DNA from: Microbacterium sp. NIBRBAC000506063
Lineage (GTDB): Bacteria > Actinomycetota > Actinomycetes > Actinomycetales > Microbacteriaceae
Direction of reading: 5' to 3'
DNA length: 64,000 nt
Assembly: GCF_017968845.1 (NCBI RefSeq)
Contig: NZ_CP072876.1
Coordinates: 1,922,001 to 1,986,000 of the forward strand
Shown: one piece after another, positions 1 to 64,000 of the stretch
How the letters are laid out: each line of letters opens with the position of its first letter
Numbering within the stretch: position 1 is the stretch's first letter
Made by a program: the position numbers and the translations under genes
Notes under the pieces: model-generated
What the model was told of the DNA's origin: nothing
Seen by the model: the letters and a program-made list of their open reading frames with translations, nothing else
Databases searched by the model: none

Positions 1-390
1 CCCGAGCTCGAGGGCAAGCTCACCGGCAGCGCGATCCGCGTGCCCACCCCCGACGTCTCGCTCGCGGTGCTCAACCTCACCCTGGAGAAGAACGCGACCA
101 AGGACCAGGTCAACGATTACCTGCGCCGCGCCTCGCTGCACTCGAAGCTGCGCCAGCAGATCGACTACGTCGAGTCGCCCGAGATCGTCTCGACCGACTT
201 CGTCGGCTCGCACCGTGCGGGCATCGTCGACGGCCTGGCGACGATCGCCGAGGACACCAACCTCATCCTCTACGTCTGGTACGACAACGAGTACGGCTAC
301 TCGCGCCAGGTCGTGCGCGTGCTCGAGACGATGGCGGGAACCCACCCGGTGGTGCTGCCCCGTCGCATCGAGGTGACGCTCGACGCCTGA
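1..390 (+). CDS. gap: Glyceraldehyde-3-phosphate dehydrogenase, C-terminal part (5' end outside window)
   Basis: The frame is open from base 1, so the start lies upstream. About 129 residues remain and match the C-terminal half of the GAPDH catalytic domain: an AIRVPTPDVS segment close to the family AIRVPVPNGS motif, then a WYDNEYGYS segment typical of the GAPDH C-terminus. The enzyme oxidises and phosphorylates glyceraldehyde-3-phosphate in the cytoplasm with NAD(P). The variant segment and the extra C-terminal residues suggest the long actinobacterial GAPDH type rather than the classical glycolytic Gap, but the catalytic cysteine region is not in view. The stop at 388-390 is followed by a gene-free stretch carrying a palindromic repeat. 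Confidence 0.85.
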   Translation, partial: PELEGKLTGSAIRVPTPDVSLAVLNLTLEKNATKDQVNDYLRRASLHSKLRQQIDYVESPEIVSTDFVGSHRAGIVDGLATIAEDTNLILYVWYDNEYGYSRQVVRVLETMAGTHPVVLPRRIEVTLDA

Positions 391-694
391 GCGCGGCATC
401 CGCGCCGTCTGCGGCATGGCGCCTCGCCGTCAGAGTTCGGACGCTCGTTTCGCGGATGCGCGCCCGAATCGCGGACGAATCGGCCGCATCCGTCCCCGAT
501 TCGGTCGACGGTCCGTGGAACGGGCGCAGAGGCGACGGCCATCGGCCCTGCTCGGACGGTGACGTTCCGCTCCGCCTCTGTCGCTCGGGGCACTCCGCGC
601 AGTAGTGTTCCTCGGAACGGCGGATGCCGTGACCGAGATCCCTCCCGGTAGGCATCCGTAATACGCACGAAATGCGGACGGGGAGGATGCGGTG
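391..694. other. Gene-free stretch between gap and the ATP-grasp gene
   Basis: I see no credible gene on either strand here. It contains the palindromic repeat at 441-528, a small perfect inverted repeat (GTTCC/GGAAC) near 608-619, and a possible -10 box TAATAC at 659-664. That box would put transcription start near 671 and give the ATP-grasp gene a leader of about 24 bases with a GGGGAGG ribosome-binding site. No clear -35 box is visible. Open frames on the minus strand are arginine-rich composition artefacts. Confidence 0.5.
441..528. repeat. Nested-palindrome intergenic repeat, copy A
   Basis: Two forward units (around 443-458 and 461-476) face two reversed units across a short loop that ends in GCATCC. 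The inner arms, 461-476 and about 492-507, pair at 14 of 16 positions. The arm core here is CCGAATCG, whereas copies B to D carry CCGTTTCG- or CCGTTCTG-type cores, so the change appears in both arms. Same architecture as 4676-4762, 5861-5958 and 6900-6986. Function is not known to me; cruciform, RNA hairpin and protein binding all fit. Confidence 0.6.
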
Positions 695-2385
695 ATGGAG
701 CCGTTGTTCACGGATTACGCGTCTCGCCAGGCGTCACGGCCAGGCCCCTCGCCCTGGGACGAGATGTTCCCCTCCGATGCCGTGGTGGGTCGTGACGGCG
801 TCCGCGCCCCTACCGGGAGATGTTCGGCGCGCTGGCGCGCATGGACCACCAGGAGCTGCAGGCGCGGACGGATGCTCTGGCGAGCTCCTATCTCGCCCAG
901 GGCGTCACCTTCGACTTCGCCGGCGAGGAGCGTCCCTTCCCGCTCGACGTCGTCCCCGGGTGATCGCCGCACGGGACTGGAGCACCATCGAGTCCGGCGT
1001 CGCGCAGCGCGTTCGTGCGCTCGAGGCGTTCCTGGCCGACGTGTACGGTCCGCAGCGCGCGGTCCGCGACGGGGTGATCCCGGCGTCGCTCCTGGCCTCG
1101 TCCACGCACTTCCACCGCCAGGCGGCGGGCATCGTGGGGGCCAACGGCGTCCGCATCCACGTCGCCGGCATTGATGTGATCCGCGATGAGCGCGGCGAAT
1201 GGCGCGTGCTGGAGGACAACGTGCGCGTCCCCAGCGGGGTCAGCTACGTGCTCTCGAATCGCCGGGTCATGGCGCAGACGCTGCCCGAGCTGTTCACGAG
1301 TCTGCGCATCCGCCCGGTCGTGGACTACCCCTCGCGGCTCCTGCAGGCGCTGCGCGCCGCCGCGCCGCAGGGGATCGACGACCCGACCGTCGTCGTGCTC
1401 ACCCCGGCGTCTTCAACTCCGCCTACTACGAGCACACGCTCCTGGCCCGGCTCATGGGCGTCGAGCTCGTGGAGGGGCGCGACCTGTTCTGCTCGGGCGG
1501 GCGGGTCTGGATGCACACCACGGCCGGCCCCACCCGGGTCGATGTGATCTATCGCCGGGTCGACGACGAGTTCCTCGATCCGCTGCAGTTCCGGCCCGAC
1601 TCGGTGCTGGGGCACCCGGCCTCATGCTCGCCGCGCGCCTGGGCAACGTCACCCTCGCCAACGCCGTCGGCAACGGCGTCGCCGACGACAAGCTCGTCTA
1701 CACCTATGTGCCCGACCTCATCCGCTACTACCTGAGCGAGCAGCCGATCCTCCCCAACGTCGACACCTGGCGCCTGGAGGAGCCCGAGGCGCTCGCCGAG
1801 GTGCTCGACCGGCTCGACGAGCTCGTCGTCAAACCCGTGGACGGCTCGGGCGGCAAGGGCCTGGTCGTGGGACCGGATGCCTCGAAGGAGACCCTCGCCG
1901 CGCTGCGGCGCACCCTGCAGGCCGACCCGCGCGGCTGGATCGCGCAGCCGGTCGTGCAGCTGTCGACGATCCCGACGCTGGTCGACGAGGGCTTCCGCCC
2001 TCGTCATGCCGACCTCCGCCCCTTCGCCGTGAACGACGGCGACGACATCTGGGTGCTGCCCGGAGGCCTCACCAGGGTCGCGCTCCCCGAAGGGCAGCTG
2101 GTGGTCAACTCCAGCCAGGGCGGAGGGTCGAAGGACACCTGGGTCCTCGACGACGGCCCGATGAGCGGGGCGATGCGCACGCTGTCCGAGCAGGTGCCGG
2201 CATCCGATGAGGTCTCGCTCGCGACCGGCGCGATCTCGATCGTCTCGCCGCACCAGGACGGCACGTCCACGCCGCTGCGCTCCTCGCCCCTGGACGAGGA
2301 CGTCGAGACGCGGCATCACCAGCAGCAGCAGCAACAGCAGCAGCAGGCGGGCCCGGGGCGGGATCATGCTGAGTCGCATCGCTGA
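695..2385 (+). CDS. Circularly permuted ATP-grasp type protein (DUF404/DUF407 family), with apparent sequencing frameshifts
   Basis: Probable ATP-dependent amide or peptide ligase of the permuted ATP-grasp family, usually found next to alpha-E and transglutaminase genes as here. Start ATG 695 is chosen for the GGGGAGG site about 8 bases upstream; GTG 692 is the alternative. Reading frame changes after C/G runs at 807-810, 954-957, 1402-1405 and 1609-1612. Restoring one base in each gives a continuous 564-residue protein, the normal family length. Diagnostic segments are [60 protein letters not shown] (nucleotide-binding) and [15 protein letters not shown]. The C-terminus carries a run of nine glutamines encoded by a CAG-rich tract and overlaps the next gene by 20 bases. 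Partner substrate is unknown. Confidence 0.85.
2320..2346 (+). repeat. CAG trinucleotide tract encoding nine glutamines
   Basis: Nine in-frame glutamine codons, all CAG except one CAA, near the end of the ATP-grasp gene and just before the overlapping start of the alpha-E gene at 2366. Such a run can change length by slippage in steps of three, altering the tail without breaking the frame. Confidence 0.85.
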
Positions 2386-3291
2386 GGCCTTGTTCTGGAT
2401 CGGCCGCTACGTCGAGCGCGCCGACGGCACCGCCCGCATCCTCGATGTGCATCTGCAACTCCTGCTGGAGGATCCGTGGGTGGACGAGGACACCGCATGT
2501 CGGGCGCTGCTGTCGGTCATGGGGATCACCGCCGACCCGGCGATCCCCTGGGCCGCGATGATGTGGTCGCGATGCTCGCGATGGACAAGAGCCATGCGGC
2601 ATCCATCGCCCACTCGATCGCCTCGGCTCGCGAGAACGCGCGTCGTGCCCGCGAGATCATCTCGACCGACCTGTGGGAGACCCTCAATCACACGCAGACG
2701 GGGATGCCGCGGCGGATCGCCTCCGACAAGACGCACCAGTTCTTCCGCTGGGTGCGCGACCGCTCCGCCCTCGCCTTCGGCGTCGTCGACTCGGGCACCA
2801 GTCGCGACGAGGCCTGGCACTTCTTCTCCCTCGGCAGCGCATTGGAGAGCGCGGACATGACCGCCCGGCTCCTGGCCACGCGCTCGCTCGCCGAGATCGG
2901 CGGCCCGAGCTGGACGACGCTCCTGCGCAGCTGCGGCGGCTACGAGGCGCATCTGCGCAGCCACCGCGCCGTGCCGACGGCGAACTCTGCGGTGGAGTTC
3001 CTGCTCGTGGACCGTCTGTTCCCGCGCTCGGTGCTCTTCAACGTGCTGCGCGCCGAGGAGTGTCTGCGCGGCATCGATCCGGCGATCTCCTTCGGTTCGG
3101 TGGACAAGGCGTCGCGGATCCTCGGGCGGATCCGCTCCGAACTGGAGTTCCGGCCGATCGATGACATCGTCGTGCAGCTGCCGGAGCAGATGGAGGAGGT
3201 GCAGGCCGCGGTGTCGCAGGCGAGCGACGCGGTGCGCGAGCGGTACTTCCCGTCGATGGCCATGCCGATCTGGACGGGGGAGGCGCTGTGA
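2366..3291 (+). CDS. Alpha-E domain protein (DUF403), with one apparent sequencing frameshift
   Basis: All-helical alpha-E family protein, standard partner of the permuted ATP-grasp gene; its biochemical role is not established. Start ATG 2366 ([19 protein letters not shown]) has the hallmark N-terminus of the family. The frame shifts at the C run 2545-2548; one extra C gives a continuous 308-residue protein, the usual length. Conserved parts include [16 protein letters not shown] and [23 protein letters not shown]. It starts inside the ATP-grasp gene and its stop overlaps the transglutaminase start by 4 bases, so the three are translationally coupled. Confidence 0.85.
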
Positions 3292-4132
3292 GCCGGCTGC
3301 AGATCGTGCATCGCACGGGGTTCACCTACGAGGAGCCGGCGACGGCCTCCTACAACGAGGCGCGGATGCTGCCGCGCTCGCGCGGGGGCAGTTCGTGCTG
3401 CAGGCGGCGCTGGAGATCTCGCCGCAGGCCACGCAGAACTCCTACGCCGACTACTGGGACACGCGGGTCTCGACCTTCGAGGTGCTCGTCCCGCACCGGC
3501 AGCTCACGGTGACCGCCACGAGCATCGTCGACGTCCGGCCCACGCCCAGGCCCGAGACGAGTGTCGCCTGGGAGGAGCTGGCCGCCCGCATCCCGGTGTC
3601 GGGCGACCTCACCGAATGCCTCATGCAGACCGACGCGACCGCGCCCGACGCGGAGATGCGTGCCCTGGCCGAGGAGATCCTCAACCGGGGCGGCGGGGTC
3701 GGCGAGACCGCCTTGGCCGTCTGCCGTGCGGTCGGGGAGGCCATGGAGTACCGGCGCGGGGTCACGGGGGTCACCTCCACGGCGCGGGACGCGTGGCCAG
3801 TGCGCTCGGGTGTCTGCCAGGACATCGCGCACATCGCCCTCGGGGTGCTGCGCGCCGCCGGGATCCCGGCACGGTACGTCTCGGGGTATCTCCTGCCCGA
3901 TCCGGACGCCCCGATCGGACAGCCGATCGTCGGCGAGTCCCACGCGTGGATCGAGTGGTTCGACGGGCAGTGGTGCGGCTACGACCCCACCAACCTCCTC
4001 GAGATCGGCGAGCTGCACGTCTACGTCGGGCACGGCCGGGACTACTCCGACGTCGCACCGCTGCGCGGGGTCTATGCCGGCCCGAGCTCGTCGGGCATGT
4101 TCGTCTCCGTCGAGCTGACCCGGCTGGAGTGA
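3288..4132 (+). CDS. Transglutaminase-like cysteine protease family protein, with one apparent sequencing frameshift
   Basis: Bacterial transglutaminase-like protein with the N-terminal beta domain (residues about 1-80, beginning [20 protein letters not shown]) and a catalytic core. The triad is visible: Cys in RSGVCQDIAHIAL, His in GESHAWIEW, Asp in YDPTN. It probably cleaves or re-ligates amide bonds made by the ATP-grasp partner; that link is inference from the conserved gene trio. Frame shifts at the G run 3384-3388; adding one G gives 281 residues. Start ATG or GTG choice rests on the GTGAGC overlap with the alpha-E stop. Last gene of the operon, 30 bases before the phosphoribosyltransferase. 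Confidence 0.88.
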
Positions 4133-4162
4133 GGCAGGACGCGGCGTGGGAGAGTGGTCTCC

Positions 4163-4672
4163 ATGACGGATGCGACGGCGGAGCGCGAGACGCTCACCTG
4201 GGACGGTTTCGGCTCGGCGACGCGGGAGCTGGCGCGGGCGATCCTCGCCGACGGCTTCGAGCCGGAGGTGGTCGTCGCGATCGCCCGCGGCGGACTGCTT
4301 CCGGCCGGCGCGATCGCCTACGGGCTCGGCACGAAGAACTGCGGGGCGATCAACGTCGAGTTCTACACGGGCATCGGCACCGTCCTCGACGCCCCGGAGG
4401 TGCTTCCACCCGAGCTCGACCTGGAGTACCTGAACGGGCGCCGTGTCCTCCTCGTGGATGATGTCGCCGACTCCGGGCGGACCCTGGCGCTGGCGGTGCG
4501 ACTCCTGAGCGACAAGGGCGCCGACGTGCGCTCGGTGACGATCTACACGAAGCCGACCACGGTCATCCAGCCCGACTACGCCTGGAAGGACACCGACCGG
4601 TGGATCGACTTCCCCTGGTCGTTCCGGGGCACGGTCCGCGAAGAGGATCAGGCGCTGCCGCCGAGCGCCTGA
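4163..4672 (+). CDS. Phosphoribosyltransferase, type I PRTase fold
   Basis: A 169-residue cytoplasmic PRTase. The PRPP-binding loop is VLLVDDVADSGRTL (two acidic residues then DSGRT), preceded by VVVAIARGGLLPAGAIAYGL, the substrate-hood region typical of xanthine/hypoxanthine-type PRTases. The ending WIDFPWSF resembles xanthine-guanine PRTases, so a purine salvage role is likely but the exact base is not decided by sequence. ATG 4163 is preferred because GGGAG lies 8 bases upstream; an in-frame GTG at 4154 would overlap that site. It follows the transglutaminase gene by 30 bases in the same direction. Confidence 0.8.
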   Translation: MTDATAERETLTWDGFGSATRELARAILADGFEPEVVVAIARGGLLPAGAIAYGLGTKNCGAINVEFYTGIGTVLDAPEVLPPELDLEYLNGRRVLLVDDVADSGRTLALAVRLLSDKGADVRSVTIYTKPTTVIQPDYAWKDTDRWIDFPWSFRGTVREEDQALPPSA

Positions 4673-4675
4673 GGT

Positions 4676-4762
4676 GCGCCCGATCCGCGGACGGGTGCCC
4701 GTTTCGCGGACCGATTCGCGGCATCCGTCCGCCGAACGGGCAGCCGTCCGCAGATCGTGACA
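4676..4762. repeat. Nested-palindrome intergenic repeat, copy B
   Basis: An 87-base element. Inner arms 4696-4711 and 4727-4742 pair at 14 of 16 positions around a 15-base loop ending in GGCATCC; outer arms 4676-4692 and 4746-4762 share the core CGATC(C/T)GCGGAC. It has the same length as copy D (6900-6986) and about 83 percent identity by my base-by-base comparison. It sits between the PRTase stop and the next promoter. Confidence 0.75.
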
Positions 4763-4796
4763 CCAGGCGAGCGGAGTCGGCTGGCAGGATGAGGGA

Positions 4797-5858
4797 ATGA
4801 CGGTCGAGACGCTCCGCACCGAGAGGCTGCGTTCCCATCGCCTCCTCGGCCCATCGGAAAGTGTTCCGGATGCCGCGCGCCACCTGCTCGCCGTGCAGAG
4901 CCAGGAGTTCTGGGCGGGGCGCTGGGCGCTCGCCGTGCGCTCGTCGGGAGAGCCGACGCTCGGCGACGTGGATGCGTACTTCGACAGCGGCGAGCTCGTC
5001 CGCTCGTGGACGATGCGCGGAACGCTGCATACGATCCCGGCGAGCGATCTGGGCTGGGTGCTCGCTGCGACCGCGCAACGGCAGCTTCGCGCGGCGGCGC
5101 CGCGCTATCGTCAGCTCGGTCTGGGCGCGGAGGCGTTCTCCGCGGCGGAGCGCGCCGTGCGGAAGGCTCTGCAGGTCGACGATCGTCTGACTCGGGCCGC
5201 GCTGTTCGCCGTCCTCGAGGGATGCGGCATCGACCCCCGCGAGCAGCGCGGTCTCCATGTCATCCAGAATCTGGCGCTGCGCGGCATCCTGTGTCAGGGC
5301 CCCGTCGTCGCCCGTGACGGCGTGACCCGCGAACAGTTCTTCGTGCTGGTCGAGGAGCACATCAAGGATGCGGTGGGGCCGGCAGATCCTTACTCGGAGC
5401 TCTTCCTCCGCTACGTGCAGGGACATGGCCCTGCCACGGTCGCCGACTTCGCGTGGTGGTCAGGACTCACTCTCGGCGTCTCACGGGCAGCGGCCGAGGC
5501 GGCATCCGATCGTCTGGATCAGATCGAGGAAGGACTGTTCCTCGCGCGAGATCGTCTGCCCGCCCCGCAGGAGCGTCGTGTTCTGGCGCTCGGCTCATTC
5601 GAGGAGTACTACATCTCCTATGCGGACCGGGACGTCGCGTGTCCGCCGGAGCGGCGTGCGCTCATCGGCCCGGCGGTGAACGGCCAGGTGCGGCCGATCA
5701 TCCTCGCCGACGGTGTCGCGGCGGGAACATGGAAGCACTCGACGGCGGCCGGCCGACCGCTTGCGCCGCCGGAAGTGACGCTGTTCGACGACACCTCCGT
5801 GAGTGACGACGAGGTCTCCGCCGCGCTCGCCGCCTACCTGCGCTTCCTCACCGGCTGA
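4797..5858 (+). CDS. Winged-helix DNA-binding domain protein, AlkZ/YcaQ (HTH_42) family
   Basis: A 353-residue protein of the HTH_42 superfamily, which includes the DNA glycosylases AlkZ and YcaQ that excise interstrand crosslinks and bulky alkyl lesions. Visible family marks are the N-terminal RTERLRSHRLLGP helix, AVQSQEFWAGRWAL (position of the catalytic Q-x-Q/Q-x-D motif, here Q-S-Q), and RSWTMRGTLHTIPASDLGWVL. Whether it is an active glycosylase is inference. There is no ribosome-binding site; a -10-like CAGGAT at 4785-4790 lies six bases before ATG 4797, fitting a leaderless transcript. Flanked by repeat copies B and C. Confidence 0.75.
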   Translation: MTVETLRTERLRSHRLLGPSESVPDAARHLLAVQSQEFWAGRWALAVRSSGEPTLGDVDAYFDSGELVRSWTMRGTLHTIPASDLGWVLAATAQRQLRAAAPRYRQLGLGAEAFSAAERAVRKALQVDDRLTRAALFAVLEGCGIDPREQRGLHVIQNLALRGILCQGPVVARDGVTREQFFVLVEEHIKDAVGPADPYSELFLRYVQGHGPATVADFAWWSGLTLGVSRAAAEAASDRLDQIEEGLFLARDRLPAPQERRVLALGSFEEYYISYADRDVACPPERRALIGPAVNGQVRPIILADGVAAGTWKHSTAAGRPLAPPEVTLFDDTSVSDDEVSAALAAYLRFLTG

Positions 5859-5860
5859 CG

Positions 5861-5958
5861 TCGCCCGTTTCGCGGACATGCGCCCGTTCTACGGACTGAT
5901 CCGCAGAGTCCGCCCGCAGAACGGGCGGACGGCCGCAGAACGGGCGCGGTCTTGCGGA
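5861..5958. repeat. Nested-palindrome intergenic repeat, copy C
   Basis: Two forward units (5861-5877, 5880-5896), a short loop TGATCCGCAGA, then two reversed units containing GCAGAACGGGC. The arm CGCCCGTTCTACGG pairs with CCGCAGAACGGGCG at 13 of 14 positions. It lies between two convergent genes, starting 3 bases after the stop of the winged-helix gene, so it could also end transcription from both sides. Confidence 0.7.
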
Positions 5959-5969
5959 CGGCAGCCGCG

Positions 5970-6803
5970 TCAGGAGCGGTCACGGAGCCGGGCGAGGGCG
6001 GCGAGGATGGACGCCTGCACCGCGGGCCAGTCATACACGATCTGGGCGTAGTCGAAGTGGAGCGTTTCGAAGCCCTGGGCGGATGCGGCGGCGTCGCGGA
6101 CCAGATCCTTGTGACGCTTGCTCTCAGGGGCATGGTTCTCCTTGCCGTCGGCTTCGATGATGAGTGAATCATCGAGGACGAAGTCGACCCTGCCGACACC
6201 GTGGATGACGACCTGGCATTCCAGGCGGATGCCGAGAACATGCAGCCGCAGACGCAGGAGCGACTCCAGTCCGCTGTCGGCGTCCGGCCGGGCGAGATCG
6301 ACGAGCCATCGGGCGGAGGCAGGGAGGGCGGATCGGATCCGACGGCGGGCGGCGGCCGTGAGCAGCCCCTTCCGCCACGCCGACTCGAAAGCGGCGAAGA
6401 ACGCCTCCTCGCCTGCGCATCGCTGGAAGTGAACGAGGGCCGTCTCGACCTCGGCGCGCCCGAGAGGTGGCGCCCCGCGATAGTAGTGGGAGACGCAGGA
6501 GCAGCCGAGGTGCGGGTGCGGGTGGCCCTTGTGTCCGAGCCAGACATGCGGAACCTCAGAGTCCGACAGTGTCCAGACACCGGCGTCGCGCAGCACGCTG
6601 ACGCAGGTCAGTGCGCCTCCGTGCTCGATTGCAGCGCGAAGGGTCGGATCCACCGAGGTGGCGAAGACGCCGTTGCGGATGCGCTCGATCTCGCCCTTGT
6701 CGACCAGTCGGGCGAGTGCCCGTCTGCTGAACCCCAGGGACTGCAGGTGGGTTCCGCGGGCGAGCCCGCCGAGCCGAGAGATCGCGTCGCGTGCCGAGAG
6801 CAT
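5970..6803 (-). CDS. AbiEi-like antitoxin-type N-terminal domain plus DUF559 endonuclease-like domain
   Basis: A 277-residue protein starting MLSARDAISRLGGLARGTHL. The first ~55 residues look like the winged-helix of AbiEi-type antitoxins (GFSRRALARLVDKGEIERIRNGVFA). The C-terminal ~90 residues resemble the DUF559/Vsr-like PD-(D/E)XK fold: ESLLRLRLHVLGI, VDFVLDDSLIIEADGKENH (Asp, then E-x-D/K core) and a final FDYAQIVYDWPAVQASIL. This architecture is common in actinobacteria, usually without a neighbouring toxin, and none is visible here. Function is unknown; nuclease or regulator are both possible. Start ATG 6803 is a choice: no good ribosome-binding site is seen. It is enclosed by repeat copies C and D. 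Confidence 0.7.
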   Translation of the reverse strand: MLSARDAISRLGGLARGTHLQSLGFSRRALARLVDKGEIERIRNGVFATSVDPTLRAAIEHGGALTCVSVLRDAGVWTLSDSEVPHVWLGHKGHPHPHLGCSCVSHYYRGAPPLGRAEVETALVHFQRCAGEEAFFAAFESAWRKGLLTAAARRRIRSALPASARWLVDLARPDADSGLESLLRLRLHVLGIRLECQVVIHGVGRVDFVLDDSLIIEADGKENHAPESKRHKDLVRDAAASAQGFETLHFDYAQIVYDWPAVQASILAALARLRDRS

Positions 6804-6899
6804 GTCTTCAGCGTGGAGGATGTCCGCGGCATCCAAGGCCGGGAGTCGGCCGGATGTGGAGAACTTCGCGGATTCATTGAATGTGGAGGAGGGGAGCCG

Positions 6900-6986
6900 G
6901 CGCCCGATTCGCGGACAGGTGCCCGTTCTGCGGGCTGATCTGCGGCATCCGCTCACGAAACGGGCAGATGTCCGCAGATCGTGACA
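6900..6986. repeat. Nested-palindrome intergenic repeat, copy D
   Basis: An 87-base copy aligned end to end with copy B. Outer units 6900-6916 and 6970-6986, inner units 6920-6935 and 6951-6966, loop 6936-6950 (TGATCTGCGGCATCC). The last 17 bases are identical to copy B. Located between the regulator stop (7003) and the AbiEi/DUF559-like gene. Confidence 0.75.
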
Positions 6987-7002
6987 CGGCGGATGCCGCG
7001 AC

Positions 7003-8442
7003 TCACTCCGCCGCGTGCCGCTCCAGGAACGCGTACACCTCGCTGTCGTCGACCCCGGGGAAGGCGCCTCGCGGCAGCGGCGAGAAGATGTGTGTGTGCA
7101 CGCGGGCGCTCGGCCAGGCCTTGCCCTGCCAGCGGGCGATCTCCTCGGCCGGGGGGCGACGGCAGCAGGATTCATCGGGGCAGGTCGACACCGCGCGGGC
7201 GGGGGTCTCGCGGCCCCGCCACCAGCGGGCGTCGTCGAAGGGCACGCCGACGGTGATGGAGAACTCGCCCTCGGTGGAGAACCCGGTCTGGGTCGCGCAC
7301 CAGAAGGTGCCCGAGGGCGTGTCGGTGTACTGGTGCTGCTCGGTCGTGCGGTTCTGCTGGCTGAAGGCCGCGCGCGCCTGGAACTTGCGGCACACCGGCT
7401 GGCCCTCGACCGATCCGGTCACGTCCATGGGCAGGGGCAGGTCGTCGTTCTCGTAGACGCGGGCGATGGCGCCGGTAGAGTCCACGCGCAGGAAGTGCAG
7501 AGCCATGCCGAGATGCTCGGTCATGAGGTTGGTCATGCGCATCGCAGCGGCCTCGTGCGTCACGCCGAAGGCGTCGCGGAAGTCCTCCACGGCGAGGTTC
7601 TTGTCCTTCTTCGCCTGCTGCAGGAACGCCACGCCCGCGGTCTCGGGGACGAGGCAGCAGGCGGCGAAGTAGTTGATCTCGAGCCGTTGCTCGAGGAAGG
7701 CCGCGTAGTCGGTGGGCGGCGTGTGCCCGAGCAGCCGATGCGCCATCGCCTGCAGGGCCATCGAGCGCAGGCCGTGACCTCCGGGGATGGATGCCGGCGG
7801 CAGGTAGATGCGGCCGTTCTCGAGATCGGTGATGGACCTCGTCGAGCTGGGGAGGTCGCCGGCGTAGATGAGTTCGAAGCCGAGTTTCTCGGCCATGATG
7901 CTCACCGTGCGGTGGGTGAGGGCGCCGCCGGTGTGCCCGGCGGCCTTGAGCTGCTTCTCGGCGAGCTTCTCGATGTCGGGCAGATAGTTGTTCTGCGCCC
8001 GCATCCGCAGGCGCAGCTCGGTGTTCGCGCGTCGCGCCTCCTCGGGGGTGGCGATCGCCTCGCCCTCGCGTCGGACGAGCTCCCGGTGCAGCCCCAGGAT
8101 CGACTCGATCGTCTCGTCTGTCATCGACTTGGTCACGCGCACGGGGATGATTCCGAGCTGGCGGAACAGTGGACTGGACTGGGCGCGCTCCAGCTCGATC
8201 TCCAGCGCCGCGCGGCGGTTGGGCGGCTCGGCGGCGATCAGCTCGGCGACCTCTGTGTCGGTGGCCTGCGCGATCGCCTGCAGGAGCGAGAGCTTGGGCT
8301 CGCGGCGTCCGTTCTCGATGAGGCTGAGCTGTGAACCGGCGACCCCGACCAGCGCCCCGAGCTCATCGAGGGTGTATCCCTTCGCCAGACGGAAGTGTCG
8401 GATGCGGTGGCCGAGCGTTGTCAGGTGGATGCCGGTGTCCAT
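7003..8442 (-). CDS. ramB: RamB-type transcriptional regulator (XRE HTH, ImmA/IrrE-like and short-chain fatty acid regulator domains)
   Basis: A 479-residue regulator, the length of Corynebacterium RamB (about 474). Residues ~10-65 form the XRE helix-turn-helix (LGHRIRHFRLAKGYTLDELG, then GSQLSLIENGRREPKLSLL). The middle is M78/IrrE-like but the metal motif is degenerate (AHRLLGH instead of HExxH). The C-terminal part has the RamB/PrpR-type domain with a cysteine cluster, STCPDESCCRR. RamB controls acetate and glyoxylate genes in Corynebacterium; PrpR is the related propionate regulator, so effector choice is open. Divergent from pckG, which it may control. A -10 box TATGCT ends six bases before ATG 8442, so the mRNA is probably leaderless, and a palindrome lies between -10 and -35 (autoregulation). 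Confidence 0.85.
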   Translation of the reverse strand: MDTGIHLTTLGHRIRHFRLAKGYTLDELGALVGVAGSQLSLIENGRREPKLSLLQAIAQATDTEVAELIAAEPPNRRAALEIELERAQSSPLFRQLGIIPVRVTKSMTDETIESILGLHRELVRREGEAIATPEEARRANTELRLRMRAQNNYLPDIEKLAEKQLKAAGHTGGALTHRTVSIMAEKLGFELIYAGDLPSSTRSITDLENGRIYLPPASIPGGHGLRSMALQAMAHRLLGHTPPTDYAAFLEQRLEINYFAACCLVPETAGVAFLQQAKKDKNLAVEDFRDAFGVTHEAAAMRMTNLMTEHLGMALHFLRVDSTGAIARVYENDDLPLPMDVTGSVEGQPVCRKFQARAAFSQQNRTTEQHQYTDTPSGTFWCATQTGFSTEGEFSITVGVPFDDARWWRGRETPARAVSTCPDESCCRRPPAEEIARWQGKAWPSARVHTHIFSPLPRGAFPGVDDSEVYAFLERHAAE

Positions 8443-8448
8443 TCCTTG

Positions 8449-8480
8449 AGCATAGCGAAAGAATCAAACTTCTTTACGCT
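8449..8480. promoter_or_regulatory. ramB -10 box and palindromic operator in the ramB-pckG divergent region
   Basis: On the minus strand TATGCT (8449-8454) is a -10 box six bases before the ramB start. Directly upstream, 8454-8480 is a palindrome: arm AGCGAAAGAA facing TTCTTTACGCT, with one extra base in the second arm and centre TCAAAC. It occupies the -10/-35 spacer of ramB and lies 68 bases upstream of the pckG start, well placed for a regulator acting on both genes. That RamB itself binds is inference. Confidence 0.65.
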
Positions 8481-8547
8481 CAGATCGTCAGAAAGCGTGC
8501 AGAAACCCTTCGATACTGGATATGTACCGACCAGCTGAGGAGAAGTG

Positions 8548-10419
8548 ATGGCCATCGTCGACATGACACGTCCGACCACCCGCCCCATCGCCGCCATTCG
8601 CGAGTTCGGTGCAGCTCCGACCTATCAGACGCCCGGGATGTCCGCACTGCGCGCGTGGGTCGACGACATCGCCGCACTCACGCAGCCCGCCCGCATCCAC
8701 TGGATCGACGGCTCCCGCGCCGAGAACGACGCGCTTCTGCGCGGCCTCGTCGAGGAGGGCAAGCTCACCAAGCTCAACCCCGAGTGGCGCCCCGGCTCGT
8801 ACCTCGCCCGCTCGCACCCCAGCGACGTCGCCCGCACCGAGGCGCGCACCTTCATCGCCTCCGAGCGCGAGCAGGACGCCGGCCCCACGAACAACTGGGC
8901 CGACCCCGTCCAGATGCGCGCCACGATGGACGAGATCTTCGAGGGCTCCATGCGCGGACGCACGATGTACGTCGTGCCGTTCTCGATGGGCCCGGTCGGC
9001 GGACCGCTCTCGCACATCGGCGTCCAGGTCACCGACAGCGCCTACGCCGTCGCCTCCATCGGCATCATGACCCGCGTCGGCGACGCCGTCACGCGTCAGA
9101 TCGCCGACGGCGCCCCGTGGGTGAAGACCGTGCACTCGGTCGGCGCTCCCCTCGCCCCAGGCGAGGAGGACGTCGAGTGGCCCTGCAACGACGAGAAGTA
9201 CATCGTTCACTTCCCCGAGACCCTCGAGGTCTACTCCTACGGCTCGGGCTACGGCGGCAACGCGATCCTCGCGAAGAAGTGCTTCGCCCTGCGCATCGCC
9301 AGCGTCATCGCCCGTGACGAGGGATGGCTCGCCGAGCACATGCTCCTCATCCGGGTCGTCTCGCCCGGGGGCAAGCAGTACCACGTGGCCGCGGCGTTCC
9401 CCTCGGCGTGCGGCAAGACCAACCTCGCCATGCTCCGCCCGACGATCCCCGGCTGGAAGGTCGAGACGCTCGGCGACGACATCGCCTGGATCCGCCCGGG
9501 CGACGACGGCCGCCTGTGGGCGATCAACCCCGAGGCCGGCTTCTTCGGCGTGGCACCCGGCACCGGCGAGTCGACCAATGTGACGGCCGTCGAGACCCTC
9601 TGGGGAAACACGATCTTCACGAACGTCGCACTCCGTCCCGACGGCGACGTCTGGTGGGAAGGACTGACCGACGAGGCACCCGCCGAGCTCACCGACTGGG
9701 AGGGCAACCCCTGGACGCCCGACTCGGGTCGCCCTGCCGCCCACCCCAACTCCCGCTTCACGGTGTCGGCGGCGCAGTGCCCGCAGATCTCCGCCGACTG
9801 GGAGGCGCCCGAGGGCGTTCCCCTCGACGTCATCCTCTTCGGCGGTCGCCGCGCCTCCAACGTCCCGCTCGTGGTCGAGGCCACCGACTGGGCGCACGGG
9901 GTCTTCCTCGGCTCGACGATCTCCTCGGAGCGCACCGCCGCCGCCGAGGGCACGCTCGGCGAGCTCCGCCGAGACCCCTTCGCGATGCTGCCCTTCTGCG
10001 GGTACAACATGGGCGACTACTTCGCCCACTGGCTCGACGTCGGCCGCAGGCTCCGCTTCGACCGCGCACCGCGCATCTTCCAGGTCAACTGGTTCCGCCG
10101 TGGCGCCGACGGCCGGTTCCTGTGGCCGGGATTCGGCGACAACTCGCGCGTGATCGACTGGATCATCCGCCGCATCGACGGCGAGGTGACCGCGGTCGAG
10201 AGCCCGATCGGGCGTCTGCCGCGCGTCGAGGACCTCAACCTCGACGGGCTCGACCTGCCCGAGGCCGATCTCGAAGAGCTCTTCTCCGTCGACCCGGCGG
10301 CGTGGGAGGTCGAGGCGGATGCCACGGACGCCTTCTTCGACACCTTCGGCGAGACGCTGCCGGCGGCCCTGCGCTCCGAGCTCGCCTCCCTGCGCTACCG
10401 GCTCGCGCAAGCGAAGTAG
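8548..10419 (+). CDS. pckG: Phosphoenolpyruvate carboxykinase (GTP)
   Basis: A 623-residue GTP-type PEPCK converting oxaloacetate plus GTP to PEP, the entry step of gluconeogenesis. The kinase loop [13 protein letters not shown] (P-loop with the reactive cysteine), GDDIAWI, and the GTP-type segments [21 protein letters not shown] and [12 protein letters not shown] are all present and in frame. ATG 8548 is chosen for the GAGGAGAAG site just upstream; GTG 8545 overlaps that site. Divergent from the RamB-type regulator and closed by a strong terminator at 10432-10489, so it is a single-gene unit. Confidence 0.96.
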
Positions 10420-10431
10420 CGCCCCCAGACC

Positions 10432-10489
10432 CGCGGTGAGCGGATGCGACGGTAGGGGATAACCGTCTCGTCCGCTCACCGCGATTTTT
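10432..10489 (+). terminator. Rho-independent terminator after pckG
   Basis: Arms CGCGGTGAGCGGA (10432-10444) and TCCGCTCACCGCG (10471-10483) pair perfectly over 13 bases, with a further CGG/CCG pairing inside, then ATTTTT at 10484-10489. Confidence 0.92.
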
Positions 10490-10539
10490 CTGCCGGGAGC
10501 GCGGTGCCTCCCGCATCCGATGCTCGCTATTCTGTGCGG

Positions 10540-11331
10540 ATGCCCCTGACACCGCGACGTGACCCGCATCGCTTCATCCTGGAGTTCGCCGACGACTTCT
10601 CCGGCGCGGCCCTCGACCCGGACAAGTGGATCGCCGAGTACCTGCCGCAGTGGACGGCGCCGGGTCAGGGCGCCGCTCGGTACGACATCGACGAACGCGG
10701 ACTGCGTCTCCGGATCGACGCCGACCAGCCCGAGTGGCGCGACGGCGACGGGGGCACGCGGGTCTCCAGCATCCAGACGGGGCTGTACTCCGGTCGGGCG
10801 GGCTCGGATGCCGGTACGCATCGTTACACGCCCGGACTGGTCGTGCGCACGCCGGTCCCCACACGGCGGCTCTGGACGCCCGCCGGCGGCTTCGTCGAGG
10901 CGACGTTGAGCGCGAGCGCCGATCCGACGTGCATGCTCGCGGTCTGGCTGGTGGGTCTCGAGGAGCGTTCCCCGGAGGAGTCGGGCGAGATCACGATCGC
11001 CGAGCTCTTCGGCGATGCGGTGAGCCCCGCGGGCTCACGGGTGCGGCTCGGCGTGAAGGCGATCAACGACCCCCGCGCGCAGGACGACGTCATCGATGTG
11101 CCGGTGGACTTCGACGCGGCAGAGCCTCACCGCTATGCCGCCGCCTGGGATGCCGACTCGGTCGACTTCTACGTCGACGATCGGCTGGTCCACCATGTCG
11201 ACCAGGGCTTCGACTACCCGATGCAGCTCATGATCGACCTCTTCGAGTTCCCCGCGTCCGCGCTGCGGAAGGAGGCGGAGTACCCCAAGTCCGCCTGCGT
11301 GCACGGGGTGCGAGGCTACCGTCTGCGCTGA
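10540..11331 (+). CDS. Glycoside hydrolase family 16-like / concanavalin-fold protein with altered catalytic motif
   Basis: A 263-residue protein with GH16-like features: FADDFSGAALDPDKW near the start, GLVVRTP and a WDADSVDFYVDDRLVHH strand pair. The catalytic ExDxxE segment appears as GEITIAELFG, so the middle Asp is Thr while both Glu remain. I see no signal peptide, so it would be cytoplasmic, which is unusual for GH16. It may be a non-catalytic or divergent enzyme. ATG 10540 is preferred over GTG 10504 because a -10 box TATTCT (10528-10533) ends six bases before it, the same leaderless arrangement as elsewhere in the window. Confidence 0.65.
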   Translation: MPLTPRRDPHRFILEFADDFSGAALDPDKWIAEYLPQWTAPGQGAARYDIDERGLRLRIDADQPEWRDGDGGTRVSSIQTGLYSGRAGSDAGTHRYTPGLVVRTPVPTRRLWTPAGGFVEATLSASADPTCMLAVWLVGLEERSPEESGEITIAELFGDAVSPAGSRVRLGVKAINDPRAQDDVIDVPVDFDAAEPHRYAAAWDADSVDFYVDDRLVHHVDQGFDYPMQLMIDLFEFPASALRKEAEYPKSACVHGVRGYRLR

Positions 11332-11382
11332 CGTCGCCGGGCGCAGAGGCCGAGTGTCGGAACCCGAACATAGGATGGTTCG

Positions 11383-12324
11383 GTGCCTGCATCCGTCATC
11401 TCCGCCCAGGGCCTCGTGAAGTCCTACAAGATCAAGGGGAAGCCCGACTTCCTCGCCGTCGACGGCCTCGACTTCGAGGTCGCCCCCGGAGAGTCGTTCG
11501 GTCTTCTCGGTCCCAACGGGGCGGGAAAGTCCACGACGATGAAGATGATCGGCGCGGTCTCGACGCGCACCGCGGGCGACCTGAGCATCCTCGGGCTCGA
11601 CCCGGATCAGTACGGGCCCGAGATCCGTTCGCGGCTGGGCGTCGTCCCGCAGCAGGACAACCTCGACGGCGAGCTCAACGCGCGCGAGAATCTCTTCATC
11701 TACGGTCGCTATTTCGGCCTGCCCGCCAAGGTCTGCCATGAGAAGGCCGACGAGCTGCTCGCCTTCGCCCAGCTGGAGGAGAAGGCCAAGAGCAAGGTCG
11801 ACGCGCTCTCGGGAGGCATGAAACGGCGTCTCACGATCGCCCGCGGGCTCATGAACGATCCGCGCATCCTGCTGCTCGACGAGCCGACGACGGGTCTCGA
11901 CCCGCAGGCGCGCCACGTGCTGTGGGACCGCCTCTTCCGCCTCAAGGAGCGCGGCACGACCCTCGTGCTGACGACGCACTACATGGACGAGGCCGAGCAG
12001 CTGTGCGACCGGCTCATCGTCGTCGACAAGGGTCGGATCATGGCCGAGGGCACGCCGTCCTCGCTCATCCGCGAGTACTCCAGCCGCGAGGTGCTCGAGG
12101 TGCGCTTCGGCTCCGACCGCAACGAGCAGACCGCGGGTCAGCTGCAGGGCATCGGCGACCGCATCGAGGTGCTGCCCGACCGCATCCTCATCTACGCGCA
12201 CGACGGCGAGGCCGCGCTCGAGAGGGTGACGGCGGCGGGGCTGCACCCGCGGACGTCGCTCGTGCGCCGCTCCTCGCTGGAAGACGTGTTCCTGCGCCTG
12301 ACCGGAAGGTCGCTGATCGAATGA
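11383..12324 (+). CDS. ABC exporter ATP-binding protein, DrrA/NodI type
   Basis: A 313-residue ATPase with Walker A GPNGAGKSTTM, Q-loop VPQQDNLDGEL, signature ALSGGMKRRLTIARGLM, Walker B ILLLDEPTTGLD and switch His in LTTHYMDEAEQL. The pattern is that of drug, lipid or lipo-oligosaccharide exporters (DrrA/NodI). A C-terminal domain follows from about residue 225. GTG 11383 is six bases after a -10 box TAGGAT (11371-11376), so probably leaderless. Its stop overlaps the first permease start (ATGA), and a second permease follows, making a three-gene transporter operon. Substrate unknown. Confidence 0.9.
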   Translation: MPASVISAQGLVKSYKIKGKPDFLAVDGLDFEVAPGESFGLLGPNGAGKSTTMKMIGAVSTRTAGDLSILGLDPDQYGPEIRSRLGVVPQQDNLDGELNARENLFIYGRYFGLPAKVCHEKADELLAFAQLEEKAKSKVDALSGGMKRRLTIARGLMNDPRILLLDEPTTGLDPQARHVLWDRLFRLKERGTTLVLTTHYMDEAEQLCDRLIVVDKGRIMAEGTPSSLIREYSSREVLEVRFGSDRNEQTAGQLQGIGDRIEVLPDRILIYAHDGEAALERVTAAGLHPRTSLVRRSSLEDVFLRLTGRSLIE

Positions 12325-13232
12325 CCCTTCCGACGGTTGGTGAGCCCACCGAACCACAGGGCCCGGAGGGAGAGTCGGGTCCCGCGGAGCGCCCGCACCC
12401 GTCGCTCGACGAGCTGCGCGCGGAGGCGATGGCCTGGGGGCGCAAGCCTCGTGCGCGAGGCAGCTGGTACGTGACCGAGCACATGGTGCGCGCGATGCGC
12501 GCCTACGGCTGGACGATCATCGTCGGCGCCCTCGGGCAGCCGGTCGTCTATCTGCTGGGGCTCGTGGTGGGCCTGGCCGCACTCATCGACGCGCCGATCG
12601 TCAGCAATGGCGTGGAGGTCTCCTATCTGGTCTTCGTCGCGCCGGCGCTGCTGATGTCGGCGACGATCTCGGTGGCGTCCGAGGAGTTCACCTATCCGGT
12701 CATGGCCGGCTTCAAGTGGCGTCGCTACTTCTTCGGCTTCAGCGCTTCCTCGCTCTCGCCGGGACAGATCGCCACCGGCGTCGTCTTCGGCGCCACCGCG
12801 CGCATGGCGGTCGTGTCGGTGGCCTACGTCGGCCTGCTCTATCTCTTCGGGGCGATCCCGAACGTCGCCTGGGGGTGGCTGTCGGTCTTCGTGGGGATCC
12901 TGGCCGGTCTCGCCTTCGGCGTGCCGCTCATGGCCTACGCCGCCTCCATCGAAGACGACAAGGGGCAGTTCGCGCTCGTGCAGAGGTTCGTCTTCATGCC
13001 GATGTTCCTGTTCTCCGGCACGTTCTACCCGCTCGCTGTCCTGCCGATCTGGCTGCAGTGGATCGGCTGGATCTCGCCGCTGTGGCACGCCGCGGAGCTC
13101 GGCCGCGCCCTCACCTACGACCATGTCGTCGCGCCGTGGATGATCGCCGTGCACCTGGGGTATCTGATCCTGTTGATCATCGTCGGATACGTCATCGGAC
13201 GCCGCCTGTTCCAGAGGAGGCTGGCGAAGTGA
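12321..13232 (+). CDS. ABC-2 type exporter permease (NodJ/DrrB-like), first subunit
   Basis: A 303-residue membrane protein with about six hydrophobic segments and a hydrophilic Pro/Glu-rich head of ~45 residues. The block FVFMPMFLFSGTFYPLAVLP and the following ISPLWHAAELGR are characteristic of ABC-2 permeases of the NodJ/DrrB family. Coupled at both ends: ATGA overlap with the ATPase and GTGA overlap with the second permease. With two different permeases the transporter is presumably a heterodimer. Confidence 0.88.
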   Translation: MTLPTVGEPTEPQGPEGESGPAERPHPSLDELRAEAMAWGRKPRARGSWYVTEHMVRAMRAYGWTIIVGALGQPVVYLLGLVVGLAALIDAPIVSNGVEVSYLVFVAPALLMSATISVASEEFTYPVMAGFKWRRYFFGFSASSLSPGQIATGVVFGATARMAVVSVAYVGLLYLFGAIPNVAWGWLSVFVGILAGLAFGVPLMAYAASIEDDKGQFALVQRFVFMPMFLFSGTFYPLAVLPIWLQWIGWISPLWHAAELGRALTYDHVVAPWMIAVHLGYLILLIIVGYVIGRRLFQRRLAK

Positions 13233-14062
13233 CCCTTCAGCACGCACCGCTGCCGACGACCGGTACCCGTCGCACCGGCGGAGTCCGCTCGCTCTGGGCG
13301 GGCAATCCCGGCGCCGTCGTGCAGCGGGGCTTCATCGCCGCACGCTCATCGAGCTGGGTGGTCATCCTCTCCGGCTTCTTCGAGCCGGTGTTCTACCTGC
13401 TCTCGATGGGGATCGGCCTGAGCGCGCTCATCGGCGACGTCGAGACCTCCACCGGGCTCGAGGTGTCGTACGCCGCCTTCATCGCGCCGGCACTCCTGGC
13501 CGTCTCGGCGATGAACGGCGCGATCTACGACTCCACCTGGAACGTCTTCTTCAAGCTCAACTACGGCAAGCTCTACGAGGGGATGCTGGCGACCTCGCTC
13601 GGGTCCCTCGACGTCGCCCTGGGCGAGATCCTCTACGCCCTCATGCGCGGGCTCCTGTACGCGTCGGGCTTCATGATCATCATGCAGTTCGCCGGGCTCA
13701 ACCTCTCCTGGACGGCGCTGCTCGCCCTCCCGGCGGTGCTGCTCATCGGCTTCGGCTTCGCCAGTGTCGGCATGGCGATCACGAGCTACATGAAGGCCTT
13801 CCAGCACATGGACTGGATCAACTTCGTGCTGCTGCCGATGTTCCTGTTCTCGGCGACGCTGTACCCGATCACGGTGTACCCCGAGTTCGTGCAGTGGATC
13901 GTGAAGGCGCTGCCGCTGTGGCACGGTGTCGAGCTCATCCGCGGGCTCACCACGGGCGTGCTGCACACCGGCATGATCTGGCATGTCCTGTACTACGTGG
14001 TCATGATCGCGGTCGGCCTGGTCTTCACGACCAAGAGGCTGCGGGCGCTGTTCCTGGACTGA
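13229..14062 (+). CDS. ABC-2 type exporter permease (NodJ/DrrB-like), second subunit
   Basis: A 277-residue paralogue of the preceding permease. Shared blocks are SGFFEPVFYLLSMGIGL near the N-terminus and VLLPMFLFSATLYPITVYP followed by ALPLWHGVELIRGLT in the C-terminal half. About six transmembrane segments. GTG start overlaps the upstream stop by 4 bases. The next gene is convergent, with only 9 bases between stops and no obvious terminator. Confidence 0.88.
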   Translation: MTLQHAPLPTTGTRRTGGVRSLWAGNPGAVVQRGFIAARSSSWVVILSGFFEPVFYLLSMGIGLSALIGDVETSTGLEVSYAAFIAPALLAVSAMNGAIYDSTWNVFFKLNYGKLYEGMLATSLGSLDVALGEILYALMRGLLYASGFMIIMQFAGLNLSWTALLALPAVLLIGFGFASVGMAITSYMKAFQHMDWINFVLLPMFLFSATLYPITVYPEFVQWIVKALPLWHGVELIRGLTTGVLHTGMIWHVLYYVVMIAVGLVFTTKRLRALFLD

Positions 14063-14071
14063 CGCCGCGGT

Positions 14072-16002
14072 TCACGCCAACAGCTGGTGCCGGGCGAGGT
14101 CGCGATACAGCGGCGTCGATTCGATGAGCTCGGCGTGCGTGCCCTGCCCGACCACGCGGCCGGCCTCGAGCACCACGATGAGGTCGCTGTCGACGACGGT
14201 GGAGAGCCGGTGGGCGATCACCACGAGCGTGCGGCCGGTGGCGACGGCGTCGATCGCCTCCCGCATCCGCTGCTCGTTGACGCCGTCGAGGGAGGAGGTC
14301 GACTCGTCCAGAAGCAGGATCGGCGCCTCGGTGAGCAGTGCGCGGGCGATGGCGAGGCGCTGACGCTCACCGCCGGAGAGCATCACGCCGTCCTCGCCGA
14401 CGGGTACATCGAGACCGAGCGGGCTGCGTTCGAGCACGTCGCCCAGGTTCACCGCGCGCAGCACGCGCTCGCAGTCGGCGTCGGATGCCGTGGGGGAGGC
14501 GAGCCGCAGATTGTCGGCGAGGGTGCCGGCGAGGGTGGGGGCGTCCTGCTCGACGTAGCCGAACTGCGCGCGCAGCTGCGCGCGCGGATACGTGCGGATG
14601 TCGTGGCCGTCCAGGCGGATCGACCCGCCCGTCGGATCGTAGAAGCGCTCGATGAGGGAGAGGATCGTGCTCTTGCCGGCGCCGCTCGGGCCGACGAGTG
14701 CGACGCGGGCGCCGCGCGGCACGGCGAAGGAGACCCCGCGCAGGACCTCGCGGTCCGCGGGGCGAGAGACCCTTCGGCCGGCTCAGGAACCGGATGTGGA
14801 AGCAACGAGGTCGACTCGGTACCGTCCCGCTCGAGGTGCGCGTCGACGAGCAGCGAGTGCGCCTCCGAGGCTGCGGCCTCCCGGGCGGCGATGACCGCGT
14901 CCGGGTACCGGAAGCGGACGTCGTGGAAGGAGAGGGCTGCGGCATCCGATGTCGGCTCTTCGACAGGGAGCGCGGCGGCGATCGCGGCGTCGTCTGCGTC
15001 TTCGTCGGGGAGCTCGAGCACCTCCTGGATGCGGCCGAGCGCGCCGAGCGCCTGGTTGATCGAGGTGATCGCGCCGAAGGTCGAGGCCAGCGGCATGATC
15101 AGCATGAACAGGAACATCACGAACACCACGAGCGAGGCGACCGTGATCGCCCCTGAGGCCACGCGCAGACCGCCGACGCCCAGCACGACCAGCAGCGACA
15201 GTTGCATCGCGACGCCCGCGATCGGCACGACGAGCGCGGAGATCTTCGCGATGCGCACGCCGATGCCGTAGGCCTCCTTCGCCCGCTCGGTGACGGCGTC
15301 CTTCTCACGCTCGGTGGCCCCCGAGGCGCGGATGGTGCGGATCGAGCCCACCGCGCGCTCGACGCCGGAGGCGAGCTCGCCGACCTTCTCCTGCTGGGCG
15401 GCGGAGGCGGTGCGGATGCGGGAGCTCAGCAGCACCACGACCACGACCGAGCCGCCGATCACCACGACGATGAGCAGCAGCAGTATCGGGTCGATGATGA
15501 GCATCGCCACGAGGGATCCGAGGAAGAGGAGGACGTTGCCGACGGCGTCCGCGAGCCCTTGGGTCAGCACGGCGTAGAGGAGCGTCGTGTCGGTGCCGAC
15601 GCGCGAGACGAGGTCGCCGGTGCGGCGCGCGTCGAACTCGCGGACGGGCAGGTGCAGGATGCGGGCGATGAGCTGTCGGCGGCTGGAGTAGACGACGGCG
15701 GTGCCGGTGCGCTGGAGGAGATAGTGCTGATAGCCGGAGATCACCGAAGAGATCACGACCAGTGCGACGAGCACCCATACGAGGACGCCGAGCACGCCGC
15801 CGTCCTGCACGTCCTGGATGAGCTGTCCGACCAGCAGCGGCTGTGCGAGCGAGGCGATCGCGCCGGCGACGCTGAGGATCGCCACGACGATCAGCGTGCG
15901 CTTGTGCTCGAAGAGATAGGGGAGGAGCTGGCGGAACGTGGCGCGGGGACCGTCGTGTTCAGCGCCTCGTCCGCGGCGGCGTGTGATCGCCGTGCGCGAC
16001 AT
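14072..16002 (-). CDS. ABC half-exporter with fused membrane and ATPase domains, with one apparent sequencing frameshift
   Basis: A 643-residue exporter (after correction). Residues ~25-330 carry the six-helix transmembrane domain (RQLLPYLFEHKRTLIVVAIL; FDARRTGDLVSRVGTDTTLL), followed by the ATPase: Walker A GPSGAGKSTILSLIERFYDP, Q-loop GYVEQDAPTLAG, signature MLSGGERQRLAIARALL, Walker B ILLLDESTSSLD, switch His in VIAHRLSTV. The G run 14759-14762 lacks one base. Between the first ATPase strand and Walker A an unusual stretch of ~45 residues includes LLPHPVPEPAEGS, which looks like translated repeat DNA. The gene lies 24 bases after the small HTH gene and probably shares its promoter. Likely a drug or lipid exporter; substrate unknown. 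Confidence 0.88.
14769..14792. repeat. Short dispersed-repeat-like sequence inside the ABC exporter gene
   Basis: The plus strand reads CCCTTCGGCCGGCTCAGGA here, close to the CCTTCGACAGGCTCAGG sequence that, from general knowledge, is scattered in many high-GC genomes. In frame it encodes the PEPAEG stretch that interrupts the ATPase domain. Only one copy is present in this window. Confidence 0.4.
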
Positions 16003-16026
16003 GGTGACCTCGTTCTCAGGGTTTGC

Positions 16027-16233
16027 TCAACTATGGCCGTATTTCCTATGCGCGGCCTGCTTGCTCACGCCCAGGGCGCTCGCGATCGCCTGCCAGGAGT
16101 ACCCGGCCAGACGGGCACGGCGCACCTGCACCTCTTCGGCGCGGGCGATCTCCTGGCGGAGGTCGCCGAGTCGCCGGATCTCGGCGAGCGGTTCGCGTTC
16201 CGGATCGAGGGCGGATGCGGTGCGCAGGGTCAT
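16027..16233 (-). CDS. Small helix-turn-helix protein, likely autoregulator of the ABC exporter
   Basis: A 68-residue protein. The first half is charged and helical (RRLGDLRQEIARAEEVQVRR); the C-terminal half is a compact HTH, YSWQAIASALGVSKQAAHRK. Similar short HTH proteins are common in actinobacteria; I cannot name a characterised one. The promoter region carries two 18-base palindromes covering the -35 and -10 boxes, so autorepression is likely. The -10 box TAGATT ends six bases before ATG, so the mRNA should be leaderless. The ABC exporter follows after 24 bases on the same strand. Confidence 0.75.
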   Translation of the reverse strand: MTLRTASALDPEREPLAEIRRLGDLRQEIARAEEVQVRRARLAGYSWQAIASALGVSKQAAHRKYGHS

Positions 16234-16280
16234 GGTGTCAATCTACATTGACGCGCGAGTGCTGTCAACCAATATTGACG
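16234..16280 (-). promoter_or_regulatory. Leaderless promoter with tandem palindromic operators
   Basis: On the minus strand TTGACA (16263-16268) and TAGATT (16240-16245) are separated by 17 bases, a near-ideal sigma-A promoter, and the start codon follows the -10 box by six bases. Two 18-base sites of form TGTCAAT/C...ATTGACG lie at 16236-16253 and 16263-16280, 27 bases apart centre to centre, one on the -10 and one on the -35. A dimeric repressor binding both would block polymerase. Confidence 0.85.
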
Positions 16281-16320
16281 CGGACTCCTCCGCCTTCGCG
16301 TCGAGGAGGGGAGAGAGGTG

Positions 16321-16671
16321 TTACCAGATGACCGCGATCGCGGCGTTGGCGAGGGTCAGCAGACCGATGAGCCAGAAGATCACGGCGGGCGGCGTGCCGT
16401 CGGCGCTCTTGCGCTGGCGGCCGGCGCCGATGCCGAGCAGGGCACCGATCACGAGCAGGATGACCAGCTTGATGCCGATCTTCATGTAGTTCAGATCCGC
16501 ATCGCCCCACGGGGCCGCCAGGGCGAACCCGGCGACGGCGGCGATGGCCAGCCCCCAGTGCATCGCGCGGTTGATCGTGCGCTTTCCGAGGGCCTCCACG
16601 ACCCATCCGCCGAAGAGGACGGCGAACCCCCCGAGGTGGACCAGGACGACGACATCGCGCAGCGTTTCCAT
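16321..16671 (-). CDS. Small integral membrane protein of unknown function
   Basis: A 116-residue protein with four predicted hydrophobic segments (about residues 5-25, 37-54, 64-84, 95-115) and short polar loops. I do not recognise a characterised family; there are no catalytic motifs. A -10 box TAGCGT (16678-16683) ends six bases before ATG 16671, so it has its own leaderless promoter and is not part of the rib operon, whose last gene ends 79 bases upstream on the same strand. Confidence 0.7.
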   Translation of the reverse strand: METLRDVVVLVHLGGFAVLFGGWVVEALGKRTINRAMHWGLAIAAVAGFALAAPWGDADLNYMKIGIKLVILLVIGALLGIGAGRQRKSADGTPPAVIFWLIGLLTLANAAIAVIW

Positions 16672-16750
16672 GCCTTCACGCTACGTCGGATGCCGCCCCG
16701 CCGCTAGGAAGGCAGACCTGACCTCGACAGGCCCGTCGCCCTCGTCTCGC

Positions 16751-17233
16751 TCAGCGTGCGGTGCCGCGCAGGTCGCGGACGACGATCGCGGTGCGCAGCG
16801 CGGCATCCGCCGCCTCCGCGCCCTTGTCCTCGGTCGAACCGGGAAGCCCCGCCCGGTCCAGACCCTGCTGCTCGTCGTCCAGGGTCAGCACGCCGAAGCC
16901 GACGGGCTTGCCGGCGTCGAGCGAGACGCGCGTGAGGCCATCGGTGGTCGCCGCCGACACGTACTCGAAGTGGGGCGTGCCACCGCGGATGATGACACCG
17001 AGCGCGACCACGGCATCCGCTCCGCCGGCGAAGGCGGCCTGCGCGGCCACCGCGAGCTCGAAGGAACCCGGAACGCGCACGAGGCGGTGCGCGGCACCGG
17101 CGGCGTCGAGCACGCGCTGCGCGCCGGCGATGAGGCCATCGGTGATCGTGTCGTGCCAGGTGCCGGCGATGACGACGACGTTCACGCCGGCACCGTCGAC
17201 CGCCTCGCGTTCCGGGGCTCCTGCTCCGCTCAC
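16751..17233 (-). CDS. ribH: 6,7-dimethyl-8-ribityllumazine synthase
   Basis: A 160-residue lumazine synthase condensing the pyrimidinedione from RibD with dihydroxybutanone phosphate from RibBA. Family marks are VRVPGSFELAVAAQ, VVALGVIIRGGTPHFEYVS with the catalytic histidine, and PVGFGVLTLDDEQQGLDRAG. Last gene of the rib operon; its start overlaps the ribBA stop by 4 bases. It assembles as an icosahedral or pentameric complex in the family. Confidence 0.96.
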   Translation of the reverse strand: MSGAGAPEREAVDGAGVNVVVIAGTWHDTITDGLIAGAQRVLDAAGAAHRLVRVPGSFELAVAAQAAFAGGADAVVALGVIIRGGTPHFEYVSAATTDGLTRVSLDAGKPVGFGVLTLDDEQQGLDRAGLPGSTEDKGAEAADAALRTAIVVRDLRGTAR

Positions 17234-18492
17234 TGGGCGTCCTTTCCGTTCGCGAGAGCCGCCGAGAGCTCGACCTCGCCGATGATGTGACCCATCCGGT
17301 CACGCTTGGTCTCCAGGTACTGGTGGTTGTTGGGTCCGACCCCGACGATGAGCGGCACCTGCTCGACGATGTCGAGCCCGAGTTCGCACAACTGTGCCAC
17401 CTTGTCGGTGTTGTTCGTCATCAGTCGCACCCTGCTGATGCCGAGGTCGGTGAGGATGCCGGCGGCGGCCGCGTAGTCGCGGGCGTCGGCGGGAAGGCCC
17501 AGCGCCAGGTTGGCGTCGACCGTGTCCAGCCCGCCCTCCTGCAGGCTGTAGGCGCGCAGCTTGTTGATGAGGCCGATGCCGCGCCCTTCGTGGCCGCGCA
17601 TGTAGATCACTACGCCGCCCTCCTGCTCGATCGCGGAGAGCGCGGCGTCCAGCTGCGGACCGCACTCGCACTTGAGCGAGCCGAAGGCCTCACCGGTGAG
17701 GCACTCCGAGTGCACTCGGACGAGCGCGGTCTCGCCCAGATCCCCCGAGACGACCGCGATGTGATCGGTTCCGGTCACCCGGTCCTTGTACGCGAGGAAG
17801 CGGAAGGACCCGTGCTCGGTCGGGACGGTGGCATCCGCCCGCAGGCTCACCCGGCGCCGCGCCGCGCGGGACGGACCCTCCGGCTCGTGCTCGTTCAGGT
17901 GGTCGATGAGCTGCTCGATCGTGATGACGGGGACGTTGTCGCGCTTGCCCAGCTCCTTCAGCCGCGGCAGGCGCATCATGCTGCCGTCCTCATCGACGAT
18001 CTCGGCGATCGCGCCGACCGGCTGGAGGCCCGCCAGCCGCATGAGCTCCACGGCCGCCTCGGTGTGGCCGCTGCGCTCGCGCACGCCGCCGTCGACCGCG
18101 CGCAGGGGGAGCACGTGCCCCGGTCGGATCAGGTTCGTCGCCGTCGACTCCGGGTTCGCCAGCACGTTCAGGGTGCGTGCACGATCGGCGGCGCTGATGC
18201 CGGTCGTGATGCCGTCAGCCGCGTCCACGCTCACCGTGTACGCGGTCGAGCGGGCGTCCTCGTTGCGCTCCACCATCGGCGGCAGGTCGAGGTGGTCGGC
18301 GAGGTCTGCCGGCATCGGCGCGCAGATGAAGCCGGACGACCAGCGCACGGTCCACGCGACCCACTCGGGGGTGGCGAGCTCGGCGGAGAGGATCGCATCG
18401 CCCTCGTTCTCGCGGTTCTCGTCGTCGGCGACGATCACCGGCCGGCCGGCACGCAGGGCGTCGAGCGCCTCGGGGATGGTGGCAAGACTCAT
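17230..18492 (-). CDS. ribBA: Bifunctional 3,4-dihydroxy-2-butanone-4-phosphate synthase / GTP cyclohydrolase II
   Basis: A 420-residue fusion. Residues ~1-200 are the DHBP synthase: ADDENRENEGDAI (acidic active-site loop) and RSGHTEAAVELMRLAG. Residues ~205-420 are GTP cyclohydrolase II: zinc cysteines in HSECLTGEAFGSLKCECG, the YMRGHEGRGIGL loop and LMTNNTDKV. It supplies both branches of riboflavin synthesis. Start ATG 18492 overlaps the ribE stop by 4 bases. Confidence 0.96.
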   Translation of the reverse strand: MSLATIPEALDALRAGRPVIVADDENRENEGDAILSAELATPEWVAWTVRWSSGFICAPMPADLADHLDLPPMVERNEDARSTAYTVSVDAADGITTGISAADRARTLNVLANPESTATNLIRPGHVLPLRAVDGGVRERSGHTEAAVELMRLAGLQPVGAIAEIVDEDGSMMRLPRLKELGKRDNVPVITIEQLIDHLNEHEPEGPSRAARRRVSLRADATVPTEHGSFRFLAYKDRVTGTDHIAVVSGDLGETALVRVHSECLTGEAFGSLKCECGPQLDAALSAIEQEGGVVIYMRGHEGRGIGLINKLRAYSLQEGGLDTVDANLALGLPADARDYAAAAGILTDLGISRVRLMTNNTDKVAQLCELGLDIVEQVPLIVGVGPNNHQYLETKRDRMGHIIGEVELSAALANGKDAQ

Positions 18493-19121
18493 CGTGAGTG
18501 TCCTTCCGCAGGTGCCCGGAAGGCGAGCAGACGCTCGACATGCCGGGCGATGATGTCCGTCTCGAGGTTGACGTGGTCGCCGACGGCGCGCGCGCCGAGG
18601 GTCGTCGCGGTGAGCGTCTCGGGGATGAGCGAGACCTCGAACCACGCGGGTCCCGCTGCGGAGGGGGCGCTCACGGCGCTCACCGTCAGCGAGGTGCCGT
18701 CGACCGAGATGGAGCCCTTGTCGACGACGAGGGGAGCGAGTGCCTCAGGCAGGGCGATCCGCAGCACCTGCCACTTGTCGCCGGGGCGCACTTCCAGCAC
18801 CTCGCCGACCCCGTCGACGTGCCCCTGCACGATGTGGCCGCCCAGGCGCGCTCCCACCGGCATCGCCTTCTCGATGTTGACCCGCGAGCCGACCCCGATG
18901 CCGGCGAGCGCGGACACGTCGAGCGTCTGCTTCATGACATCGGCGTCGAAGGTGTCGGAGGTCGAGTCCACCACGGTCAGGCACACGCCGCTCACCGCGA
19001 TCGACTCGCCGTGCACGGCGTCGCCGACCGCGCCCGGAGCGCGCACGGTGAGCCGCCAGCCGTCGCCGGCCGGTGCGATGCGGGTGATCTCCCCGATCTC
19101 GGTGATGATTCCGGTGAACAT
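18489..19121 (-). CDS. ribE: Riboflavin synthase alpha subunit
   Basis: A 210-residue protein with the duplicated lumazine-binding barrels: MFTGIITEIGEI at the N-terminus, GESIAVSGVCLTVV in barrel 1 and KGSISVDGTSLTV in barrel 2. It dismutates two lumazines to riboflavin. The ATG shares a base with the ribD stop, so it is tightly coupled. Confidence 0.96.
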   Translation of the reverse strand: MFTGIITEIGEITRIAPAGDGWRLTVRAPGAVGDAVHGESIAVSGVCLTVVDSTSDTFDADVMKQTLDVSALAGIGVGSRVNIEKAMPVGARLGGHIVQGHVDGVGEVLEVRPGDKWQVLRIALPEALAPLVVDKGSISVDGTSLTVSAVSAPSAAGPAWFEVSLIPETLTATTLGARAVGDHVNLETDIIARHVERLLAFRAPAEGHSR

Positions 19122-20206
19122 CAGTGGGGGCCTCCTTGGGCTGCGGGGTCGTCTTCCCCGGTGGTTGAGTGAGCCCTCGAAGAGGGCGAGTCGACACGCG
19201 GTCGTAGAACCAGCAGAAGGTCGTCACCGAGCGATTCGGCCGACGACACCGTCAGACGCTTCTGCTCGCCGATCGTCGTCACGCCGACGTCTCTGATGGC
19301 GAGCCGGTCGCCGCCCAGGAGCGTCGGCGCCACGTAGACGAGCAGCTCGTCGGCGAGCCCCTCGCGCAGGAACACGCTGGCGATGGTCGGTCCGCCCTCG
19401 ATGAACACGCGCTGCACGCCGCGCTCGCGAAGGTCGGTGAGCAGCCCGTCGAGATCCGCGCCGTCGTGGCGGAGCACGGCCTGCGGATGCCGCAGCACCG
19501 CCGCATCCGCGGGGATCTCGCGGGTGCCGAGCACCACGGGGACCGGCTGCGACTCGTACAGCGAGCCGTCGTCGCGCCGCGCGGTCAGTGCCGGGTCGTC
19601 GGCGAGCAGTGTTCCGGTACCGACGACGATCGCGTCGGCAGCGGCCCGGCGACGGTGCACGTCGGCGCGTGCCTCGGGGCCGGTGATCCACTGGCTCGTC
19701 CCATCGGATGCCGCAGCACGCCCGTCCAGGCTCTGCGCCCACTTCACGGTGATGTGGGGGCGGCCGAGCCGCTGCACGGTGAGCCAGGAGTCCAGGAGGT
19801 CTTCGGCGGCATCCGTCGCGGCATCCGCTTCGACGTCGACGCCCGCAGCGCGCAGACGCTCGGCTCCGCCGGAGGCGAGCTCGCCGTCGTCGCCGATCGC
19901 GAAGACCACCCGGGCGACGCCGGCGTCGATGAGCGCCTGGCTGCAGGGGCCGGTGCGGCCGGTGTGGTTGCAGGGCTCGAGCGTCACGACCGCGGTCGTG
20001 CCACGTGCGGCATCCGGGTCCAGTTTCGAGAGCGCGTCGACCTCGGCGTGGGCCGTGCCGGCACCCCGGTGCCAACCCTCGGCGAGCACGGCGCCGGAGG
20101 GGGAGAGGATGACCGCGCCGACCTGCGGGTTCAGCCCGCGTGGGCCGCGGCGGGCGAGCGTGAAGGCCCGCGCGAGTGCTGTGCGCTCCGCCTCGGTCAC
20201 TGCCAT
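19121..20206 (-). CDS. ribD: Bifunctional riboflavin deaminase / reductase
   Basis: A 361-residue RibD. Deaminase domain (residues ~1-145): HAEVDAL and PCNHTGRTGPC, the zinc-binding motif. Reductase domain (~150-340): VKWAQSLDGRAAASDGTSQWITG and RVFIEGGPTIASVFL. The last ~25 residues (after LVLRPRV) are not part of the family core; they are encoded by a palindromic repeat at 19160-19198 and by sequence leading to the ribE start. Start ATG 20206 follows the FMN riboswitch and a weak GGA site. Confidence 0.95.
   Translation of the reverse strand: MAVTEAERTALARAFTLARRGPRGLNPQVGAVILSPSGAVLAEGWHRGAGTAHAEVDALSKLDPDAARGTTAVVTLEPCNHTGRTGPCSQALIDAGVARVVFAIGDDGELASGGAERLRAAGVDVEADAATDAAEDLLDSWLTVQRLGRPHITVKWAQSLDGRAAASDGTSQWITGPEARADVHRRRAAADAIVVGTGTLLADDPALTARRDDGSLYESQPVPVVLGTREIPADAAVLRHPQAVLRHDGADLDGLLTDLRERGVQRVFIEGGPTIASVFLREGLADELLVYVAPTLLGGDRLAIRDVGVTTIGEQKRLTVSSAESLGDDLLLVLRPRVDSPSSRAHSTTGEDDPAAQGGPH
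19160..19198. repeat. GGTGGTTGAGT-type palindromic repeat in the 3' end of ribD
   Basis: The plus strand begins GGTGGTTGAGTGAGCCCTC, contains the perfect hairpin GCCCTC-GAA-GAGGGC (19173-19187) and ends GAGTCGACAC. From general knowledge, this resembles a repeat scattered in Microbacteriaceae (GGTGGTTGAGT ... GAGTCGAAACC). Here it is read as coding sequence, extending RibD. Only one copy is in the window. Confidence 0.55.
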
Positions 20207-20257
20207 CCGTCGTCCTTTGAAAATGGCTCCGGGGTTCTCGAGAACGCGCATGCGCGC

Positions 20258-20412
20258 CGCGTGCTGCCTCCCATCCGGACTAGCGAGGTCTCCCTCGCAT
20301 CACCGTCGGTTCCGGAATTCCACCGGATCGGCGGAGGGAACTCCTCGTTCCCGCCGCTCGCGGACTGTCACCGCCGGTTCGGATTCTCACCGACCCCGGA
20401 GCACGTTGATGC
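20258..20412 (-). promoter_or_regulatory. FMN riboswitch (RFN element) controlling the rib operon
   Basis: On the minus strand the RFN conserved blocks appear in order: GGTCGGTGAGAATCCG, GGCGGTGACAGTCCGCGAGC, CGGTGGAATTCCGGAACCGA, then AGTCCGGATGGGAGGCAGCA. All core FMN-contact segments are intact. A -10 box TACAAT (20417-20422) places transcription start close to 20410, so the leader is about 200 bases to ribD. Because the ribD ribosome-binding region lies shortly after the aptamer, control of either termination or translation is possible; I do not see a convincing terminator stem. Confidence 0.95.
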
Positions 20413-20581
20413 TCTGATTGTACTCAACGCGCGGCGTCGCGGTTCATTCCCTGTCATGGAAGGACCTCTCCGGGCGTTCCGCGGTGACCGCGCGTCACAA
20501 TGTTTCGGCGGCCCTCGCCCTCTGCGGCGGCACTATCGTCAAGTCAGAAGAGACCCTCTGCACGCGATCCAAGGAGACAGC

Positions 20582-20913
20582 ATGTCCACCGCCGCCACCG
20601 TCCGCACCGTCACCGTCGATGAGACCGCCGAGATCGTCGCCGCGGGCACGCACACCATCTTCGATGTGAACTCCCCCAGCGCTACGCGGACGGGCACGTC
20701 CCCGGGGCGGTCAACATCGCCAAGGACGCCGTGGCCGGCGCACTTCCGACGGAGGAGGACGCTCCCGTGGTCTTCTACTGCGGCAGCATCACGTGCCAGG
20801 CGGCGCCGAACGCCGCGCAGTTCGCCGCCTCCCTCGGGTACACCGACGTGAGCGTGCTCAGCGCGGGCATCGCCGGCTGGGAGGAAGCCGGACAGCCCAC
20901 CGAGAAGGCCTGA
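20582..20913 (+). CDS. Rhodanese-like domain protein, with one apparent sequencing frameshift
   Basis: A single-domain rhodanese-like protein of 110 residues. The C run 20673-20677 lacks one base; with it restored the frame reads HTIFDVNSPQRYADGHVPGA, the classical rhodanese first motif, and continues to the active-site loop FYCGSITCQAAPNAA with the nucleophilic cysteine. The probable role is persulfide or sulfane sulfur transfer in the cytoplasm. The ATG has a good AAGGAG site. The convergent DNA glycosylase gene ends 11 bases downstream. Confidence 0.85.
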
Positions 20914-20924
20914 GCTTCGCGCCG

Positions 20925-21797
20925 CTACTTCAGCAGGCGGGAGAGTCGCCGGTCGGCGAGCGGTTTGCCGCCGGTCTGACAGGTCGGGCAGTACTCCAGC
21001 GACCGGTCGGCGAAGAAGACGCTGCGCACCGTGTCGCCGCAGACGGGGCAGGGCTGCCCCCGGCGGCCGTGCACGCGCATCCCGCTGCGCTTGGAGTCTT
21101 TGAGGTCGGCGGGCGGAGTGCCGGATGCCGTGGCGACCGCCTCGCGCAGAGTGCTCTGCAGCGCGTCGTAGAGCCGGGCGACCTCGTCGGGGCCGATCTT
21201 CCCCGAGATCGCGTACGGAGACATCCGCGCGACATGGAGGATCTCGTCGGAGTAGGCGTTTCCGATCCCGGCGATCACCGACTGGTCGCGCAGCAGTCCT
21301 TTGATCTGCATGCAGCGACCGTCGAGCAGGCCGGCGAACACCTCTTCGGTGAACGCCGGGTCCAGAGGATCGGGCCCGAGGCGCGCGATGCCGGGAACCT
21401 CGTCGGGGTCGCGCACGACGTAGACCGCGAGCGACTTCTTCGTGCCGGCCTCGGTCAGGTCGAAGCCGCTGCCGTCATCGAGCGTGACCCGCAGCGCGAT
21501 CGGAGAGCGCCCCGGCTTCACGAGCGTGGTCGTCACCTTCTCGTACCAGCGCAGCCAACCGGCCTTGGCGAGGTGGAAGACGAAGTGCAGTTCGGTGTCG
21601 TCTCGCGTCGTTCGGATGTCGACGAACTTGCCGTGCCGGGCGGCGCCGATGATCTCGGCGCCGTGCAGGGCATCGATCGGCGGGTCGTAGGTGCGCAGTG
21701 CGGAGATCGCCGCGACGCTGATCCTCGTGATCGTCCTGCCCGCGGCGCGCTCGCCGAGGAACTCGGCGAGTCCCTGCACCTCCGGCATCTCGGGCAT
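20925..21797 (-). CDS. Fpg/Nei family DNA glycosylase
   Basis: A 290-residue base-excision glycosylase/AP lyase. The start at 21797 gives MPEMPEV, so that Pro2 and Glu3 become the catalytic N-terminus after Met removal, as in all Fpg/Nei enzymes; the next ATG would also expose PE but lose the usual spacing. The H2TH domain includes GIGNAYSDEILHVARMSP. A zinc finger closes the protein: CPVC ... CPTC, 16 residues apart. Variation in the middle (GLLRDQSVIAGIGN) does not decide between Fpg and Nei substrate preference. Confidence 0.92.
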   Translation of the reverse strand: MPEMPEVQGLAEFLGERAAGRTITRISVAAISALRTYDPPIDALHGAEIIGAARHGKFVDIRTTRDDTELHFVFHLAKAGWLRWYEKVTTTLVKPGRSPIALRVTLDDGSGFDLTEAGTKKSLAVYVVRDPDEVPGIARLGPDPLDPAFTEEVFAGLLDGRCMQIKGLLRDQSVIAGIGNAYSDEILHVARMSPYAISGKIGPDEVARLYDALQSTLREAVATASGTPPADLKDSKRSGMRVHGRRGQPCPVCGDTVRSVFFADRSLEYCPTCQTGGKPLADRRLSRLLK

Positions 21798-21867
21798 GGC
21801 CTCATCCTCGCACGCACCACGGACACGCGGGCGGACCGGTGAGGCGCGAGGGAAGAGAGAAGCGCGC

Positions 21868-22872
21868 TCAGACGCGCCGGAGCAGGCCCACCTTGTCGTA
21901 GACGTCGGCCAGGGTGCGGTCGGCGACGGCATCGGCCTTGGCGGCGTTCTCCGCGAGGATCCGGTCGAGCTCGGCCGGATCGTCCAGCAGCTCGAGAGCG
22001 CGCTCGCGCACCGGCCCGAAGACACCAGTGACGACCTCGGCGAGACCCTTCTTGAAGTCGCCGTAGCCGCGGCCGGCGTACTCGTCCTCGATCGACGCGA
22101 TCTGGCGGCCGGTCAGTGCGGCGTAGATCACCAGCAGGTTCGAGACGCCCGGCTTGGCCTCGCGGTCGAAGCGCACGGAGCCCTCGTTGTCGGTCACGGC
22201 GCGCATGATCTTCTTCGCCGTCTTGGCGGGTTCGTCCAGCATCCACAGCACACCGGCATCCGACTCCGCGGACTTCGACATCTTCGCGGTCGGGTCCTGC
22301 AGGTCGTAGATGCGCGCCGTCTCCTTCTGGATGACCGGAAGCGGGACCGTGAACGCCTCGCCGAAGCGCTTGTTGAAGCGCTCCGCCAGGTCACGCGTGA
22401 GCTCGACATGCTGCTTCTGGTCGTCGCCGACCGGAACGACATCCGTCTGATAGAGCAGGATGTCTGCGGCCATCAGCACCGGGTAGGTGAACAGGCCGAC
22501 AGAGGCCTTGTCCGCGCCGTAGCGGGCGGACTTGTCCTTGAACTGCGTCATCCGCCCGGCCTCGCCGAAGCCGGTGATGGTCGACAGGATCCAGGCGAGC
22601 TCGGTGTGTGCCCGCACATGCGACTGCACGTACAGCGTCGACTTCGACGGCTCGATGCCGGCGGCGATGTACTGCGCGGCCGTGCGCCGCGTCTTCTCGC
22701 GCAGCTCGGCCGGGTTCTGCTCGACCGTCAGGGCGTGCAGGTCGACGACGGAGAAGAAGGCGTCGTAGGAGGTCTGCAGATCCCGCCACTGCAGGAGAGC
22801 CCCGATGTAGTTGCCGATCTGAAGCGAGTCGGCCGAGGGCTGCATTCCGGAGTAAAGGCGAGGCTTGGTCAC
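21868..22872 (-). CDS. trpS: Tryptophanyl-tRNA synthetase
   Basis: A 334-residue class I synthetase charging tRNA-Trp. Signature motifs: [16 protein letters not shown] (HIGH-equivalent), [16 protein letters not shown], and AKMSKS. GTG 22872 is chosen because the protein begins [12 protein letters not shown], the normal TrpRS start. The -10 box TAGGAT (22880-22885) lies seven bases before it, so the transcript is probably leaderless. Divergent from the SRPBCC gene. Confidence 0.96.
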
Positions 22873-22920
22873 GGAACCAATCCTACGGGGATGCCGCACG
22901 AGGTGACCTACGCTGGAGGC

Positions 22921-23583
22921 ATGCGCTCCGTACCGCCCCGCCTCCCCGGCGGGAGCCGTGCTCCGAGGTCACGCGCACTGTATGTCGAGACGACCATCCG
23001 CGCTCCGATGGAGCGGATCTGGGAGCTCACGCAGACTCCCGTGGAGCATGTCCGCTGGGATGTGCGCTTCAGTCGGATCCAGCCCACCGGTGTGCGGGAG
23101 AAGGGGGCTCAGGAGTTCCGCTATGAGCTCGATCTGGGCGTGCACGTCATTCGCGGCACGGGCGTCTCGCTCGGGGAACGGCGCAGCGCTCATGGTGAGC
23201 GCACCTCGGCTCTGATCTTCACACCCGACGACGTCCTCTCCCCGCTGGGCCCCGGACGCGGCTACTGGCGCTATGTCCCCACCGACGACGGCGTGCGCTT
23301 CTTCACCGGCTACGACTACGCCCCGGGATGGGGATGGCTTGGACGGATGCTGGATCCCCTGATCACACGCCCCTTCGTGTGGTGGCTGACGGCCTGGAGC
23401 TTCGACCGCCTGCGGCTGTGGGCCGAGGACGGAATCGAGCCTGAGCGCTTCTCGCTGTGGCGAGCGCTGCTGCCCGCTCGCGGGCCGCGCCCGCGAGCGC
23501 GCCGTTGTCTGTCGCGTCCGCCGACCGGCGGCCGCACGATCGTGGAGAACGCCCCGGACACGCTGCAGGAGATCGACACATGA
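22921..23583 (+). CDS. SRPBCC (START-like) ligand-binding fold protein
   Basis: A 220-residue protein. [30 protein letters not shown] is the first strand and helix of the polyketide cyclase/START-like fold, followed by a curved sheet and a C-terminal helix ([20 protein letters not shown]). Such proteins bind hydrophobic ligands; no catalytic residues can be assigned. -10 box TACGCT (22909-22914) ends six bases before ATG 22921. It is coupled by a 4-base overlap to the first of two DUF4166 genes, so the three work together. Confidence 0.75.
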
Positions 23584-24264
23584 CGCCTCCGGACGGGATC
23601 TTCCCTCGTGCGCTCGGCGCCGACTTCGAGCGGCTCCACCCCAGCTGCAGCGACGCTTCGGCGTCGGGGTGGTCAGCGGGTACGGATGCGTGGGACGGGG
23701 AGTGATGAGTCACGTGCGGCGCGGGCCGTGGTGGACTATGCCGTTCCTCGCCCTCGGCGCGAGCCGGAACATCATGTTCCCCGAGAAGGGGAGGGACATC
23801 CCGTTCCAGATCGAGAACTACGCCTACATCGACGGATTCGGGCGGGAGACAGTCACCTTCGTCCGGACGATGCAGATCCGCCGGGGCCGGCGTCGCCGCT
23901 TCGACGCGACCATGATCTACAGCCCGGCGCGGGAGAGGATCGTCGACTATCTTGGCACGCACCAGCATCTCGCCGTCGACCTCGACCTGGTGGTCACCGA
24001 CGACGGCGGGCTCCGGCTGACCTCCGGTGCGCAGCGCTTCTTCGAGGGCCGTTGGCGTTCCGGTTCCCGATGATCCTCAGCGGGTTCGCCCACCTCACCG
24101 AGCACTTCGACAATGAGCGACAGGTCTTCGTCATCGATCTGGAGGTGCGCAATCGCCTGCTCGGTTTCCTGTTCGGCTACCGCGGCGAGTTCACCTGCGA
24201 GTACCCGGAGGGCACGGATGCGCCGGTGACCACGAAGCCCTATCGCGAGGAGCGACGCGAATGA
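23580..24264 (+). CDS. DUF4166 domain protein, first copy, with two apparent sequencing frameshifts
   Basis: A 228-residue protein of unknown function, beginning [20 protein letters not shown] and containing the DUF4166 pattern: WTMPFLALGASRNIMFPEKG, RETVTFVRTMQIRR, LRLTSGAQRFFEG and a FRGEF-type ending. The frame breaks at the C run 23639-23642 and the G run 24046-24048; adding one base to each restores the family-like sequence (HPQLQRRFG and EGPLAFRFPMIL). It is between an SRPBCC gene and a paralogue, all with 4-base overlaps. Confidence 0.75.
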
Positions 24265-24890
24265 GTACGCGCGACTCCGTGTTCCTCCGCGCGCTCGGCC
24301 CGGAGGCCGAACGACTGAGCCCGGAGGTGCGCGAGTACGTCGCGGGTCCTCCGGAGGGACGCACCGCCGGTCGCGGCCGGGGTGTCTTCGCGGTCGCCGG
24401 CAGCCCTCTGCGCCGACTCGGAGGGCTGTTGGCGCTCGTGACCGGACCGGGCGTGATGCTGACGCGCTATGAGCGCGAGGTGCCTTTCGAGATCGTGAAC
24501 CTGCCCACGACGGAGAACGGCGTGCCCGTGCTCCACGCCGAGCGGGACTTCCGGTTCCGCGGGGGTGCACAGCGCTTCGTCGACGTGCTCTACGTCGGCG
24601 CGACGGCCGGCACTCTGGTCAACGTCCCCGGCACGCGCGGCCGGGTGGAACTGCTGCTGGAGTGCGCGGTGACGCCCGGCGGCGGACTGCGCCTGCGCTC
24701 GCGCGCGGCACGGATCAGGCTGGGAGCGCGACGGTTCCGCCTGCCGGCGATCCTCGCTGTGCAGGTCGAGGCCGTCGACGACTGGGATGCGGCGCGAGGG
24801 CGGCGCACGATCGATGCGGTCGTGCGGCATCCGCTGCTCGGAACCGTGCTGCGCTATCGAGGCTGGTTCGACTACGAGTACGAGGAATGA
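24261..24890 (+). CDS. DUF4166 domain protein, second copy
   Basis: A 209-residue paralogue of the preceding gene: SVFLRALGPEAERLSPEVREY aligns with IFPRALGADFERLHPQLQRR, and PFEIVNLPTTENG, RDFRFRGGAQRFVD, GLRLRSRAARIR follow the same order. It ends RYRGWFDYEYEE like the first copy (GYRGEFTCEYPEG). The pair probably arose by tandem duplication and has diverged strongly. Function unknown. Confidence 0.75.
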   Translation: MSTRDSVFLRALGPEAERLSPEVREYVAGPPEGRTAGRGRGVFAVAGSPLRRLGGLLALVTGPGVMLTRYEREVPFEIVNLPTTENGVPVLHAERDFRFRGGAQRFVDVLYVGATAGTLVNVPGTRGRVELLLECAVTPGGGLRLRSRAARIRLGARRFRLPAILAVQVEAVDDWDAARGRRTIDAVVRHPLLGTVLRYRGWFDYEYEE

Positions 24891-24897
24891 CCGCCTC

Positions 24898-25736
24898 TCA
24901 GTACCGGTAGTCGACGACCACCGGGGCGTGATCGCTCCAGCGCTCGGCGTAGGAGGCCGCCTTGGCGACGCGGTAGTTCTCGGCGCGCTCCGCCAGGGCG
25001 GGGGTCGCCACGTGATAGTCGATGCGCCAGCCGGTGTCGTTGTCGAAGGCCTGGCCGCGCGCCGACCACCAGGTGTAAGGACCGTCGACCTCGCCGTGCA
25101 CGCGACGACCGATGTCGACCCAGCCGAGCCCCGGGCCACGCGTGCCGTCGACGCACTCGATGTCTTCGCCCTCCGGCCCGAAGAAGCGGTCGAAGTAAGC
25201 ACGCTCGCGCGGCAGGAAACCGGCCTTCTTGCGGTTGCCGCGCCAGTTCTTGATGTCGAGCTCGCGATGGCCGACGTTCAGGTCGCCGGTCACGAGCGCC
25301 AGCTCGCGCTCGCTCTTCAACGCGGCCAGACGCTCGGTCATCGCGTCGAGGAACAGCCACTTCTGCTCTTGGCGGGGGTGTCGACCTCGCCGCTGTGCAC
25401 ATAGGTGCTGACGATCGTGACCGGCTCGTCGCCGAGCAGGAAGTCGCCTTCGAGCCAGCGGCCCGCGGAGTCGAACTCCTCGGGGCCGAGCGTCGTGCGC
25501 GTCGCCAGCGGCGGAGTGCGGCTCACGATCGCCACACCCGCCCGGCCCTTCGCGGTGGCCGGGTCGTGCACGAACGTCCACCCGGGGAAGGCCGCCTCCA
25601 GATGCTCGTCCTGCGCGCGCACCTCCTGGAGGGTCAGGACGTCGACGTCGGCGGCGTCGAGCCACGAGTGCAGGCCGTTGCGGACCGCCGCGCGGATCCC
25701 GTTGACATTGACAGAGGCGACACGCAGATGGGGCAT
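24898..25736 (-). CDS. xthA: Exodeoxyribonuclease III, with one apparent sequencing frameshift
   Basis: A 279-residue AP endonuclease/exonuclease III: SVNVNGIRAA, LTLQEVRAQDEH (metal-binding Glu), TYVHSGE, LVTGDLNVGH (catalytic Asp/Asn), and WSDHAPVVVDY (final Asp-His pair). The G run 25374-25378 lacks one base; correction joins VDTP to RQEQKWLFLDAM. A -10 box TAGGCT (25743-25748) ends six bases before ATG, indicating a leaderless mRNA, and its own promoter distinct from YihY. Confidence 0.93.
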
Positions 25737-25765
25737 GCTTCCAGCCTAGCCAGCGTCGCCGACGG

Positions 25766-26931
25766 TCATTCGAACAGGCTGCTGCGCTTGATCGGCGGGG
25801 AGCCGACTCCTCGATCTGAGCCAGTTCCTCCGCGGCCTGCCGTACGGCCCGATCCGCACGCCGCCGGCGCCACCACGCGGCATCCGCGCGTTCTTCCTTC
25901 GCTTCGCGCAGCCTGATCCGCGCGGCGAGCAGGAGCGCGGCATGCTCGGCCGCACGCCGCTCGTTCTCGCTCTGGTGGCTGAGGGGGAGTTCCTGATCGC
26001 CGGCGGAGACCGCGATCCAGGAGGCTGCGACGAGGATGACGATGCCGTTCAAGCGGAACCAGAGCAGGAAACCGATGAAGATCGCGAACGTCGCCAGAAG
26101 GGGGTTGTTCGGCGTGTACCCGAAGAGGTAGCCGGCACCGAGCTGCAGGACCGCCATGCCCGCACCGCCCAGCGTGGCGCCGGGCATGATCGAGCGCAGG
26201 CCCAGGCTCGTCCCGGCGAGGAAGCGGAACAGCCCCGCAAGGGCGAGCGTGTTGATCACGAACGCCACGAAGATCGACAGGAGGCGCACGAAGATCCCGG
26301 ACCAGATCTCCGTGTCGGGTCCGAAGAACGAGAGGATCCAGCCGAACAGGCCCGAGGTGACCGTCGCCGCCACCGATCCGGCGATCAACGCTGCGCCGAA
26401 CACGGCCGCCGCCAGCAGGTCCCGCGCCTTGAGGAGGATGTAACCGCGGCTGTCGAAGGGGAGCACGAAGATGTCGCGGACGGCGCGACGGGCGAAGGTG
26501 ATGAAGCCGATCGCCGTCCAGATCGCGACGCCGATCGCCACGATACCGGTGATCGTGAAGACGCTGGCGCTCCGATCCGCGACCTCTCTGACCTGCTCGG
26601 GTGTGACGAGGCCGTTGTCGCTGATCAGATCGGGGATGTAGCTGTTGACGATCGCGATGAGGCTGTTGATCACGTCGTCGTTCGCGCCGAGCCACAGCCC
26701 AGCGCTGGCGAAGGCGACATAGAGCGCCGCGACGATCGCGAATAGCGCCTGGTAGCTGACCCCCGCCGCGAGGAGGAATCCATTGTGCTGCAGGAAGTGA
26801 CGCCAGACGCGCACCGGAAACCAGGCGAGCGTGCGCCGGGTCAGCGCGGTGGCGCGCTCGACGGGCTGTTCGAGACGGCCCCGCAACGACTGCAGCGGAC
26901 TCGCGTCCTGCGTTTCAGGGTTGTCGGACAC
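25766..26931 (-). CDS. YihY/virulence factor BrkB family membrane protein, with one apparent sequencing frameshift
   Basis: A 388-residue inner-membrane protein with about six transmembrane segments and a long charged C-terminal tail (residues ~320-388, Arg/Glu-rich). Family marks: VWRHFLQHNGFLLAAGVSYQALFAIVAALYVAF and the late NGIVILVAASWIAVS. Function of the family is not settled. The G run 25797-25800 lacks one base; correction gives the ending PPPIKRSSLFE. GTG 26931 follows a -10 box TAAGGT (26938-26943) by six bases. Confidence 0.88.
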
Positions 26932-27035
26932 GTCCCCACCTTAGAGCTTTCCGGCATCCGATCGAGAACGCGCGGACCGTTCCTCCGCCTGCGGGCAGAG
27001 GACGTCTCGTGCGCTCTCGGCGGTGGAGACGGTTC

Positions 27036-27823
27036 TCAGCGACCGCCGCGGAGGATGGCCTGCTTGACCTCGGCGATCGCCTTGGTGACCTCGATGCCGC
27101 GGGGGCACGCCTCGGTGCAGTTGAAGGTCGTGCGGCAGCGCCACACTCCCTCTTTGTCGTTGAGGATGTCCAGGCGCACATCGGCGTTGTCGTCGCGCGA
27201 GTCGAAGATGAAGCGGTGCGCGTTGACGATCGCCGCCGGCCCGAAGTACTGGCCGTCGGTCCAGAACACCGGGCACGACGAGGTGCACGCCGCGCACAGG
27301 ATGCACTTGGTGGTGTCGTCGAAGACCTCGCGGTCGACGATCGACTGCACACGCTCCTTGCCCTTCTCGGGGTGGAGTTCGCCACGAGGAACGGCTGCAC
27401 ATCGCGGTAGGAGGCGAAGAACGGCTCCATGTCGACGATGAGATCCTTCTCCAGCGGCAGGCCCTTGATCGCCTCGACGTAGATCGGCTTGGAGATGTCG
27501 AGATCCTTGATCAGCGTCTTGCACGCCAGGCGGTTGCGGCCGTTGATGCGCATCGCGTCGGAACCGCAGATGCCGTGCGCGCAGGAGCGGCGGAAGGCGA
27601 GCGAGCCGTCGACCTCCCACTTGATCTTGTGCAGGGCGTCGAGCACGCGGTCGGTGGAGTACAGCTCGACGTCGTAGTCGACCCAACGCGGCTCTTCGTC
27701 GACCTCGGGGTTGAATCGGCGCACGATGAGCGTGACGAGGAAGGACTGCACGCCGGTGTCGTCGGCCGCGTCGCGCGCCTCAGCCTCGGACGCGAGTTCC
27801 GGATCCACGAGTGCGGTGGACAT
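27036..27823 (-). CDS. sdhB: Succinate dehydrogenase iron-sulfur subunit, with one apparent sequencing frameshift
   Basis: A 262-residue SdhB carrying three clusters: 2Fe-2S (RRSCAHGICGSDAM ... NRLAC), then CILCAACTSSCPVF and CRTTFNCTEACPRGI for 4Fe-4S and 3Fe-4S. It passes electrons from SdhA to the membrane quinone site. The G run 27369-27372 lacks one base; adding it joins VANSTP to EKGKERVQS. ATG 27823 shares one base with the sdhA stop. Last gene of sdhCDAB; no clear terminator follows before the YihY promoter. Confidence 0.95.
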
Positions 27824-29625
27824 CAGTACTTCCTTTCCATCGGCTGGTAGTTGGTGATGACGACCGGTTTCCAGTCGAGACGGATGTGGTCGTCGGCGAC
27901 GGAGGAGTGCGGGTCGCCCGACAGGTAGGCCATCGTGTGCTTCATGTACGTCTCGTCGTCGCGCTTCGGGAAGTCGTCGCGCATGTGGCCGCCGCGGCTC
28001 TCCTTGCGGTTGCGGGCGGTGTAGACGACGACCTCGGCGATGTCGAGGAGGAAGCCGAGCTCGACGGCCTCGAGCAGGTCGGTGTTGAAGCGCTTGCCCT
28101 TGTCGTCGACGTGGATGTTCTTGTAGCGCTCGCGGAGATCGGCGATCACGCCCAGCACGTGCGTGAGCGACTCCTCGGTGCGGAACACCTGGGCGCCCTT
28201 GTCCATCTCGTCCTGGAGCGTCTTGCGCAGCACGGCGATGCGCTCGGTGCCGGCGTTGCTGCGGAGACCCTCGAGCATCTCGCGGACCTCCTTCGCCGGG
28301 TCGTCGGGGAGCGGCACGAAATCGGCCGTCTTGACGTACTCGACCGCGTTCTTCCCGGCGCGCTTGCCGAACACGTTGATGTCCAGAAGCGAGTTCGTGC
28401 CCAGACGGTTGGCGCCGTGCACCGAGACGCAGGCGCATTCGCCCGCGGCGTACAGCCCCGGCACGACGGTGTCGTTGTCGGCCAGCACCTCGGCGTCGTT
28501 GTTGGTCGGGATGCCGCCCATCGCGTAGTGCGCGGTCGGCATGACCGGCACGGGCTCGACGACCGGGTCGACGCCCAGATAGGTGCGGGCGAACTCGGTG
28601 ATGTCGGGGAGCTTGGTCTCGAGCACCTCCGCACCCAAGTGCGTGCAGTCCAGCAGCACGTAGTCCTTGTGGGGCCGGCGCCGCGACCCTCGGCGACCTC
28701 CTGGACCATGCAGCGGGCGACGATGTCACGCGGGGCGAGGTCCTTGATCGTCGGGGCGTAGCGCTCCATGAAGCGTTCACCGCTCGCGTTGCGCAGGATC
28801 GCTCCCTCGCCGCGCGCGCCCTCGGTGAGGAGGATGCCGAGGCCGGCCAGACCGGTCGGGTGGAACTGGAAGAACTCCAGATCCTCCAGCGGCAGACCCT
28901 TGCGCCAGACGATGCCGACGCCGTCGCCGGTGAGTGTGTGCGCGTTGGAGGTCGTCTTGAAGATCTTGCCGAAGCCGCCGGTGGCGAAGACGACCGCCTT
29001 GGCGTGGAAGACGTGCAGCTCGCCGGTGGACAGGTCGTAGGCGACCACGCCGGCGGTCTGGGTCTTTCCGTCGGCGTCCTTGACCGTGATCAGGTCGAGC
29101 ACGTAGAACTCGTTGAAGAAGTTGATGCCGAGCTTGACGCAGTTCTGGAACAGCGTCTGCAGGATCATGTGGCCGGTGCGGTCGGCGGCGTAGCAGGCGC
29201 GGCGCACCGGCGACTTGCCGTGCTCGGCCGTGTGCCCGCCGAAGCGGCGCTGGTCGATCTTGCCCTCGGGGTGCGGTTGAACGGCAGACCCATGTTCTCC
29301 AGGTCGATGACCGCGTCGATCGCTTCTTTGGCGAGGATCTCGGCGGCGTCCTGGTCGACCAGGTAGTCACCGCCCTTGACGGTGTCGAAGGTGTGCCACT
29401 CCCAGGAGTCCTTTTCCACGTTCGCGAGGGCCGCGGCCATGCCGCCCTGCGCGGCACCCGTGTGCGAACGGGTGGGGTAGAGCTTGGAGATCACGGCCGT
29501 GCGTGCCCCGGACCGGCTTCGATCGCCGCTCGCATGCCTGCGCCGCCGGCGCCGACGATGACGATGTCGAACTCGTGGTAGTGAACGCCGTCACGAACGA
29601 CGGAATCCTGGGTCTGCGTTGTCAC
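27823..29625 (-). CDS. sdhA: Succinate dehydrogenase flavoprotein subunit, with three apparent sequencing frameshifts
   Basis: A 601-residue SdhA that oxidises succinate to fumarate. FAD-binding [17 protein letters not shown], the flavinylated His in [31 protein letters not shown] with the active-site residues, and [11 protein letters not shown] are all readable. Frame breaks at 28671-28674, 29268-29271 and 29506-29509, all C/G runs; one base added to each restores a continuous reading frame. GTG 29625 starts [19 protein letters not shown]. The stop shares a base with the sdhB ATG. Confidence 0.95.
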
Positions 29626-29641
29626 TCTCGTTGCTCTCTTC

Positions 29642-30094
29642 TCAGTTCCCGACGACGCCCTGGGCGACGCACTCATCCCACAGCACGCTGCTCTCCGTCA
29701 CACCGAGGCACGGGTCGAAGGTGAAGACGACGAGGGTGCCGAGGAGGATGAGCAGGGCGGCGGCGAGGCCGATCGCCCAGACGAGCGCCTTGCGCGCCCG
29801 CGGAGCCGTCACGTAGTCGTTGACGATGGTGCGCATGCCGTTGGCGCCGTGGATGAGTGCGAGCCAGAGCATCAGCACATCCCACCACTGCCAGAACGGC
29901 GAGGCGAACTTCCCGGCGACGAAGGCGAAGTCCAGCGCGGCGATGCCGTCGCCGATCATGAGGTTGACGAAGAGGTGGCCGAAGATGAGGACGACCAGGA
30001 GCACGCCGGAGACGCGCATGAAGACCCAGCCCCACTTCTCGAGGTTGATCTTGCGGGCGCGGCGTGCGGGCGCCTCGACGGTCTGTGCGGACAT
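29642..30094 (-). CDS. sdhD: Succinate dehydrogenase membrane anchor subunit D
   Basis: A 150-residue anchor with three transmembrane segments: about residues 24-48 (GVLLVVLIFGHLFVNLMI, with a candidate heme-ligand His), 72-95 and 108-130. The segment LIHGANGMRTIVNDY carries the conserved His of the heme/quinone site. It ends 16 bases before sdhA and begins one base inside the sdhC stop. Confidence 0.9.
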   Translation of the reverse strand: MSAQTVEAPARRARKINLEKWGWVFMRVSGVLLVVLIFGHLFVNLMIGDGIAALDFAFVAGKFASPFWQWWDVLMLWLALIHGANGMRTIVNDYVTAPRARKALVWAIGLAAALLILLGTLVVFTFDPCLGVTESSVLWDECVAQGVVGN

Positions 30095-30526
30095 CAGTGA
30101 CCCCTCCGACGTGCGAGAAGACGTTGATGAGGTGGCGCGGAGTGAAGCCCGCCATGACGACGGCCCACAGGCCGAGCACGCCCCAGAAGAGCTGGCGGTG
30201 GTAGCGCGCCCCCTTCGACCAGAAGTCGACGAGGATGATGCGCAGGCCGTTGAAGGCGTGGAAGGCGATGCCGCCGACCAGGACGACCTCGCCTATGCCC
30301 ATGACCGGGTTCTGGTAGGTGCCCAGGACCGCGTTGTACGCCTCGGGGAGACGCGGATCAGTGCGGTATCGAGCACATGAACCAGAAGGAAGAAGAAGAT
30401 GGCGACTCCGGTGATGCGGTGAAGCACCCATGACCACATGCCTTCGCGTCCTCGGTAGAGGGTTCCGCGCGGGGTCTTGGAAGTGGTTTCCGAAATCGAC
30501 GGTGTCAAGCGAGTGCTTGCGGACAC
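30094..30526 (-). CDS. sdhC: Succinate dehydrogenase cytochrome b556 subunit, with two apparent sequencing frameshifts
   Basis: A 144-residue SdhC. TPRGTLYRGREGMWSWVLHRITGVAIFFFLLVH is the typical entry into the first membrane helix; HAFNGLRIILVDF holds the heme-ligand His region. C/G runs at 30345-30348 and 30101-30104 each lack one base. The second correction matters most: it creates a stop overlapping the sdhD start (TGATG), matching the sdhA-sdhB junction. GTG 30526 is the best start. A -10 box TAGGAT (30589-30594) would give a leader of about 55 bases. Confidence 0.88.
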
Positions 30527-30679
30527 GGTCGTCCTCCCTGATCGATGCGAGGTCGGCTGCGCGCACCATGGCGCGCCCGATCCCTCTCATCCTATTCCTG
30601 TCCGACACCTGTGAGCGACGAAGGTGACCCTAACCCGGTGCACAGACGCGAATCAGGGCAGGGTCTATAGGGTGGGGGT

Positions 30680-31786
30680 GTGATTGAAGGGTTCTACGCG
30701 GTCATCCCCGCCGGCGGCATCGGCAGTCGTCTGTGGCCCTTGTCGCGGGCGGACGCCCCGAAGTTCCTGCACGACCTGACCGGCTCAGGCAACTCGCTCC
30801 TGCGCGACACCTGGGACAGGCTCGAGCCTTTGGCCGGGCCCGATCGAATCTCGGTGGTGACCGGAAGGGCGCATCGCGCCGCCGTCGAGGCGCAGCTTCC
30901 CGGCATCCCGGATCACAATGTCTTCCTCGAGTCCGAGCCGCGCGAGTCGGCGGCGGCCATCGGGCTGGCCGCCGCGATCCTCCACCATCGCGATCCGGAT
31001 GTCATCATCGGCTCCTTCGCGGCCGACCACATGATCCGCGGCACCCAGGTCTTCCAATGGGCGGTGCAGCAGGCCGTGCAGGTGGCGCGCGAGGGCTACA
31101 TCGTCACGATCGGGATCCCGCCGACGGAGCCCTCGGTGGGCTTCGGCTACATCAAGCGCGGAGAGGAGCTCGTCGTGGAGGGGGCTCCCGAAGCGGCCCT
31201 CGTGGAGCGTTTCGTCGAGAAGCCCGACCTCGACACGGCGCGGATGTACGTCGCCGAACGCAACTACCTGTGGAACGCCGGCATCTTCATCGCCAAGGCG
31301 AGCGTGCTGCTCGAAGAGATGGCGCTGCACCAGCCCGCCCTGCATGCGGGTCTCGTCGAGCTCGCCGCCTCCTGGGACGACCGCGAGGCGCGCGGTCCCG
31401 CCGTCGATCGCATCTGGCCGACGCTGCCGAAGATCGCGATCGACTACGCCGTCGCCGAGCCCGCCGCGGAACGCGGCCGCCTGGCCGTCGTCCCCGGACA
31501 CTTCGACTGGGACGACGTGGGCGACTTCGCCTCGCTCACCAAGCTCATCTCGCAGGGGCGCAAGAACGACCTGGCCGTGCTGGGCCCGAACGCCCGTGTG
31601 CTGTCGGATGCCGCCAGCGGCATCCTCGTCAGCCAGACCTCGCGCGTGATCAGCCTCGTCGGCGTGCGCGACATCGTCGTGGTCGACACCCCGGATGCGC
31701 TCCTGGTCACGACGACCGAGCATGCGCAGCGGGTCAAGAGCGTGGTCGAATCGCTCAAGCTGACCGGTCGCGGCGACGTGCTGTGA
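30680..31786 (+). CDS. manC: Mannose-1-phosphate guanylyltransferase
   Basis: A 368-residue nucleotidyltransferase making GDP-mannose for glycans. The GTP-binding signature is FYAVIPAGGIGSRLWPLSR, followed by PKFL, SFAADHMI and FVEKPDLDTA with WNAGIFIAKASVLL. There is no C-terminal isomerase domain, as usual for actinobacterial ManC. GTG 30680 follows a -10 box TAGGGT (30668-30673) by six bases, so the mRNA should be leaderless. It is divergent from sdhC and single. Confidence 0.93.
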   Translation: MIEGFYAVIPAGGIGSRLWPLSRADAPKFLHDLTGSGNSLLRDTWDRLEPLAGPDRISVVTGRAHRAAVEAQLPGIPDHNVFLESEPRESAAAIGLAAAILHHRDPDVIIGSFAADHMIRGTQVFQWAVQQAVQVAREGYIVTIGIPPTEPSVGFGYIKRGEELVVEGAPEAALVERFVEKPDLDTARMYVAERNYLWNAGIFIAKASVLLEEMALHQPALHAGLVELAASWDDREARGPAVDRIWPTLPKIAIDYAVAEPAAERGRLAVVPGHFDWDDVGDFASLTKLISQGRKNDLAVLGPNARVLSDAASGILVSQTSRVISLVGVRDIVVVDTPDALLVTTTEHAQRVKSVVESLKLTGRGDVL

Positions 31787-31923
31787 CAACCGTGTGTTTC
31801 GCGATCATTGCAAGTCGATAACCTTCCGGGTCCGACTGCGCAAATCTCTAGGTCGCAGGGTGAGACAGTAGGTAACTTTGTTCCGCCCGCGAAATCCGCG
31901 GTCCCATCAATGTGGAGGCTGCA

Positions 31924-32991
31924 TTGACCATTTCGACCACCAAGAAGGTCCTCGGCGTCACCGGCGCCGCGGCACTGCTCCTCGCCCTCGCCGGCTGCGG
32001 CTCGGCGCCCGAGGCACCGACCGGCACCACCGAGCCCGCACCCGAGGTCGACTTCCTCGCCTGCGCCGTCTCGGACGAGGGCAGCTGGAACGACAAGAGC
32101 TTCAACGAGGCCGCGTTCGAGGGCCTGAAGAAGGCAGAGGCCGAGCTCGGCGTCAGCACCCAGGGCTTCGAGTCGCACTCGCCCGACGACTTCGGTCCGA
32201 ACCTCGAGTCCGCGGTGAACGCGAACTGCGACATCACCTTCGCCGTCGGCTTCAACTTCTCGTGGGAGGGCTCGCTCGAGCGCATCATCAACGAGAACGC
32301 CGAGGCGCACTTCGGATGGGTCGACGGCTGGCCGATGGGCGATCACGGCAACCTGAAGCCGATCGAGTACTCGATGGCGGAGTCGAGCTTCCTCGCCGGC
32401 TACCTCTCGGCCGACTTCAGCACCAGCAAGGTGCTCGGCACCTATGGCGGCATGGACATCCCCTCGGTCACGGTCTTCATGGACGGCTTCCGCAACGGCG
32501 CCGCGAAGTGGGCCGAGGACAACGGCACCGACGTCACCGTGCTGCCGTACCAGTTCGTCGGCGACTTCGCCAACACCGGTGTCGCGCAGTCGATCTCCGA
32601 GGCCTTCCTCGCCGATGACGCCGACGTGATCTTCCCGGTCGCCGGCGGTCTGTTCACCGGCACCGCTGCGGCGATCGAAGCAGCCGGCAGCGACGCGGTC
32701 TTCCTCGGAGTCGACAAGGACATCGCCCTGACGCAGCCCGACCTGGCGCCCATGGTGCTGACCTCGGTCGAGAAGCGCATGACGCAGGCCGTGTTCGACG
32801 TCATCGCCGAGCTCGTCGGCGGCGCGGACTTCGACGCGACCTCCTACGTCGGCACGCTCGAGAACGGCGGCACGGCGCTCAGCGACTTCTACGACTTCGA
32901 GTCGGAGGTCTCCGACGAGGTCAAGGCGAAGATCGCCGAGCTCACCCAGCAGATCATCTCGGGTGAGATCGACCCCGCAGCAGCACCGTAA
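31924..32991 (+). CDS. BMP family nucleoside-binding lipoprotein of an ABC importer
   Basis: A 355-residue surface-bound substrate-binding protein (BMP/PnrA family). The start TTG 31924 is chosen because GGAGG lies 5 bases upstream and the residues then form a lipoprotein signal (TTKKVLGVTGAAALLLALAG followed by the lipobox cysteine). The GTG at 31912 would overlap that site. The family fold is seen in DFLACAVSDEGSWNDKSFNE and KVLGTYGGMDIPSVTVFMDG. It delivers nucleosides to the permeases encoded downstream. A strong hairpin follows its stop, probably reducing expression of the later genes. Confidence 0.93.
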   Translation: MTISTTKKVLGVTGAAALLLALAGCGSAPEAPTGTTEPAPEVDFLACAVSDEGSWNDKSFNEAAFEGLKKAEAELGVSTQGFESHSPDDFGPNLESAVNANCDITFAVGFNFSWEGSLERIINENAEAHFGWVDGWPMGDHGNLKPIEYSMAESSFLAGYLSADFSTSKVLGTYGGMDIPSVTVFMDGFRNGAAKWAEDNGTDVTVLPYQFVGDFANTGVAQSISEAFLADDADVIFPVAGGLFTGTAAAIEAAGSDAVFLGVDKDIALTQPDLAPMVLTSVEKRMTQAVFDVIAELVGGADFDATSYVGTLENGGTALSDFYDFESEVSDEVKAKIAELTQQIISGEIDPAAAP

Positions 32992-32999
32992 GCACCTTC

Positions 33000-33040
33000 C
33001 TTCGGTCGCCCCGCAGATCTCCTCTGCGGGGCGACCGAAG
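33000..33040 (+). terminator. Perfect 18-base-pair hairpin between the binding protein and the ABC ATPase gene
   Basis: Arms CTTCGGTCGCCCCGCAGA (33000-33017) and TCTGCGGGGCGACCGAAG (33023-33040) match exactly with a 5-base loop (TCTCC). It is followed by TCGTTCTT, a weak T-rich stretch. It starts 8 bases after the lipoprotein stop; it may act as a partial terminator or as an mRNA stabiliser for the abundant binding protein. Confidence 0.8.
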
Positions 33041-33083
33041 TCGTTCTTCCCCAGACGAGGGCCCTCCGGCAGACTAAGGAAAC

Positions 33084-34574
33084 ATGAAGCTCGAACTTCG
33101 CGGTATCACGAAGCGATTCGGACCGCTCGTCGCCAACGACTCGATCTCGATCACCGTGGAGGCAGGGCAGATCCACGCGCTGCTCGGTGAGAACGGTGCG
33201 GGCAAGTCCACGCTGATGAACGTCCTGTTCGGGCTGTACGACCCGGATGAGGGCGAGATCGTTCTCGACGGACGGCCGCGGGACTTCGACGGGCCCGGCG
33301 ATGCGATGCGCGCCGGCATCGGCATGGTGCATCAGCACTTCATGCTGATCCCGGTGTTCACGGTCGCCGAGAACGTCATCCTGGGCTTCGAGCCCACCCG
33401 TGCCGCAGGACTGCTCGATCTGCGCACGGCGCGGAAGCGGGTGCGCGAGCTCTCCGAGCGATTCGGGTTCAACATCGATCCGGATGCCGTCGTCGGCGAC
33501 CTGTCGGTGGGTGCTCAGCAGCGCGTCGAGATCATCAAGGCGCTCTCGCACGATGCGCGCGTCCTCGTGCTCGACGAGCCGACCGCGGTGCTGACGCCGC
33601 AGGAGACCGATGAGCTCATGGAGATCATGCGGCAGCTGGCCGCGGAGGGCACGTCGATCGTCTTCATCACCCACAAGCTGCGCGAGGTGAAGGCGGTCGC
33701 CGACACCATCACGGTCATCCGGCACGGCAAGGTGGTGGGCGAGGCCTCGCCCGAGGCTACGCCTGCGGAGCTCGCGACCATGATGGTCGGCCACGCCATC
33801 GACCTGGTGGTCAACAAGGAAGAGGCGAAGCTCGGCGACGTGGCGCTCGAGGTCACCGACGTCGTGGCTTTCGACCAGTTCCGCAACCCCGTCCTCAACG
33901 GCGTGTCCTTCGAGATCCGCGAGGGGAGATCCTCGGCATCGCGGGTGTCCAGGGAAACGGGCAGACGGAGCTCGCCGAGGCGATCGTGGGCCTGCGCAAG
34001 GTGCAGGGCGAGATCAGGCTCTACGGCAAGGATCTCACCAAGGCGGGTGTCCGGGAGGTGCTGGATGCGGGCGTCGGCTACGTGCCCGAGGACCGCAAGC
34101 GCGATGGGCTCGTCGCCGAGTTCACGATCGCGGAGAACCTCATGCTCGACCGCAGCAACGGTGCCCCGTTCGCGGGGCCGTTCGGCGTGAACTTCGCCTT
34201 CCGCGACGAGTTCGCCGCCCAGAAGATCGCCGAGTTCGATGTGCGCACGCAGGGTCCTGACGTCCCCGCCGGCCGTCTCTCGGGCGGGAACCAGCAGAAG
34301 GTCGTGGTCGCGCGGGAGATGTCGCGCGAGCTGCGTCTGCTCGTCGCCTCCCAGCCGACGCGCGGCGTCGACGTCGGATCGATCGAGTTCATCCACGAGC
34401 AGGTCGTCGCCGCCCGGGACTCCGGCATCCCGGTGCTGATCATCTCGAGCGAGCTCGACGAGGTCGTCGCGCTCGCCGATCGGATCGCGGTCATGTACCA
34501 CGGTCGCATCCTCGACATCGTTGCGCCGGATACGGCCCGATCGAAACTCGGTGAACTCATGGCGGGGTGGTCGC

Positions 34575-34578
<4 letters not shown>
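33084..34578 (+). CDS. Nucleoside ABC importer ATP-binding protein, with two apparent sequencing frameshifts
   Basis: A 498-residue tandem ATPase. First domain: Walker A GENGAGKSTLMNVLFGLYDP, QHFMLIPVFTV, signature LSVGAQQRVEIIKAL, Walker B VLVLDEPTAVLTP. Second domain: LSGGNQQKVVVAREM and degenerate LLVASQPTRGVDVGS, as in RbsA/NupO-like importers. G runs at 33923-33926 and 34564-34567 each lack one base. The second correction places the stop at 34576-34578 in an ATGA overlap with the permease start instead of running on into it. ATG 33084 has an AAGGA site. Confidence 0.92.
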
Positions 34579-35906
<1,328 letters not shown>

Positions 35907-35910
<4 letters not shown>

Positions 35911-37199
35911 GCACCACCACCAAGCCGTCCGCGCCCGAGCTGTCGCCGGAGCTGAGCGCCGCCGCCCCCATCGCCTGGAAGGCGCCGATCCTCTACGCGG
36001 TGAGCGCGGTGATCGTCCTGGTGTTCTTCGGGGTGATGGGTTCCACGACACCCGCACGTTTCCGGTGGACGGACGCCACCGCGGCCATCACGCTCGAGCC
36101 GACGATGCTCACCCCGCGCACGGTCGGCTTCGTCTGCGGCGCGCTGCTCGCCGTGATCGCCGCCGCCGCGCTGTGGCGGGCGGTCGAGCGGAAGAGCTTC
36201 AGCCCCTGGTTCGGGGTGCTCGCGGGAGTCCTGTTCCTGCTGAGCCTGCTGGCCTGGACGGGTGCGGGCGGCACGGTCCAGGTGGTCTACCTGCTCAACG
36301 GCACGATCGCCCTCTCGACGGCCGTGATCTTCGGTGCGCTCGCCGGGGTGATCGGCGAGCGCGTGGGCGTGGTCAACATCGCGATCGAGGGGCAGCTCCT
36401 GGCGGGGGCCTTCGTCGCCGCCGTGCTGGGGAGCATCACCGGGAACCTCTGGGTCGGCTTGTTCGGCGCGATGATCGGCGGCGCGCTCGTGTCCCTGGTG
36501 CTGGCGGTGTTCTCGATCAAGTACATCGTCAATCAGATCATCGTCGGCGTGGTGCTGAACGTGCTGGTCATCGGCCTGACGAACTTCTTCTACTCGTCGG
36601 TGCTCAACACCAATGCGAGCGCCTTCAACAACCCCGGCTTCTTCCGCAAGATCACGATCCCCTGGCTCTCCGAGATCCCCGTCCTCGGGCCGGTGCTGTT
36701 CGATCAGAACATCATCACCTACACGATGTTCGTGCTCGTCTTCCTCGTATGGCTCGTCCTGTTCAAGAGCCGCCTGGGCCTGCGCATCCGCGCGATGGGC
36801 GAGCACCCGCTGGCCGCCGACACCGTCGGTCTCAACGTCAACCGCACGCGCTTCTGGACGGTGTCGATCGCCGGCCTCATCGCCGGTCTCGGCGGCGCCG
36901 CCCTCACCATCGGATCGGTGGGCGCGTTCGGCCGCGAGATGAGCGCGGGCCAGGGCTTCATCGCGCTGGCCATGGTGATCCTCGGCCGCTGGCATCCGCT
37001 GTACGCGGCCATGGCCGCCCTGCTCTACGGGTTCAGCGGCGCCTTCCGCATCTGGGCAGGCGGGGTCCCGGTGGGCTCGGAGATCCCCTCCGACCTCATC
37101 CAGATGGTGCCCTATGTCGTCACGCTCGTCGCGGTCGTGCTGTTCGTGGGCAGGGCCATCCCGCCGGCGGCCGTCGGCAAGCCCTACATCAAGGAGTAG
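35907..37199 (+). CDS. Nucleoside ABC importer permease, second subunit
   Basis: A 430-residue permease of the NupQ type: GVIGERVGVVNIAIEGQLLAGAF, IKYIVNQIIVGVVLNVLVIG, RAMGEHPLAADTVGLNVNRT, and GRWHPLYAAMAALLYGF. About ten helices, with an extra N-terminal pair compared with the shorter family members. It forms the channel with the preceding subunit. Cytidine deaminase follows after 6 bases. Confidence 0.92.
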
Positions 37200-37205
37200 C
37201 ATCCG

Positions 37206-37604
37206 ATGACCGACATCGACTGGGACGAGCTGCGCCAGGTCGCCACCGACGCGATGCGCAAGGCCTATGCGCCGTACTCGCGGTACCGGGTAGGGGCGGC
37301 GGCGCTCGCCTCCGACGGCCGGATCGTGGCCGGATGCAACGTGGAGAACGCCTCCTACGGCGTGGGTCTCTGCGCCGAATGCGCGCTCGTGGGCGACCTG
37401 CACATGTCCGGCGGCGGGCAGCTCGTCGCGTTCGTGTGCGTCAACGGCGCCGGGGAGACGATCATGCCGTGCGGCCGGTGTCGACAGCTCCTGTACGAGC
37501 ACGCGATCCCCGGGATGCTGCTGGAGACCGTCTCCGGCATCCGCACGATCGACGAGGTCCTGCCCGACGCCTTCGGACCCCGCGACCTCGAGGAGATGGC
37601 ATGA
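37206..37604 (+). CDS. cdd: Cytidine deaminase
   Basis: A 132-residue homotetrameric-type deaminase converting (deoxy)cytidine to (deoxy)uridine. The zinc site is intact: CAECALV (Cys-Ala-Glu) and PCGRCRQLLYEH. Also NVENASYGVGLCAE, binding the nucleoside. No strong ribosome-binding site precedes it beyond the AAGGAG overlapping the permease stop. Its stop overlaps the deoA start by 4 bases. Confidence 0.96.
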   Translation: MTDIDWDELRQVATDAMRKAYAPYSRYRVGAAALASDGRIVAGCNVENASYGVGLCAECALVGDLHMSGGGQLVAFVCVNGAGETIMPCGRCRQLLYEHAIPGMLLETVSGIRTIDEVLPDAFGPRDLEEMA

Positions 37605-38890
37605 GCGTGGAGCCGTTCGACGCGGTGCAGGTCATCACCGCCAAGCGCGACGGCGGGGTGGTGCCCGAGGATGCGCTGCGGTGGATGGTCGACGCCTTCA
37701 CCCGCGGCTATGTGTCGGATGCGCAGATGGCCTCGTTCGCCATGGCGGTGCTCCAGCGCGGCATGGAGCGCGATGAGATCCGCGTGATGACCGATGCGAT
37801 GATCGCCTCGGGGGAGCGGATGAGCTTCGCGAAGCTCGGCAAGCCCACGGTCGACAAGCACTCCACGGGCGGCGTCGGCGACAAGATCACACTGCCGCTC
37901 GCGCCGCTGGTCGCCTCCTTCGGCGTCGCCGTCCCGCAGCTCTCGGGGCGTGGGCTCGGCCACACGGGCGGCACGCTCGACAAGCTCGAGTCGATTCCCG
38001 GATGGCGCGCGGCACTGTCGAACCAGGAGATGTTCGACCAGCTGTCGGATGTTGGCGCCGTCATCTGCGCGGCCGGTTCCGGCCTGGCTCCCGCCGACAA
38101 GCGCCTGTACGCGCTGCGCGATGTGACCGGCACGGTCGAGGCGATCCCGCTCATCGCCTCGAGCATCATGTCGAAGAAGATCGCCGAGGGCACCGACGCC
38201 CTCGTGCTGGACGTGAAGTTCGGTTCGGGCGCGTTCATGAAGGACATCGACAGGGCCCGCGAACTGGCCGAGACGATGGTCGCGCTCGGCACCGACTCCG
38301 GCGTGGCCACGACCGCACTGCTGACGGACATGTCGGTGCCGCTCGGTCTCGCGATCGGCAACGCCAACGAGGTGCGCGAGTCGGTGGAGATCCTCGCCGG
38401 CGGAGGCCCCGCCGACGTGCGTGAGCTCACCGTCGCCCTGGCCCGCGAGATGCTGGCGCTGGCAGGTCTCCCCGACGCGGACGTCGAAGCGGCGCTCGAC
38501 GGCGGTCAGGCGATGGATGTCTGGAACGCCATGATCCGCGCGCAGGACGGAGACCCGGATGCCGCGCTCCCGGTGCCCCGCGAGACGCATGTCGTGACCG
38601 CGTCCTCCTCCGGCGTCGTCACGCGGATGGAAGCGCTGCCGTTCGGCATCGCCGCCTGGCGACTGGGTGCCGGCCGCGCGCGGGCCGAGGATCTCGTCGT
38701 GCACGCGGCCGGGATCGATCTGCACGCGAAGCCGGGCGATAGGGTGGAGGCCGGTCAGGCGCTCTTCACGCTGTCGGCCGACGACGACGCCCGCTTCGAC
38801 CGCGCTCTCGATGCCCTGGAGGGGGCGTGGGAGATCGGCGATGCGGCATCCGACGTCGGCCCTCTCGTGCGCGAACGCATCACCGCCTGA
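37601..38890 (+). CDS. deoA: Thymidine phosphorylase
   Basis: A 429-residue pyrimidine-nucleoside phosphorylase releasing base and deoxyribose-1-phosphate. Family signature SGRGLGHTGGTLDKLESIPG, phosphate site KHSTGGVGDK and SKKIAEGTDALVLDVKFGSGAFM. The C-terminal biotin-like domain (HAKPGDRVEAGQALFTL) is normal for the family. It is fed by cdd and the importer. Confidence 0.96.
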   Translation: MSVEPFDAVQVITAKRDGGVVPEDALRWMVDAFTRGYVSDAQMASFAMAVLQRGMERDEIRVMTDAMIASGERMSFAKLGKPTVDKHSTGGVGDKITLPLAPLVASFGVAVPQLSGRGLGHTGGTLDKLESIPGWRAALSNQEMFDQLSDVGAVICAAGSGLAPADKRLYALRDVTGTVEAIPLIASSIMSKKIAEGTDALVLDVKFGSGAFMKDIDRARELAETMVALGTDSGVATTALLTDMSVPLGLAIGNANEVRESVEILAGGGPADVRELTVALAREMLALAGLPDADVEAALDGGQAMDVWNAMIRAQDGDPDAALPVPRETHVVTASSSGVVTRMEALPFGIAAWRLGAGRARAEDLVVHAAGIDLHAKPGDRVEAGQALFTLSADDDARFDRALDALEGAWEIGDAASDVGPLVRERITA

Positions 38891-38925
38891 GACACCAGAC
38901 CACCCCACGACCCGGGAGTACACAC

Positions 38926-40041
38926 ATGGCCATCGACCAGCACGGCGACCAGACCGTCGACGGCGTCTCGATCCGTTCCCTGCCGAAGATCTCCCTGCAC
39001 GACCACCTCGACGGCGCGCTGCGACCGGCGACGATCATCGAGCTGGCCGAGCCCCTCGGGCTCGAGGTGCCCGAGAGCGAGGACGAGGCGCTCGCCGAGT
39101 GGTTCGCGCAGCAGAGCGACTCGGGCTCCCTCGTGGAGTACCTGAAGACCTTCGATCTGACCACCGCCGTCATGCAGACGAAGGAGGGGCTCACGCGCGT
39201 CGCGCGGGAGTTCGTCGAGGATCTGGCCGACGACGGCGTCATCTACGGCGAGGTGCGCTGGGCCCCGGAGCAGCACCTGGCGCGGGGGCTGACGCTGGAG
39301 GAGGCCGTGGCCGCCGTCCAGCAGGGCATCGAGGAGGGCGAGGACGCCGTCGACCGCTCGGGGCGCAGCATCCGCGTGGGCCAGCTCGTGAGCGCCATGC
39401 GTCACACCGACCGTTCGCGCGAGATCGCCGAGCTCGCGGTGTCGTTCCGCGGGCGCGGAGCGGTGGGCTTCGACATCGCCGGCCCGGAGGACGGCTTCCC
39501 GCCGTCGAACCACCGCGCGGCCTTCGACTACCTGGCCGAGCACTTCTTCCCGGTGACCGTCCACGCCGGGGAGGCGGCCGGTCCGGACTCGATCCGATCG
39601 GCGCTGCTCGACGGCCGTGCTCTGCGTCTCGGGCACGGTGTGCGCATCGCCGAGGACCTCGAGGTCATCGACCGCGAGGGCGACGAGGTGCAGGTGCGCT
39701 TCGGCGATCTCGCGCGGTGGGTGCGCGACCGGGAGATCCCGCTGGAGCTCTCGCCGTCGTCGAACCTGCAGACCGGCGCGATCGCGGCCTGGGGCACCGA
39801 GCTCGTCGACCACCCCTTCGACCTGCTGTACCAGCTCGGCTTCGCGGTCACGGTCAACGTCGACAACCGCACGATGAGCCGCACCTCGCTCACGCGCGAG
39901 CTCGCCCTGCTCGTGGACGCCTTCGGCTACGACCTGGACGATCTGGAGGCGTTCCAGTTCAACGCGGCATCCGCCGCCTTCCTCCCGGTCGAGGAGCGCG
40001 AGGAGCTCGTCGAGCTCATCGCCGACGGCTTCGAGGCGTAG
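38926..40041 (+). CDS. add: Adenosine deaminase
   Basis: A 371-residue metal-dependent deaminase of the TIM-barrel amidohydrolase family. ISLHDHLDGALRPATI gives the first two metal histidines (usual pattern HxHxxG), TVHAGEAAGPDSI the catalytic His-Ala-Gly-Glu, LGHGVRIAED the next His, and LELSPSSNLQTGA and VNVDNRTM complete the site. ATG 38926 is preferred because GGGAG lies upstream. Last gene of the nucleoside operon, with nested palindromes after the stop. Confidence 0.95.
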   Translation: MAIDQHGDQTVDGVSIRSLPKISLHDHLDGALRPATIIELAEPLGLEVPESEDEALAEWFAQQSDSGSLVEYLKTFDLTTAVMQTKEGLTRVAREFVEDLADDGVIYGEVRWAPEQHLARGLTLEEAVAAVQQGIEEGEDAVDRSGRSIRVGQLVSAMRHTDRSREIAELAVSFRGRGAVGFDIAGPEDGFPPSNHRAAFDYLAEHFFPVTVHAGEAAGPDSIRSALLDGRALRLGHGVRIAEDLEVIDREGDEVQVRFGDLARWVRDREIPLELSPSSNLQTGAIAAWGTELVDHPFDLLYQLGFAVTVNVDNRTMSRTSLTRELALLVDAFGYDLDDLEAFQFNAASAAFLPVEEREELVELIADGFEA

Positions 40042-40070
40042 CAGCGGCTCGTCTGCGGGACGGGCCTGCC

Positions 40071-40190
40071 CGTCTGCAGGAGCCGAGCGGCCGTCCGCAG
40101 GAGCGACCGGCCCGAACCGCCGCAATCGGCCACGATGGGCCGGTTTTCTGAGGGATTCTCCTGCAGACCGCCGCCCGGCTCCTGCAGACG
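40071..40190. repeat. Three-tier nested palindrome between convergent genes (element E), possible bidirectional terminator
   Basis: Outer arms CGTCTGCAGGAGCCG (40071-40085) and CGGCTCCTGCAGACG (40176-40190) match perfectly over 15 bases. A middle pair at about 40093-40103 and 40158-40168 matches at 10 of 11. The inner pair ACCGGCCC/GGGCCGGT (40106-40113, 40137-40144) is perfect and followed by TTTTCTG. It lies between add and a convergent epimerase gene, so it may end transcription from both sides. Plan is like copies A to D but the unit sequence differs. Confidence 0.65.
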
Positions 40191-40201
40191 GCGTGGCGGC
40201 G

Positions 40202-41155
40202 TCAGCGCCGCGCCACGCCGGGGTTGGTCGCCAGGTACTCCTCGAAGGCCTCGCGGGAGGTGCGCGTGGGCGTGAAACCGAAGTCGTGCTTCAGTCGGTC
40301 GTTCGCGAGCACCGGGCGGTAGCGCAGGAAGGGCACCTTCTCAGGGCCGTGCTCGGTCAGGTGCAGCATCCGACCGACGCGCAGGGCGAAGGCGAGAACG
40401 GATGCCGGGAGAGTCAGCAGCGGCTTGCCCAGCCTCTCCGCGATCTCGGGCACGGTCATCCGGCCGTCGCCCGCGACGTTGTACACGCCCGCCGGGCCGT
40501 CGGTCGCCGCGCGTACGAAGGCCGCCGCGACGTCGTCGACCCACACGAAGACGAACGGCGAGTCGGAGCCGGCGATGTGCAGCAGGCGCGTGCCGTCCCA
40601 CAGCGCCGTGATCTGGTTCTGCACCGTCTCGCCGAGGATCGTGCCGATGCGGAAGACGACCTGCGACAGTGCGGGGTGCGAGACCCGGTACGCCGCGAGC
40701 ATCTCCTCCACGAGTCGCTTGTGACGGGAGTAGGGGAAGGCGTCGTTGCCGCGCAGCGGCGCGTCTTCGGTGATCCACTCGGGGTTGTCGGCGTGATAGC
40801 CGTAGGCCGCGCCCGAGGAGGAAACGACGATCCGCTGCACACCCGCGGCCGCGCTCGCCGCGAGCACGTTCGCCGAGCCCTCGACGTCGACGCGGTACTC
40901 CCGCGCGGCGTCGCGCCCGGGGCTCACGATCGCGGCGAGATGCACGACCGTGTCGATCCCGTGCTCGCGCAGGAGGGGTTCAAGAGCTGCGGCATCGGTC
41001 ACATCCAGTTCGACGTCGAGGATGCCCTCCCGCGGCGAGGTGGGCACCCGCACATCGCCCGAGACCACGAGAGCGACGTCGTCCCGTGCGGCCAGGGCCG
41101 CGGCGACGTGCGAGCCGAGGAACCCGCTGCCGCCGGTGAGGAGCACACGGGTCAT
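40202..41155 (-). CDS. NAD-dependent epimerase/dehydratase family protein
   Basis: A 317-residue extended short-chain dehydrogenase. TRVLLTGGSGFLGSHVAAAL is the Rossmann glycine motif; the catalytic Tyr and Lys fit YSRHKRLVEE, preceded by VVSSSGAAYG. The substrate cannot be read from sequence; family members modify nucleotide sugars or act on sterols/aldehydes. It overlaps the SBF transporter stop by 4 bases, and that overlaps the monooxygenase, so these three form an operon (order FMO, SBF, epimerase). Confidence 0.82.
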   Translation of the reverse strand: MTRVLLTGGSGFLGSHVAAALAARDDVALVVSGDVRVPTSPREGILDVELDVTDAAALEPLLREHGIDTVVHLAAIVSPGRDAAREYRVDVEGSANVLAASAAAGVQRIVVSSSGAAYGYHADNPEWITEDAPLRGNDAFPYSRHKRLVEEMLAAYRVSHPALSQVVFRIGTILGETVQNQITALWDGTRLLHIAGSDSPFVFVWVDDVAAAFVRAATDGPAGVYNVAGDGRMTVPEIAERLGKPLLTLPASVLAFALRVGRMLHLTEHGPEKVPFLRYRPVLANDRLKHDFGFTPTRTSREAFEEYLATNPGVARR

Positions 41156-42092
41156 ACGAGCGCCTTGCCGGACGTGTCGCCGGTGACCGCGCCGGTGCGC
41201 TTCTTGGTGTGACGCGCCCACAGCGTCGCCACGATGAGTCCTGCGACGATGTCCCAGATTCCCCACCAGCCGGCGACGATCGCCATGCCGCCGAGGCCTC
41301 CGAAGAAGGTGAAGACGAGGCCGAGACCGAGCCCGGCGTTGCGGATGCCGACCTCGAAGGTCATCGCCTTCCGCTCTCTGGTGGCCAGCCCCCGAGACGG
41401 GCGGTCGTGTAACCGAGGAGCAGTGCGACGCCGTCGTGGATCGTCACGACGAGCACGATGATGCCCAGCACCGCGATGAACACGGCCCAGTTGCCCACGA
41501 GCGCGACGACGATGAACCCGACGAGGGCGAGCAGGCTGAACCACTTCACGAAGGGCTGCACCTTGGCGGCCAGGCCGGGGAGCTTCGCGCGGAGCAGGAG
41601 GCCGACGGCGAAGGGGAGGCCGATGATGAGGAAGATGTCCAGCAGCATCTGCCACGGGTTCAGCGTCACGGTCTGCAGCAGCTCGCGGGCGCCGGGATGC
41701 AGAGAGCCCCAGAACGCCACCGACAGCGGGAGGAAGACGATGTACAGCGGGTTGGCCACCGCCGTCATCGAGACCGAGAGCGCCACGTTGCCGCCGGCGC
41801 GGTGCGTCAGCACCTGCGAGATGTTGCCGGGCGGGCAGCAGGCGACGAGGATCATCCCCAGTGCCATCGACGGTGTCACCGGCAGCACGAGGGTGAGGAG
41901 GAACGTCACCGCCGGCAGCAGCAGGAGCTGGGCGAGGATGGCGATCGCGAAGGGTTTCGGATGCCGCGCCACGGCCTTGAAGTCGCTCGGTGCCGTGTCC
42001 AGGGCGATGCCGAGCATGATGAGCGCGAGCACCACGTTGAGGATGATCAGGCTCCCGGGGGTGAAGTTCAGGACGATCTCGTCGACGTTCAT
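41152..42092 (-). CDS. Bile acid:sodium symporter (SBF) family transporter, with one apparent sequencing frameshift
   Basis: A 313-residue membrane transporter with about nine to ten helices. Key family segments: GIALDTAPSDFKAVARHPKP, ILVACCPPGNISQVLTHRAGG (the substrate and sodium site) and NPLYIVFLPLS. The C run 41389-41393 lacks one base; the corrected frame links TTARLGGL to ATRERKAMTFEVGIRNAGL, which is the conserved second inverted-repeat motif. Substrate unknown, probably an organic anion. Confidence 0.88.
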
Positions 42093-43383
42093 GCCCGCTC
42101 CTCCAGTGCTGCACGCTCGCGGCGGACGGCCGCGCGGTAGGCGTCTTTGTTGACGTAGTAGGACATCCGGTCCAGCCCCAGGTAGTCGTAGCCTCCGGTG
42201 ACATCGGGCCAGGACTCGCCCTGCACCCGCGCGCGGAAGCGCGCCGCGCGCGCCGGGTCGCGCTCGACGGCCTCGATATAGGTGGCGATGAGCTCGGCCT
42301 GCTCGTAGCGGCCCTGCCAGCCCAGCCCCGAGGCCTCGACCATCCCGACGACGTAGAGGCCGTTGAAGGAAGGGGGAACGCGTTGAGGAAGAGGTGCGGG
42401 CTGGCACCGGACCAGTGCAGGTGGGAGCGTTCCACGAAGGGGTAGTCCAGCGTGTAGCCGGTCGCCAGCAGGACGAGGTCGTAGTCGCCCGAACCGCCGT
42501 CGCGGAAGTGCACCCTCTGCCCGTCGAAGCGGGCGATATCGGCGCGGATCTGCAGATCGCCCTGGCCGAGGTGGTTCAGGATCAGGGTGTTGACGATGGG
42601 ATGCGACTCGTAGATCCTGTAGTGCGGCTTCGGGAAGCCGAAGCGCACCGGGTCGCCGGTGAACGCCTGCAGCACGCGCTTGTCGACGAACTGCTTGATC
42701 GGGCGGGGGAGCGGGCGGCCCTGGTTGAGGGTGTCGCTGGGCCGGCCGAAGAGGTAGCGGGGCACGAAGTAGTAGCCGCGACGCACGCTCATGTCGACGG
42801 ATGCCGCGTGGTGGACGGCGTCGACGGCGATGTCGCAGCCGGAGTTGCCCGCGCCGATCAGCAGCACGCGCTTGCCGCGCAGCTGGTCGGGCTGCTTGTA
42901 GGCGCTCGTGTGCAGGAGCTCGCCGGTGAACTCGCCGGGGAAGTCGGGGACGTTCGGCTCGGCCAGGGTGCCGTTGGCGAGGATGACGCCCGCGTACCAG
43001 CGGGTCTCCTCGCTGCCGTCCTCGGCGACGGAGGTGAGGTTCCAGCCGCCGTCGTGCGGCTCGAGAGAGGTGACCTGGGTGCGGAAGCGGAACCGGGAGG
43101 TGAGACCGAAGTGGTCGGCGAACTCCTGGAAGTACTCGCGCAGCGCCCGGTGGCCCGGATAGTCGACGGTCGAGCGCATGGGGAACTCGGTGAACTCGGT
43201 CGTGGTGCGCGAGGAGATGAGGTGCGCCGACTCGTACATCGTGCTGCGCGGGTTGGTGATGTCCCACAGCCCGCCGACGCCGTGCGAGGCCTCGTATCCG
43301 TCGACCGCGATGCCGGCCCTCTGCAGCGCCCTGGCTGCCGACAGCCCCGAGGGACCGGCGCCGATGACGGCGTACTTGCTCAT
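42089..43383 (-). CDS. Flavin-containing monooxygenase, with one apparent sequencing frameshift
   Basis: A 431-residue class B-like monooxygenase: FAD motif YAVIGAGPSGLSAARAL, an FMO-like stretch TEFTEFPMRSTVDYPGH, and NADPH motif VLLIGAGNSGCDIAVDA. The G run 42372-42376 lacks one base; the corrected frame reads FLNAFPPSFNGLYVVGM. It likely oxygenates a soft heteroatom substrate. ATG 43383 has GGGGAG six bases upstream. The transporter and epimerase follow, suggesting uptake, oxidation and reduction of one compound; this is inference. Confidence 0.88.
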
Positions 43384-43459
43384 ATGACTCCCCTGCACAT
43401 CATTGTGCTCCTGAGCCCTCGGCTGGAACTCGATCCCGCAGCCGAAGGGACTGAGGAAG

Positions 43460-43488
43460 ATGTTAGTCGGTGTTAACCGAAAGTTGAA
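43460..43488 (-). promoter_or_regulatory. Candidate promoter of the monooxygenase operon
   Basis: On the minus strand TTCAAC (43483-43488) and TAACAT (43460-43465) are 17 bases apart. Between them lies CGGTGTTAACCG (43468-43479), a short palindrome with CGGT/ACCG arms that looks like a TetR-type half-site pair. The leader to ATG 43383 would be about 70 bases. Confidence 0.5.
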
Positions 43489-43513
43489 AGCGATCGGGTC
43501 CGGAGGGTGAGGG

Positions 43514-44283
43514 TCAGGGAGCGACCGACGCGGCGAACGTGCCGAGGGCCTCCGTCAGTCGGGCGATCATGTCGGCGTCCGAGATCGTCGGCGTGCCGTC
43601 GCCCGCCTGCACGCCGTAGTCGCCGAACGAGGAGTGGCCCGCCCCGGCGATCTCGATCAGCCACGCGTCTCCGGGGAGGAGAGATCGCGCTGAGGCGATG
43701 TCGTCTCGCGTCGTGAGACCGTCTTCCGAGCCGGAGAGGCTCAGCACGGGCAGACCGGTCTCGGAGAGATCGGCGGCGCAGTACGACGCGAAGAGGGCGA
43801 GCCCTTCTGCGTCGCCTGCGAGCATGCACGCCCGCACCCCGCCGAGGGAGTGGCCCCCGACGATCCATCGATCGACGTCGGGGCGAGCCCGGTGAAGGCC
43901 GAGAGGGGGCGCAGGTCGAAGAACGCGAGGTTGAGCCATGGCTTCGTGATGACGACGGTGATCCCGTCGTCGGCGACGACCCCGGAGAGCTTCGACGCGT
44001 AGGCCCAGGGGTCGACCTTGGCGCCGGGAATGTGGACGAGTCCGACGGTGGAGGTTCCGGCAGCCGGGGTCAGCACGATCCCGGCGGAGTCGTCGGTCAC
44101 CACGATGCGGTCGTCTGCTCGTACAGCCGCGAGCGGTTCGGGCTCGGCCGGCATGACGCCGACCTGGCTCCATACGACGATCCCGACGGCGGCGACGAGG
44201 AGCAGTCCGCCGATCGCGCCGAACACCCAGGCGAGGGTGCGGCGGCCGCGGTGGGGCGCTGAACGGTCACAAGCACCCAGCAT
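43514..44283 (-). CDS. Membrane-anchored alpha/beta hydrolase, with at least one apparent sequencing frameshift
   Basis: About 250 residues: an N-terminal membrane anchor ([22 protein letters not shown]) followed by an alpha/beta hydrolase domain. The nucleophile elbow is [13 protein letters not shown], the acid may be in SGSEDGLT, and the His in [15 protein letters not shown]. The G run 43880-43883 lacks one base. The annotated start is ATG 44283; a better start may be GTG 44270, eight bases after a -10 box TATGCT (44279-44284), if the G run 44253-44256 also lacks one base, giving [14 protein letters not shown]. Substrate unknown; secreted-side esterase or dienelactone hydrolase-like. Confidence 0.78.
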
Positions 44284-44331
44284 AGGCGGGCCGTGGCTCC
44301 GCCCTGTGATGCCCGTGGTCGAGGAGGACGG

Positions 44332-45481
44332 TCAGCCGAGCTCCGCCTGCCGCTCCTCGACGACCGCCCGCACCTTCGCGAAGAGCGGATGCCGCGCATC
44401 CAGACCTGTGACCTCTGCCGTGACCGCGTCCGCTGTGCCCGTGCGCAGCAGCTCCTGCAGGGCGACGGACTGCTCGTCGTCGGGGTCGGTGAACTCCAGG
44501 GCCGCCGCCATCGCCGCCACCAGCGCGTTCGGGGGAAGGCCGAGCTCGGCCGCTCTCGCGGCAGGCCCCACGAACCTCTCGTGGCGGGAGAGCTTGCGCA
44601 GCGGCTGGCGGCCGACGCGGTGCACGGTGTCGGGAAGCTCGGGGTTGCGGAAGCGCTCGAGGATCGTCGCGCGGTAGTCGGCCAGATCCTCGCCGGAGAG
44701 CCCGTGGGTCGCGGCGAGAACGGCGGAGGTCTCCTCCAGCGCCGCCTGCACGCGTGCGGCGATCGACGGCTCGGCGAGGGCGTCGGCGATGCGCTCGATC
44801 CCGGCCTGCGCGCCGAAGTACGCCGTCGCGGCGTGCCCGGTGTTCACCGTGAAGAGCTTGCGCTCGATGAAGGGGCCAGATCGTCCACGAAGTGCGCCCG
44901 GGGATCGTCGGCGGGGTGTCGCCGAAGGGCGCCCGCTCGATCGTCCACTCGAAGTAGGGCTCGACGGTCACATCGATCCCCGCACCTTCGGGCTGGGCGG
45001 GGACGATGCGGTCCACGGCGGTGCCGGCGAAGACGGCGCGGGAGAGGACGGATGCGGCATCCGCCCCCGCCGCCTTCTCGATCTCTCCGTGCAGGGTCTC
45101 GGTCGCCCCGATCGCGTTCTCGCAGGCCATGACCTGCAGCGGCGGCAGCGCGTCCGCGCGCCGGGCGAGCCCGGCGGCGATCACGGGGGCGATGAAGCGC
45201 AGGACGGTCGGACCCACGGCGGTGGTGACGACGTCCGCCGTCGCCACTTCCGCCGCCACTCCGTCCGGGTCCGCGCCGCTGTCGACGCCGCGGAATCCGG
45301 TCACGACGCGGTCGATGCCCCCGGGGCCCGCCTCGTGGACGGTGTAGGAGTCGGCGGCGTTGAGCGCGTCGATGAGGGGCGCCGCGACATCCGAGAAGAC
45401 CAGCTCGTAGCCGCCCTCGTGCAGCAGCAGGCCGACGAAGCCGCGACCGATGTTGCCGGCCCCGAAGTGGACGGCCTTCAC
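44332..45481 (-). CDS. mtlD: Mannitol-1-phosphate 5-dehydrogenase, with two apparent sequencing frameshifts
   Basis: A 383-residue NAD-dependent dehydrogenase converting mannitol-1-phosphate to fructose-6-phosphate, at the usual length. [19 protein letters not shown] is the NAD site; [14 protein letters not shown] and [14 protein letters not shown] (catalytic Lys region) are typical. Runs at 44897-44899 (C) and 44872-44875 (G) lack one base each; corrected text reads [18 protein letters not shown]. Its start overlaps the mtlF stop by 4 bases. Confidence 0.94.
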
Positions 45482-45918
45482 TGCTCGTTCACCGCCGCGA
45501 GCGCCTCGTACAGCTCCTCGGGCGTGTCGAGCGACTTCAGCCGGGCGACGTCGTCCTCGTCGGAGAACAGGATCGCGATCTGGGAGAGGATCTCCAGGTG
45601 CTCGTCGCCGCGCCCGGCGATGCCGATCACGAAGGTCACCGGCTCGCCGTCCCAGTCCACGCCGCCGTCGTAGCGCACGACCGACAGCGCCGAGTCGAGG
45701 ATGGCGTCCTTGGTCTCGTTCGTGCCGTGGGGGATCGCCAGCTCATTGCCCATGTAGGTCGAGACGGTCTGCTCCCGCTGCTGCATGGCGTCGTAGTAGG
45801 CCGAGGTCACCGCCCCTGCGGCCTCGAGGATGTCCGCCGCCTCCCGCATCGCCTGATCCCGCGTGGCGGAGCCGGAGCGGATGCGGACCTGGCCGAGGGT
45901 GAGGATGCTGCGTGCCAT
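45478..45918 (-). CDS. mtlF: PTS mannitol-type EIIA component
   Basis: A 146-residue EIIA of the mannitol/fructose family. The phosphorylation His lies in [14 protein letters not shown]. It accepts phosphate from HPr and passes it to the EIIB domain of the upstream EIICB. Stand-alone EIIA (not fused to EIICB) is normal for Gram-positive mannitol systems. It is 65 bases after mtlA and overlaps mtlD. Confidence 0.93.
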
Positions 45919-45983
45919 GGTGGCTCCCTTCGTTCTTAGGATGCCGGCGCGCTCCCCAGCAGCCCGCCGGCATCCAGCCTGTC

Positions 45984-47500
45984 TCAGTCGCCTTCGGCCT
46001 CGCGCTGCGCGCGGACCATCTCGACCACCTCTTCATACTTCGGGGAATTCATGAAGTTGTCCACCGAGATGTGCACGGCGTCGGGGGCTTGGCCGCGGGC
46101 GCGATCGGTCAGCTGCTGCTGGGTGATCACGAGATCCGCGCTGGCGTCGAGGTTCGCGACGGCCTGGTTGGTGACCGTGACATCCTCGATGCCCGCCTTC
46201 TTGAACTTGTTGCGCAGGACGCTCGCGCCCATCGCCGAGGAGCCCATGCCGGCGTCGCAGGCGAACACGATGTTCTCGATACGGGTGGCGATCGCGGCGG
46301 GGCGGCGGCGGTCGCCGCGGCGAGGTTCGACAGCGTCGACGAGGTCTTGCCCTTGTTCGCCTCGGTCTTGGCGATCGCTGCAGCCAGGTCGCCCGCGCCC
46401 TCCGTGGCCAGATCCTTCTTGCGCGAGGCCCGCAGGATGATCGCGGAGATCACGAACGACACCGTCGCGGCCAGCACGACCGAGAGGATCACTCCCACGT
46501 AACTGCCCACGGGCGTCTGGATCAGCACCGCGAAGATGCTGCCCGGTGCGGCCGGTGCGCGCAGCCCCGACTCGAAGATCGCGTTGGTCGCGACACCCGT
46601 CATGCCACCGGCGATGGCGGCGATGATCAGGAGCGGCTTCATCAGCACGTAGGGGAAGTAGATCTCGTGGATGCCGCCCAGGAACTGGATGACGATCGCT
46701 CCCGGTGCCGAGGCCCGGGCGGCGCCGACGCCGAAGATCGCGAACGCGAGGAGGATGCCCAGGCCCGGGCCGGGGTTGGCCTCGACGAGGAACAGGATCG
46801 ACTGACCGGTCTCGATCGACTGCTGGGTGCCGATCGGGGTGAACACGCCGTGGTTGATGGCGTTGTTGAGGAACAGCACCTTCGCCGGCTCCACGATGAT
46901 GCTCAGAAGCGGCAGCAGACCGTACTGGACGAGCCAGTCCACGATCGCTCCGAGGCCGTTGCTGATCCACTCGACCAGCGGCCCGAAGATGTAGTAGCCG
47001 AGGATGGCCAGGAGCATGCCAAGGATGCCGGCGGAGAAGTTGTCCACCAGCATCTCGAAGCCGGGCTTGATCTTGCCCTCCCAGAGCTGGTCGACCTTCT
47101 TCATGAGCCAGGCGGCGATCGGACCCATGATCATCGCGCCGAGGAACATCGGGATGTCGGTGGCGACGATCACACCCATCGTGGCGATCGTCGCCACGAC
47201 ACCGCCGCGGGCGTTGTAGACGATGCGACCGGCGGTGTTGGCGATCAGCAGCGGCAGCAGGTAGACGATCATCGGGCCGACCATCTCGGCCAGCCGTTCG
47301 CTGCCCGACCACTGCCAGGCCTCGACCGGACTTTCGGCGCCCACCCACCCGTTCGGGATGAACAGGGCGGTGATGAGGCCCCAGGCGATGAACGCCGAGA
47401 TGTTGGGCATGATCATGCCCGCGAGGAAGGCGCCGAAGCGCTGGACGCCGACTTGCGCCCTTCTCGCCCCGGAAACCTGTGTTGGTGACGTCGTCGTCAT
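45984..47500 (-). CDS. mtlA: PTS mannitol transporter EIICB, with one apparent sequencing frameshift
   Basis: A 505-residue membrane permease/kinase. EIIC (residues ~20-340): VQRFGAFLAGMIMPNISAFIAWG, NNAINHGVFTPIG, GGIHEIYFPYVLMKP, typical of MtlA. EIIB (~405-500): VFACDAGMGSSAMGASVLR holds the phosphocysteine. The G run 46299-46302 in the linker lacks one base. It takes up mannitol with phosphorylation. No obvious ribosome-binding site; ptsI ends 33 bases upstream, so it belongs to the same unit as ptsI and ptsH. Confidence 0.94.
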
Positions 47501-47533
47501 GATTGTCGTCTCTCTCTTTCGGGTGGTGGGGGA

Positions 47534-49185
47534 TCAGGCCGCAGCCGCTGCTGCCGCCAGGGAACGTGCCTCCGCGGCATCCGACGCCCCCAGCGCCGCC
47601 TCGGCGATGCGCCGGGCATCGTCGAGGGAGTGCTGGGCGAGCGTCTGACGCACGTCGGCAAGGGCCACGGGGGCCATGGAAAGACTCGTGGCGCCCAGGC
47701 CCGTGAGCACGACCGCCAGAAGGGGTCCGCGGCGGCTTCGCCGCAGATCCCGACGGGCTTGCCGGTCGTGCGCCCGGCATCGCCGACCTCGCGCACGAGG
47801 CGGAGGACGGCCGGATGCCAGGGTCCTGGAAGGAGGCGACCGAGCCGAGCATGCGGTCGGCGGCCATCGTGTACTGGGTGAGGTCGTTCGTGCCGATCGA
47901 GGCGAAGTCCGCGTCGCGCAGCAGTCGCTCGGCGAGCAGGGCGCTGGCGGGGATCTCGACCATGACGCCGGCCGTGCGGATGCCGTACTCCCGCGCGAGC
48001 GCGGTGAAGTACTGCGTCTCCTCGACCGTGGCGACCATGGGCGCCATGACCCACAGATCTGCCTCGGTCTGGGCATCCGCCTCGGCGAGGGCCGTGAGCT
48101 GCTCGCGCAGGATGTCCTCGCTCGCGCGGAGCGCCCGCAGGCCGCGCAGGCCCAGGGCGGGGTTCTCCTCGTGCGCGTCGTTGAGGAAGGCCAGCGGCTT
48201 GTCGGCGCCGGCGTCGAGGACCCGCACGACGACCTTCTTGCCGGGGAAGGCGGCCAGCAGCTCCTGGTACGCCTCCCGCTGCTGGGCGACCGTGGGCGCC
48301 TGCGCCGAGGAGAGGAAGAGGAACTCGGTGCGGAACAGCCCCACGCCCTCGGCGCCGCGTGCGACGGCATCCGGGGCATCCGCCGGGGAGCCGAGGTTGG
48401 CGAGCAGGGCGACGGGCGTACCGTCCTTCAGCGCGCCCGGGGTGAGCGGCGCGTCCGTGGCCGCGGCGCGGTCGGCGGCGCGGCGCTGGGCGCGGGCGAG
48501 CTCCTCGTCGCTCGGGGCGCTCGTGATGACACCCGCCGCGGCGTCGACGATGACCGTCTCGCCCTCGGTGAGGTCTGCGGCACCGGCGGCGCCCACCACA
48601 GCGACGATGCCCTTCTCCCGGGCGAGGATCGCCGTGTGCGAGGTGGGGCCGCCGTCGGTCGTGACCAGCGCGATCACCTGATCGAGATCGAGCGTCGCGG
48701 TGTCGGCCGGGGCCAGGTCGCGGGCGACCAGTACGAAAGGATGCCCGGGATCGGGCACCCCGGGCGCCGGCACGCCCCGGAGGCGTGCGATCACGCGCAG
48801 GGCGATGTCGTCGAGATCCGCGGCGCGCTCGCCGAGGTAGCCGCCGACGGCCTCGAGCGTCGCACGGAACCCGCGAAGGCGTCGTGCACCGCCCACTCCG
48901 CCGTGCCGCCGTCGCCGATGCGGGCGTCGACCTCATCGTGCAGAGTGGGATCCTCGGCGATCATGGCCTGAGCCTCCAGCACGTCCTGGGCCGCACCGCC
49001 GGCGGCGGCACCGCGCGTCTCCAGCTCCCGGGCCACATGCTCGACGGCCTCGCGGAAGCGGGTGCGCTCCTCGTCGGGGTGAGCGCACTGGGCGTGCTCT
49101 CGGGTGCGGGCGGCGCCTCGGTCATACGGGCGACCGGTCCGTGCGCGACGCCCAGACCGATGCCGACTCCTCGGAGCTCGCTCAT
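47534..49185 (-). CDS. ptsI: Phosphoenolpyruvate-protein phosphotransferase (Enzyme I), with four apparent sequencing frameshifts
   Basis: A 551-residue Enzyme I that takes phosphate from PEP and gives it to HPr. The phospho-His motif is GGPTSHTAILAREKGIVAV; the PEP-binding part has GVGLFRTEFLFL, RVLDAGADKPL, FASIGTNDLTQYTMAADR, and KPVGICGEAAADPL. Runs at 47722-47725, 47821-47823, 48870-48872 and 49076-49079 each lack one base. The start overlaps the ptsH stop (ATGA). Usually ptsI is a single chromosomal gene, so its presence inside the mannitol cluster may make this the cell's only Enzyme I. Confidence 0.94.
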
Positions 49186-49466
49186 CCGGCGGCGTCCTGG
49201 TCGTGGTCGGTGGCCAGAAGCTCGGCGAGCGTGTCCAGCACGCCCTCGGCGCCGTCGCCGTCTGCGGTGAGGGTGACATAGTCGCCCTTCTCCACGCCCA
49301 GCGCGATGACCCCGAGGATGCTCGCCGCGTTGACCGGCTTTCCGGCATCCTTGGCGATCGTCACGGGGATGCCCGCATCCTTCGCCGCCTGGGCGAACAG
49401 CTTCGCCGGGCGGGCGTGCAGGCCGTGGGAGGAGCCGATGTGTACGGTGCGGGAGAGAGCGGTCAT
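49182..49466 (-). CDS. ptsH: Phosphocarrier protein HPr
   Basis: A 94-residue HPr. The active His is in GSSHGLHARPAKLF; a Ser at the regulatory position is in NAASILGVIALGV. It starts 3 bases after the stop of the EIIB-like gene and overlaps ptsI by 4 bases. A second HPr paralogue is encoded at 51908-52168. Confidence 0.95.
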   Translation of the reverse strand: MTALSRTVHIGSSHGLHARPAKLFAQAAKDAGIPVTIAKDAGKPVNAASILGVIALGVEKGDYVTLTADGDGAEGVLDTLAELLATDHDQDAAG

Positions 49467-49469
49467 GGT

Positions 49470-49793
49470 CTACCTTTCGCTGGGGGCGTCGAGGCCGAGG
49501 GTGGTGCGGACGAGAGCGAGGGTGCGCCGGCCGGACAGGTCGGTGAAGATGTCCTCCGGCAGGGCGGCGAGCGCCGCACCGTGACGAGCGGCCATCTCGG
49601 CGAACTCGGCGGCGCGCGGGGCGAGATGCGGTCCGATGAGGACGAGGTCGACGGCGTCGACGTCCACACCCAGCGAATCCTCCGTTCCGGCGGTCGCGCT
49701 CCAGGCGAGTCCTTCCGCGTGAGCGGCCGTGCGCAGTCGCTGGGCGACGAACGTGCTGGACGCGCCCGCGGCGCACACCACCAGAATCCTCAT
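49470..49793 (-). CDS. Stand-alone PTS EIIB-like protein (lactose/cellobiose type)
   Basis: A 107-residue single-domain protein: RILVVCAAGASSTFVAQRL, with the phosphocysteine Cys in the first loop as in lactose/cellobiose EIIB, then VLIGPHLAPR. No matching EIIC is present in this window. It is the first gene of the ptsB-ptsH-ptsI-mtlA-mtlF-mtlD unit. It may phosphorylate or signal rather than transport; function uncertain. ATG 49793 has GGAGAG upstream. Confidence 0.8.
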   Translation of the reverse strand: MRILVVCAAGASSTFVAQRLRTAAHAEGLAWSATAGTEDSLGVDVDAVDLVLIGPHLAPRAAEFAEMAARHGAALAALPEDIFTDLSGRRTLALVRTTLGLDAPSER

Positions 49794-49851
49794 TGATCTC
49801 TCCTTCCGAGCCATTCTGAAAGAACGCTGGGAAGGGTGCCACCACAGTCCT

Positions 49852-49918
49852 TTCCGCCCCTGCGGAATCCCGTTGCGGCATCCGTGCGCCGGTGGTTCCT
49901 GACATCATGGGGGATGTC
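49852..49918. promoter_or_regulatory. Two palindromes in the divergent region between the PTS unit and its activator
   Basis: TTCCGC-CCCT-GCGGAA (49852-49867) and GACATC-ATGGGG-GATGTC (49901-49918) are each perfect 6-base inverted repeats. They sit in the 170-base gap between the divergent EIIB-like gene and the BglG/MtlR-type activator and are candidate operator sites. No confident -10/-35 pair is visible. Confidence 0.45.
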
Positions 49919-49963
49919 GCGTTCGCCGCCGAGCCGGCTGTGCACACCAGGGAAGGACGGAGC

Positions 49964-51883
49964 ATGTCGCGTCAGCGCCAGGATCAGCTCCTGTCCGCTC
50001 TCCTGCGTGAGGAGTCATGGGTGACGGCGGCGAGCCTCGCGGACGCGTTGGGGGTCACCCCCCGCAGCATCCGCTCCTATGTCGTCGCGCTCAACGCCCG
50101 CGTCGCGGCGACGGATGCCGTGGAGTCCGGCCCCGCCGGCTACCGCGCCGGTCCCGGTGCCCACGCGGCACTGCAGCAGCGCGAGGCGGGGGAGGCGACG
50201 CCGCGGGATCGTCTGCACACGCTCGTGCGGGCCCTCCTGGACGCCGAGGAGGGCGTCGACGTCTACGAGACCGCCGAACGGCTGCACGTGAGCGAGGCGA
50301 CGCTCGAGTCCGATCTCGGACGAGTGCGAGGGCTGCTCGCGGGAACCGGTCTGACGCTCGTGCGCGATCGTGCGATCGTGCGCCTGCGCGGGGAGGAGTC
50401 GGCGCAGCGACGGCTGCTCTCGCGTCTCGCGCACGACGAGATGGAGTCGCGCGTCTTCAGCCCCGACGCCTTCCGGCGGGCGCTGCTCGGCAGCACCGCG
50501 GCCGAGGCCGTAGGCCCCTTCAAGGCGGCGCTCGTGCGGCGGCTGGGCGAGCTCGGCTACTACGTCAACGAGCTGGCGATCGCCGACGTGCTGCTGCACA
50601 TCGCCATCGCGACCGAACGCGTCGCCGCGGGGCACGCGCTGGCGGCGACGGGCACCGACGACGGGGAGGTCGTGCAGGGGCTCGCCGATGCGATCGCCGA
50701 GCTCGTCGTGGTGCACTTCGGTGTGGAGCTCGGGCGCGGCGACCGCGCGCACCTGGCGCGCCTCGTGCTCACCCGGGTCGTCGCCCCCGACGAGTCCGCC
50801 CCGGCCGTCGCCGCCCGTGCGGGTCTGGAGCCCGCGGTGGAGGAGGCGGTGCGCGCCGAGGTCGCCCAAGCGGCCGAGGACTACGACGTCGGCGTCAACG
50901 GCGAGGAGTTCATCCTGCGCCTGGCGCTGCACGTGCAGAACCTGCTGCGGCGCGCCCGGGAACAGGCCTGGAGCCGCAACCCGCTCACCCGCGACCTGAA
51001 ATCGGCGTACCCGATGATCTTCGAGGTCGCCGTCTCGATCGCCAGCGGTCTGAACCGGCGCCTGGGCGTGCCGCTGAACGAGGACGAGATCGCCTACATC
51101 GCCATGCACGTCGGCGGCCGCCTGGAGCGCAATCGGCGGGCCGCCTCCATGCTCACGGCCACGATCGTCTGTCCCGGCTACTACGAGCTGCACGAACTGC
51201 TGCGATCGAGCGTGGACCGGTCGCTGGGCCAGTCGATCGAGGTCACGGGGGTGGAGACGCGCGTCGACCCCGACTGGTCGGCGATCGACACCGATCTGGT
51301 GCTCACCACGATCGACCCGGGTGCGCCGGGCGAGAACATCGTGCGGATCCAGACCTTCCTGACCGACGCCGACGTCGAGCGCGTGCAGCAGGCCGCCGCC
51401 CGCATCCGCCGCAGCCGTCGTCTCACGCGCCTGCGCGAGGAGCTGTCGCGCTACTTCGACGGCAGCGCCTTCGTGTCGCCCCTTCCCGATGCCGGTGAGG
51501 AGGAGCTGATCCGTCTGCTCGGTGAGCCGCTGCGCGAGGCGGGGCTCATCGACCAGGACTACATCGAGAACTCCATCGAGCGGGAGCGCATGAGCTCGAC
51601 CGCCTTCACCGATGCGCTCGCGGTGCCGCATGCGCTGCAGATGACCGCCCGCCGCACGGCGCTGTCGGTGGGCGTGGCCGATGGTTCGGTGCGCTGGGGA
51701 GACGGGCGTGTGCAGGTCGTCGTGCTCGCCGCCTTCAGCGAGAGCGATCGCGCCGCGTTCCAGACCGTCTTCGAGCAGTTCGTCGAGGTCTTCAGCGAGC
51801 GCGACAGCGTGCAGCGGATCGTCCGGCGCGGAACGACCTTCCACGGCTTCCTCGACGAGCTCGTCGCGGTCATCGACGGCTGA
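49964..51883 (+). CDS. mtlR: BglG/MtlR-type PRD-containing transcriptional activator
   Basis: A 639-residue regulator. Residues ~1-60 are an HTH (SLADALGVTPRSIRSYVVAL), ~85-150 a second HTH (AERLHVSEATLESDLGRVRG), then PRD1 (~195-300, VNELAIADVLLHIAIATERV), PRD2 (~310-405, LNEDEIAYIAMHVGGRLER), an EIIB-like domain (IVCPGYYELHELL with a Cys) and an EIIA-like domain (TAFTDALAVPHALQ with a His). This is the domain plan of MtlR, whose PRD and EII-like domains are controlled by PTS phosphorylation. ATG 49964 has a GGAAGGACGGAGC leader. It is divergent from the mannitol/PTS unit. Confidence 0.9.
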   Translation: MSRQRQDQLLSALLREESWVTAASLADALGVTPRSIRSYVVALNARVAATDAVESGPAGYRAGPGAHAALQQREAGEATPRDRLHTLVRALLDAEEGVDVYETAERLHVSEATLESDLGRVRGLLAGTGLTLVRDRAIVRLRGEESAQRRLLSRLAHDEMESRVFSPDAFRRALLGSTAAEAVGPFKAALVRRLGELGYYVNELAIADVLLHIAIATERVAAGHALAATGTDDGEVVQGLADAIAELVVVHFGVELGRGDRAHLARLVLTRVVAPDESAPAVAARAGLEPAVEEAVRAEVAQAAEDYDVGVNGEEFILRLALHVQNLLRRAREQAWSRNPLTRDLKSAYPMIFEVAVSIASGLNRRLGVPLNEDEIAYIAMHVGGRLERNRRAASMLTATIVCPGYYELHELLRSSVDRSLGQSIEVTGVETRVDPDWSAIDTDLVLTTIDPGAPGENIVRIQTFLTDADVERVQQAAARIRRSRRLTRLREELSRYFDGSAFVSPLPDAGEEELIRLLGEPLREAGLIDQDYIENSIERERMSSTAFTDALAVPHALQMTARRTALSVGVADGSVRWGDGRVQVVVLAAFSESDRAAFQTVFEQFVEVFSERDSVQRIVRRGTTFHGFLDELVAVIDG

Positions 51884-51907
51884 CGGCGCCGGGTCGGATG
51901 CCGAGGC

Positions 51908-52168
51908 TCAGTGCCGCGGCGCGAGGACGGCGCTCAGCGCGTCCAGGAGGTCGTCGGCATCCGATCCCTCGGCGCGCAGCGTCACCGTGTCTCCGGGATT
52001 CAGGCCGAGGTCCATGAGCGCGAGCACGCTGGAGACGTCGACCTCTTCGCCAGAGGCCGTCGTCAGCGTCACCGGCGTCGTGTGCTGCTGCGCGAGCCGG
52101 GCCAGCTGCGCCACGGGCCGGGCGTGCACCCCGTCGGGCACGCCGATCGTCACGCGTCTGTGGGTCAT
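51908..52168 (-). CDS. Second HPr-family protein
   Basis: An 86-residue HPr paralogue with a likely active His in GVPDGVHARPVAQL and Ser in VDVSSVLALMDLGL, similar in plan to ptsH but clearly diverged. It overlaps the stop of the phosphosugar mutase gene by 4 bases and the purine phosphorylase lies just upstream, so it belongs to a nucleoside-sugar operon rather than the PTS unit. Role as a regulator or phosphate relay is inference. The convergent mtlR gene ends 24 bases away. Confidence 0.85.
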   Translation of the reverse strand: MTHRRVTIGVPDGVHARPVAQLARLAQQHTTPVTLTTASGEEVDVSSVLALMDLGLNPGDTVTLRAEGSDADDLLDALSAVLAPRH

Positions 52169-53824
52169 CGGCGCTCGTCCAGGAGCGCGCGCACGGCCTC
52201 TTCGAGATGGGCGACGATGTCACGGGCGGCCGATGCCGCATCCGCCCGTGCATCGATGTACACCTTCAGCTTCGGCTCGGTGCCGCTCGGACGCACGATC
52301 ACCCGCGAGCCGTCGGCGAGCCGATAGCGGAGCACATCGCCGGGAGGCAGGTCGCCGCCCGGCACGGCGAGATCCTCCGCGGCGACGACGGGGGTCTGCC
52401 CGATCCGCTCGGGCGGGAGGGTGCGCAGGCCGAGCATGATGCGCGAGATGATCGACAGGTCGTCGACGCGGATCGACACCTGACCGCTGGCGAAATGGCC
52501 GTAGGTCGCCCCGTGCTCGGCGAGCAGCCCGGCGAGGGTCACGCCGCGACCGCGAGCCTCGGCGGCGAGGCCGAGCAGCGCCACGGCGGCGGAGATCCCG
52601 TCCTTGTCGCGCACCGTCTCGGGGTTGACGAGATACCCAGCGCCTCTTCGAAGCCGTAGACGATGCCGGGGCGCGCGAGATCCACTTGAAGCCGGTGAGC
52701 GTCTCGGAGAAGCCGAGCCCGTGGTGCGCGGCTATCGCCCCGAGCCCAGGAGAGGAGACGAGCGAGCATGCCAGAGCGGCGCCGGGGGTGCCCTCGACGG
52801 CGCGCGCGGCACGGGCGCCGAGGAGGAGCCCGACCTCGTTGCCGGTGAGGCGTCGCCAGCCGCCCTCGGCGGAGTCGTCGGGGATCGCGACGGCGAGCCG
52901 GTCGGCATCCGGGTCGTTGGCGATGATGAACTCGGCGTCCGTCTTCTTCGCGAGGGCGAAGGCGAGATCCATCGCGCCCGGCTCCTCCGGGTTGGGGAAG
53001 GAGACCGTGCGGAACGAGGGGTCGGGGTCGCGCTGCTCGGCGACGACGTGCGGCGCGGGGTACCCTGCCTTCGCCACGATGCGCGAGAAGGTCTCGGTGC
53101 CGACGCCGTGCATCGCCGTGTACACCCAGGTCATGTCCTGTATGCCCTCCGGCGCGGGGGCGACCCGCGCGGTCGCGTCGACGTACGCCTGCATGACCTC
53201 TTCGCCCGCGATCTCGTAGCCGTCCGACCGCGGCAGCGCCCCGATGTCGCCGGCCGCGGCGACGCGGGCGATCTCGGCGGCGATCTCGGCATCCGACGGA
53301 GAGACGATCTGCGCGCCCTCGTCGGCCCCGCCCAGATACACCTTGTAGCCGTTGTCGTTGGGTGGGTTGTGGCTCGCCGTGACCATCACCCCGGCATCGG
53401 CGCCCAGATGCCGGACGGCGAAGGCGAGCACCGGCGTCGGCAGGAGCCGGGGGAGAAGGATCGCCCGCAGCCCCGCGCCGGCGAAGATCTCGGCCGAATC
53501 GGTCGCGAACACCCGGGAGTTCTTGCGTCCGTCGTAGCCGATCACGACCGTGGGGCGTGTCGTGCGGCCGCGCAGGTAGGCGGCGAATCCCGCGGCAGCT
53601 TGGGCGACGAGCACCCGGTTCATGCGGTTGGGTCCGGCACCCAGCGCGCCGCGGAGCCCGGCCGTGCCGAAGGCGAGGCGCGCGCCGAAGCGATCCTCGA
53701 GATCGCGCAGGGCCGCGTCCTCGCCCGCGGCGGCCCGCGTCACGAGGCCGGCCAGCTCATCGCGGGTCTCGGCATCCGGATCCTGACGCAGCCACGCGCG
53801 GGCCTGCGCGAGCACCTCGCTCAC
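52165..53824 (-). CDS. Phosphosugar mutase (PGM/PMM family; candidate phosphopentomutase), with two apparent sequencing frameshifts
   Basis: A 553-residue alpha-D-phosphohexomutase family protein. Serine phosphoryl loop VMVTASHNPPNDNGYKVYL, metal loop ANDPDADRLAVA, sugar loop GNEVGLLLGARA and the phosphate-binding VIVRPSGTEPKLKVYI are all present. Length matches PGM2-type enzymes, some of which act on ribose/deoxyribose-1-phosphate; the direct coupling to purine nucleoside phosphorylase supports that use, but glucose or mannose phosphates are also possible. Runs 52636-52638 (C) and 52668-52671 (G) each lack one base. Starts GTG 53824, overlapping the PNP stop by 4 bases. Confidence 0.86.
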
Positions 53825-54654
53825 AGCGCCTCGACGATCCGCGCCAGCAGCGAGGAGATCACCGGCTCCGCGGCCTGGCCGGCTTCGATGACCTCGGCGT
53901 GGCTGAGCGGCGTCTCCTGGATGCCGGCGGCGAGGTTGGTGATGAGCGAGAGGCCGAGGATCTCCATGCCCGCCTGGCGTGCCGCGATCGCCTCGAGGGC
54001 GGTGGACATGCCGACGATGTGCCCGCCGATGTGCTTCGCCATCTGCACCTCTGCCGGGGTCTCGTAGTGCGGACCTCGGAACTGGCAGTACACGCCCTCG
54101 TCGAGCGAGGGGTCGATCTGCCGGGCGATGTCGCGCAGTCGGCGCGAGTACAGGTCGGTGAGATCGATGAAGGTGGCGCCCTCGAGGGGCGAGTCGGCGG
54201 TGAGGTTGATGTGGTCGCTGATGAGCACCGGCTGCCCCGGCTTCCAGGTCTCGCGGATGCCGCCGGCACCGTTGGTGAGCACCATGATCTTCGCGCCGGT
54301 CGCGGCGGCGGTGCGCACGCTGTGGACCACGCGACGAACGCCGTGATCCTCGTAGTAGTGCGTACGCGCACCGATGACGAGCACGTTCCTCCCGGAGGGC
54401 GTGCGGATGCTGCGCAGAGTGCCGACATGACCCTCGAGCGCGGGCCGGGAGAAGCCCGTCACCTCGGTCGCCGGAACGGACGCGATCGTCTCGCCGATGA
54501 TCTCGGCGGCCTTGCCCCAGCCGCTGCCGAGGGTGAGCGCGATGTCGTGGTTCTCGACGCCGGTGAGCCGGGCGATGTCGGCGGCGGCCCGGGCTGCGAT
54601 CTCGAAAGGATCTGCCGCGGGGTCGTCGAGAGGGTTCTGCGGTGAATGAGCCAT
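53821..54654 (-). CDS. punA: Purine-nucleoside phosphorylase
   Basis: A 277-residue trimeric-type PNP releasing purine and (deoxy)ribose-1-phosphate. Phosphate site LGSGWGKAAE, HYYEDHGV, LTNGAGGIRETWKPG, FRGPHYETPAEVQ and GMSTALEAIAARQAGM are family motifs. Its -10 box TAAAGT (54661-54666) ends six bases before ATG 54654, so probably leaderless; the GGAGGC between them could also serve as a ribosome-binding site. First gene of punA-mutase-HPr2, complementing deoA in the nucleoside operon. Confidence 0.93.
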   Translation of the reverse strand: MAHSPQNPLDDPAADPFEIAARAAADIARLTGVENHDIALTLGSGWGKAAEIIGETIASVPATEVTGFSRPALEGHVGTLRSIRTPSGRNVLVIGARTHYYEDHGVRRVVHSVRTAAATGAKIMVLTNGAGGIRETWKPGQPVLISDHINLTADSPLEGATFIDLTDLYSRRLRDIARQIDPSLDEGVYCQFRGPHYETPAEVQMAKHIGGHIVGMSTALEAIAARQAGMEILGLSLITNLAAGIQETPLSHAEVIEAGQAAEPVISSLLARIVEAL

Positions 54655-54702
54655 GCCTCCACTTTAGGAAGCCGGCGGCGTCTCGGCCAGGATTGCGGAA
54701 GA

Positions 54703-56147
54703 ATGGATGCCATGGCATCCACCTTCGAACAGTCCCCGCGCGTCGCCGTCCTCGGCGGTGGCCCGGGCGGATACGAGGCCGCGCTGTCGGCGGCCCAGCT
54801 CGGCGCCGACGTGACGCTGATCGAGAGGGTGGGGGTCGGGGGCTCGGCCGTGCTGACCGACGTCGTGCCCTCCAAGAGCCTCATCGCGACGGCGGACGCC
54901 GCGGTGGCGATCTCCGAGGCGAGCGACCTGGGCGTGCAGTTCTTCGTCAAGGGCGAGAACGGCACGGCCTCCAAGCCGCAGGTGGCGATCAATCTCGCCG
55001 CCGTCAACAAGCGGCTGCTGTCGCTGGCCCGCCAGCAGTCCGACGACATGCGTGCGACGCTCGCCGACGCGGGCGTGAAGATCATCTCCGGCCACGGCCG
55101 CCTGGAAGGGCGCGGCACGATCATCGTCGCGACCGGGCCCGGCGGCACCGACTTCGACCGCGTCGAGGCCGACACGATCGTCGTCTCGGTCGGCGCCTCG
55201 CCCCGCGAGCTCGACTCGGCCAAGCCCGACGGGCAGCGCATCCTCACCTGGACGCAGCTGTACGACATGAAGGCGCTGCCCGAGCACCTCATCGTCGTGG
55301 GCTCCGGCGTCACCGGGGCGGAGTTCGCCTCGGCCTACATGAACCTGGGCGCGAAGGTCACGCTCATCTCCAGCCGCGACCAGGTGCTCCCCGGTGAGGA
55401 CAAGGACGCCGCACGGGTGCTCGAGAGCGTCTTCACGCGCGGCGGCATGCAGGTGCTGTCGAAGTCGCGTGCCGAGAAGGTGGAGCGGACGGATGCCGGT
55501 GTCACTGTCACCCTTTCCGATGGTCGCACCGTCGACGGCAGCCACTGCCTCATGGCGGTCGGATCCATCCCCAACACGACGGGCATCGGCCTGGAGGAGG
55601 CGGGCGTCGAGCTCGACGCCTCCGGTCACGTCCGGGTGAACCGCGTCGCGCGCACCTCGGTGCCCAACATCTACGCCGTGGGCGACTGCACGAACTTCTT
55701 CCCGCTCGCATCCGTCGCCTCCATGCAAGGCCGCACCGCGATCTTCCATGCGCTCGGCGACATCGTGATCCCGCTCGAGGAGCGCAAGATCACCGCGAAC
55801 ATCTTCACCGCTCCCGAGATCGCCACGATCGGCGTCTCGGAGGCCGACATCGACAGCGGTGCCGTCGACGGCTTCGTGTACAAGCTGCCGCTCGCGGCGA
55901 ACCCGCGCGCGAAGATGATGGGCGTGAAAGACGGCTTCGTGAAGATCTTCGCGCGCAAGGGCAGCGGCACCGTCATCGGCGGCGTGATCGTCGCCCCCAA
56001 GGCCTCCGAGCTCATCTACCCGATCGCGATCGCGGTGGAGCGGCGGCTGACGACCGAGCAGGTCTCGCGCGTCTTCGCCGCCTACCCTCGCTGTCGGGCA
56101 GCATCACCGACGCCACGCGGGCGATGCACATGGTCGCGCAGGGCTGA
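54703..56147 (+). CDS. lpdA: LpdA-type NAD(P)H-quinone dehydrogenase, with one apparent sequencing frameshift
   Basis: A 481-residue flavoprotein of the lipoamide dehydrogenase fold. FAD motif VAVLGGGPGGYEAALSAAQL and second GxGxxG IVVGSGVTGAEFAS. The CxxxxC redox pair of true Lpd is absent (GVGGSAVLTDVVPSKSLI), as in mycobacterial LpdA, which reduces quinones. NAD-binding and FAD-binding end motif (YAVGDCTNFFPLA) are intact. The C run 56085-56087 lacks one base; correction gives YPSLSGSITDATRAMH and the stop. ATG 54703 is used; ATG 54712 is an in-frame alternative. The convergent lipoprotein gene ends 8 bases downstream. Confidence 0.88.
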
Positions 56148-56155
56148 CGGCCGGG

Positions 56156-56617
56156 TCAGGGCGCCTCTGCGCGGTGGAAGATCACCGCCCAGGCACCGTC
56201 GCCGGCATCCGAACCGGCCATGGCGGCGAGGCCCTCGACGAGTCGGGGCGCCTCTTCGACCACGAGCGGACTGTCGGCGCAGGACACCTCACGGCTGTAG
56301 ACCATCGTTGAGTCGGCCGCCGCCATGCGGATGTGGAAGGTGGCAGTGTCGACGCCCGTGCAGTGCATTTCGATCGTGCCGAGGTAGCGCTCGTCCTCGA
56401 TGCCGATGTTGATCACCCCGTCAAGCGCCCCGTAGCCGGAGGAGTCGGCGAGAGGAGCCCACATCGCCCCGAGACGTGTCTCGTAGGTTCCGCCCGAGAC
56501 CATCGCCTCGCCCCATTCTGCATGAGCGCCCTCCAGTCCTGGGGAATCGCCGCTGCAGCCTGCGAGAGCGAGCGTGGTAGCGAGGGCGACGGCGCCGGCT
56601 GCGAGGAGACGCTTCAT
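56156..56617 (-). CDS. Small lipoprotein of unknown function
   Basis: A 153-residue protein: charged N-terminus, hydrophobic helix LLAAGAVALATTLALAGC with lipobox LAGC, then a secreted domain with one more pair of cysteines (MHCTG, VSCAD). No known family recognised. Likely anchored to the outer face of the membrane. Confidence 0.72.
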   Translation of the reverse strand: MKRLLAAGAVALATTLALAGCSGDSPGLEGAHAEWGEAMVSGGTYETRLGAMWAPLADSSGYGALDGVINIGIEDERYLGTIEMHCTGVDTATFHIRMAAADSTMVYSREVSCADSPLVVEEAPRLVEGLAAMAGSDAGDGAWAVIFHRAEAP

Positions 56618-56645
56618 GCGTTCATCGTCGCATGCCGATGCCGCG

Positions 56646-56731
56646 GTTTCACGAGGACAGGCAGACGCGCCGCAACAGGCCGATCGGGACCGCATCCGCC
56701 TGTTGCGGGGTCTTCGCCTGTTCTCGCGCGG
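56646..56731. repeat. Nested-palindrome element F (variant of copies A to D)
   Basis: Inner arms CCGCAACAGGC (56670-56680) and GCCTGTTGCGG (56698-56708) are perfect over 11 bases around a loop CGATCGGGACCGCATCC; outer arms CGAGGACAGGC (56652-56662) and GCCTGTTCTCG (56716-56726) match 10 of 11. The unit differs from copies A to D (CCTGTT instead of CCCGTT) but the plan and the GCATCC loop end are the same. It lies between two minus-strand genes. Confidence 0.6.
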
Positions 56732-56741
56732 TGTGCGGTCG

Positions 56742-58506
56742 CTAGGAGATGACCAGCAGCTGGTGGCCCGAGGACACCGTCTCGCCGGGCGTGGCGTTGA
56801 TCGAGCCGACGGTGCCGTCCTTGTGCGCCTGCAGCGGCTGCTCCATCTTCATCGCCTCGAGCACGACCACCAGGTCGCCCTTGACGACCTGCTGCCCTCC
56901 TCGACGGCGACCTTGACGACGGTGGCCTGCATGGGCGACTTGACCGCGTCGCCGGAGGCGCCGGCATTGACGACCGCGGTGTGGCTGCGGCGCGACGGCG
57001 GCACGGCGGCGGGGCGCCCGGCGACACCCGGGGCCTGCGCGATCCGGTCGGGCAGGGAGACCTCCAGGCGCTTGCCGGAGACCTCCACGACGACGGTGTG
57101 GCGGCTCTCCGCAGCGGCGGGAGCCTCCAGCTCGCCGTCCCAGGGGGCGATGTCGTTGTCGAACTCGGTCTCGATCCAGCGCGTGTACACGCCGAACTCG
57201 CCGTTCTCGGCGGTGAAGGCCGGTTCGCGCACCACCTTGCGGTGGAAGGGCAGGACGGTGGGCATGCCGGCGACCTCGAACTCGTCGAGGGCGCGGGCGG
57301 CGCGCTCGAGCGCCTGGGCGCGGTCGCGGCCGGTCACGATGATCTTCGCCAGGAGCGAGTCGAAGGCGCCCGAGACGCTGTCGCCGGCGGTGACGCCGGA
57401 GTCGAGGCGGATGCCAGGGCCGCCGAACGTCTTGAAGACGTGGATCGGGCCGGGCTGGGGAGGAACCCGCGACCCGGGTCCTCGCCGTTGATGCGGAACT
57501 CGATGGAGTGACCCACGGGCTCGGGGTCGTCGTAGTCGATCGTGCCGCCCGCGGCGATGCGGAACTGCTCGCGCACGAGGTCGATGCCGGTGATCTCCTC
57601 GGAGACCGGGTGCTCGACCTGGAGGCGGGTGTTGACCTCGAGGAACGAGACGGTGCCGTCGGCGCCGATGAGGAATTCGCAGGTTCCCGCGCCGACGTAG
57701 CCGACCTCGCGCATGATCGCCTTCGACGACTCGTAGAGCACGCGGTTCTGCTCCTCGGTGAGGAAGGGCGCGGGCGCCTCCTCCACGAGCTTCTGGTGGC
57801 GGCGCTGCAGCGAGCAGTCGCGGGTGGAGATGACGACGACGTTGCCCGCGGCATCCGCCAGGCACTGCGTCTCGACGTGACGGGGCTTGTCGAGGTACTT
57901 CTCCACGAAGCACTCGCCGCGGCCGAAGGCGGTGATCGCCTCGCGGGTCGCCGACTCGAACAGCTCGGCGACCTCGTCGAGCTCGCGGGCGACCTTCAGG
58001 CCGCGACCGCCGCCGCCGTAGGCGGCCTTGATGGCGATGGGCAGGCCGTGCTCCTTCGCGAACGCGATCACCTCGTCGGCGCCGTCGACGGGGCCGGGGG
58101 TTCCCGGGGCCAGCGGCGCGCCGACCTTCTCGGCGACGTGCCGGGCGGTGACCTTATCGCCGAGCGACTCGATCGCCTCGGGCGACGGCCCGATCCAGAT
58201 GAGCCCCGCCGCGATCACGGCGCGGGCGAAGTCGGCGTTCTCGGCGAGGAAGCCGTAGCCGGGGTGCACGGCGTCTGCGCCGGCACGGCGGGCCACCGAG
58301 AGGATCTTGTCGATCTGGAGATAGGTCTCGGCGCTGGTCGAGCCGCCGAGCGCATAGGCCTCGTCCGCGAGGCGGGTGTGCAGCGCGTCACGGTCCTGTT
58401 CGGCGTAGACGGCCACGGATCCGATTCCGGAGTCCCGAGCGGCACGGATGATGCGTACGGCGATCTCGCCGCGGTTCGCGATGAGCACCTTGGCGATATC
58501 AGGCAT
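56742..58506 (-). CDS. Acyl-CoA carboxylase alpha chain (biotin carboxylase plus BCCP), with two apparent sequencing frameshifts
   Basis: A 588-residue AccA3/BccA-type subunit: biotin carboxylase (residues ~1-450: [34 protein letters not shown]-grasp loop, [20 protein letters not shown]) and biotin carboxyl carrier (last ~70 residues: [11 protein letters not shown] with the biotinyl Lys). Runs 57457-57460 (G on plus) and 56895-56897 (C on plus) lack one base each. It carboxylates biotin for acetyl- and/or propionyl-CoA. A -10 box TAGGCT (58514-58519) ends seven bases before ATG 58506. Confidence 0.92.
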
Positions 58507-58606
58507 GGTGTCCAGCCTAGTGAGGACTTGTGCGATCGCTTTGACAACATCCCACAAGAAAACGTCGAATCGGTAGCGGAGTGTCTACGACCCGGTGGCC
58601 TCGCGG

Positions 58607-59334
58607 TCAGGCGGCGATGCGGCGGAGCAGAGGGTCGGCGACTTTTCGGGAGGGGGCGCAGAGCGTCTGGCCGAGCAGGGCGAAGACATCATCGCGATGC
58701 CTGAAGTATCCGTAGTGGGCCCGGACGAACTGCGAAAGGTCGTAGCTCGCGTCGCCGGCACGGCCGTCCCAGTCGATGGCGCAGCGCCCGACGGCCTCGA
58801 ACAGCGTCTCCGCGCCGCGGCTGGTGAACGCACCGCCCCGCGGCATCCGATCGGGCCGAAGAGTTCGGATGCCGCGTGCCACTCGTCGATCCTGAACTCC
58901 GGCCAGGCGAGCAGGATCCGGTCGGGCAGGACGGCCGTGAGGTGTGGGAACCGCGGATACCAGAAGGCGCGATCGATGGAGAGCGCCCGTACCCGGGTGG
59001 GTACCCCGATCGCCCGCGCGACGCTCTCGAGGATCGCGAGCCGTTGACTGCAGGAGCCGAAGCCACGCAGGAGGGTCTGCGAGGCCGGCGTCCTCTCCTC
59101 GACGGAGTAGACCGCGCGCACCTCCTGGCGGATGATCGCGTGTGCCGCGCCGAGGACGGACACGGGATCGCTGGACCGTGCGTCGTCGCGCGCCCGGTCG
59201 ATCATTCGTGTCATCTCCGGGGCGTCGTAGTCGAGAATCGCGGTGCTCGACGTCGCGCCGGGCTCCTCCGGGCCGCGTCCGACTCCGGTCGAGAGACGCC
59301 GGTACCACGGCGTCATCACGGACCCGAGGGCCAT
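58607..59334 (-). CDS. Transglutaminase-like core domain protein, with one apparent sequencing frameshift
   Basis: A 242-residue protein. GFGSCSQRLAILESVARAIGVPTRVRAL is the transglutaminase-core helix with the catalytic Cys and the conserved GxCxxR-A-GIP pattern; the His and Asp positions are less clear, perhaps in WPEFRIDEWHAAS. The C run 58836-58839 lacks one base; correction joins GCRG to GGAFTSRGAETLF. Unlike the 3288-4132 gene it lacks the N-terminal beta domain. ATG 59334 shares a base with the arsR stop, so it is cotranscribed with arsR. Confidence 0.72.
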
Positions 59335-59675
59335 CAGGCGTGCGCTTCGCGGGCGTCGCCGTCCTGGCGGACGCCGCGCTTTCTGACCTCGCGCAGCACG
59401 ATCTGCTCGGGGCACACGGTGGACAGGAAGTCGCCGACCGACAGGGCGAGCCTCTCGCTTACCAGGGAGTAGAAGATGCGGTTCGCGTCGCGCCGCTCGG
59501 CGACGAGGCCGGCCTGACGCAGGACGCCCAGGTGTCGGGAGATCGTCGGGCCCGTCGCGGCGAAGCGGGCGGCGATCTCTCCCGCGGTGAGCTCGCCGTC
59601 CTTCAGGTCCTGCAGGATCTGTCGGCGCGTCGGATGAGCGAGTGCGGCGAAGATGTCGGACGCGATTTCTGCCAT
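59334..59675 (-). CDS. ArsR-family transcriptional regulator
   Basis: A 113-residue winged helix: EIASDIFAALAHPTRRQILQDL, AGEIAARFAATGPTISRHLGVLRQAGLV (recognition helix) and the wing DANRIFYSLVSERL. No metal-binding CxC is present, so it is not a metal sensor of the classical type. -10 box TATATT ends six bases before ATG 59675; a palindrome overlaps it (autoregulation). Confidence 0.87.
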   Translation of the reverse strand: MAEIASDIFAALAHPTRRQILQDLKDGELTAGEIAARFAATGPTISRHLGVLRQAGLVAERRDANRIFYSLVSERLALSVGDFLSTVCPEQIVLREVRKRGVRQDGDAREAHA

Positions 59676-59676
59676 A

Positions 59677-59700
59677 TTTGCAATATAGCACCATTGCTAA
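59677..59700. promoter_or_regulatory. Palindromic operator overlapping the arsR -10 box
   Basis: TTTGCAAT (59677-59684) faces ATTGCTAA (59693-59700): 7 of 8 arm positions pair with an 8-base spacer, the size of an ArsR dimer site. It covers the minus-strand -10 box TATATT (59682-59687), and lies 42 bases before the divergent epimerase start. Confidence 0.6.
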
Positions 59701-59741
59701 TTACGGTGTAGCTTCTTAGCTGAACAGCGAAGGAGAAAGCC

Positions 59742-60680
59742 ATGCGCATCGCGATCACCGGCGGAACAGGTTTCGTGGGGCGCCATCTCGCCGCGAGGCT
59801 CGACCCCGCCGACACCGTCATCGTCTCGCGACGAACCGGCATCGCCATCGATGACATCGACGCGCTGACCGCCGCCTTCACCGGGTGCGACGCCGTGGTG
59901 CACTGCGCGGGGATCAACCGCGAGATCGGCGGTCAGACCTTCGAGCGGGTGCACGTCGAGGGCACCCGAGCGGTGGTCGAGGCCGCGCGCCGGGCCGGCG
60001 TGGGGCGCATCGTCATGCTGAGCTTCCTGCGCGCCCGGCCGGACTGCGGCTCCGCGTACCACGAGACGAAGTGGGCCGCCGAGGAGCTGATCCGGCAGTC
60101 GGGTATCGAGCATACGGTTCTCAAGGCGGGGATGATCTACGGCCCCGGCGACCACATGGTCGACCACGTCACCAAAGCGGTGCGCACCTGGCCGGTGTTC
60201 GCCACCGTGGGCTTCCGCGAGCGGAAGGTGCGCCCCGTTCCGATCGAGGACGCCGTCGACGTGCTGCTCGCGGCACTGCAGGGACGGCTGCCCGACTCGA
60301 CGGTGGCGGTCATGGGAGCCGAGGAGCTGGAGCTCGGCGAGGCGGTGCGCCGGATCGCGCGCGTCGCGCAGCGACGGCCCGTCTACATTCCCGTTCCGGT
60401 ATGGACCATCCGTGCACTCGCGCAGCTGACAGAATGGACCATGGTCACGCCGCTCGTCGCGAAGGCGCAGGCGCGCATGCTCGCCGAGGGGGTCAGCGAG
60501 GCGGCTCCCTCGACGCCGGAGCCTCCGCCCGGCATCCGACCGGCGCTGCCCTTCAGCGAGGAGCGCATCCGTGCGGCGCTGCCGGGCGGCAGATTCACCA
60601 TCGACGACCTGCGGCCCACCCGTCATGCGAGGGCCTGCCTGCGGCGGCTGCGGAACGGGCCGGTGGCAGTGGCGTCGTGA
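59742..60680 (+). CDS. NAD(P)-binding epimerase-like protein (NmrA/NDUFA9-like)
   Basis: A 312-residue Rossmann protein: RIAITGGTGFVGRHLAARL, HCAGINREIGG, RIVMLSFLRARP, and SAYHETKWAAEELI. The lysine of the active site is visible in the last motif but no clear YxxxK pair, so it may be a binding protein like complex I NDUFA9 rather than a dehydrogenase. AAGGAG lies upstream of ATG 59742. Divergent from arsR and possibly repressed by it. Converges on maf with 6 bases between. Confidence 0.8.
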   Translation: MRIAITGGTGFVGRHLAARLDPADTVIVSRRTGIAIDDIDALTAAFTGCDAVVHCAGINREIGGQTFERVHVEGTRAVVEAARRAGVGRIVMLSFLRARPDCGSAYHETKWAAEELIRQSGIEHTVLKAGMIYGPGDHMVDHVTKAVRTWPVFATVGFRERKVRPVPIEDAVDVLLAALQGRLPDSTVAVMGAEELELGEAVRRIARVAQRRPVYIPVPVWTIRALAQLTEWTMVTPLVAKAQARMLAEGVSEAAPSTPEPPPGIRPALPFSEERIRAALPGGRFTIDDLRPTRHARACLRRLRNGPVAVAS

Positions 60681-60686
60681 GATCGA

Positions 60687-61338
60687 TCAGGGCGTGCGCC
60701 GGTTCCAGAGATCGGTCCACACCACGCCGAGTTCTGCAGCCAGGCGGCGAAGGACCGAGAGCGACATCCCACCACCGTGGAGGGGTCGCCGTCGACCCGG
60801 TCGATGAACGGCCCGCCGAGGCTGTCGACGGTGAAGGCGCCGGCGACGTGCAGAGGCTCGCCGGATGCCACATAGGCGGCGATCTCGGCATCCGATACGT
60901 CGGCGGCGAAGGTGACGGATGCCGCGGCCACCGCCGTCGCCTCGCGCGGATCCTGACCGGGCGTGACGCGGAAGACCGAGTGGCCCGAGTGCAGGATGCC
61001 GGTGTGCCCGCGCATCTCCTGCCAGCGCCGGGTGGCCTCTTCGGCCGTGTAGGGCTTGCCGTAGACGCGGCCGCCGAGGGCGAACATCGAGTCGCCGCCG
61101 ATCACGATCCCGTCGAAGCCGGGCTCTTCGGCGGAGAGGCGCTCGGCGACGTCGGCGGCCTTGGCGCGCGCCAGGAGCAGCACGAGCTCCTCGGGCGGGA
61201 GCTCTCCTCCACGGCGGGCAGCGGCATCCGCCGCCACGGCGTCCTCGTCGATGTCGGGGGAGCGCAGGACGGGCTCGATGCCGGCCTGGCGCAGCAGCAT
61301 GAGGCGGGCGGGGAGGTGGAGGCGAGGCAGACGCGCAT
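60687..61338 (-). CDS. maf: Maf family nucleotide pyrophosphatase, with two apparent sequencing frameshifts
   Basis: A 217-residue Maf/Ham1-fold enzyme that hydrolyses non-canonical or excess NTPs. MRVCLASTSPARLMLLRQAGI is the active-site SxSxRR-like start, followed by VIGGDSMFALGGRVYGKP (acidic catalytic residues) and DRVDGDPSTVVG. Runs 60768-60770 (C) and 61310-61313 (G) each lack one base. ATG 61338 is five bases after a -10 box TAGGGT (61344-61349). Confidence 0.88.
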
Positions 61339-61493
61339 GCCCCACCCTATTCGTCCCTCCTGCCCGACTCCTCGACCGCTGTTGTCGCCCGATGCGCGCG
61401 AGGGGCGACAACATGTGCCGAGGACTTGCGTCCGGAGGGGCAGGGGCAGGGGCGGGAGCGGGCGGGGCGGGGAGCCAGAGCTACTCTGGGTGA

Positions 61494-62726
61494 ATGACCT
61501 CCGACCTGCTCGACCTCGAGATCACCGGCATCGCCCACGGAGGCGTCTTCGTCGCCCGCCACGAGGGGCGGGTCGTGTTCGTCTCCGACGCCGTGCCGGG
61601 AGAGCGCGTGCGCGCTCGGCTGACCGACCCCGCGGCCGGCTCCGAGACCGACACGCGGAGCTTCTGGCGCGCCGAGACGGTCGAGGTGCTCGAGGCCTCC
61701 CCGCACCGCCGCCGGCACATCTGGCGGGAGGCCGACGTCACCCGCGCGCCCGCCGACCGCCCCGGCGGGGCCGACCTCGGCCACATCGAGCTCGCCCATC
61801 AGCGCACGCTCAAGCGCCAGGTGCTGGCGGAGGCGCTCGACCGCTTCGCCGGAGGTGGGATCGAGGCGCCCGAGGTGTCGGCGCTCGACGAGAGCGACGG
61901 CACCGGCTGGCGCACCCGGGTGACGCTGCACGTCGACGCGGACGGCCGCATCGGTCCGTTCGCGGCGCGCAGCCACCGCGTGATCGAGACGCGGGAGCTT
62001 CCGCTCGCACGACCCGTGATCGCCGACGCAGCCCGCACCCTCGCCGCAGCGGATCCCGGCCGCATCACGCTCGTGGAGCCCGGCGACGGCCGGGTGCGCG
62101 TGATCCCGCAGCCGGAGAAAGGGCGTCAGCCCAAGCCCGAGGTCGTCTGGGAGCAGGTGCGGGAGCGCCGCTTCGCGGTCGACGCCGGCGGTTTCTGGCA
62201 GGTGCACCCGCACGCGGCCACGACGCTCGACGAGGCGGTGCGAGGGCTCCTCGACGGCCGCGTCGACACACGCTCCGCGCACCTCGACCTCTACGGCGGC
62301 GTCGGGCTGTTCGCCGCCACGCTCAGCGACCTGGGCGCCCGCCGCGTCACCACGGTCGAGTCGAGCAAGCGGGCCACGGCCCACGCGGCGGCGAACCTCA
62401 CAAAGGCATCCGCCCGGGTCTCGGCCGTCACGGCCCGCGTCGACCGGTTCCTCGCGAAGATGGAGGCGGATGCCGCGAAGACGTTCTCCGGAGGCACGGT
62501 CGTGCTCGATCCGCCGCGCTCGGGCGCGGGCCGTCGGGTCGTGGAGGCGGTCGGCGCGCTGCATCCGTCCGCCGTCGTCTACGTCGCCTGCGACCCGGTC
62601 GCCCTCGCCCGGGATCTGAAGACCTTCCGCGGCCTCGGCTGGGAGCCGGCGGCGCTGCGCGCCTACGACCTGTTCCCGCATTCGCACCACTTCGAGACCG
62701 TCGCGCTGCTCCTTCCGGCGGCATGA
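61494..62726 (+). CDS. Class I SAM-dependent RNA methyltransferase, TrmA/RumA family with TRAM domain
   Basis: A 410-residue enzyme that methylates uridine in tRNA or rRNA. N-terminal TRAM barrel (LLDLEITGIAHGGVFVARHEGRVVFVSDAVPGERVRARL), catalytic domain with SAM motif HLDLYGGVGLFAATL, DPPRSGAGRRVV, and the nucleophilic Cys in VYVACDPVALARDL. No 4Fe-4S cysteine cluster is evident. -10 box TACTCT (61482-61487) ends six bases before ATG 61494, so leaderless. Confidence 0.9.
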   Translation: MTSDLLDLEITGIAHGGVFVARHEGRVVFVSDAVPGERVRARLTDPAAGSETDTRSFWRAETVEVLEASPHRRRHIWREADVTRAPADRPGGADLGHIELAHQRTLKRQVLAEALDRFAGGGIEAPEVSALDESDGTGWRTRVTLHVDADGRIGPFAARSHRVIETRELPLARPVIADAARTLAAADPGRITLVEPGDGRVRVIPQPEKGRQPKPEVVWEQVRERRFAVDAGGFWQVHPHAATTLDEAVRGLLDGRVDTRSAHLDLYGGVGLFAATLSDLGARRVTTVESSKRATAHAAANLTKASARVSAVTARVDRFLAKMEADAAKTFSGGTVVLDPPRSGAGRRVVEAVGALHPSAVVYVACDPVALARDLKTFRGLGWEPAALRAYDLFPHSHHFETVALLLPAA

Positions 62727-62771
62727 CCGCGGCCAGGGAGACCTTCCCCGACATCTCGATAGGCTGACATC

Positions 62772-63440
62772 ATGAGCACCGTGGCACTCATCGATGACCA
62801 CGAGTCCGTGCGGCTCGGCCTCGAGGCGGCGTGCCTGCGCGACGGCACGCAGTCGGTGGTCTTCTCGGGGAGCACCGTGGGCAGTTATCTCGAGTGGCGT
62901 CATGGCTCCGGGGCCGCTCCCGCCGAGATCGTCGTGCTGGACCTCACCCTCGGCGACGGCACGACCGTGACCGAGAACGTGCGCGCGCTCACAGACGACG
63001 GATCGAGCGTGATGATCCACAGCGTCGCCGACAGGCCCGCCGTCGTCCGTGAGGCCCTCGCCGCCGGCGCCGTCGGTGTGGTGAGCAAGTCCTCGGCGCT
63101 GGAGGACGTGCTCAGCGCGATCCGCACGGTCGCACGGGGCGAGCCGCTGAACAACCTCGAGTGGGCCAGCGCCGTCGACGGCGACCGCGCCTTCGCCGAC
63201 GCGCAGCTGTCGGTGCGCGAACGGGAGGTGCTGAGCCTGTATGCGACGGGCCTGCCCCTGAAGGCGGTCGCCGAGCGGCTCGGCGTGGCCTACTCGACCG
63301 CCAAGGAGAACATCACCCGCGTGCGCACGAAGTACGTCGAGGTGGGGCGCCCGGCGCCGACCAAGATCGATCTGCTGCGCCGTGCGGTGGAGGACGGCAT
63401 CATCGCGCCTTCGGCGGAGGGCGGTTCGGGTGGCGTCTGA
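62772..63440 (+). CDS. LuxR-family two-component response regulator
   Basis: A 222-residue regulator. Receiver domain (~1-115): VALIDDHESV (acidic pair), VVLDLTLGDG (phospho-Asp), and VVSKSSALEDVL (conserved Lys). LuxR HTH (~145-205): LSVREREVLSLYATGLPLKAVAERLGVAYSTAKENITRVRTKY. -10 box TAGGCT (62760-62765) ends six bases before ATG. Its stop lies inside the start of the next gene (11-base overlap). Confidence 0.92.
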   Translation: MSTVALIDDHESVRLGLEAACLRDGTQSVVFSGSTVGSYLEWRHGSGAAPAEIVVLDLTLGDGTTVTENVRALTDDGSSVMIHSVADRPAVVREALAAGAVGVVSKSSALEDVLSAIRTVARGEPLNNLEWASAVDGDRAFADAQLSVREREVLSLYATGLPLKAVAERLGVAYSTAKENITRVRTKYVEVGRPAPTKIDLLRRAVEDGIIAPSAEGGSGGV

Positions 63441-64000
63441 GCGTCTGACGTTCCCGAAGGCGTGGTCGACGGTCTCCGCGCACTCCTCTGCGGGAGGGGA
63501 GTCGGAGCGCTTCACCGGGCAGCGGATGGAGCGCATCATGGCGATCGTGGTCGCCGTCGGCGCCGCCGCGCTCGGCCTGCAGGCCTTCTTCGCGGCACTC
63601 GACGGCATCCGCTTCGCGTCCCTCGCGCACATCGTGCTGCTGGTGACGGTGCTGCTGGTCCTGGTGGCGATGATCGTGGCGTGCCTCGTCGGCCGATGGG
63701 TGCGCGTGCTCAGCGGCACCTTCGCGATCGTGTACCTCCTGGCGCTCGCGCTCTGGCCGCTCGTCGTGGAGCCCGACGGCCGCTCGGCCGGGCCGCAGCC
63801 CTGGATCTTCTTCCTCGTGAACATCGCCGCCGTCGCGGCGATCCTCGCCTTCCCGATGCCGCTGCAGATCTTCGTGGTACTGCTTCTGCCCTTCCTGTAC
63901 GGCCTGGTGCGCGTGGCCCAGGGCGAGTTCACGCAGGGGTTCTGGATCGCCACGGCCTTCGACGTCTCGTTCACGCTCATCCTGGGCGTGGTGCTTCTGG
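63430..64000 (+). CDS. Membrane protein, probable sensor histidine kinase N-terminus (runs off the window)
   Basis: GTG 63430 overlaps the response regulator by 11 bases; about 190 residues are visible and no stop occurs before base 64000. After a polar start it has at least five hydrophobic segments in close sequence (from about residue 37 on: IMAIVVAVGAAALGLQAFFA, then LAHIVLLVTVLLVLVAMIVA, and more). No kinase motif is in view. Calling it the cognate sensor rests on the coupling to the response regulator. Confidence 0.6.
   Translation, partial: MASERLTFPKAWSTVSAHSSAGGESERFTGQRMERIMAIVVAVGAAALGLQAFFAALDGIRFASLAHIVLLVTVLLVLVAMIVACLVGRWVRVLSGTFAIVYLLALALWPLVVEPDGRSAGPQPWIFFLVNIAAVAAILAFPMPLQIFVVLLLPFLYGLVRVAQGEFTQGFWIATAFDVSFTLILGVVLL

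Follow-up and report, generated by a model that had tools for sequence, protein, structure and literature searches.

The question raised by this locus is whether a very small DNA-binding protein controls its own promoter and, with it, a downstream exporter gene. The locus lies within a 64 000-nucleotide stretch of the genome of Microbacterium sp. NIBRBAC000506063 (contig NZ_CP072876.1), here called the window. An initial annotation described it as a compact, self-limiting exporter switch, in which a 68-residue helix–turn–helix (HTH) protein turns off its own leaderless mRNA and the exporter. The layout that it gave is largely borne out (Table 1). The ATG of the HTH gene is at 16233 on the minus strand, six bases past the -10 (16245-16240) and 3 bases past the nearer of two palindromes, and 24 bases past the HTH gene the exporter ORF begins, at 16002. 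The promoter is near ideal, as claimed, with consensus bases at 10 of 12 positions and a 17-base spacer. In a 3 kb scan, 2 promoter-like sites were observed compared with 0.2 expected, the second being the opposite-strand reading of this same promoter. The palindromes do lie over the -10 and the -35, the -10 being in the centre of the proximal one, but each is 16 bases long rather than 18, the outermost T/G pair being mismatched. Read on the minus strand, the distal site is GTCAATATTGGTTGAC (16279-16264) and the proximal site is GTCAATGTAGATTGAC (16252-16237). Perfect 6-base arms are found in the proximal site only, and the sixth base of the half-site is T instead of C in 3 of the 4 half-sites.

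Table 1. Features of the HTH–exporter locus, in window coordinates
Feature	Position	Strand	Basis
68-residue stand-alone HTH gene	16027..16233	-	ORF list; AlphaFold2; hhalign of family
Proximal operator GTCAAT-N4-ATTGAC (candidate; contains -10)	16237..16252	.	Pattern scan; conserved in relatives
Distal operator GTCAAN6TTGAC (candidate); promoter-side half = -35 (TTGAC)	16264..16279	.	Pattern scan; conserved in relatives
-10 hexamer TAGATT, inside proximal operator	16240..16245	-	Promoter scan
-35 hexamer TTGACA, overlaps distal operator; 17-base spacer	16263..16268	-	Promoter scan
MsbA/BmrA-like ABC exporter (transmembrane + ATPase parts)	14072..16002	-	ORFs, Pfam, relatives, PDB relatives

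The reading preferred here, with a probability of roughly 85 %, is that the 68-residue protein is an autorepressor, dimers of which occupy both palindromes and exclude RNA polymerase, and that it represents a stand-alone HTH of the ClpC2 type (discussed below), accompanied by an exporter instead of the Clp_N domain. A dimer would bind each GTCAA-N6-TTGAC palindrome through the C-terminal HTH and, since the -35 lies in the distal site and the -10 in the proximal one, the bound protein would keep RNA polymerase off the promoter. The shut-off would cover a shared transcript for the HTH protein itself and the ABC exporter, and repression could be relieved by a ligand, by the state of the exporter, by proteolysis or by plain dilution. 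A dimer is expected by analogy with residues 4-72 of ClpC2, which are reported to form one (PMC10030653).

Conservation of the sites was determined in the genus. The window protein was used to search 198 genomes, 138 of which gave a match at E 1e-5. Loci were fetched for listed matches with E up to about 1e-10 and for a sample of weaker ones, and sites were sought within 260 bases upstream of the HTH gene in a first set of 110 loci (the window and L007-L115). It is apparent that the pair is widely kept: exactly two perfect sites were found in 97 of these loci. The other 13, which count against autorepression, have one site (9 loci, 4 of them with a second site containing one mismatch), none (L078, L110 and L115) or three (1 locus). 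Spacings in the 97 two-site loci were 27 (13 loci), 28 (57), 29 (25), 31 (1) and 44 (1). The 27-29 seen in 95 of them corresponds to a promoter spacer of 16-18 bases, because it separates the distal TTGAC from the proximal TAnnRT by 16-18 bases; the promoter itself thus sets the distance between the operators. An A at position 8 of the site, which in the proximal copy belongs to the -10, was found in 78 of 98 proximal vs 13 of 98 distal sites.

At the level of whole genomes, 110 carried an HTH match with E of about 1e-10 or lower; these had at least two sites in 92 cases, one in 16 and none in 2. The remaining 88 genomes, a comparison group that includes 28 with weaker HTH matches only, had two sites in 2 cases (G056 and G154), one in 11 and none in 75. 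The 18 HTH-bearing genomes with fewer than two sites and the 13 genomes outside that group with one or two must both be set against autorepression. The 198 genomes together held 235 sites, whereas the reversed control gave 7 forward hits, each in a different genome. Twin sites at a spacing of 25-28 were present family-wide in at least 49 of 299 genomes and at least 24 of 85 genera, counts that are lower bounds because the pattern omits spacing 29; the reversed-control twin pattern gave no hit among the family matches listed. Judged by this conservation, the predicted switch is real. The leaderless part of the original description has to be narrowed: among the 107 site-bearing loci (window and genus), the start codon is 6-8 bases past the -10 in 26, and many of the others have a GGAGG-like sequence ahead of the start. 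A putative leaderless start, as seen in the window, represents one arrangement of two and is not general.

The pattern GTCAAN6TTGAC occurs 3 times in the organism's own 3.04 Mb genome, 2 of these being at the HTH promoter, and the reversed control pattern occurs 0 times. Attribution of the sites to the window protein is drawn from sequence, which leaves some room for the palindromes to be the sites of another regulator, with the HTH gene as a passenger. This is considered highly improbable: sites and HTH gene co-occur across the genus, the own genome holds just one further such site, and the site type shifts with the type of HTH, as described below. The third site (contig 1, 28360-28375, L004; letters GTCAATTGAAATTGAC) was considered as evidence of a wider regulon and dropped. 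It is not inside any stop-free stretch of more than 150 codons, and GTCAATTGAAATTGAC recurs letter for letter in G013, G037, G048 and G138, with a near-copy in other genomes including G154, which lacks an HTH match; it is therefore not counted as a regulon target.

The initial annotation knew of no described regulator of this family, but one with the same twin-operator plan has been published. ClpC2 (Rv2667 and homologues) is a mycobacterial autorepressor and cyclomarin sponge, the operators of which, two copies of CGTCAAC-n5-GTTGACG over the -35 and -10, are reported to be repeated in many species (PMC10030653). Its gene is described as probably leaderless; the operator was bound in EMSA, cyclomarin A derepresses, and the inducer binds the C-terminal domain, which is like the N-terminal domain of ClpC1 (Clp_N) (PMC10030653). 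When 45 stand-alone HTHs were compared, using hhalign, with 6 N-terminal parts of proteins that combine HTH and Clp_N in one ORF, a match of 97.4% (E 1.5e-11, 55 columns) was obtained, so that on family profiles the HTH of ClpC2 is related to the window protein. The GTCAAC/GTTGAC half-site and the twin placement over -35 and -10 are shared as well, and the start codon is 2-3 bases past the proximal site in the 7 ClpC2 homologues examined, compared with 3 in the window.

There are also clear differences. A Pfam scan of the 68-residue protein found no Clp_N domain, which ClpC2 has; the gap between half-sites is N6 (n4) in the window, as in stand-alone relatives that have a site pair, whereas it is N7 (n5) in one-ORF genes of the ClpC2 type; the recognition helix reads QAxH in the window protein and QAxQ in most one-ORF proteins; and the output in the window is an ABC exporter, unlike that of ClpC2. 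Among the 11 one-ORF loci of the phylum set, two perfect N7 sites were found in 7 and perfect N6 sites in 0 within the stretch scanned; N6 pairs belong to stand-alone HTH genes. As judged from sequence, the window protein is related to the N-terminal HTH of ClpC2 but stands alone. The window switch is planned like that of ClpC2; lacking both the Clp_N domain and the n5 spacing, it does not qualify as a ClpC2. What was known already is the twin-operator plan of ClpC2 (PMC10030653); what is new is the stand-alone HTH with N6 sites and an exporter as output. None of the best-ranked matches in the open-licence PMC literature dealt with the stand-alone HTH/exporter pair or with an HTH gene beside a separate Clp_N gene, or held a test of binding, repression or ligand release for the window protein.

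The comparison bears on which part of ClpC2 reads DNA. Its authors assign DNA contact to the C-terminal Clp_N-like domain and report that an R185A/R189A mutant binds less well (PMC10030653). That domain is missing from the window protein, which counts against autorepression by the latter. The crystal constructs are described as covering residues 4-72 and 94-252 (PMC10030653). When a ClpC2 homologue was aligned to PDB sequences, 8ADA ended at ...IGKSMGV (72), 8AD9 started at 94 and the ClpC2 chain 9P2P at 86. The helix TKQAAQKRF (about ClpC2 residues 73-81) matches the recognition helix of the family and falls between the aligned pieces, and 0 of the 37 PDB sequences listed covered it. The same half-site is kept by proteins that have no Clp_N domain, and we therefore infer that the HTH is the likelier operator reader in ClpC2; the fact that site type follows protein type supports this view. 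The C-terminal arginines could act on binding indirectly. These results suggest a correction, whereby the DNA-reading part of ClpC2 would be the helix at about 73-81, outside both crystal constructs (PMC10030653), and they make that part directly testable.

A further association, which likewise supports reading by the HTH, concerns residue 60. In 69 rows with a site pair, chosen to thin out near-copies, the proximal right half was CTGAC for 8 of 8 proteins with S or T at this position (QSxH/QTxH) vs 1 of 61 others (L277). A ninth protein with S, L249, has no site pair and stands outside the 69-row set. A single origin of the 8 S/T proteins was not rejected (p-AU 0.414), and independent origins of the change to GTCAG were accordingly dropped; the association represents one or two events, not eight. 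That it may be one event, that L277 breaks it and that L249 lacks a pair all weigh against autorepression.

Five HTH relatives from Nonomuraea (L170, L176, L181, L192 and L196) have the usual recognition helix and no GTCAA sites, and all share CTGGACTACCTTTAG directly before the start codon. Relatives with the same helix and without sites likewise count against the preferred reading.

The AlphaFold2 model of the 68-residue protein (mean pLDDT 87.1) has a long helix at 15-42 and predicted HTH helices at 47-54 and 58-65. Foldseek with this protein found nothing significant among solved folds (best E 0.68), and the VIA fold comparison gave no match with Z of 5 or more among the matches listed, the best (Z 4.9) being to Fis and other HTH ends. 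This weak likeness to the DNA-binding ends of Fis and NtrC-type proteins would be compatible with an activator or architectural protein instead of a repressor; that alternative has very little probability, given that both sites cover the core promoter and that the relative ClpC2 represses (PMC10030653). The half-site TTGAC is also a -35 sequence, which prompted a comparison with region 4 of sigma-70 and ECF sigma factors as a possible origin. The likeness is weak: the window protein scores below the Pfam gathering score, the best family member gives E 1.5e-6 for Sigma70_r4_2, a match is listed at E up to 1 for 31 of 45 members, and the fold comparisons give E 0.68 or worse with Foldseek and Z up to 4.1 with VIA.

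The best PDB match of the family profile was RelI (Rv2664; 9SDC, E 1.2e-9), a small actinobacterial HTH protein like the window protein, while the N-terminal piece of ClpC2, 8ADA, matched weakly (E 0.28). RelI is the antitoxin of RelS and is related by its authors to the HTH of ClpC2; it binds the toxin, and the authors report no upstream inverted repeats and no evidence of DNA binding (PMC13284704). The window HTH gene differs from RelI, as there reported, in having upstream palindromes (PMC13284704). No RelS-like toxin gene was recognized beside it by ORFs and Pfam, the neighbours being the exporter downstream and, upstream, a 116-aa ORF with no Pfam match above its cut-off.

The gene downstream of the HTH was determined in a combined set of 278 loci, excluding the window, from the genus (129), named (80) and phylum (69) sets, which overlap in species and of which the genus and named sets are dominated by Microbacteriaceae. 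Neighbours were called with a home-made Clp_N profile and by BLAST against the window exporter parts (E 1e-20), and a site pair was allowed up to 4 mismatches summed over both sites. Such a pair was present in 235 of the 278 loci, and two perfect sites in 196. An exporter is next to the HTH gene in 151 loci, 142 of them with a site pair; a Clp_N gene is next in 65 (61 with a pair); Clp_N is in the same ORF in 11 (10 with a pair and 7 with two perfect sites); and the neighbour is other or unrecognized in 51 (22 with a pair). The palindromes are thus retained in nearly all relatives that retain the HTH/exporter pair, and the claim of a self-limiting exporter switch stands up to the comparison that the initial annotation had proposed.

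By set, an exporter is next in 97 of 129 genus, 52 of 80 named and 2 of 69 phylum loci, and a Clp_N gene in 17 of 129, 6 of 80 and 42 of 69, respectively; the same-ORF arrangement accounts for 11 of the 69 phylum loci. In the loci sampled, the exporter version thus occurs chiefly in Microbacteriaceae, and the version with HTH and separate Clp_N in the rest of the phylum. An HTH relative was detected at E 1e-4 in 101 of 296 phylum genomes. All 3 of the Clp_N neighbours put to Pfam scored above the Clp_N cut-off, and in most of the 60 loci displayed the Clp_N gene starts -4 to +5 bases from the HTH stop. Loci of this kind (in Streptomyces, Amycolatopsis, Actinokineospora, Saccharomonospora and others) have the HTH family and the twin N6 sites in common with the window, and differ in the next gene, which is Clp_N rather than an exporter in the Streptomyces/Amycolatopsis type. 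We know of no name for them. No claim is made as to which of Clp_N and exporter came first, because the tree is built on 66 columns and its deep forks are weak.

These arrangements bear on how repression might be relieved. One possibility is pure homeostasis, in which the protein holds its own expression and that of the exporter at a constant low level, with no ligand or partner to lift repression. The predicted fold, one long helix plus HTH in 68 residues, would leave little room for a ligand pocket, and in a profile search of the own genome all Clp_N hits above the cut-off lay at the ClpC locus, though this assembly is rated 76.8% complete. Most phylum loci, on the other hand, pair the HTH with Clp_N, and the Clp_N domain of ClpC2 is reported to be the inducer-binding part (PMC10030653), which makes the family look inducible; homeostasis is accordingly given less than even odds. 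Release or removal of the protein is held in similarly tentative regard: the HTH would be titrated by the exporter or by the N-terminal domain of ClpC, or destroyed by ClpCP, and need for the exporter or overload of ClpC would switch the operon on. By analogy, a ligand on the ClpC1-NTD-like domain derepresses ClpC2 (PMC10030653), and the occurrence elsewhere of HTH and Clp_N as separate neighbouring genes suggests a contact between two chains.

Autorepression by the window protein, if correct, ties an unannotated small-protein/exporter pair, common in the sampled Microbacterium genomes, to ClpC2, an autorepressor that senses an anti-ClpC1 peptide, and the list of loci assembled here provides cases in which DNA reading and the Clp_N domain would sit in separate proteins. 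A wider proposal, offered as speculation and regarded as unlikely, is that an HTH of about 70 residues with twin promoter palindromes forms a portable autorepressor cassette of the Actinomycetota, the output and sensor of which are exchanged (one-ORF Clp_N, separate Clp_N or exporter). If so, operator recognition in ClpC2 would fall to the HTH instead of the C-terminal domain, and the exporter of Microbacteriaceae would play the efflux role corresponding to the ClpC2 sponge, expelling peptides of the type that attack ClpC1.

Several loci depart from these main arrangements. A second HTH paralogue, mostly of about 84 aa and with a Clp_N gene next to it, was observed in L115, L118, L119, L122, L123, L126-L131, L133 and L135, its promoter being covered by GCAAC-type sites (AGCAAC-N4-GTTGAC and variants); the Clp_N version in Microbacterium mostly uses this operator dialect of its own, AGCAAC-N4-GTTGAC. 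Since 6 of the 13 genomes with the second paralogue also carry an HTH locus of the exporter type, GCAAC- and GTCAA-type sites may be insulated dialects. QSxH recognition helices and a neighbouring Clp_N gene are seen in L120, L121, L124, L125, L276 and L281, most of which have extended TGTCAGTCTGG-type sites over the promoter. In L112 and L113 the same HTH family and GTCAA sites precede a serine-hydrolase-like gene, the protein fragment from L113 matching PF00144 (Beta-lactamase) just under the cut-off. L186 (uncultured Arthrobacter), counted among the exporter loci, shows only 43% identity and may encode an exporter of another kind.

In the window, the reading frame of the exporter is broken, which also counts against autorepression with an exporter output. 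The transmembrane part is in ORF 14449-16002 and the ATPase part in ORF 14072-14722, in different frames, and the shift in this assembly falls between about 14760 and 14830. For the exporter of the relative L146, residues 1-391 and residues 400-628 align with the window in two different frames, and the gene is a single ORF of 628-634 aa in 7 of 7 fully covered relatives examined. PDB relatives of the intact L146 exporter are ABCB-type exporters, the bacterial ones including BmrA and MsbA. Window positions 14755-14835, between the two parts, encode VPEPAEGS-like residues with a change of frame relative to relatives; one copy was found in the own genome. The own ClpC gene (L287, contig 1, about 1583991) also changes frame, after the Clp_N repeats, which suggests indel errors in the assembly. 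Given this and the rated completeness of 76.8%, an assembly error is a fair guess for the exporter break; a real lesion is possible.

Upstream of the HTH gene (window 16751-20251, minus strand) lie riboflavin genes that we take to be ribH, ribBA, ribE and ribD. As ribH was near the HTH in only 4 of the 109 loci searched, many of which are too short to reach it, these genes are not treated as a general partner. Tail-to-tail with the exporter, at 11922-14062 on the plus strand, are genes with the appearance of ABC-2 type permeases. A permease 67-88% identical to the second of these occurs close to the HTH gene in 21 of the 109 loci from relatives; in 20 of the 21 it is upstream and on the opposite strand.
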